Virus record (IMG/VR): IMGVR_UViG_3300021373_000551
Span: 1 to 23,405 of that record
DNA length: 23,405 nucleotides
From: a virus
Reading direction: 5' to 3' (one strand)
The translations under genes were made by a program, and so were the position numbers. The notes beneath the pieces were generated by a model. The model worked only from the letters and a program-made list of their open reading frames with translations, was not told where the DNA came from and did not search any database. This document shows, one piece after another, positions 1 through 23,405 of the stretch (the stretch's first letter is position 1; each line of letters begins with the position of its first letter).

Positions 1-259
1 CCGCTAAAGCTTCTAAGTCTGAGTCTAACAAAGCTTCAAGACTTTTTAAATCAAAAGTTTTCTTTACCCACTCAATTACAGTCTCTTCTGTAAGGCTCTC
101 GTAAGCGATAAAGTTTTCATCAAGAGGGTCAGGATTAAAATTTGAAGTAGCTATATACTCTGCTTCGTGTTCGCCCGCTGATTTATAAACTCTCCAGTCT
201 ACTGCAATTACAGCACTGTCGCTCGGTTTTCTTATTAGGTTTAGAACTTCAAAGTTCAT
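1..259 (-). CDS. Conserved-looking small phage protein of unknown function (C-terminus cut by window edge)
   Basis: I do not recognise a firm family. The visible 86 residues start MNFEVLNLIRKPSDSAVIAV and continue with alternating hydrophobic residues, then an acidic stretch and a helical part with VIEWVKKTF. The ATG lies two bases after the fibre stop codon, and the fibre's last codons supply a GGAG ribosome binding site about 10 nt upstream, so the two genes are almost certainly co-transcribed. Position directly after a tail fibre suggests a tail-associated or fibre-assembly role, but that is inference from context only. The frame stays open to base 1, so the protein continues outside the window. 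Confidence 0.8.
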   Translation of the reverse strand, partial: MNFEVLNLIRKPSDSAVIAVDWRVYKSAGEHEAEYIATSNFNPDPLDENFIAYESLTEETVIEWVKKTFDLKSLEALLDSDLEALA

Positions 260-260
260 G

Positions 261-3200
261 TTATTTGTTCTCCAGTTCTGCTACACGACTACGTAGCGAT
301 TGTACTTCTTTAATTAACATAGGTATTAAGTCTCCAGTAGCAATACCTAGTGTATCCTCTTCATTCTCAGGAACGCTTACCGCTTCAGGGTATACCTCTG
401 CTAATTCCTGAGCAATCATACCGTAGCTTTGATGTCTACCATCTTCAATCCAGTCAAACTTCCTAACCTGTATAGCATCTATTGTACTACCTGCATCATC
501 TGCATCTGCAATATTTTCCTTTAGACGTCGGTCTGATGAGACATTAACATTATTTACTAAATAAAGATAATTAAATCTATTTCCAGCCGCACCCAAACTT
601 ATATACGAACTAAAAGTTCCACCCAAAGGTCTATTTATAGTACCAGACCCACCGTTACTAACAGTTCCTATTGTACAAGGCTCAAATCTAGTACCCGTAA
701 ATTTAATACCTCTATTAGTTACTTCATTATATAGAGCAACACTACCTTCACCGTCTGCTCTTATACTTCCTTTCATAGTTGCTACACTTCCGTTTGAAGT
801 TATCGCACTTACTAATGTTCCGTCCTTGTATTCAGTACCGTTCAATGCAGTTACAACGTCTAAAGAAACAGCTAAACCTGCTTTTCCATCACTTTGAGAT
901 GACGCAAAAAAATAACCTTTTTCGTCACCCACTATACTAGCTACGTTTATACCATATTGAGTGTGACCTAGTGAGCAAATAGTTTTAGTTGAAAAAGTAT
1001 ATTCGGGTCTTAACTCGAAAAAATTCTCTACAGTAGAACTAGGTCCATCATCCTTTTGTGCTACTAATCTTAAAGCACCTCCAGTTTGATTTGAACCATA
1101 ATATTGGTCATTAGTAACCGCTTCTATTTTTACTGGAGTAACATTATTGGTTAACTCGCTAAATGTAATTCGGTTTGTTTTTCCTACTAAACTTGCAAAA
1201 GCTATTGACGGGCCGTTTTCTGCATACATATCAAGTGTTGAAGCAGGATTGGCTACGCCAATACCAACACGGCCCTTACCACCAACATTATCTAGGTCCG
1301 ATAAAACTACTGCATTTGTATCTACAGTAACATCACCAGTAAATGCCGCCCCTGATAAACTTGCCGTGTTAGTAGGACCATCGGCCCAAGAAACTGCACC
1401 ACTTCCATTAGTTGTTAAAATTTGACCATTTGCACCATCAGTAGCGGGAAGCGTAAAGCCTCCTGTAGCTAAAGTTCCAGTGGTTGCTGTATTACCGTTA
1501 GAATCTACTGTAAACAGCGGAGTACCTGAGCCGTCTCCGTGAATTTCAAAGCCAGTAGTATCATTATTATCTGCATCAAATAACAACGATAGCCCCGCTT
1601 GAGAAGATAAAACCGTGGCTGCTCCACCTTGATAACTTGAATTATTAAAATCTAAAAATGAGGTAGTAGAAAATTGTGAACTTTTAAGAAGATTAGTTTG
1701 TAAAGTGTCTGCAACTACATCGCCATTAGCATTAATAGTACAAGGAGCAGCAGTAGCAGTTGGCCCTAAATTAATATTAGTTGAGCCTGTTGTAGATGTA
1801 AAACCAGTACCAATGTTTACTGTTTTAGTTTGATTACTACTAGTATTAACGCCAGTAGAATAATTATCAGTAGAAGTTCCAGATTTAGAAACAGTTAAAT
1901 TTGGTGTATTGATATATTTATTTGCTGCTAGGGTTAAATTTCCATCTAAAGTTGCGTTTCCGTTTAAATTAATAGTTCTGTTTGTCGTTGCTGAAGTAGG
2001 TCCAATATTTATATTAGTAGTTGCACCTGTCGTTGCATATCCAGTACCAATGTTTACTGTTTTTGTGTGGGCAGAATTGCTAGAAAGACCTGTAGAATAA
2101 TTGTCTGTGTGTGTGGCGTAGTTTCTTGCAATGCTTGCTTGGCGAGTAATTACACTTCCATATAATGCTTGAAGATTTCCGTATGAACTAAATACATTAC
2201 CAGTACCTCCTGTTCCAATAGTTGATGATTGAGATACAATGCTTCCATAACCATGTAAATTTGTACTATTTAAAATGTTTAAAGTTCTGCTTCCACCACT
2301 AGTAGATTTTAGTTCAACACACTCTATAAGTGACCCGGATGATAATATTTTTAGTGAAAGCTCTCCATCTTCAGTAGCATACGAGGTGTCATTAATTCTA
2401 CTACTTATTTCAGCATAAACTTTTTCATGTCCTGCTACATTGTCTCCCTTAAACATGATTTTACCAATTAAATCATTATCTGCAGGACTAGAAGAATCTC
2501 TAGTAAAAGCCATAGCCGGTGCAGCAGCATTAGTCCCATCAGTATTTCTAAGAGTTAATACAGCATCTAAATCTGTTGTACCCAATTGAGTAAGCACTGT
2601 GTCGTAAGCATTAATTACACAGTTAGTATTGCCTGCATTTATATTTCCATAAAAAGTAGCGTTGCTGCTAAAACTAGAAGTTCCCGTAACGCCAAAAGTT
2701 CCACTAACGTAAAGATTACGTGCATTTGATGGCATATTTCCAATATTAATATTATCAAATAGTGTTTGCGAATTGTTAGTGGTGTTTATCATTACTGCAC
2801 CTGCAGCTTCTACATTAGCTGCATCAGTAACGTCTGCATCTTGTTCTATTGTGTCTAACTTTTGACCATCAGCAGCTACATCCCTGCCATCTACAGTTCC
2901 TGAGATTGTAAGGTTTCCGGTAATTGTAGCACCGTTAGCATCCGTAGAAAAGTTGGTGTAAGAAATACCGGATGCACTCAACTGCCCAGTAACTGTTAAC
3001 GCTGCAAATGTAGGACTATCTGAAGTAGCAACACCTTGGTTAAGAGCTTTAACAGAGGCTTCGCTAGTTAGCTCACTGTCCATCAAAGCGCCTGCGGAAG
3101 TAACACTAGTTGCGTTAGTTACGTCTGCATTAGTTTCTATAGTGTCTAGTTTAGTGCCGTCTGTAGCTATATCTCTACCGTCTACAGTTCCTGTGACTGT

Positions 3201-4691
3201 GATATTAGATGATACATCAAGAGAGCTTCCTACATTTGTATCACCATTTAAATTAATAGTACGGGTATTACTGCTAGAGGAGGTTGGGCCAATATTAACA
3301 GTTGTTGAAGTACTAGATGCATACCCAGTACCTATATTAACTATTTTTGTGCTTCCTGTGTTTCCTGTTCCTGTAGAGTAATTATCAGTCACAGAACCAA
3401 ATTTTGCAATATTAGCTCCGCCTGTTTGGACTACACCGTTAGTTGCTATTAAATCGCCTGTTGAAGTAATTAAGTCTCCAGAAGATGTTTGAATATTTCC
3501 AAATGTTGTAGATATTCCGTTAGATGCTGAAATTCCTGTAGTATTATCTAGCGATAAATAACTGCCTACAAATCTAGCTACTCTTGTGCTTGCCCCGTTT
3601 CTACGAATATTAAATGAAATACCGCCATCTTCAGTACCGTCAGTTACATCAGACATAAAGCCTATAATAGAACTAAATTCAGTGTCTGTTGAACCAGAGT
3701 CGTGACCGTAAAACTGCAACGAGCCTATATCGTCCGCATCTGCAGGACTAGCTGAATTTCTTTGTAGCCTAAGAAGAGGCATAGGAACGGCTGAACTATC
3801 TGTAGAAGTAAGCGTTAATGCAGGAATAGAGGAATTAGAGCTTCCAAATGTTGCACCCAGAGTTGACGATAAAGACGAGAAACTACCCGCAGCAACAACA
3901 GAAGCACCAATTGTTGTGCCGTCAATACTTCCGCCATTAATGTCAGGATTCGTTAGAGTTTTGTTAGTAAGCGTTTGAGTGCCTGTAAGTGTTGCTACAG
4001 TTGTGTCTATTGCAATTGTTACAGTATTGCCAGATGCAGTAGAAGTAACTCCAGTGCCGCCCAAAAGACTTAAAGTTTCAGAATCTAAATCAATTGCAAT
4101 GTTTGAAGAGCCGTCAGTAATGTCTAAGTCTTGTGCAGTGACTTGAGCATCTACATAAGCCTTTACAGACTGCTGCGAAGGAATACCTGTGGCACTATCA
4201 GATGCCATGTTATCTTCGTCTAAGAAAGTCTTGCCGTCTAGGATTTCTAGTTCAGCTTCGGTAATGACTGCCGAACCTATTGTGAATCCTGTGGCTGTTA
4301 CTACGCCTGATGCGTTTAGGCTGTCTACGAAAGCATCTTTAAATCTTACAGAGCTTGTACCTAAATCTACATCGCTATCGGTTACAGGTACAATAAGCCC
4401 ATCTTGAATACGAAGCTGCTCTATAGAATTTCCCTCACCAACTTCAATATAGCATTCAATGCGATTATCGGTTGCATTAATTTCTATTTTATTTTTAAAG
4501 TTTTGGTCGCCAATTTTTGCAATTGCACCACCTTGTCCGGTATTGCCATCGTGTGTATGACCGGTAGGTCCACTATCATTATATTGAAAAGCATTTTGAA
4601 GTCGATTGTATTCATCGTTAAATAAAGAAGCATCAATACGTTCGCCTGTTTGTATGCCTGTAGTTTGTCTTATATAGCCTATACCTGCCAT
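261..4691 (-). CDS. Tail fibre / receptor-binding protein with C-terminal S74 intramolecular chaperone
   Basis: A 1476-residue protein rich in Ser, Thr, Gly, Asn and Asp, as expected of a trimeric beta-structured fibre. The last 92 residues carry the endosialidase-chaperone (Peptidase S74) signature: SSDRRLKENI at about 1385-1394, KFDWIEDG, YGMIAQELAEVYPEAV, and a terminal coiled coil (LIKEVQSLRSRVAELENK). In this family the chaperone drives trimer folding and is then cut off just before the serine, here about residue 1385. The shaft contains phrases common in marine phage fibres (SQQSVKAYVDAQVTAQDLDI, TGTQTLTNKTL), two TVDGRD..DG.KLDTIE units, and three copies of a DNYSTG...VNIGTG...GPT...NGD unit. 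The start has a GGAG site 8 nt upstream. It is the distal tail protein in the structural operon. Confidence 0.93.
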   Translation of the reverse strand: MAGIGYIRQTTGIQTGERIDASLFNDEYNRLQNAFQYNDSGPTGHTHDGNTGQGGAIAKIGDQNFKNKIEINATDNRIECYIEVGEGNSIEQLRIQDGLIVPVTDSDVDLGTSSVRFKDAFVDSLNASGVVTATGFTIGSAVITEAELEILDGKTFLDEDNMASDSATGIPSQQSVKAYVDAQVTAQDLDITDGSSNIAIDLDSETLSLLGGTGVTSTASGNTVTIAIDTTVATLTGTQTLTNKTLTNPDINGGSIDGTTIGASVVAAGSFSSLSSTLGATFGSSNSSIPALTLTSTDSSAVPMPLLRLQRNSASPADADDIGSLQFYGHDSGSTDTEFSSIIGFMSDVTDGTEDGGISFNIRRNGASTRVARFVGSYLSLDNTTGISASNGISTTFGNIQTSSGDLITSTGDLIATNGVVQTGGANIAKFGSVTDNYSTGTGNTGSTKIVNIGTGYASSTSTTVNIGPTSSSSNTRTINLNGDTNVGSSLDVSSNITVTGTVDGRDIATDGTKLDTIETNADVTNATSVTSAGALMDSELTSEASVKALNQGVATSDSPTFAALTVTGQLSASGISYTNFSTDANGATITGNLTISGTVDGRDVAADGQKLDTIEQDADVTDAANVEAAGAVMINTTNNSQTLFDNINIGNMPSNARNLYVSGTFGVTGTSSFSSNATFYGNINAGNTNCVINAYDTVLTQLGTTDLDAVLTLRNTDGTNAAAPAMAFTRDSSSPADNDLIGKIMFKGDNVAGHEKVYAEISSRINDTSYATEDGELSLKILSSGSLIECVELKSTSGGSRTLNILNSTNLHGYGSIVSQSSTIGTGGTGNVFSSYGNLQALYGSVITRQASIARNYATHTDNYSTGLSSNSAHTKTVNIGTGYATTGATTNINIGPTSATTNRTINLNGNATLDGNLTLAANKYINTPNLTVSKSGTSTDNYSTGVNTSSNQTKTVNIGTGFTSTTGSTNINLGPTATAAPCTINANGDVVADTLQTNLLKSSQFSTTSFLDFNNSSYQGGAATVLSSQAGLSLLFDADNNDTTGFEIHGDGSGTPLFTVDSNGNTATTGTLATGGFTLPATDGANGQILTTNGSGAVSWADGPTNTASLSGAAFTGDVTVDTNAVVLSDLDNVGGKGRVGIGVANPASTLDMYAENGPSIAFASLVGKTNRITFSELTNNVTPVKIEAVTNDQYYGSNQTGGALRLVAQKDDGPSSTVENFFELRPEYTFSTKTICSLGHTQYGINVASIVGDEKGYFFASSQSDGKAGLAVSLDVVTALNGTEYKDGTLVSAITSNGSVATMKGSIRADGEGSVALYNEVTNRGIKFTGTRFEPCTIGTVSNGGSGTINRPLGGTFSSYISLGAAGNRFNYLYLVNNVNVSSDRRLKENIADADDAGSTIDAIQVRKFDWIEDGRHQSYGMIAQELAEVYPEAVSVPENEEDTLGIATGDLIPMLIKEVQSLRSRVAELENK
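1722..1870 (-). repeat. Fibre repeat unit 3 (DNYSTG/NIGTG type)
   Basis: About 50 codons reading DNYSTGVNTSS...KTVNIGTGF...NINLGPT...INANGDV. It is the most C-terminal of three diverged copies inside the fibre gene; boundaries are approximate. Confidence 0.75.
1950..2108 (-). repeat. Fibre repeat unit 2 (DNYSTG/NIGTG type)
   Basis: About 50 codons reading DNYSTGLSSNS...KTVNIGTGYATT...NINIGPTS...INLNGNA. It is immediately N-terminal of unit 3, separated by about 25 codons; boundaries are approximate. Confidence 0.75.
3232..3390 (-). repeat. Fibre repeat unit 1 (DNYSTG/NIGTG type)
   Basis: About 50 codons reading DNYSTGTGNTGS.KIVNIGTGYASS...VNIGPTS...INLNGDT. It is the most N-terminal copy, about 400 codons away from units 2 and 3; boundaries are approximate. 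Confidence 0.75.
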
Positions 4692-4695
4692 CTAA

Positions 4696-6330
4696 TTATC
4701 TCCTGCCTGTTGGAACATAATTTACATATATTCCATTTATTGTATAAGGGATTAGTTTATCGTTACTAGTAATTGTGTAATTGCTCGAATAACAACTGCC
4801 TTGTATGTTTTGTCTTACTAAAGGATTAGCTACTGCTCCAAAAACAGATTCACCAAAAATAGAAGTTACATTTACAGCAGTCGAATCCTGAAAAATTGCA
4901 CCTGCACGTACTTCTCTTAATAGATAATCAGAAGGTTGTTGTATTGTCTCATCATCAAAATCAAATTTAACTGATAGTTTAGGCTGAGCAAAACCACCTA
5001 GCTCAGCAGCTGGTGTTATAGAAACTTTAACATAATGTAAAGTTTTTCTAGTTCCTAAGTCTCCAAAATCTAAATATGGTGTTTCGTATGTTGCGGGGAC
5101 ATTTGATTCAGTTCCTGCATAAATAAAAGACTTTCCAACATCGTGATTATAAATATAGCCGTCTGTATCTCCGTGAATAATCTGCTCAACATCGTTATAT
5201 AAGAATCCACTATCTATGGCAATCGCTTCAATTCCTTTTGTTTCAGACCATTCAAATCCTTGACCTGTAAAAGTTCCTATAATTCCTTTAGATTCTGAAG
5301 CTGCTTTATTGGGGTCATTGTAATATAATCTATACTGAGATTTAGCTCGCAATACTACACTTGTAATTGTGTAAGTGTTAATATTGGTTGTAATATCAGT
5401 AATAATCTTTTGTATGTTTCTACTTACAGATGTTAACTCAACGTCACCAATACGTGCTGTACCCGCAAGAGTACGAATACCGTCAGGGCTAAGGAATACC
5501 AAGTCACCACCGATTTCTTGAATACTTTGTCCGTCCAGACAACCTACGTTTTTAGTGATTGGCACTATAGCTGTGTTGTTTGAATCTTCAATATTTATAA
5601 GTTTATAAATACTATTTCTACAGAATATAATACAGTCATTACGGAAGCTTCGTAAACCTACTACTTTATCAGCTAATTCTATACCGATTGCATAAGTGGT
5701 TATGTCGTGTTCATGACTAATATAAATTGTATTAGGATTTTCAGCAGTTCCTGAAACTACAGAATAGCTACTATGAATTGTACCTACTGACGGGGCTTCA
5801 GTGCTATGTACAGTAACTTCTTCTGCAAAAAAATCTCTAGTGTTTAGTGCTCCCGTACCTGTCATGTAAAAGTAAAAAGGTTTGTTATGTCCATCACAGA
5901 TTAAAACTTCACCGTATTCAGATTTATTACCTTCGTAAATGCTTATTGAAGATTGTTTTTGATTTGCCCTATTTAAAATTGAACGACCCGTAAATTCTGC
6001 ATAGGTGTCTCCGCCATTTTGTACACCCGAACGATTTATTTGTAGCCAAGTAACGCCATCATTACTAAAGAAAATATCATCTCCGCTACAAACGATTACA
6101 CCATCTGCATAGGTTTTAATTCCTAGTACAGGCTGAAAAGTATTCGGGCGAGTAGCCGAATCACCACCATAAGGCTCAAACCCGTTTACTCTGCGATAGC
6201 CCCCGTCAGGGTCTACCTCAAAATTTACCAGAGTTGTTGCAATCCCCGGCTCACGTAACATTTCTATCTGACTAAGGTTGGTGTTTAGTCCACCCTTAGT
6301 AGAAAAACCAAAAGGTTGAGAAGCTGCCAT
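4696..6330 (-). CDS. Tail nozzle / DNA-stabilisation protein (P22 gp10 / T7 gp12 role)
   Basis: 544 residues, mostly beta-like. It begins MAASQPFGFSTKGGLNTNLS, with EPGIATTLVNFEVDPDGGYRRVNGFEPYGG at about 28-57, an opening typical of podovirus nozzle/stabilisation proteins ('all the values of this field are given with a beginning offset' style beta-propeller proteins). Mid-protein repeats such as VLICDGHNKPFYFY, GLRSFRNDCIIFCRNSIYKL and GDLVFLSPDGIRTLAG fit propeller blades. It lies between adaptor and fibre, where the nozzle gene sits in podoviruses. It starts one base after the adaptor stop (TAA-T-ATG) and ends GGC AGG AGA TAA, whose GGAG also serves the fibre gene. At 544 residues it is nearer to P22 gp10 (about 470) than to T7 gp12 (about 790). 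The family call rests on context and the N-terminal pattern. Confidence 0.75.
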   Translation of the reverse strand: MAASQPFGFSTKGGLNTNLSQIEMLREPGIATTLVNFEVDPDGGYRRVNGFEPYGGDSATRPNTFQPVLGIKTYADGVIVCSGDDIFFSNDGVTWLQINRSGVQNGGDTYAEFTGRSILNRANQKQSSISIYEGNKSEYGEVLICDGHNKPFYFYMTGTGALNTRDFFAEEVTVHSTEAPSVGTIHSSYSVVSGTAENPNTIYISHEHDITTYAIGIELADKVVGLRSFRNDCIIFCRNSIYKLINIEDSNNTAIVPITKNVGCLDGQSIQEIGGDLVFLSPDGIRTLAGTARIGDVELTSVSRNIQKIITDITTNINTYTITSVVLRAKSQYRLYYNDPNKAASESKGIIGTFTGQGFEWSETKGIEAIAIDSGFLYNDVEQIIHGDTDGYIYNHDVGKSFIYAGTESNVPATYETPYLDFGDLGTRKTLHYVKVSITPAAELGGFAQPKLSVKFDFDDETIQQPSDYLLREVRAGAIFQDSTAVNVTSIFGESVFGAVANPLVRQNIQGSCYSSNYTITSNDKLIPYTINGIYVNYVPTGRR

Positions 6331-6331
6331 A

Positions 6332-7102
6332 TTATGTAAATCTCATTCTATCGTCAGATATATAAACTGGAGTAGGCTCGATAAGATTTGAGCGCATACT
6401 GCGTAGACCTTTTTTGTAGTCATCCATAGCAAATGAAGCTGCTTGAGGATTATCTTTAAATTGATGTATGTAATATCTTGCACGAGCTAATAATACTGTA
6501 GTGTACATTTCGGGAAATACTATTGAATCTGTATAAGCAGATAGTTTTGTCGGTAAGTTCCATGCATAAAACCAAACTCGGTATACTTTATCAGGTATTG
6601 GGCTAAGTCCAAACTTTCTTGCATCAGGACTTCTAATAACTAAATTAGGCTCTCCATACTTTTGAGAGTCTGCATCATCTAAGTTTTCTGAAACTCTACG
6701 AAATTTTTTCCACTCTTCGGTGGTAGTATATCGTAGGTTAGTTCCAGTATAAGGGGCTGTTGCGTTTGTAACGCCTACTGTGGTTAGGTAAAAATTATCC
6801 CAATCCACTGAGCCATAGTCTGTAGTAAGTGAATTACTGCTAGGCTTTAGCTCGTAAAATCTTTGTCCGGCTACTGTTTCTATATATACGTTTCCGTACA
6901 TAGGGTCTTCTGTGCCGCTTTCACCCGCAGACAAAAAAGGCCACTGGGGTTCTTGGTTAATAATGTCAAAGTATGCTTTATTAATTGCATCTTTAACGTG
7001 CGCTTGAATACCTACGGCTTCTGAGAAATTCGTATCTGTAAGAGTAACTTCGTTAAGTTCTCTTAAAAGTTCGTTAGTTAAGTCTAAATAATTCGTTGCC
7101 AT
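6332..7102 (-). CDS. Head-to-tail adaptor protein
   Basis: 256 residues. The N-terminus is helical (NYLDLTNELLRELNEV, then VKDAINKAYFDIINQEPQWPFL) and the C-terminus helical (MYTTVLLARARYYIHQFKDNPQAASFAMDDYKKGLRSMRSNLIEP), with a beta-rich middle. This is the usual layout of podovirus adaptor or gatekeeper proteins that ring the portal (T7 gp11 / P22 gp4 role). The location between capsid and nozzle supports it. The ATG has an AAGG about 11 nt upstream, a rather long spacing. The stop is followed after one base by the nozzle start, so the two are probably translationally coupled. No catalytic motif is seen. Confidence 0.72.
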   Translation of the reverse strand: MATNYLDLTNELLRELNEVTLTDTNFSEAVGIQAHVKDAINKAYFDIINQEPQWPFLSAGESGTEDPMYGNVYIETVAGQRFYELKPSSNSLTTDYGSVDWDNFYLTTVGVTNATAPYTGTNLRYTTTEEWKKFRRVSENLDDADSQKYGEPNLVIRSPDARKFGLSPIPDKVYRVWFYAWNLPTKLSAYTDSIVFPEMYTTVLLARARYYIHQFKDNPQAASFAMDDYKKGLRSMRSNLIEPTPVYISDDRMRFT

Positions 7103-7134
7103 AAGTTACAGTGCCTTTTAATTTGTTAAAGATT

Positions 7135-7154
7135 GGGGGCTTTTTAGGGCCCCC
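7135..7154 (-). terminator. GC-rich hairpin after the capsid gene, possible partial terminator
   Basis: GGGGGC and GCCCCC form a perfect 6-bp stem with an 8-nt loop, in the 73-base gap between the capsid stop and the adaptor start. On the minus strand it is followed by AATCTTTAAC, with no real U-tract, so it may only reduce read-through from the abundant capsid message or protect its 3' end. T7 has its main terminator in the same place. Confidence 0.5.
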
Positions 7155-7175
7155 GCACTTATTAAGTTTCTACGA

Positions 7176-8135
7176 TTATACGTTGTAGAATGCAGCAACT
7201 AGTGCTTCGTCACGTAGGACTTTAGCACCGAATACATGCAAACCACGACAGATGTCACCGAAGCTATCTGGGTCACGGATGACCTCAGTGCTAGTGATAG
7301 TCTGTGCAGTACAAATAGCAGACATGTGGCCTGCAAGTAGTTTACCATCAGCATTGGTTGGAGCTGCAATGTTGTTGGACTTGTACATGCTGAAGCCACG
7401 TAGTTTGCCTGAAGTTACAAGACCGTTGCGGATTGAACCTTGACCGGCATTGAAGTCTACAGACAATAGTTTAGAACCAGACTGAGATAGCTGCTCATAG
7501 AAGCTAGGAGGAGCTACAATCCATCGGCCTTCTTCCGGTACATTCTGCTCATCAAGAAGCTTAGCCATACGAGCAAGCAAATCGAGAGGGTCAGTAACGT
7601 CAAGGCCAACACCGCCTGCACCGTCATAGATGCCTGCACCAAGGTGAGTAGCATTGTCAGCGCCAAGAGTGTGGTCTGGAGATGAAGTAGATACGCCTGC
7701 GAAACCTGCAGCAATAACAGCAGCATCGAAAGCATCACGCAAAGCGTAAGCCGCTGATGAAGCTGCTACTTCTTTGAAGTTTACGTGAGACATTGAAGTT
7801 TCGATGTCGTCTACGATGAACTTAAAGGCATTAGCGGTATCAACAACTAGGTTTACTTCTTCGTCAGTTAACTTAGTAGCAGTAGTGTTGCTGCCACGAG
7901 TGTAAGAGCTTACGCTAATTACTGGCTCTTTGATGATTCGTACAGAATCACCGAAGGCAGAGATTTCACCTTCGTAGTCAGTGTTAGTGATAGCTTCTGC
8001 AACAGACGCTTTACGGAAAAAGTTAAGTACCTTTTTGCTGTAAATCGCAGGTAAGAAGTAAGAGTTGTTTTGTCCGGCAACTGAGTTACCAAAGTTAGCA
8101 TCGGTATCTGTGGCGGGTTCAAAATATTGAGCCAT
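7176..8135 (-). CDS. Major capsid protein (HK97 fold, T7 gp10-like)
   Basis: 319 residues. Several stretches read like T7 gp10: FIVDDIETSMSHVNFKE at about 106-122 (T7 has YDIEDAMNHYDVR), followed by a helix ending RDAFDAAVIAAGF, then VPEEGRWIVAPPSFYEQL and GSIRNGLVTSGKLRGFSMYKS. The N-terminal part (FFRKASVAEAIT, SAFGDSVRIIKEPVISVSSY) fits the arm and E-loop of an HK97-fold coat protein. It lies directly after the scaffold gene, the standard order. A strong GAGGA site 7 nt before the ATG and its smooth codon use fit high expression. The gene is followed by a GC-rich hairpin. Confidence 0.92.
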   Translation of the reverse strand: MAQYFEPATDTDANFGNSVAGQNNSYFLPAIYSKKVLNFFRKASVAEAITNTDYEGEISAFGDSVRIIKEPVISVSSYTRGSNTTATKLTDEEVNLVVDTANAFKFIVDDIETSMSHVNFKEVAASSAAYALRDAFDAAVIAAGFAGVSTSSPDHTLGADNATHLGAGIYDGAGGVGLDVTDPLDLLARMAKLLDEQNVPEEGRWIVAPPSFYEQLSQSGSKLLSVDFNAGQGSIRNGLVTSGKLRGFSMYKSNNIAAPTNADGKLLAGHMSAICTAQTITSTEVIRDPDSFGDICRGLHVFGAKVLRDEALVAAFYNV

Positions 8136-8169
8136 GATTATTTCCTCATTAAAAAAAGACTAGTTAAAA

Positions 8170-8958
8170 TTAAGCTACTACTCTGCCTTCCATAATGGCT
8201 TTGTCGATTTCTTTTTCATGTTTATCATACTCAGCCATAGACAGGGCAGCAATTTCCCGTTGTGTCCAAACCTTCGGCTGTTTAGCATCTATACTTGTTG
8301 TCTTTGTAGATACCATATCAGCAGCAGAAGCTTGGGCTGAAGTTTGTGATTTTTGCTCAGTACTCTGTGCAACCGTAGAAATACCGTTTTCAAGTTTATA
8401 TAAGTCGATAGCTTTAACTGCTAAGTCTACGTCATTAGGATTGTTGTATATCCAATCTTGAATTGATTCGGGTTGCGACTTAGCCCACGTATGGAACTCA
8501 TCGCTTTTACGAATATCTGCAAAGTCAGGGTGCTTTGTGCTAAGCGTTAGCTCAGCTTCTTTACGTGCAATCCTAGCTTCACGTTCTTCAAGAGCTTCTA
8601 ATCTACTATCCTGCGTAACATTAGGTTGTTCTTCTTCAAAAGATTGAACTTCTTGTTGTGCTTCTACTTCTTCCTCGTGGCGTACAGACTCTTCAACTTT
8701 CTGTCCCATTCGAGCTTCGGCTTGAAGTTCTTGTTCTTTTTGTTTAAACTCGCTAATCTTAGAGTCATAATGCTTTTTCAAGTCATCATATCGCTTTTTA
8801 TAATCAACGGTATTTTCTTCTGCAGGGGCTTCTTTAGAGGTGGCCTGCTTCTTGTCGTAGAAAATTCCTTCAGCACTTTCAAAGGGTTTGTCATCTTCAA
8901 CATATTCTTTGTTCATGTTGTAAGGGTTTGCTACTGGTTCTTCTTGTACTTCGCTCAT
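8170..8958 (-). CDS. Capsid assembly scaffolding protein
   Basis: 262 residues, strongly charged and helical, with long coiled-coil stretches: DYKKRYDDLKKHYDSKISEF at about 52-71 and LEALEEREARIARKEAEL at about 120-137. Near the C-terminus, VWTQREIAALSMAEYDKHEKEIDKAIMEGRV resembles the short coat-binding helix-turn-helix end of many phage scaffolds (roughly 'I-A-x-x-S-x-x-E-Y ... I-x-x-A-x-x-x-G-R'). It sits just before the capsid gene. AAGGAG lies 7 nt before the ATG. In this class the scaffold nucleates procapsids and leaves before DNA packaging. No protease domain is seen, so it is probably released intact. Confidence 0.88.
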   Translation of the reverse strand: MSEVQEEPVANPYNMNKEYVEDDKPFESAEGIFYDKKQATSKEAPAEENTVDYKKRYDDLKKHYDSKISEFKQKEQELQAEARMGQKVEESVRHEEEVEAQQEVQSFEEEQPNVTQDSRLEALEEREARIARKEAELTLSTKHPDFADIRKSDEFHTWAKSQPESIQDWIYNNPNDVDLAVKAIDLYKLENGISTVAQSTEQKSQTSAQASAADMVSTKTTSIDAKQPKVWTQREIAALSMAEYDKHEKEIDKAIMEGRVVA

Positions 8959-9065
8959 ATCACTGCTCCTTTTGGGGCTTGTCGTCTTTTCTAGGTAGCT
9001 ATTCAGTTGCGCTTTACAGAATAGGGCTAGATACTACAAGGTGGCCTCTAGGTTAAAATTAAAAT

Positions 9066-9095
9066 GATAAGGGGCTGTAAACAGGTGGCCTTATC
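9066..9095 (-). terminator. Hairpin overlapping the end of the 502-residue gene, followed by an AU-rich tract
   Basis: On the minus strand, GATAAGG pairs with CCTTATC (7 bp), with an inner CTGT/ACAG stem, and the sequence then reads ATTTTAATTTTAA. The first arm contains the TAA stop of the upstream gene. It could be a weak terminator or an mRNA-stabilising structure before the highly expressed scaffold-capsid genes. The U-tract is interrupted by A residues, hence the moderate confidence. The rest of the gap (8959-9060) shows no convincing promoter. Confidence 0.4.
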
Positions 9096-10599
9096 GCTTG
9101 CGTACACTAGGTATTTGGTTAGCCATCAACATTAGATTATGTACATCTTTGTCGGGGTCTTCCATTTCTTCAGGAGTTAAAATACTCCCGCCTGTGTACT
9201 TTTTCATCAGTCCACCATCATAGGCACGTTCAGCATCATCCATCATAACTTGGAGATTGTCTGTACCTATTTGGTCAACTGCTTTTTTGGTGAAAACAAA
9301 TTCACCATCCGATAACCTTGCGGGTATCGAATCTGATGTGCCAGTTCCGGGCCCTTCAACAGCCCCGCTACCGGCAAATTCTCCTGCAACATCCATAACT
9401 TTATCAAAGATGCCGCTTAGTCGCTCATCACCCTCTAGGGCTGACAGCAAGTAATCTTGGTCTTGTTCGGTCAAAGATTTATCTAGAACAAATTCTGAAT
9501 ACTCTTTTTCCATTTCTTCGTCTGGAAGCTGAGAGGCTTCAACCTCTGCCATCTCTTCTGGGCGAATATTGTCGTATGTGTCTACGGGCATGCCGCCTTC
9601 AGCAAGCTTTACGGCTGCTTCATCTTCGCCATTGTCATTGCCTTCTAATGCATTTTCTACAGGCTCAGATAAGATTCCACCCATGTACTTACCCTCAAGC
9701 TCAGATTCTTGGTCTTCTTTCATCATGGCTCGGATAATTACTTCTTGGTCAAAAGAATCTTTGATTTCTTGGAAGCGGTTTTGGATGCGCTCACGAGCTT
9801 TGTCGTCTTTCGCTCTGTCCATGCTTGCTTCAAATTCTTTTTGGAACTTTAAGTATTTTTCTACGTCTTCGTCATACATGCTTCCGCCTTCACTTCGCTT
9901 TTCTCTTGGCTCGCTAGATGCAAAGTTAGTAAGCTTTTGAAAATCTTTTTGTGATAGAAGCGGACGAGATTCTTCATCTAATTGTGTTTGATGTAAGTCT
10001 GCAATAAACTCAGCAATGCTTTCTTTAGACGTTACAATTGGAGTATCTGCTACTTCTTGAAGTGACTCCATTACAAACTGCTTATCCATCTTTTTATTTC
10101 CGCCTTGAGCAAAACTTAAAGAGTTTACAAGCTTTGTGGTATCTTTCATGGTTTCTTGTACCGAATCCATTTGCATTTCTTCTGCACTGCCTTTTACGTC
10201 TGCAACAGCTTCAGCCATTTCCATTATCTCTTTAGGGGCAGGAAGGTCAGGCTTACGAGCAGCAACCACATCTTTACGAGCTTCAGAGAGCAAAGATTCA
10301 GCACCCTCTGCTGCTTTTTGAGCTACTGAGCCTACTGCTTTTTTCTGACGAGAATCATTTTCTCTATTTCTTTCTAACTGGTCTTTAACTTTTCTATATT
10401 TATCAATCATCATAATTCCAAAATCAACTAGACCTTCTGGAGGACCATCAGCTAAAGGAATATGTTGCATTACAGCTCGTGCACTTTTATCGTGATTTCT
10501 TTCGATAATTTCCATCATTTCCGCAGAAGTTAACATTTCTTTTTTAGCTTCTGAGCCTTCTGCTTTTTTCATTCTTTTTTTGTCGCCATTACAATGCAT
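9091..10599 (-). CDS. Acidic virion-associated protein of unknown function with a GPGTGTSDSIPARLS motif
   Basis: 502 residues, very rich in Glu, Asp, Lys and Met and mostly helical. Short glycine pairs recur (EGGSMY, KYMGGIL, AEGGMPVDTY, YDGGLMKKYTGGSIL). Near the C-terminus (about 422-455) is GPGTGTSDSIPARLSDGEFV followed by FTKKAVDQIG. This phrase ('GPGTGTSDSIPA.LS.GEFV...A...G') recurs in tape-measure and internal virion proteins of many phages, so a virion role is likely. It lies between portal and scaffold, where T7-like phages have no large gene and some marine podoviruses carry one. The ATG has GAGG 7 nt upstream, provided by the end of the 76-residue gene, whose stop is two bases away. 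Exact function is unknown; an ejected internal or portal-plug protein is one option. Confidence 0.85.
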   Translation of the reverse strand: MHCNGDKKRMKKAEGSEAKKEMLTSAEMMEIIERNHDKSARAVMQHIPLADGPPEGLVDFGIMMIDKYRKVKDQLERNRENDSRQKKAVGSVAQKAAEGAESLLSEARKDVVAARKPDLPAPKEIMEMAEAVADVKGSAEEMQMDSVQETMKDTTKLVNSLSFAQGGNKKMDKQFVMESLQEVADTPIVTSKESIAEFIADLHQTQLDEESRPLLSQKDFQKLTNFASSEPREKRSEGGSMYDEDVEKYLKFQKEFEASMDRAKDDKARERIQNRFQEIKDSFDQEVIIRAMMKEDQESELEGKYMGGILSEPVENALEGNDNGEDEAAVKLAEGGMPVDTYDNIRPEEMAEVEASQLPDEEMEKEYSEFVLDKSLTEQDQDYLLSALEGDERLSGIFDKVMDVAGEFAGSGAVEGPGTGTSDSIPARLSDGEFVFTKKAVDQIGTDNLQVMMDDAERAYDGGLMKKYTGGSILTPEEMEDPDKDVHNLMLMANQIPSVRKR

Positions 10600-10601
10600 G
10601 A

Positions 10602-10832
10602 TTATTCCTCAATTCGATTACGAGCTTCTAGTGCCTGCTCTTTTAAATTCATCAGGTTAGCCAGTGAACTCACTTTCCCCTGCTTGCGGTACACTTCCAG
10701 TTCCGATGTTGCCACCGCCAGTCCCTGTAGCTCCAAGTTCCGTAGGTTGTTGAGGTGCTCCTTCAGCGCCTCCCATAGCTCCTGATTGTTCACCAGTGGG
10801 CCCAGTCGCCTCGCCAACTCCTTGTCCAACAT
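10602..10832 (-). CDS. 76-residue helical protein encoded out of frame within the portal 3' end
   Basis: MLDKELARRLGPLVNNQELW opens a compact amphipathic helical protein containing EALKEHLNNLRNLELQGLA, SELEVYRKQGKVSSLANLMN and LKEQALEARNRIEE. The pattern 'L..L....LW..L..HL ... EVYR.QG....L..L..L' is one I know from small proteins encoded just after phage portal genes. 176 bp overlap the portal in another frame. A textbook site, AGGAG with 6 nt spacing, precedes the ATG, and the stop is two bases before the next gene's ATG. The portal frame here codes only a Gly/Thr/Pro/Gln-rich tail, while this frame is protein-like, so I consider it real. It was probably created by overprinting or by extension of the portal. 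Role unknown; perhaps a portal or scaffold partner. Confidence 0.85.
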   Translation of the reverse strand: MLDKELARRLGPLVNNQELWEALKEHLNNLRNLELQGLAVATSELEVYRKQGKVSSLANLMNLKEQALEARNRIEE

Positions 10833-12840
10833 TTTGTGCTCCTATAATTTGTGCCATAATTGCAGCTTCTTCAGGGTCGTTAAGAATCTCATCGGGGTCA
10901 AGGTCAAGGCTGTAAGCCAATTCACTGACAATCTTAGAGATTTTAACAAATGGTGCAATAGCAGGATTCTGTGCTGTTTGCAAGAACATTGTTAGACGTT
11001 GGCTTCTTACTTCTTTTTGCATTAGGCTGTTAGTGCCCATTGCATGAATTTCTAAGTCGCCCTGAATGTCTAACTCACCTTCAAAGAACTGCATGTTCCA
11101 TTGGTAGTATGCTTCGCCTAGAGGCTTCAACAAAAAGTCATCAATGTTTTTAATGACTGTTTTAATGTTTAGTGATGCTGCACCTAACAGCATAGACATA
11201 CCAGATGCAGTACGAGTCATTGACTGTACGCCTGTTTGCCCGTGCGAATAGCTTGGGATGCCTGTTTGTTCGTCAGCAAGCTGTCGGAACTTGTCAAACA
11301 TCATCATATTTTCTTGTGCAGTGTTCGGGAACTTAACGCCATGAATAGCTTGTCCGGGCATTCCGGCTTGTCGCCTGAATACTTTTCCGGGATATATGTC
11401 CATCGACTGTCCGCCTACAAGGGCTGACTCATCAACATCAAATACTAGTGAACCTGCAAGCGCAAGGTTATCAATAGCCATACGTGCATGACCATTCATT
11501 ATTTGCTGAGAGTCGTCCATATTTTCTGCAATGCCAATACCAAAGAAAGAATAAGGATTACGTTCGTAAGGAAAGGCGTTGTATGGAAGTCTGTAAGGAG
11601 TAAAAGGATTAACAACCCCACGAAGGAGCTTTCCATTACTAACCCAAGCATTGACTTGCACTTCATCCAAGTCGTCAACTTCGTCCGGAATTTCCATACC
11701 AACTTCTCTAGCATATTCAGCATCCATTATTCCCCAGTATTCTAGAACTTCAAACTGGTCAGAGCCATAATCCTCGGTTCGTTGGTCGTCTTTAAGTTCA
11801 TGCTCATAATCTTTTTCTACGTAATTTGCTCCCATTTGTAAGCAATTACGTATTGCATCTTTATTGAAGAAAGGCATACGAGCTAGTGCTCTAAGTTGAG
11901 ACTTGTTCATTTTGTGTCGGTGAACAATATACTCACAGTCTTCAATGCTTGTAGCTGAAGGGTCTGGGAAAAAGTCCCAGATACTTACAAACTCAATTCG
12001 TGGAACACGTACTTCAAGCGGGTTGTATGTACGCTCACCGTCTTCGCTAGTTGTCCAACGACTTAAAGTTTTATTGTAGTTAAATGGACCTTTTACAATT
12101 CCTGTACCAAACAACGCAGACTCTAGTAAAGCATTGCGAAGCTCGCTTGTTCCGTTTGATTCTTCGATTTGGTCGTGAATTAGAATCTGCATATTTCTTG
12201 CAGCACTCTTAGCCGGAGACAGTTCTAAGTTTTCTGGAACTGGCGAAGGACCTTCTTGGAACTCTAGGTTAGCTTCTTCAATAGCTTCGGCTAGATTATC
12301 CTTTACGGCTGTAAGCGTAGAGCCTGCACCTAATACTTGACCATCGCCTTCGTAACCTACATCGTATGGATTAACTTCTTCTTCGGGGGCTTCAGTTTCT
12401 GGAGCTTCGTAAGAAGGAGGTGCGCTAGTTTCGATGCCTGTTTGTCCTGCTTCCATGTGAGTGTATTTTGCAATACCTTCTGGAAGCTGTGTTTCTCTAA
12501 CGCCAATTGGGAATTGACCAGTACCAAAAATAACGTCTACAAGCTGACCAAACGCTGCTAGTACTTTAGTCTTAGTTACTTTTACGAATACTTTAGACTT
12601 TTCAGACTCACGGAATCTTACGTTCTTGTTGTAGATTCCTCGGAAGTTGTGGTAAGCGGTTAACCATCTTTTCTCGTCAAAGTCTCGTGCTTGTTCTGCA
12701 GAAGCGTATCGAGCTTCTACAAGACTTACGAATTGGTTACGTACATCTTCTTCTAATTCAAGTTCAAGGCCGCCTGCAGTTTCTTCATCGCTAAAGTAAA
12801 TCTCATCGGCTGTTTCGTACATTTCTTTTTCTTCGTTCAT
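10657..12840 (-). CDS. Portal protein (large, P22-like)
   Basis: 727 residues, the size of P22 gp1 (725). The N-terminus is acidic (EEDVRNQFVSLVEARYASAE). VTKTKVLAAFGQLVDVIFGT, ARNMQILIHDQIEES.GTSELRNALLESALFGTGIVKGPF and PRIEFVSIWDFFPDP at about 240-310 are typical of large podovirus portals. So is VNPFTPYRLPYNAFPYERNPYSFFGIGIAENMDDSQQIMNGHARMAIDNLAL, followed by GMSMLLGAASLNIKTVIKNIDDFLLKPLGEAYYQWNMQFF. A dodecameric portal is the DNA gate and terminase docking ring. The last about 60 residues are low-complexity (GPTGEQSGAMGG..., GATGTGGGNIGTG), visibly GC-richer than the rest, and overlap the 76-residue gene. The ATG has AAGGA 7 nt upstream. It sits between terminase and scaffold, as expected. 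Confidence 0.93.
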   Translation of the reverse strand: MNEEKEMYETADEIYFSDEETAGGLELELEEDVRNQFVSLVEARYASAEQARDFDEKRWLTAYHNFRGIYNKNVRFRESEKSKVFVKVTKTKVLAAFGQLVDVIFGTGQFPIGVRETQLPEGIAKYTHMEAGQTGIETSAPPSYEAPETEAPEEEVNPYDVGYEGDGQVLGAGSTLTAVKDNLAEAIEEANLEFQEGPSPVPENLELSPAKSAARNMQILIHDQIEESNGTSELRNALLESALFGTGIVKGPFNYNKTLSRWTTSEDGERTYNPLEVRVPRIEFVSIWDFFPDPSATSIEDCEYIVHRHKMNKSQLRALARMPFFNKDAIRNCLQMGANYVEKDYEHELKDDQRTEDYGSDQFEVLEYWGIMDAEYAREVGMEIPDEVDDLDEVQVNAWVSNGKLLRGVVNPFTPYRLPYNAFPYERNPYSFFGIGIAENMDDSQQIMNGHARMAIDNLALAGSLVFDVDESALVGGQSMDIYPGKVFRRQAGMPGQAIHGVKFPNTAQENMMMFDKFRQLADEQTGIPSYSHGQTGVQSMTRTASGMSMLLGAASLNIKTVIKNIDDFLLKPLGEAYYQWNMQFFEGELDIQGDLEIHAMGTNSLMQKEVRSQRLTMFLQTAQNPAIAPFVKISKIVSELAYSLDLDPDEILNDPEEAAIMAQIIGAQNVGQGVGEATGPTGEQSGAMGGAEGAPQQPTELGATGTGGGNIGTGSVPQAGESEFTG

Positions 12841-12851
12841 TTAGTGTTCCT

Positions 12852-13214
12852 TTATAGAGGCTTAGAAATTGACATGCCACGATAGTTTTTGTTGGCTTCA
12901 ACTTTTAAATTAAATCCACCACCTAGTTGCTTGTGGTAAGTTACTTTTGGATTCTTTTTAATTTTAACCCCTATTGAAGATTTATTAGGAAGTTGTTTTT
13001 CAAAGCTAAAGATGTTATTTGAGTTTCCTCGACTATCTTTAGAATAGCTTGCAGTTGCAGAAGTTCCACCTTTTCTTACTGAAGCAGATACTGAGCTTTT
13101 AGTATAGTTGTGGTCTCCGGCAAGATTACCTTCGATAGAGCCAATACCTTTAAACTCTTTACGTGCAACTAAACCACCGTTGTTGTATTTAGTTTTCTTT
13201 TTCTTTCCGTACAT
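12852..13214 (-). CDS. Small basic, glycine-rich protein of unknown function
   Basis: 120 residues from the ATG at 13214 (MYGKKKKTKYNNGGLVARKE). A TTG four codons upstream is also possible, but ATG with GGA 7 nt upstream is better and does not require starting before the terminase stop. The rest alternates polar and hydrophobic residues with Gly turns (SVSASVRKGGTSATASYSK, SSIGVKIKKNPKVTYHKQLG, GGFNLKVEA), suggesting beta hairpins. The N-terminal lysine-rich segment followed by NNGGL resembles the YxGG segments of the 502-residue virion protein. It lies between terminase and portal with a 1-3 base gap, so it is an operon member. I do not recognise a function; a minor structural role is plausible. 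Confidence 0.78.
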   Translation of the reverse strand: MYGKKKKTKYNNGGLVARKEFKGIGSIEGNLAGDHNYTKSSVSASVRKGGTSATASYSKDSRGNSNNIFSFEKQLPNKSSIGVKIKKNPKVTYHKQLGGGFNLKVEANKNYRGMSISKPL

Positions 13215-13215
13215 A

Positions 13216-14901
13216 TTAGTATCCAAAGGTTGAGTCAGACGGAGTAAATGATGATTCTCTTCTAAACTGTCTGAGTTGACTTATTGTGTCGTTAATACGT
13301 GGTCTAGCCATAATGAGATAACGCAGTGCATCGTATGCGTGGTCTGATGCATTTGTATCTACATCTTCAGGCTTAGCCCTATCTAAAGGAATACTTTGAA
13401 GCTCACGTATCAGGTTGGGGCATGTATTAAATATTTGTATTTTGGGCCTACCGCTTTGTTGAAGCTTCAAGTATTCGTGAATCTGTATTTTACCCTGTAT
13501 TCTATTTTTATCAGCTCTTCTGAGCTTATGTCCGGCTCTCTGAAGCGTTTCTCCGACAGTTGGACCTGTAGTACCAGTACGACTCCAACAGGCTGTATCG
13601 AGCACTCCTTGGACGGAAAAGGGGTCTTCGTATTCCATCTCTGTAATCATATTAGCTAGGTCAGTGCCGAGTAAGCCTTTGCGGTATAGTTCACGATAAA
13701 TAATCAGTGTACCATCACTGGGGTCTACTGCTCCCCATACACACGCACTCTCTGATGCATAACCATAGTCAATACCTTTACTACGCTCCCAGTGTACAGG
13801 TATCTCAAACGGAGGTATCACATGGTCAGCGGTACTAAACTCTGTAAATGCTGCGCCTTCTGCAACATCCCAGTTACCTTCCAGTAGTTGCTGACGTTGT
13901 GTTGGCGGCAACGCTGCGAGCATTTGCTCGTATCTTCCGTCTGCTGCTAGATAGGGGTTGTCGTCTAGTCTAGCCGGTATAAACTTTCTTGTTAGCCCGT
14001 CATGGCCTCTAAAGCTTTCGTTGGGCGGGGACGGGTCTATGTACCGCTTCTTTACCCAGTGTGCTCCTGCACCACCGGGGTTTGCTGTACAACGCATATA
14101 AGTTTCTATCTCTGGGTCTGTGGTACGTAGCCGTGAGGCGAGGTAGTTCCAACTAAACTCAGTGGGTAGATGTGTAATCTCATCAAACCCTATCCAACTA
14201 TATGCTTGTCCTTGGTAGCGGTAAACATCTGCGTCACGCTCCAAGAATCCAAATTCTATTTTAGCTCCGCTTGGGAATATCCAGAGCTTTTCTACTTCTT
14301 TGTACTTAGCCCCCGGAAATGCTTTGGGGTACAACTCTCGACTCTTGTCGATTAGTTCTCTTAGTTCTGGCATAGAACGTCTAATGATTAGACCTCTATG
14401 TGCTGCTCGGTGTGCGAAACGTAGGGGGTCAATAAGCATAGCGTATGACTTACCACCCCCTGCTGCACCACCATATAGTACATCAGTCTCGCCTGAAGCG
14501 AGGAAGTCCTCTTGCGGGCCTTCGTTAGCTTTGAAAATAACATCCTCTGTAGCCTCTTGCTTTAGAGAGTTAGGAATGTCATCTAGCTCGGTTTCTTCGA
14601 CTAGCTTTGCACTGTTCTCATTTTCGAGCTGCTTGAGAGTCTTTTTAGTTGCTTTTATAGACTTCTTGTAGTTATCAATTTTGTTCTGGGCTGCTTTTAG
14701 TTTTTTTTCTTTTCTTTTTACTTCTTTGTTTGCAGCCATCTTAGCTTTTGTTTTTGAGTGGAAGTTATATCCTCTCGACTTAGAACCTTTAGCTCTCCCA
14801 CTTTTCTTGCGGGGAGTTCCGTCTAGTTTAAGTATGAAGTTGCCGTCAGAATCTTTTGCGTAGTTTTCTGGGTTAACGTCCCAATCATTTTCTTTCTGCA
14901 A
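13216..14901 (-). CDS. terL: Terminase large subunit (packaging ATPase/nuclease)
   Basis: 561 residues. ATPase domain: Walker A GGAAGGGKS at 144-152, Walker B WIGFDE at 236-241, and coupling motif CTANPGG at 271-277. Nuclease domain (RNase H-like): acidic residues in GIDYGYA (Asp378), VLDTACW (Asp435) and NASDHAYDALRYL (Asp520/Asp524). It pumps DNA into the procapsid through the portal and cuts concatemers. The first about 115 residues are an unusual basic extension: KKSGRAKGSKSRG followed by a Lys-rich coiled coil, possibly for DNA or small-subunit binding. The start is TTG, in the only open stretch after an in-frame stop at 14908-14910. Its Shine-Dalgarno is weak, so translation is probably coupled to the overlapping upstream gene (17-bp overlap). 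Confidence 0.96.
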   Translation of the reverse strand: MQKENDWDVNPENYAKDSDGNFILKLDGTPRKKSGRAKGSKSRGYNFHSKTKAKMAANKEVKRKEKKLKAAQNKIDNYKKSIKATKKTLKQLENENSAKLVEETELDDIPNSLKQEATEDVIFKANEGPQEDFLASGETDVLYGGAAGGGKSYAMLIDPLRFAHRAAHRGLIIRRSMPELRELIDKSRELYPKAFPGAKYKEVEKLWIFPSGAKIEFGFLERDADVYRYQGQAYSWIGFDEITHLPTEFSWNYLASRLRTTDPEIETYMRCTANPGGAGAHWVKKRYIDPSPPNESFRGHDGLTRKFIPARLDDNPYLAADGRYEQMLAALPPTQRQQLLEGNWDVAEGAAFTEFSTADHVIPPFEIPVHWERSKGIDYGYASESACVWGAVDPSDGTLIIYRELYRKGLLGTDLANMITEMEYEDPFSVQGVLDTACWSRTGTTGPTVGETLQRAGHKLRRADKNRIQGKIQIHEYLKLQQSGRPKIQIFNTCPNLIRELQSIPLDRAKPEDVDTNASDHAYDALRYLIMARPRINDTISQLRQFRRESSFTPSDSTFGY

Positions 14902-15106
14902 TTTTCTTTAGCCCCATGTGTGAGATAGGTCTACCCGTTTCGTGGGTTAACCACATACTGCCTTCTCGTAAGCTTAAAGTTTTGTTTTTTATAAGCGGCA
15001 ATACTTTGTTTAGCATTTCTAGTTCGGATTCTATTGGTTCTAACATTTCGTTATTAGACTCGCTGAGTTTATAACCAAATGGTATAGTGCTACTCGTTCT
15101 CCTCAA
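14885..15106 (-). CDS. Small helix-turn-helix protein resembling the DNA-binding part of serine recombinases
   Basis: 73 residues starting TTG AGG AGA, with a strong AAGGAG 6 nt upstream that decides the start. The pattern IPFGYKL...L.PIESELEMLNKVLPLI followed by LSLREGSMWLTHETGRPISH and MGLKKI parallels the 'P.GY ... A..I..I......G.S...IA..LN..G' recombinase domain of large serine recombinases, but there is no catalytic domain. It overlaps terS by 17 bp and terL by 17 bp. Being wedged between the two terminase genes suggests a DNA-recognition accessory of packaging, for example at the genome end or pac/cos site. This role is inference; similar small HTH genes occur next to terminases in marine phages as far as I recall. 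Confidence 0.8.
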   Translation of the reverse strand: MRRTSSTIPFGYKLSESNNEMLEPIESELEMLNKVLPLIKNKTLSLREGSMWLTHETGRPISHMGLKKIAERK

Positions 15107-15491
15107 TGTAATCTCCTTCTATTACTACTTCCTTTTTAGCCGGTATTACAAATAGACCACCTCCCGTATTAACATTAACATCTAGTCTGTCAGTTTTTCC
15201 TAAGCCTACTCGGTCTAGGATTTGCTGTGCTGCTTGTATACGCATGTTAGCTTGTGGGATAGGCTCATTGCTGTCCATTATCTGAACGAGCTTAGAAGCT
15301 GCTTTGGGGGCGCTCTGAGCCATTATATTTGTAGCTATGTCAAGGATTTCTGTCTTGAGGCTTTTTACCACCATCGGGTAGGCGTTGTCTGCGTAACCGG
15401 CAAGTGATGCTGCTTCTTTAACATCTCCACCACATGTAACTAAGTGGTCTAGAAAAGCTTCCTGCTTTGTGGTGAGTTGTTTCTTTGACAT
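15090..15491 (-). CDS. terS: Terminase small subunit (DNA recognition)
   Basis: 133 residues. The N-terminus reads KQLTTKQEAFLDHLVTCGGDVKEAASLAGYA, the usual small-terminase helix-turn-helix ('T.KQ..F......G....AA..AGY'). It is followed by a long helical oligomerisation part (ASKLVQIMD, PQANMRIQAAQQILDRVGLG) and an acidic C-terminal tail (VVIEGDYIEENE) that could contact the large subunit. It is the first full-size gene of the leftward operon. The only SD-like sequence, AAAGGA, touches the ATG and is too close. The gene probably depends on re-initiation by ribosomes finishing the 20-codon leader peptide, whose stop is four bases upstream. Confidence 0.9.
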   Translation of the reverse strand: MSKKQLTTKQEAFLDHLVTCGGDVKEAASLAGYADNAYPMVVKSLKTEILDIATNIMAQSAPKAASKLVQIMDSNEPIPQANMRIQAAQQILDRVGLGKTDRLDVNVNTGGGLFVIPAKKEVVIEGDYIEENE

Positions 15492-15495
15492 TCCT

Positions 15496-15558
15496 TTATA
15501 CCTTTACTACTTTGATGTATTTTACGCCTCTGTAGATGCATACTAATTCTTTAGTCAT
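15496..15558 (-). CDS. 20-residue leader peptide upstream of terS
   Basis: ATG with an ideal AGGAG site 7 nt upstream, reading MTKELVCIYRGVKYIKVV plus two residues, then TAA. The stop lies four bases before the terS ATG, and terS itself has no properly spaced site, so this peptide probably feeds ribosomes into terS by re-initiation. The core YRGVKY resembles the 'YRG..Y' core of small DUF4278-type proteins, which are about 50 residues, so it may be a shortened relative; this is a weak similarity. It is the first gene with a good ribosome binding site about 70 nt downstream of the leftward promoter start. Confidence 0.68.
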   Translation of the reverse strand: MTKELVCIYRGVKYIKVVKV

Positions 15559-15637
15559 CGTATTACTCCTGTGTGGGTGTATACGATTCTTTTTCACGCA
15601 TGAATCTGTGCGAGTATTATATATACTATATAGTTAT

Positions 15638-15666
15638 ATTATACCCGTAATTTGGAGGTTTGTCAA
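15638..15666 (-). promoter_or_regulatory. Leftward sigma70 promoter for the packaging/structural operon
   Basis: On the minus strand TTGACA (15666-15661) and TATAAT (15643-15638) are both perfect consensus with a 17-bp spacer. The upstream side is A-rich (AAAAAAC before the -35), like an UP element. The predicted start is near 15631, giving about 70 nt of leader before the leader-peptide ATG. The spacer end and -10, TACGGGTATAATATA, are identical to the opposite promoter. Confidence 0.88.
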
Positions 15667-15703
15667 GTTTTTTATAACTTTTTTGCATATAAGTAAAAAA
15701 AAC

Positions 15704-15732
15704 TTGACAAGTGGCGTATCTACGGGTATAAT
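15704..15732 (+). promoter_or_regulatory. Rightward sigma70 promoter for the early region
   Basis: TTGACA at 15704-15709 and TATAAT at 15727-15732 are perfect consensus with a 17-bp spacer, preceded by an A-tract (AAGTAAAAAAAAC). The start is expected near 15739. It is divergent from the leftward promoter, with 37 AT-rich bases between the two -35 boxes. It would produce the long structured leader before the gene at 16409. Confidence 0.9.
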
Positions 15733-15739
15733 ATACTTA

Positions 15740-16337
15740 TAGCCCCCCGGGTTATATATATAGATTATAGAGCAGGTACATACATATTTATCTATGTACC
15801 CCGCTTCTAGTCCCTTTAAAGCACTTTAAAGCTGCGGCACTATCTGGTTTACATCCAATTCCCCTCCAAAATGTATAAGATTGTATATATATCCCTAGTA
15901 CCCCCCATGGCGACTTGCCCACCCCTTTAAAGCTCTATAGCTTTAAAGTGGTGGTCAAACTAATTAGACTTTTAAGTCTAATTAAATCTGCTAGTCCTTT
16001 TAAAAGCTCCATAGAGCTTCTTAAAAGACTAGCAAGTTCTTCAAAATCTCCCAAGATTCTTTAGAATCTATGGTGCGTGTGTTGAAGACTTCTAAGTCTT
16101 CCAAGATTTTTCTAGTTTACAAAACTAGAAAGTCTTTCAAACACTTCAAAGCCTTTAGGCTTATTCAAAAAACTCCCCAGTCTTCAACGACTTACAAACT
16201 TTTTAGTCTTCGACTAATTTCCCCGCCAAAGACTTTAAAAGTCTTCTAATTCTATCGTGCACACGGAAATCTTCTTTGAAGATTTTAAAGCCCAACTTAG
16301 TATTTTAATACTTTAAAACGTATTAAAATACTAAAAA
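15740..16337 (+). other. Gene-free leader holding a tandem array of stem-loops
   Basis: No credible gene is present. By eye the + strand holds a string of stem-loops: 15775-15800 (8 bp), 15814-15831 (repeated CTTTAAAG), 15919-15954 (16 bp, one mismatch, loop CTAT), 15961-15984 (10 bp), 15989-16034 (20 bp, two bulges, loop CATA), 16084-16101 (7 bp), 16109-16131 (10 bp), 16149-16162 (5 bp), 16203-16217 (6 bp), 16229-16245 (7 bp), 16267-16285 (8 bp) and 16297-16334 (15 bp perfect). Linkers are C/A/U-rich with few G (TCTCCC, CTCCCC, TTTCCCC, GCCCAAC). Several stems reuse AAGTCTTC-like words. It lies directly downstream of the rightward promoter, so it should be transcribed. It could be a regulatory leader, a stable noncoding RNA, or a packaging or replication site. 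Confidence 0.75.
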
Positions 16338-16405
16338 ATTTCTCCAAATAGAAAAGTTAAAAAGAAGTTCTTAACGAACTTTTTAACTTTTATATTTGGA
16401 GAAAT
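16338..16405 (+). promoter_or_regulatory. Long hairpin 1: buries the ribosome binding site of the gene at 16409
   Basis: The arms 16338-16364 and 16379-16405 pair in 26 of 27 positions (one G/A mismatch at 16351/16392). The apex 16365-16378 reads AAGTTC-TTAAC-GAA and, with the following CTT, forms the core AAGTTC-N5-GAACTT. The ribosome binding site GGAG (16398-16401) is paired with CTCC (16342-16345), and the start codon lies four bases after the stem. Translation should need opening or cleavage of the stem. It is a member of a three-copy family with hairpins at 18156 and 20505. Confidence 0.88.
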
Positions 16406-16408
16406 AAT

Positions 16409-16822
16409 ATGGCAACTTCAACTTTCAGCAAAATCGACTCAAACCAAATTGCTAGTAATCGTCAAGTCTATGCCGTAGCTTGCCACTTTGCTAACATTCA
16501 TGCTAAGAATCCATCAGAAAGATATGGATTGACCAAAGTGTTCAATGCTATCCTGAATAAGACTTACAGAGACCAAGATAGCTATATGACTCATGGCGAA
16601 GCCACTGAGTTTTTTGAATGGGATTGTGTTCCACCACAATTTCTTCACATGGTTTCTAAGCCAAAGGCTAAGAAGAAAGTGGTAGCTAAGAAGCCTGTAA
16701 AGACTTCTAAGACTCAGAAGAAAGCTATCCCGAAGGGAAAGGCGAAAATGACTAACACTCAGCGAATAGATTCTCTTGAATCTAAGATGGATAAAATCCT
16801 TGAGATTCTATCTGCTAAATAA
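16409..16822 (+). CDS. Early protein with a Lys-rich linker and C-terminal coiled coil, unknown function
   Basis: 137 residues. The N-terminal folded part (about 1-80) includes RYGLTKVFNAILNKTY and HGEATEFFEWDCVPPQFLHM. It is followed by a very basic linker (about 84-113: KAKKKVVAKKPVKTSKTQKK) and a terminal heptad helix (RIDSLESKMDKILEILSAK). This suggests an oligomeric nucleic-acid-binding protein, but no family is recognised. The GGAG site 7 nt before the ATG is inside the long hairpin. The gene is followed by an intrinsic terminator, so with the promoter at 15704 it forms a one-gene unit with a leader longer than the gene. Its product is a natural candidate to bind that leader; this is speculation. 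Confidence 0.9.
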   Translation: MATSTFSKIDSNQIASNRQVYAVACHFANIHAKNPSERYGLTKVFNAILNKTYRDQDSYMTHGEATEFFEWDCVPPQFLHMVSKPKAKKKVVAKKPVKTSKTQKKAIPKGKAKMTNTQRIDSLESKMDKILEILSAK

Positions 16823-16831
16823 ATCTATCTT

Positions 16832-16860
16832 GGGCAACGGATTGCCCTTTAATTTCTATT
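16832..16860 (+). terminator. Intrinsic terminator after the first rightward gene
   Basis: GGGCAA (16832-16837), loop CGGA, TTGCCC (16842-16847), then TTTAATTTCTATTTT. A compact 6-bp GC-containing stem followed by a U-rich tract is a standard rho-independent terminator. It sits 10 bases after the stop codon and just before a new -10 promoter element. Confidence 0.75.
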
Positions 16861-16867
16861 TTAACTA

Positions 16868-16876
16868 TGGTATAAT
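16868..16876 (+). promoter_or_regulatory. Extended -10 promoter TGGTATAAT
   Basis: TG-G-TATAAT is a perfect extended -10 element placed right after the terminator; no good -35 is seen 17 bp upstream. It would start transcription near 16883, close to the first codons of the next gene, and re-start the small-gene operon after termination. The same TGGTATAAT occurs before the SSB gene. Confidence 0.6.
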
Positions 16877-16879
16877 TCT

Positions 16880-17038
16880 ATGTTTTTTGTTATGTTTGAT
16901 GATAATGCGGTAGTTTGTGAGACTCAGAAAGAAGCTATAGAGCTTGTAGATTCTTTGACGATAGACGGCTATAAGTATATTACTGTTAGCCACAACCAAC
17001 CACTAGATGTAGATAACATAGAGGAGATAGAACTATGA
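16880..17038 (+). CDS. Small acidic protein of unknown function (52 aa)
   Basis: Reads MFFVMFDDNAVVCETQKEAI and continues with a helix, then YKYITVSHNQPL and an acidic end (DNIEEIEL). There is no Shine-Dalgarno before the first ATG, and the predicted promoter start falls inside the first codons, so translation may be leaderless or begin at Met5 (16892). Its stop overlaps the next start (ATGA type), and its last codons provide the GAGGAG site for that gene. No family recognised. Confidence 0.65.
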   Translation: MFFVMFDDNAVVCETQKEAIELVDSLTIDGYKYITVSHNQPLDVDNIEEIEL

Positions 17039-17121
17039 TGTATAGTTTTATTCAAGGCTTCATTTATGGATTTGTAATTGTATTTTCGTATAGATATATT
17101 GATTCACTTTTAGGAGTATAG
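17035..17121 (+). CDS. 28-residue single-span membrane peptide
   Basis: Starts ATGATG, with GAGGAG 8 nt upstream, and encodes mainly hydrophobic and aromatic residues (SFIQGFIYGFVIVFSYRYI), enough for one membrane span at about residues 4-22. It overlaps the previous stop by four bases and ends GGA GTA TAG, which gives the ribosome site of the next gene. It could insert in the inner membrane; function unknown. Confidence 0.62.
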   Translation: MMYSFIQGFIYGFVIVFSYRYIDSLLGV

Positions 17122-17125
17122 AGTT

Positions 17126-17353
17126 ATGAGTAAATATCATATAAGCAAAAATGGATATACTTTGATGAAGAATGGCGAAGCAGTACAAGTTGGTCAGGTT
17201 TTAACCTGTTTTAGAGGTGAGACTTATACTATTACTGGTGGCAATCCACCACATAAACCTAGTAGTCAGGGTAAAGTCTGGGTTACTGATGGTGACTGGA
17301 GTAGAGAGTTATATCCTTCAGTCTTTGAGTGTAAATGGGTAGAAGGAGTATAG
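17126..17353 (+). CDS. Small conserved-type phage protein with RGE...GG.PPHKPSS motif
   Basis: 75 residues, beta-rich: GYTLMKNGEAVQVGQVLTCF, RGETYTITGGNPPHKPSSQG and KVWVTDGDWSRELYPSVFEC. The combination 'RGE...I.G..PP..PSS.G.V.V ... (Y/F)PSVF' is one I have seen in small phage proteins of unknown function; it looks like a small beta-barrel domain. The GGAG site comes from the end of the preceding gene, and its own end (GGA GTA TAG) serves the following one. Its cellular role is unknown. Confidence 0.85.
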   Translation: MSKYHISKNGYTLMKNGEAVQVGQVLTCFRGETYTITGGNPPHKPSSQGKVWVTDGDWSRELYPSVFECKWVEGV

Positions 17354-17357
17354 AACT

Positions 17358-17528
17358 ATGGAATTATTTACGCATCGTGAAATAGAAGTATATACTGTTT
17401 GGGTTGATAGAATGCAAATGAGTGGTGAGATTTATAATCTACAAGAGGCTAAAGATGTCTATGACGATTGGATTCGTCTTGGCTATGAAGATGTAGATTT
17501 AATGTGTGAATATAGATTTGAGGAGTAG
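17358..17528 (+). CDS. Small protein of the VYTVWV...GYEDV family (56 aa, copy 1)
   Basis: It contains EVYTVWVDRMQMSGEIYNLQ, then a helix with EAKDVYDDWIRLGYEDVDL. A second gene at 19139 shares VYTVWV, a central helix with an alternating Ala/Asp pattern, and GYEDV, so the two are diverged paralogues. The fold is likely beta-alpha-beta. GGAG lies 9 nt before the ATG. The last codons, GAG GAG TAG, form the ribosome site of the next gene. Function unknown. Confidence 0.82.
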   Translation: MELFTHREIEVYTVWVDRMQMSGEIYNLQEAKDVYDDWIRLGYEDVDLMCEYRFEE

Positions 17529-17532
17529 AGTT

Positions 17533-17718
17533 ATGGGTAAATTTTATGTAAGAGCCGAAGAAATCTCATATAGAATTTATGAGGTTGAAGCACCCGATGC
17601 TGAAACAGCCGAAGAAATATACTTTAGTGGTAAGCCTCTAAAGTTATATTCTTATGGCGAAGAAAGCGAACAGCTTTGTAAAGTTTGGAATGCTGATGAT
17701 GTAATAATCTTGGAGTAG
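17533..17718 (+). CDS. Small acidic protein, DpnD/PcfM-like paralogue A (61 aa)
   Basis: Begins MGKFYVRAEEISYRIYEVEA, then PDAETAEEIYFSG and a beta-rich end (ADDVIILE). The pattern 'V.AEE.......VEA.DAE.AEE' matches the general shape of DpnD/PcfM-type small domains and recurs in the genes at 17723 and 18961. The start is fixed by AGGAG 7 nt upstream; a GTG further upstream lies inside the previous gene and is less likely. Function unknown. Confidence 0.83.
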   Translation: MGKFYVRAEEISYRIYEVEAPDAETAEEIYFSGKPLKLYSYGEESEQLCKVWNADDVIILE

Positions 17719-17722
17719 AACT

Positions 17723-17899
17723 ATGAAAAAATATAAAGTATATTATTCAATAGCCCATCATGGCTTTGTAGAAATTGAAGCTGATAGTAATATGGAAGCT
17801 GAAGATATAGTTTGGGATATGTTGCACGATGATGAACTCTCAGAAAAAGATACTATAGATTCAGATTATCAAGTAGATTTAAGTATGGAGATAAACTAA
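17723..17899 (+). CDS. Small acidic protein, DpnD/PcfM-like paralogue B (58 aa)
   Basis: Begins MKKYKVYYSIAHHGFVEIEA, then DSNMEAEDIVWDMLHDDEL and an acidic tail ending SMEIN. It has the same beta-beta-alpha layout as the genes at 17533 and 18961 (a K.KVY start, then V.A/I.A followed by an acidic helix). TGGAGTAGAACT precedes the ATG. The stop overlaps the next start as TAATG. Function unknown. Confidence 0.8.
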   Translation: MKKYKVYYSIAHHGFVEIEADSNMEAEDIVWDMLHDDELSEKDTIDSDYQVDLSMEIN

Positions 17900-18144
17900 T
17901 GAATAGACTTATGCAAATTTCAAACCACATGGATAGAGCTTTAGATGCTAAGGTAGTTAGATATTGTGACGAAACTCAGGTAGTTATATCAATGCTCAAC
18001 AACCCTAGAGAGGCTCTTGAAGAAGATAGAGTTTATATTGTACATGACGTTAGCTTTCTTGATGGTTGCTCTGTATTCTGGGGTCACTACGACCTAACTT
18101 TTGAACAAGCAGTAGAAAGTTTTAACTACAAAGCTAGTAAGTAA
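17899..18144 (+). CDS. Unknown 81-residue early protein
   Basis: Contains MQISNHMDRALDAKVVRYCD, TQVVISMLNNPREALEEDRV and a C-terminal part with FWGHYDLTFEQAVESF. It starts within the stop of the previous gene (TAATG), so it is likely translated by coupling, and GGAG is present 8 nt upstream. It is the last gene before long hairpin 2. No family recognised. Confidence 0.8.
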   Translation: MNRLMQISNHMDRALDAKVVRYCDETQVVISMLNNPREALEEDRVYIVHDVSFLDGCSVFWGHYDLTFEQAVESFNYKASK

Positions 18145-18155
18145 TTAAATTAAAA

Positions 18156-18213
18156 TGAAGATAAATAATTAGTAAGTAAGTTTCTTACGAACTTACTAAT
18201 TATTTATTCTTCA
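18156..18213 (+). promoter_or_regulatory. Long hairpin 2 upstream of the 204-residue gene
   Basis: The arms 18156-18177 and 18191-18213 pair over 22 bp with a single bulged base (18208). The apex reads AAGTTT-CTTAC-GAA, and with the next CTT gives the shared core AAGTTY-N5-GAACTT. The stem ends four bases before the AGGAG ribosome site (18218-18222), so the site is exposed here but close enough to be affected. The stem sequence differs from hairpins 1 and 3, while the apex is kept. Confidence 0.85.
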
Positions 18214-18228
18214 CAAAAGGAGATGGCG

Positions 18229-18843
18229 ATGTTCAAAACTCACTGTAAAGCGGTTCAAGAATACTCTCAGCGTAATGCTAACAACATGGCTGATACAGTT
18301 TTGATGGTAGTATTATCTATCCAACAAAACTGGCTAGGTGTCGGCACTCAGATGGCTGACGTTAGACTTAACAAAGCAGACTCCAGATTTCTATGGGGTA
18401 ACAAGCTAAAGACTTATCACTATCTAATGGCTAACAAGCACAAAATGTTTGCTCAAGTCAAGGCAGTGCTAGTAAGTAATAAGAACTATGATGACAGAGC
18501 AATGTCATTGATGAAGATATTCCTTAGAGTTGACGGCTTAGGTCTACCCAAAGCAGGGTTCTGCTGTCAGCTAATAGCAGGAATGGTTGGTTGTATGGAT
18601 ATACATAACATTAGAATGTATGACCTAGACCCTAAGACTTTGAAGCTCAACCCGAAACCTAAGACTGAAAAGGCTAAGCAAGCCAATGAAGACAAGACAA
18701 AAACTTATATAGATTTATGTCATCTATATGGCTGCGAGAATCTATGGAACTCATGGTGTGAAAATCTAGCCACAAAATCTAAGCGTTGGCAAGATGCTAA
18801 CCATGTATCGGAAGTCCACTATACTTACCTGATTGGAGAATAG
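18229..18843 (+). CDS. Helix-hairpin-helix (DNA glycosylase-like) early protein, function uncertain
   Basis: 204 residues from the ATG at 18229, which lies 6 nt after AGGAG; the earlier in-frame ATG at 18223 touches that site and is less likely. Mostly helical. At about 99-128, LRVDGLGLPKAGFCCQLIAG followed by MVGCMDIHNIRMY resembles the HhH-GPD element of base-excision glycosylases ('LPGIG.KTA..VL...G....VD.HV.R'), with Asp124 and His126 in the place of the catalytic Asp region. A Lys-rich segment follows. A DNA repair or DNA-binding role is inferred from this motif only; the rest is not recognised. It is preceded by long hairpin 2. Confidence 0.85.
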   Translation: MFKTHCKAVQEYSQRNANNMADTVLMVVLSIQQNWLGVGTQMADVRLNKADSRFLWGNKLKTYHYLMANKHKMFAQVKAVLVSNKNYDDRAMSLMKIFLRVDGLGLPKAGFCCQLIAGMVGCMDIHNIRMYDLDPKTLKLNPKPKTEKAKQANEDKTKTYIDLCHLYGCENLWNSWCENLATKSKRWQDANHVSEVHYTYLIGE

Positions 18844-18845
18844 TT

Positions 18846-18971
18846 ATGAGTAGAGCTGAATTTTTAGAGTGGTTAGATACTTGTCCAGTAGAGAATCATG
18901 TATGTATAGATTCTACTGAAAGCATTGGAATTATATTTTATACAAGCGAGGAAGATAGCGATGAAGACTAA
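18846..18971 (+). CDS. 41-residue acidic protein of unknown function
   Basis: Reads MSRAEFLEWLDTCPVENHVC, then a short beta segment (IGIIFYT) and an acidic end SEEDSDED. The ribosome site GGAG lies in the last codons of the previous gene. It overlaps the next gene by 11 bases. No family recognised; the good start signal and tight packing support it. Confidence 0.7.
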   Translation: MSRAEFLEWLDTCPVENHVCIDSTESIGIIFYTSEEDSDED

Positions 18972-19146
18972 ATTTAAAGTTTATGTGATTGAAGAAATGG
19001 AAAGTAGTTATATTGTAGAGGCTGAAAGCATAGCTGATGCTGAAAGAAAGATGTTTGAAGGAGACTTTGACGAAAGCACTCAAGAAGTTGTAGATGTATA
19101 TGACTCTAGAATAGTAGACGTAGATGAGGTTGTAGAAGATGAATGA
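18961..19146 (+). CDS. Small acidic protein, DpnD/PcfM-like paralogue C (61 aa)
   Basis: Begins MKTKFKVYVIEEMESSYIVE and continues AESIADAERKMFEGDFDE with an acidic end. The KFKVYVIEE...VEAESI.DAE pattern matches genes 17533 and 17723. GAGGA precedes the ATG by about 8 nt; an earlier alternative start at 18925 lies inside the previous gene and has no such site. Function unknown. Confidence 0.82.
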   Translation: MKTKFKVYVIEEMESSYIVEAESIADAERKMFEGDFDESTQEVVDVYDSRIVDVDEVVEDE

Positions 19147-19282
19147 AGTCTATACAGTTTGGGTTGGCGGTGTTGAAGCTAACCCCTATCCAGTAGCTTT
19201 AGACGTAGCCTACGATATAGCTGATGAATACATTGGTCAGGGCTATGAAGATGTTGAAATCGAGGAGATAAAACATGACTGA
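19139..19282 (+). CDS. Small protein of the VYTVWV...GYEDV family (47 aa, copy 2)
   Basis: Begins MNEVYTVWVGGVEANPYPVA and ends GQGYEDVEIEEIKHD. 'YTVWVGG.E' plus 'GY.DV.IE' is a pattern I recall from small marine phage proteins. It is a paralogue of the gene at 17358. It overlaps the previous gene by 8 bases and the next by 8. GAGG lies 9 nt before the ATG. Confidence 0.82.
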   Translation: MNEVYTVWVGGVEANPYPVALDVAYDIADEYIGQGYEDVEIEEIKHD

Positions 19283-19439
19283 TAAAGAATTTATTGAAGC
19301 AGTATTCGAAGAAGTCTATGGCGATAATGCTATCAACAGAGGCTTCAGCAAGCAAGATGTAATTGAAGAATTACAGAACATGAATAACATTATCGGTGGT
19401 TATGAAAATAGCGAAACCCATGTATGGCATGAGGTATAA
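19275..19439 (+). CDS. Unknown 54-residue early protein
   Basis: Begins MTDKEFIEAVFEEVYGDNAI and then NRGFSKQDVIEELQNMNNII, mostly helical and acidic. GAGGAG lies 7 nt before the ATG, within the previous gene. No family recognised. Confidence 0.75.
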   Translation: MTDKEFIEAVFEEVYGDNAINRGFSKQDVIEELQNMNNIIGGYENSETHVWHEV

Positions 19440-19443
19440 AACT

Positions 19444-19620
19444 ATGAGTAAAGAATATAGTATAGCAGTATGGAACATCCAGTTCTATCGACAAGACGAA
19501 GACGGTAACGAAGAACTAGATGAAAACGGTAACATTAAACTTTATGAAGCTGACTGGTATGACTGTAGTTATTTAGCTGATGGAATTGAATTTGAAGACT
19601 TACAAGAGGTGAAACAATGA
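19444..19620 (+). CDS. Unknown 58-residue early protein
   Basis: Begins MSKEYSIAVWNIQFYRQDED and contains an acidic turn with two DENGN-like loops (EDGNEELDENGNIKLYEADW). The start at 19444 has GAGG 9 nt upstream; a longer in-frame start at 19396 falls inside the previous gene. The stop overlaps the next ATG (ATGA). Function unknown. Confidence 0.78.
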   Translation: MSKEYSIAVWNIQFYRQDEDGNEELDENGNIKLYEADWYDCSYLADGIEFEDLQEVKQ

Positions 19621-19919
19621 ACCTACAAGATATGTTAGACGAATATATAAACTTTAAAATACAAGAAGTCCTTGAAGTAGCTTTGTCCAACAAGAAAAAG
19701 ACGATAACCAAAGAGTTAGAATCTGTTCGAGGTTGGCTTAGAGAACTAGAATATACCCTAGACGATGTGAAAACTCTATCCGATGAGAATGAGTATAACA
19801 TTGGAGACTTTGAAACAAGAATCAGTAAACTTGAAGACGATACTGTACAGCTAAATCAAGGTGTAATAAAGTCTCAGGTTCGAGAGATTCTAACTAAATC
19901 TAAACTAACTGTGGAGTAA
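19617..19919 (+). CDS. Coiled-coil early protein (100 aa), unknown function
   Basis: Almost entirely helical with heptad spacing (MLDEYINFKIQEVLEVALSN, ELESVRGWLRELEYTLDDVK, RISKLEDDTVQLNQGV), likely forming a long coiled coil. It begins within the stop of the previous gene and has GAGG about 9 nt upstream. No enzymatic motif. It could bridge other phage or host proteins; unrecognised. Confidence 0.82.
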   Translation: MNLQDMLDEYINFKIQEVLEVALSNKKKTITKELESVRGWLRELEYTLDDVKTLSDENEYNIGDFETRISKLEDDTVQLNQGVIKSQVREILTKSKLTVE

Positions 19920-19923
19920 AGCT

Positions 19924-20163
19924 ATGGAGCTTCCAACCCTAGAAGAGTTTGAAAAAACTTGTGAAAAACATTTGTGGCTGTTCATGCTAGAACCAGACTT
20001 GACTAGAGCTATGGAAGGCTTGAAGCTATATCACTATATCCAAGATGTTATCAAGCATGGTGGCGGTAAGTATAAGCAGATACACCGCAGAGCCTACGAA
20101 AAATTTATTGACGAAACTAAGGAGAATGGAGATGACTTCCGATTCCAAAGAAGCTCTAATTGA
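19924..20163 (+). CDS. Unknown 79-residue early protein
   Basis: Begins MELPTLEEFEKTCEKHLWLF and contains YHYIQDVIKHGGGKYKQIHR, helical with a basic C-terminal half. GGAGTAAAGCT precedes the ATG, the junction pattern seen across this gene cluster. Its last 32 bases overlap the next gene in another frame. Function unknown. Confidence 0.8.
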   Translation: MELPTLEEFEKTCEKHLWLFMLEPDLTRAMEGLKLYHYIQDVIKHGGGKYKQIHRRAYEKFIDETKENGDDFRFQRSSN

Positions 20164-20320
20164 AAAGGTCTTTGAACAGTTAATAAAAGACTTTAGAGAC
20201 AAAGAATATGCACCGATTTATGAGTTGCTGAATCATGTACCGACCAATACACTTAATGGCTTTTTAGCCGAGGTAGAATTTTATGAGAAGCTATTTTCCA
20301 GAGACGATGTGGAGAGTTGA
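20132..20320 (+). CDS. Unknown 62-residue early protein
   Basis: Begins MTSDSKEALIEKVFEQLIKD and includes LLNHVPTNTLNGFLAEVEFY. The ATG at 20132 is chosen because AAGGAG is 7 nt upstream; a much longer in-frame start at 20045 lies deep in the previous gene and encodes an unconvincing N-terminus. It overlaps genes on both sides. Confidence 0.77.
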   Translation: MTSDSKEALIEKVFEQLIKDFRDKEYAPIYELLNHVPTNTLNGFLAEVEFYEKLFSRDDVES

Positions 20321-20471
20321 TAAACTAAATACATCTAGTTCTAAGCCGAGCTATACTACAGATATAGAAGATGCTAAGAAACTAGGTGAAGCCTATGGTG
20401 GTGCTTATATTATCACACAGCTCAAGGGCGATAGACTTAAAGAAGAGATGAGAGGATTACATGAACAGTAA
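20283..20471 (+). CDS. Unknown 62-residue early protein
   Basis: Contains DIEDAKKLGEAYGGAYIITQ and LKGDRLKEEMRGLHEQ, a plausible small alpha/beta domain. The ATG at 20283 has GAGG 9 nt upstream; an alternative ATG at 20307 would give 54 residues and reduce the overlap with the previous gene to 14 bases. It is the last gene before long hairpin 3. Confidence 0.7.
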   Translation: MRSYFPETMWRVDKLNTSSSKPSYTTDIEDAKKLGEAYGGAYIITQLKGDRLKEEMRGLHEQ

Positions 20472-20504
20472 ATACATATTAGAATGTATATTATAATATA
20501 TAAA

Positions 20505-20577
20505 ATTAACTTAATAATCTTATAAGTTAATAAGAAGTTCAGTATGAACTTATTAACTTATAAGATATTAAGTTAGT
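20505..20577 (+). promoter_or_regulatory. Long hairpin 3 in a 162-base gap
   Basis: The arms 20505-20534 and 20549-20577 pair over about 28 bp, with one bulged A (20517) and one G/T pair. The apex 20535-20548 reads AAGTTC-AGTAT-GAA, and with CTT gives the core AAGTTC-N5-GAACTT. It is the most stable member of the three-hairpin family and lies about 57 bases before the next ATG. A TATAAT without a good -35 lies just before it (20492-20497). A second small hairpin (ACAAGT/ACTTGT, about 20584-20601) with a run of T further down follows. Confidence 0.88.
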
Positions 20578-20633
20578 ATACCACAAGTCGAGGCACTTGT
20601 TAAGCATTTTTTTAAACTAAAGGTAAAAAAACT

Positions 20634-20888
20634 ATGGAAACTTTATTTAACTTTGTAGCATCAGCAGTACATTCACTCGTTTTTAGCGGTAAGAAAAACG
20701 GCAAACTATTTGGCAAGTCTTTTATTGTTAGACGTAGAAGTTCTAAGAACCGCTTTGAAGTTAGCAAAGGCGAGTGCTTCAACATTCTACACTGTTACAA
20801 ATGGGCTTTTTATTTACAGCACAAAGGCTCAAGAGCTATCAGCTTTAACAACATCAAAGACATCAACGGCATTGAAGGAGTACAGTAA
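20634..20888 (+). CDS. Unknown 84-residue basic early protein
   Basis: Begins METLFNFVASAVHSLVFSGK, then a basic beta-like part (LFGKSFIVRRRSSKNRFEVS) and a C-terminal part ending NNIKDINGIEGVQ. It differs from the acidic neighbours upstream. AAAGG lies about 10 nt before the ATG, and the stop overlaps the next start (TAATG). No family recognised. Confidence 0.78.
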   Translation: METLFNFVASAVHSLVFSGKKNGKLFGKSFIVRRRSSKNRFEVSKGECFNILHCYKWAFYLQHKGSRAISFNNIKDINGIEGVQ

Positions 20889-21820
20889 TGTCTAACGTCA
20901 CACCTATGTTTGGAAACTATGGTGCTACCCAGTCCCTTAGAGATAAGGGATATGGGTCAGCAGATTTTGAAATATCAACACAACCTTTGAGTTATTTACC
21001 GGCTGAAGAATGGTTGCCGGAAATACAAAGCTCTAAGTCTGTAATCTATCGCACCGATACAGGGCAAGAGCTAGGTGTTCATGGTCATGGCTATCAGGCT
21101 GTAGCACCGAGTCACATGATAGATACTACCAGAGCTATCATCGAACGCTCAGATTTAAACACCACAGACATCGAAGAACGCATCAGAACTTCGCATGATG
21201 GGGCTAGATGTTTTGTTCAATATACTCTACCGGCTCATAATTATACAACGCCAGACGGAGATACAGCATCTCTCAGCCTACTTGCTACGAGTTCTATTGA
21301 TGGTACATTCCCGTTTATGATTAGTGCGGCAGCTATACAGTCTGCTTGTACAAATCTACAGGTGTTTATTGGTGGTGAAGTAGCTGTATATAAAGCTAAG
21401 CACACCAAGGGTTTGAACATTGAGCATGGTGCTAATATAATTGTCAAGGCTTTAGATGTATTTGAGAATCAACGAGACCTGTGGCAACAGTTCCAGAATC
21501 AGTATGTCAGTCCTAACGAAGCCTTTATAGAAATATGTAAGGGTGTAAGTTCAGAACACCTTATCAACGAACTGGTAGATTCAACGCCTGATTATGTCAT
21601 GGCTAATAATAAAAACAAAGCTAAGAATGCTCACTACATTTGGACTAAGTACCAGATGTATAAAGCAAGATTAGGTGCAAATCGTTGGGCTTTGTATAAT
21701 GCTTTCACCGACTGGTCTACACATTCTCAAGGCTATACAAAAGCTTCACAATCTAATATAGCTTCTGTGTTAGCCAACCGACAGGACATGGTGCGTAAGG
21801 CATTTGCTCGGGCGGCATAA
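20888..21820 (+). CDS. DUF932 family protein
   Basis: 310 residues. The order of recognisable segments fits DUF932 phage/plasmid proteins: VIYRTDTGQELGVHGHGYQAVAPS at about 51-74, RCFVQYTLPAHN, LLATSSIDGTFPFMISAAAI, QSACTNLQVFIGG, and a helical C-terminal half with NAHYIWTKYQMYKARLGANRWALYNAFTDWSTH. The biochemical role of this family is not established; it is common in phage early regions and plasmids. GGAG 7 nt upstream decides the start, which overlaps the previous stop. Likely in one operon with the MazG-like gene. Confidence 0.88.
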   Translation: MSNVTPMFGNYGATQSLRDKGYGSADFEISTQPLSYLPAEEWLPEIQSSKSVIYRTDTGQELGVHGHGYQAVAPSHMIDTTRAIIERSDLNTTDIEERIRTSHDGARCFVQYTLPAHNYTTPDGDTASLSLLATSSIDGTFPFMISAAAIQSACTNLQVFIGGEVAVYKAKHTKGLNIEHGANIIVKALDVFENQRDLWQQFQNQYVSPNEAFIEICKGVSSEHLINELVDSTPDYVMANNKNKAKNAHYIWTKYQMYKARLGANRWALYNAFTDWSTHSQGYTKASQSNIASVLANRQDMVRKAFARAA

Positions 21821-22086
21821 TGTTATCAGAACAAATGACCGAACTTGAGCGAGAGCTACTCGTTATAACTATGGAAGAATGTGCCGAACTTGCAATGGCT
21901 TGTAGTAAGCTGTTGCGGTTCGGAGACGAGATACAACATAGAGATAACTTAATACAGGAAGCAGGTGATGTTATGTGCATGGCTACCCTGCTAGTCGAAC
22001 ATAATCTTATGGAAGAATCTGATATGTTACAAGCTGTAGAGAACAAACGAAACAAACTAAAAACGTGGAGTGATTTAATCAAATGA
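21820..22086 (+). CDS. MazG-like nucleotide pyrophosphohydrolase
   Basis: 88 residues, all helical. It has the metal-binding EExxE motif (Glu19, Glu20, Glu23 in TMEECAELAMACSK) and the second ExxD motif (Glu47, Asp50 in QEAGDVMCMATLL), which define MazG-type all-alpha NTP pyrophosphatases. These cut nucleoside triphosphates to monophosphates; in phages they are thought to affect nucleotide pools or (p)ppGpp, though substrates vary. It starts in the stop of the DUF932 gene (TAATG) without a clear SD, so it is coupled. The length is that of single-domain phage versions. Confidence 0.85.
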   Translation: MLSEQMTELERELLVITMEECAELAMACSKLLRFGDEIQHRDNLIQEAGDVMCMATLLVEHNLMEESDMLQAVENKRNKLKTWSDLIK

Positions 22087-22226
22087 CAACAGTCGTAATT
22101 ACATTGAGTCTGTTGGCACTAAGCGCCCCACTGTGGCTAGTATTAACTGTAGTTGTAGTGGGGAGTGCGTTAGAAATAACAAACCCATACGAAAATATTT
22201 TGAAAAAAAACTTAACAAAGAAGTAA
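22083..22226 (+). CDS. 47-residue membrane protein
   Basis: Residues 2-30 are almost wholly hydrophobic (TTVVITLSLLALSAPLWLVL followed by TVVVVGSAL), with a basic tail KKNLTKK. This is enough for one long or two short membrane spans with a cytoplasmic C-terminus. The ATG overlaps the previous stop. The end of the gene contains the -35 region of the SSB promoter. Function unknown; no charged N-terminus typical of a holin. Confidence 0.7.
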   Translation: MTTVVITLSLLALSAPLWLVLTVVVVGSALEITNPYENILKKNLTKK

Positions 22227-22240
22227 ACTTGTGGTATAAT
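22212..22240 (+). promoter_or_regulatory. Sigma70 promoter for the SSB/primase block
   Basis: TTAACA (22212-22217), 17-bp spacer, TGG-TATAAT (22232-22240): a near-perfect -35 and an extended -10, preceded by A-rich sequence. The start is near 22247, about 32 nt before the SSB ATG. The -10 sits in a short dyad GTG-GTATAAT-CAC. Confidence 0.82.
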
Positions 22241-22278
22241 CACACCTTAATTTTCAACCAACAAAAGGAAATAGTAAT

Positions 22279-22704
22279 ATGGCAATAGTATCAGGAACAG
22301 CCTACTGGGCAAGTGTAACAACACCGAACACAACTTATGAACCAGTTTACACAGTAAACCTAGTAGTCGATGATGACACAGCAGAGTCTTTCAAAACTAA
22401 AGGCTTCACTGTAAAAGAAATGGACGAGGGACAAGCGCTAGTAATCAAGCGTAAAGTTAATGGCCCTAACGGCATGGTACGTCAACCACCTAAGCTAGTA
22501 GACTCTGCAAAGAATCCACTAGATGAGCGTGTAGGTAATGGCTCTAAGGTAAAGGTGCAGTACAAAGAATGGGAATCTGTTTGGAAAGGTAAGACTTTCA
22601 AAGGTCTTGACTTCCAAGCTATGCAGGTTCTAGATTTAGTAACAGTCGGAGACGTTGATGGTGGCGAGTTCGACATTGAAGATGAAATGGGAGATGAGTT
22701 ATAA
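22279..22704 (+). CDS. Single-stranded DNA-binding protein (T7 gp2.5-like)
   Basis: 141 residues with an OB-fold-like beta pattern: GTAYWASVTTPNTTYEPVYT followed by VNLVVDD, then ALVIKRKVNGPNG, SKVKVQYKEWESVWKGKTFKG and LDFQAMQVLDLV. The acidic C-terminal tail (GGEFDIEDEMGDEL) is the hallmark of SSBs that recruit polymerase and helicase. It is shorter than T7 gp2.5 (232) but similar in layout to the small phage SSBs found beside gp4-like primases. AAGGA lies about 9 nt before the ATG, behind its own strong promoter. Confidence 0.87.
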   Translation: MAIVSGTAYWASVTTPNTTYEPVYTVNLVVDDDTAESFKTKGFTVKEMDEGQALVIKRKVNGPNGMVRQPPKLVDSAKNPLDERVGNGSKVKVQYKEWESVWKGKTFKGLDFQAMQVLDLVTVGDVDGGEFDIEDEMGDEL

Positions 22705-22931
22705 TGGATACATATAAGAAAGGCGATGTTTCTTATGAGGTTTCAAAGCTAGACGAAGAGGCGCAAGGTTTGTTTGCGCTTCTAGGTCAAGCAATGGTAA
22801 ACGTCAGACAGTACAACGACAAGATTCAGTTAGTACAAGCAGGAGCTACGTACATACAAGGGCTGTTTGAAGATAAGCTTACGGATGAAGCTATCATAGA
22901 TGAGGACACGGAAGTTGAAACCGAAGATTAA
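22704..22931 (+). CDS. Small acidic helical protein between SSB and primase
   Basis: 75 residues: SYEVSKLDEEAQGLFALLGQ, then AMVNVRQYNDKIQLVQAGATY and an acidic tail (DEDTEVETED). A short protein with 'KL...AQ......L......L.........A...Y...L' is often found in phage replication regions; it resembles what I recall of DUF6447-like proteins, not firmly. It starts in the SSB stop (TAATG), so it is coupled to SSB. Function unknown. Confidence 0.8.
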   Translation: MDTYKKGDVSYEVSKLDEEAQGLFALLGQAMVNVRQYNDKIQLVQAGATYIQGLFEDKLTDEAIIDEDTEVETED

Positions 22932-22946
22932 TCATGAGGTATCAAC

Positions 22947-23405
22947 ATGGCTTTTGTCAAATACAATCTCCCCTGCCACAGTTGTGGGGGAAGTGACCCA
23001 GTAAGCCAGAATGCTGATGGGTCTGCGTATTGCTTCAGTTGCAATACTTATTTTAAAGACTACAGCACATCGGAAGTGCAACAAGATAACGTAACGGACT
23101 TTGAAAGTTATCAACCAAGACAGGACGGTGCTAGTTTCAATGCCCTAACTGACCGTGATATTAGTATAGAGACAGCCAAAAAGTATGGCGTTAAATCTAC
23201 TACCACAGTTGGCGGGCAAGTTACTAGCCACCTATATCCTTTCTACAACAACGGAGAACAAGTTGCCACAAAGATTCGCAAAGCTAACAAACAGTTTGCG
23301 TGGCAAGGTGACTCCAAAGAAACAGGGTTGTTCGGAGAACAGCTTTTCAAATCAGGCGGTAAGTTCATTACAATCGTAGAGGGAGAGTGTGACGCTATGG
23401 CGGCA
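22947..23405 (+). CDS. T7 gp4-like DNA primase-helicase (N-terminal part; cut by window edge)
   Basis: The 153 visible residues begin with a zinc-binding primase finger: CHSC (Cys10, Cys13) and CFSC (Cys29, Cys32), preceded by VKYNLPC. A primase core follows (LTDRDISIETAKKYGVKSTT, YPFYNNGEQVATKIRK, GLFGEQLF) and reaches the TOPRIM motif VEGECDAMA at 144-152, whose Glu and Asp bind metal. The helicase half lies outside the window. It primes and unwinds at the replication fork and should work with the SSB upstream. GAGGT is 6 nt before the ATG. Confidence 0.95.
   Translation, partial: MAFVKYNLPCHSCGGSDPVSQNADGSAYCFSCNTYFKDYSTSEVQQDNVTDFESYQPRQDGASFNALTDRDISIETAKKYGVKSTTTVGGQVTSHLYPFYNNGEQVATKIRKANKQFAWQGDSKETGLFGEQLFKSGGKFITIVEGECDAMAA

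Follow-up and report, generated by a model that had tools for sequence, protein, structure and literature searches.

Long hairpins with a conserved bulged tip lie between early genes of uncultured marine podoviruses and may be RNA processing or control sites

The window, the whole 23,405-nt stretch of DNA analysed here, derives as a fragment from an uncultured marine podovirus of the HMO-2011 type. It contains three long hairpins on the sense strand of its rightward genes (Table 1), and a sigma-70 promoter with a perfect match to consensus likely starts a rightward transcript that reads through all three. Hairpin 2 starts 12 nt past the stop codon of the gene at 17899-18144, with an AGGAG motif and the ATG at 18223 just 3' of it, and hairpin 3 is separated from the ATG at 20634 by 56 nt. 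The division of the rightward genes into blocks proposed in the first-pass annotation is correct, with blocks starting at 16409, 18223 and 20634. Downstream of the 84-aa gene lie genes for a DUF932 protein, a MazG-like protein, a gp2.5-like SSB and a T7-type primase/helicase. The companion hairpin next to hairpin 1 is also present in relatives, where its stem differs in sequence and its loop is ATAAA. Many further palindromes occur in the leader (15800-16340).

Table 1. Coordinates of the promoter, hairpins and adjacent genes in the window
Feature	Position	Strand	Description
Sigma-70 promoter	15704..15732	+	Consensus TTGACA-17-TATAAT, 12/12 match
Companion hairpin	16297..16334	+	Adjoins hairpin 1 upstream; ends TTAGTA...TACTAA
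Hairpin 1	16338..16405	+	Outer stem of 27 positions: 26 Watson-Crick pairs and one G.A mismatch below the bulge
Hairpin 1 tip			3-nt bulge AAG, inner TTC.GAA, loop TTAAC
Gene A	16409..16822	+	137 aa, no assigned function; translation start within hairpin 1 (see text)
Hairpin 2	18156..18213	+	~22 bp; bulge of 4-5 nt, TAAG(T); loop (C)TTAC
206-aa gene	18223..18843	+	After hairpin 2; conserved GLGxxKAGF motif, no assigned function
Hairpin 3	20505..20577	+	~30 bp in two segments; 3-nt bulge AAG, inner TTC.GAA, loop AGTAT
84-aa gene	20634..20888	+	After hairpin 3

Re-folding reproduced the hairpin coordinates and pairing given in the first-pass annotation. Minimum free energies of hairpins 1, 2 and 3 were -29.4, -24.2 and -31.2 kcal/mol, compared with shuffle means of -8.5, -7.0 and -9.2 (z -7.7 to -9.1), and 0 of 200 shuffles folded equally well. 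All three share a tip that consists of a 5'-side bulge of 3-5 nt, ~3 bp and a loop of 3-5 nt. The tips had been described as nearly identical, and indeed the pattern AAGTTY-N5-GAACTT matched the + strand of the record three times, whereas a backwards control pattern gave no match. The proposed slip of the stem is also real, as the bulge (3-5 nt) can occupy two positions via AAG/AAG or TAAG/TAAG, although hairpin 2 departs from the dimensions described, with a bulge of 4-5 nt and a loop of 4-5 nt depending on register. No Rfam family scored above its gathering threshold, and the sub-threshold matches at the hairpins were to microRNA-precursor models. Intrinsic terminators were rejected, as none was listed at the three hairpins and a U-tract is absent.

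The expectation that the same tip would occupy matching positions in relatives was borne out in many related IMG/VR contigs, where it tops different stems at the corresponding gene boundaries, but not in cultured relatives, in which zero copies were found. Scans with one tip sequence also matched a second group of podoviruses (portal nearest HTVC027P). The first set of tips comprises 69 distinct stems, and the second tip sequence yielded 49 further stems. What is kept in the tip is its shape, which occurs in allele-like forms (TTC.GAA, TCA.TGA, CTC.GAG and GTATC.GATAC); the tip alleles are TRAG-TTC-TTAC-GAA, GTAGA-GTATC-TTAC-GATAC and AAG-TTC-N5-GAA. Genomes carry 2-8 copies in the early region, on the same strand as the downstream genes, with six between successive early genes in G006 and seven to eight in G018 and G020. 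Copies in G018, G020 and G007 have stem bases in common, and paralogous gene-plus-hairpin units recur. In relatives L176-L190 the same genes are present and the hairpins are not, which means that this gene set can do without the element. The tip was not found in 84,980 bacterial and archaeal genomes or, at BLAST sensitivity, in 50,697 phage records, and neither tip occurs within the 50 kb read of the DSL-LC04 phage record, for which the host is given as Gammaproteobacteria. For the 206-aa protein, one MAG contig of gammaproteobacterial origin matched (32% identity), and the tip is absent from that contig. A loose version of the tip alone (AAGAAGTTYNNNNNGAACTT) matched 120 stretches in viral contigs, almost all of them stemless, and these were discarded as chance.

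Across 94 distinct placements, a gene start with Shine-Dalgarno and ATG lies at most 150 nt downstream in 85 (median 21), and the previous gene ends at most 140 nt upstream in 71 (median gap 13). Read on the sense strand, the copies have their bulge in the 5' arm. Promoter elements are lacking at internal copies, which are tightly fitted between stop codon and ribosome-binding site. At HTVC023P-type loci a TTGACA box is found closely upstream of the first copy, and transcription may start inside this first hairpin. As a universal promoter partner, TTGACA was rejected, being present at some first copies only and at variable spacing.

In an alignment of 16 diverse hairpins, 13 of 14 outer pairs vary on both sides, and 96% of cells are paired versus 69% after shuffling; at site 1, 16 of 26 pairs covary (99.6% paired). 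This very strong covariation, together with the same tip on differing stems in relatives, supports the earlier view of a kept structure rather than a copied repeat. The second set shows 14 G.U and 0 A.C combinations, an excess predicted by pairing of the sense RNA. In the first set G.U is very rare and not above A.C (8 versus 5); both sets together give 22 versus 5. Near-identical hairpins of the closest relatives differ only in paired changes, including A-U to U-A transversions. Such paired transversions and the scarcity of G.U indicate that part of the pairing may stem from DNA templating. Kept pairing, which had been taken as the mark of selection, is therefore weaker evidence when it stands alone, because templated correction of one arm would give paired changes too. 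A mid-stem mismatch at fixed distance was rejected as a cleavage mark: in 36 stem families it is scattered over 5-16 bp, and it is fixed in one lineage only.

At site 1, the Shine-Dalgarno of gene A lies inside the 3' arm of the hairpin, and the ATG follows 3 nt past the stem. The probability of this Shine-Dalgarno being unpaired was 0.00 when the hairpin was complete and rose to 0.4-0.85 once the 5' arm was removed. Site 1 is the only one to hide the ribosome-binding site, which lies outside the stem at the other two.

Overall, long, freely varying, nearly perfect stems with a kept asymmetric tip lie between early genes in two groups of marine podoviruses. On sequence grounds, we judge the chances to be evenly balanced that these hairpins are cis-acting RNA processing or control sites, presumably cleaved, that punctuate the early polycistronic transcript. 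According to this model, a protein would read the tip, that is, the short helix, the small loop and the sliding purine-rich 5'-side bulge. A nuclease specific for double strands, for which host RNase III is the simplest candidate, would cleave the stem at a fixed spacing from the tip and so turn every early gene block into its own mRNA with a defined 5' end. Cleavage at site 1 would free the Shine-Dalgarno that the intact stem fully hides, and gene A would be translated from processed RNA only. To our knowledge, bacterial RNase III does not require a conserved tip, so an additional factor must be assumed. DUF932 was rejected as the cognate protein: 12 of 13 carriers encode it, but so do relatives that lack the hairpins. 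A phage-encoded RNase III was likewise rejected, as the Pfam RNase III domain was not found in the 13 hairpin-bearing records. At ~16-30 bp, the stems are of a length suitable for RNase III, for which a minimum target of 22 nt is given (PMC5371410). More tentatively, the hairpins may represent an RNA recognition system new to description in uncultured marine podoviruses, in which structure-specific tip alleles would be read by a host or phage factor and every early gene switched or processed singly from one transcript; the tip is perhaps common to the two phage groups because of related hosts.

The same features could also serve a protein-binding RNA operator that is never cleaved, where the bound tip would control translation, mRNA stability or processive antitermination, the last as at lambda boxB/nut or HK022 put, elements bound by an N-like protein or RNA polymerase so that termination is suppressed. 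We consider this possible but unlikely. A bulge with a short helix and a small loop is a common form of protein-binding RNA, and the conservation of the tip as a shape with allele-like variants and the copies directly before translation starts fit such a role. However, boxB-like boxes need no 20-30 bp stem beneath them, and no candidate protein is specific to carriers, as DUF932 illustrates. That the palindrome instead acts as DNA, extruding as a hairpin or cruciform during promoter opening, replication or recombination, appears improbable. In its favour, hairpin promoters are known for the N4 virion RNA polymerase, there is a TTGACA promoter overlapping some of the first copies, and the almost purely Watson-Crick stems have arms that co-vary, often by double transversions. 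Against it, promoter elements are absent at the internal copies squeezed between genes, and the second set tolerates G.U but not A.C. A search for T7-type RNA polymerase (PF00940) in 13 records gave zero matches, as it also did in control genomes.

We find it very improbable that the hairpins are shuffling cassettes, with stem-loops at gene borders as exchange points for early genes as in the PeSLs of T4-type phages. Each PeSL combines a terminator stem-loop with a sigma-70 early promoter in one intergenic region. The resemblance lies in repeated stem-loops at early gene borders, in the stem bases common to copies in G018, G020 and G007, in recurring paralogous gene-plus-hairpin units, and in presence that varies among relatives with the same genes. 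Against this, orthologous HMO-2011-type sites retain site-specific stems, unrelated stems offer little homology for exchange, and, unlike in PeSLs, a U-tract or terminator is absent and a promoter mostly so, with TTGACA at some first copies. Functionless palindromes arising by chance or mutation are hardly credible: the leader is rich in other palindromes and templated correction can perfect a palindrome through paired changes, but such correction would erase the bulge, and the bulged tip recurs on dozens of unrelated stems in two groups, on a constant side and at gene borders.

Among known systems, the putative processing sites invite comparison with T7, whose mRNA has 10 RNase III sites (PMC9135205; processing sites in Saito and Richardson 1981, as listed in PMC9018771). 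Both are long intercistronic hairpins on the sense strand of a phage transcript, several per genome, and the T7 parallel drawn in the first-pass annotation holds for this anatomy, including stems of ~20 bp or longer between genes of an early operon, but not for the conserved tip. We know of no sequence-specific tip required at T7-type RNase III sites, whereas here dozens of stems from two phage groups keep one bulged tip, and there may be a hairpin at nearly every early gene (up to 8). The conserved tip makes it less likely that these are T7-type sites, not that they work like them. A leader hairpin in S. aureus cspA mRNA buries the Shine-Dalgarno until RNase III releases it (lambda N is mentioned alongside; PMC4419217), much as cutting would expose the ribosome-binding site at site 1, but not at sites 2 and 3, where it is outside the stem. 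Hairpins of T4 genes e, soc, 49 and I-TevI also hide the start site in a helix of read-through RNA (PMC3014915), but there a late promoter in the 5' arm yields active RNA, and site 1 shows no evident promoter of that kind. The SAS/ESAS of cluster K mycobacteriophages (SAS 13 bp; ESAS conserved 17-bp arms with a variable spacer of 4-13 bp; PMC3203893) are inverted repeats that likewise recur, placed directly upstream of some non-structural gene starts and not found in the host genomes examined; here the arms vary, the apex is conserved and SAS is absent, unlike in ESAS.

HMO-2011-type phages are reported to be dominant and broadly distributed (PMC9038755), and both they and HTVC023P-type phages fall within marine phage groups. 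A testable handle on how these phages time gene expression is provided by a single motif with dozens of naturally varying stems, together with relatives in which the genes are kept without the hairpin. Should a specific RNase III or a partner protein read the tip, this would be an apex-addressed substrate with free stems in a bacterial virus; yeast Rnt1p addresses its substrates via tetraloops. Uncultured phages with a common host may also be grouped with the help of their tip sequences.

All three long hairpins of the early region were confirmed at the positions given by the first-pass annotation (fold z of −9.1, −7.7 and −8.2 for hairpins 1, 2 and 3), and they share a tip consisting of a 5′-side bulge of 3-5 nt, three pairs TTC.GAA and a loop of 4-5 nt. 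The inner pairs of hairpin 2 read TTT.GAA in one register. The final bases of the stem recur in the bulge, which can therefore slide, as had been proposed. In this virus record of 23,405 bases, the portal is 60% identical to that of the Pelagibacter phage HTVC115P, and the remaining best protein matches are HMO-2011-type phages. Structural genes run leftward, and the rightward early region encodes DUF932, MazG-like, gp2.5-like SSB and T7-type primase/helicase proteins. A divergent promoter pair would drive the left and right genome arms, and transcription to the right would pass through all three hairpins. The leader of ∼600 nt, dense in short palindromes (CTTTAAAG, AAGACTT/AAGTCTT, AAGCTC..GAGCTT), may form a structured RNA or serve as an origin; the relatives L136, L144 and L151 have perfect hairpins, similar yet different, at the corresponding place.

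Features in and around the early region (window coordinates unless a contig is named)
Feature	Position	Strand	Remarks
Inverted repeat, 48 nt	15629-15741		contains both promoters
Consensus sigma-70 promoters, TTGACA-17-TATAAT	15638-15666 and 15704-15732	opposite directions	both perfect (12/12)
Leader	15800-16340		
Second hairpin type	16297-16334		directly 5′ of hairpin 1; ends TTAGTA...TACTAA, stem changing; in relatives ATAAA loop, about 18 bp
Hairpin 1 (site 1)	16338-16405	+	
Gene A	16409-16822	+	137 aa
Intrinsic-terminator-like hairpin	16832-16847		T-rich tail; immediately after gene A
Hairpin 2 (site 2)	18156-18213	+	
206-aa protein gene	18223-18843; L264:2675-3271	+ (window)	common to both phage groups; conserved GLGxxKAGF; no Pfam or PHROG match
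Hairpin 3 (site 3)	20505-20577	+	

IMG/VR was queried with the genes that follow hairpins 2 and 1 to obtain contigs of the same group. The expectation of the same tip at matching places was borne out in most close relatives, which carry hairpins at identical gene borders with different stem sequences, but not in more distant contigs (L155-L161, L163-L165, L176-L181, L183-L190 and L192) or in the isolates HTVC115P, 104P, 103P, 033P and HMO-2011. The same genes are present in contigs L176-L190 (46-77% identity), and in that distant set only L182 and L191 keep the site 1 hairpin. In the hairpin-less L176-L181 and L183-L190, whose gene order is unchanged, gene A is preceded by a conserved promoter, TTGACA-17-TAGCTT, rather than by a hairpin.

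Among 16 diverse hairpins, both sides change in 13/14 outer-stem pairs, and 96% of cells are paired, compared with 69% in shuffles and 26-46% with the partner slid. Nine site 1 hairpins showed two-sided changes at 16/26 pairs, with 99.6% of cells paired, and the site 1 tip itself varies by paired changes (AAG-TTC...GAA, AAG-TCA...TGA, AAG-CTC...GAG). The covariance model search that had been proposed found 2-8 copies, grouped in the early region, in most of 21 records; opposite-strand matches scored lower and were mostly palindromic shadows of the same places. Scanning for TAGTRAGTTCTTACGAACTA returned 86 stretches from IMG/VR but nothing from 84,980 genomes of bacteria and archaea, and BLAST of 50,697 phage records gave no true copy of this tip. 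Many newly found loci represent a second group of podoviruses (portal nearest HTVC027P/HTVC023P) with stems unrelated to those of the first; 50 kb read of each of HTVC023P, HTVC027P and CRP-902 held no copy. A second tip, GTAGAGTATCTTACGATAC, occurs in 62 IMG/VR stretches with 49 distinct stems, again directly before genes (carriers include L275 (G020), L274 (G018), L326, L334 and L366), and a structural scan of carriers gave further tips, with the bulge on the sense-strand 5′ side. The hairpins are a real, widespread structured element. They are not an intrinsic terminator and belong to no Rfam family. The element is apparently undescribed: no paper was found that describes it or links HMO-2011 with 'hairpin', and the paper on the HMO-2011 group is silent on promoters, terminators, RNase and non-coding elements.

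A Shine-Dalgarno-led ATG follows within 150 nt in 85/94 distinct placements (median 21 nt), and the previous gene ends within 140 nt upstream in 71/94 (median 13 nt); G006 has six copies, each between one early gene and the next. At site 1, in the window and 14 other sequences, the ATG lies 3 nt past the stem with the Shine-Dalgarno inside the 3′ arm, where the probability of its being unpaired is 0.00 for the intact hairpin versus 0.4-0.85 without the 5′ arm. It has AAGGA and TTGGAG versions, each with a matching 5′ arm. In HTVC023P-type contigs (L241, L244, L260, L262, L264), the first early-region hairpin often lies ∼10-15 nt after a TTGACA box, so early-promoter transcription may start inside it; internal copies lack the box.

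A function in RNA processing or control is likely, as copies lie in sense orientation between stop codon and ribosome-binding site and tips include tetraloops UUAC/UAAC, which fit the GNRA-like UNAC class. The excess of G.U over A.C also speaks for RNA: the second tip showed 14 G.U and no A.C pairs, and both sets together 22 versus 5, not all independent. Against RNA alone, the first set gave only 8 versus 5 in 1,400 positions, and the differences between the closest, near-identical hairpins (alignment A4, site 2) are all paired changes, A-U to U-A double transversions among them; such changes suggest templated copying or correction between arms in DNA. Kept pairing, which together with the kept tip the first-pass annotation took as a mark of selection, could partly reflect such copying. 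As copying would also erase the bulge, its retention is the best evidence of selection.

We commit to RNA punctuation, with T7 and S. aureus cspA as precedents. A putative factor would recognise the tip; the stem would be cut by a nuclease specific for double strands, in the simplest case host RNase III. A Pfam domain search detected no RNase III in 13 hairpin-bearing records, and the cutting enzyme would therefore be the host's. The stems are long enough for RNase III, whose minimum target is reported as 22 nt (PMC5371410). The likeness to T7, which has 10 RNase III sites (PMC9135205), would lie in the mode of working; the conserved tip is an extra feature and makes membership of the T7 type itself less likely. 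Cluster K ESAS are the inverse, keeping arms and varying the spacer (PMC3203893). In S. aureus cspA, RNase III cuts a long leader hairpin and exposes the Shine-Dalgarno (PMC4419217); in these phages, the hairpins would punctuate the early transcript.
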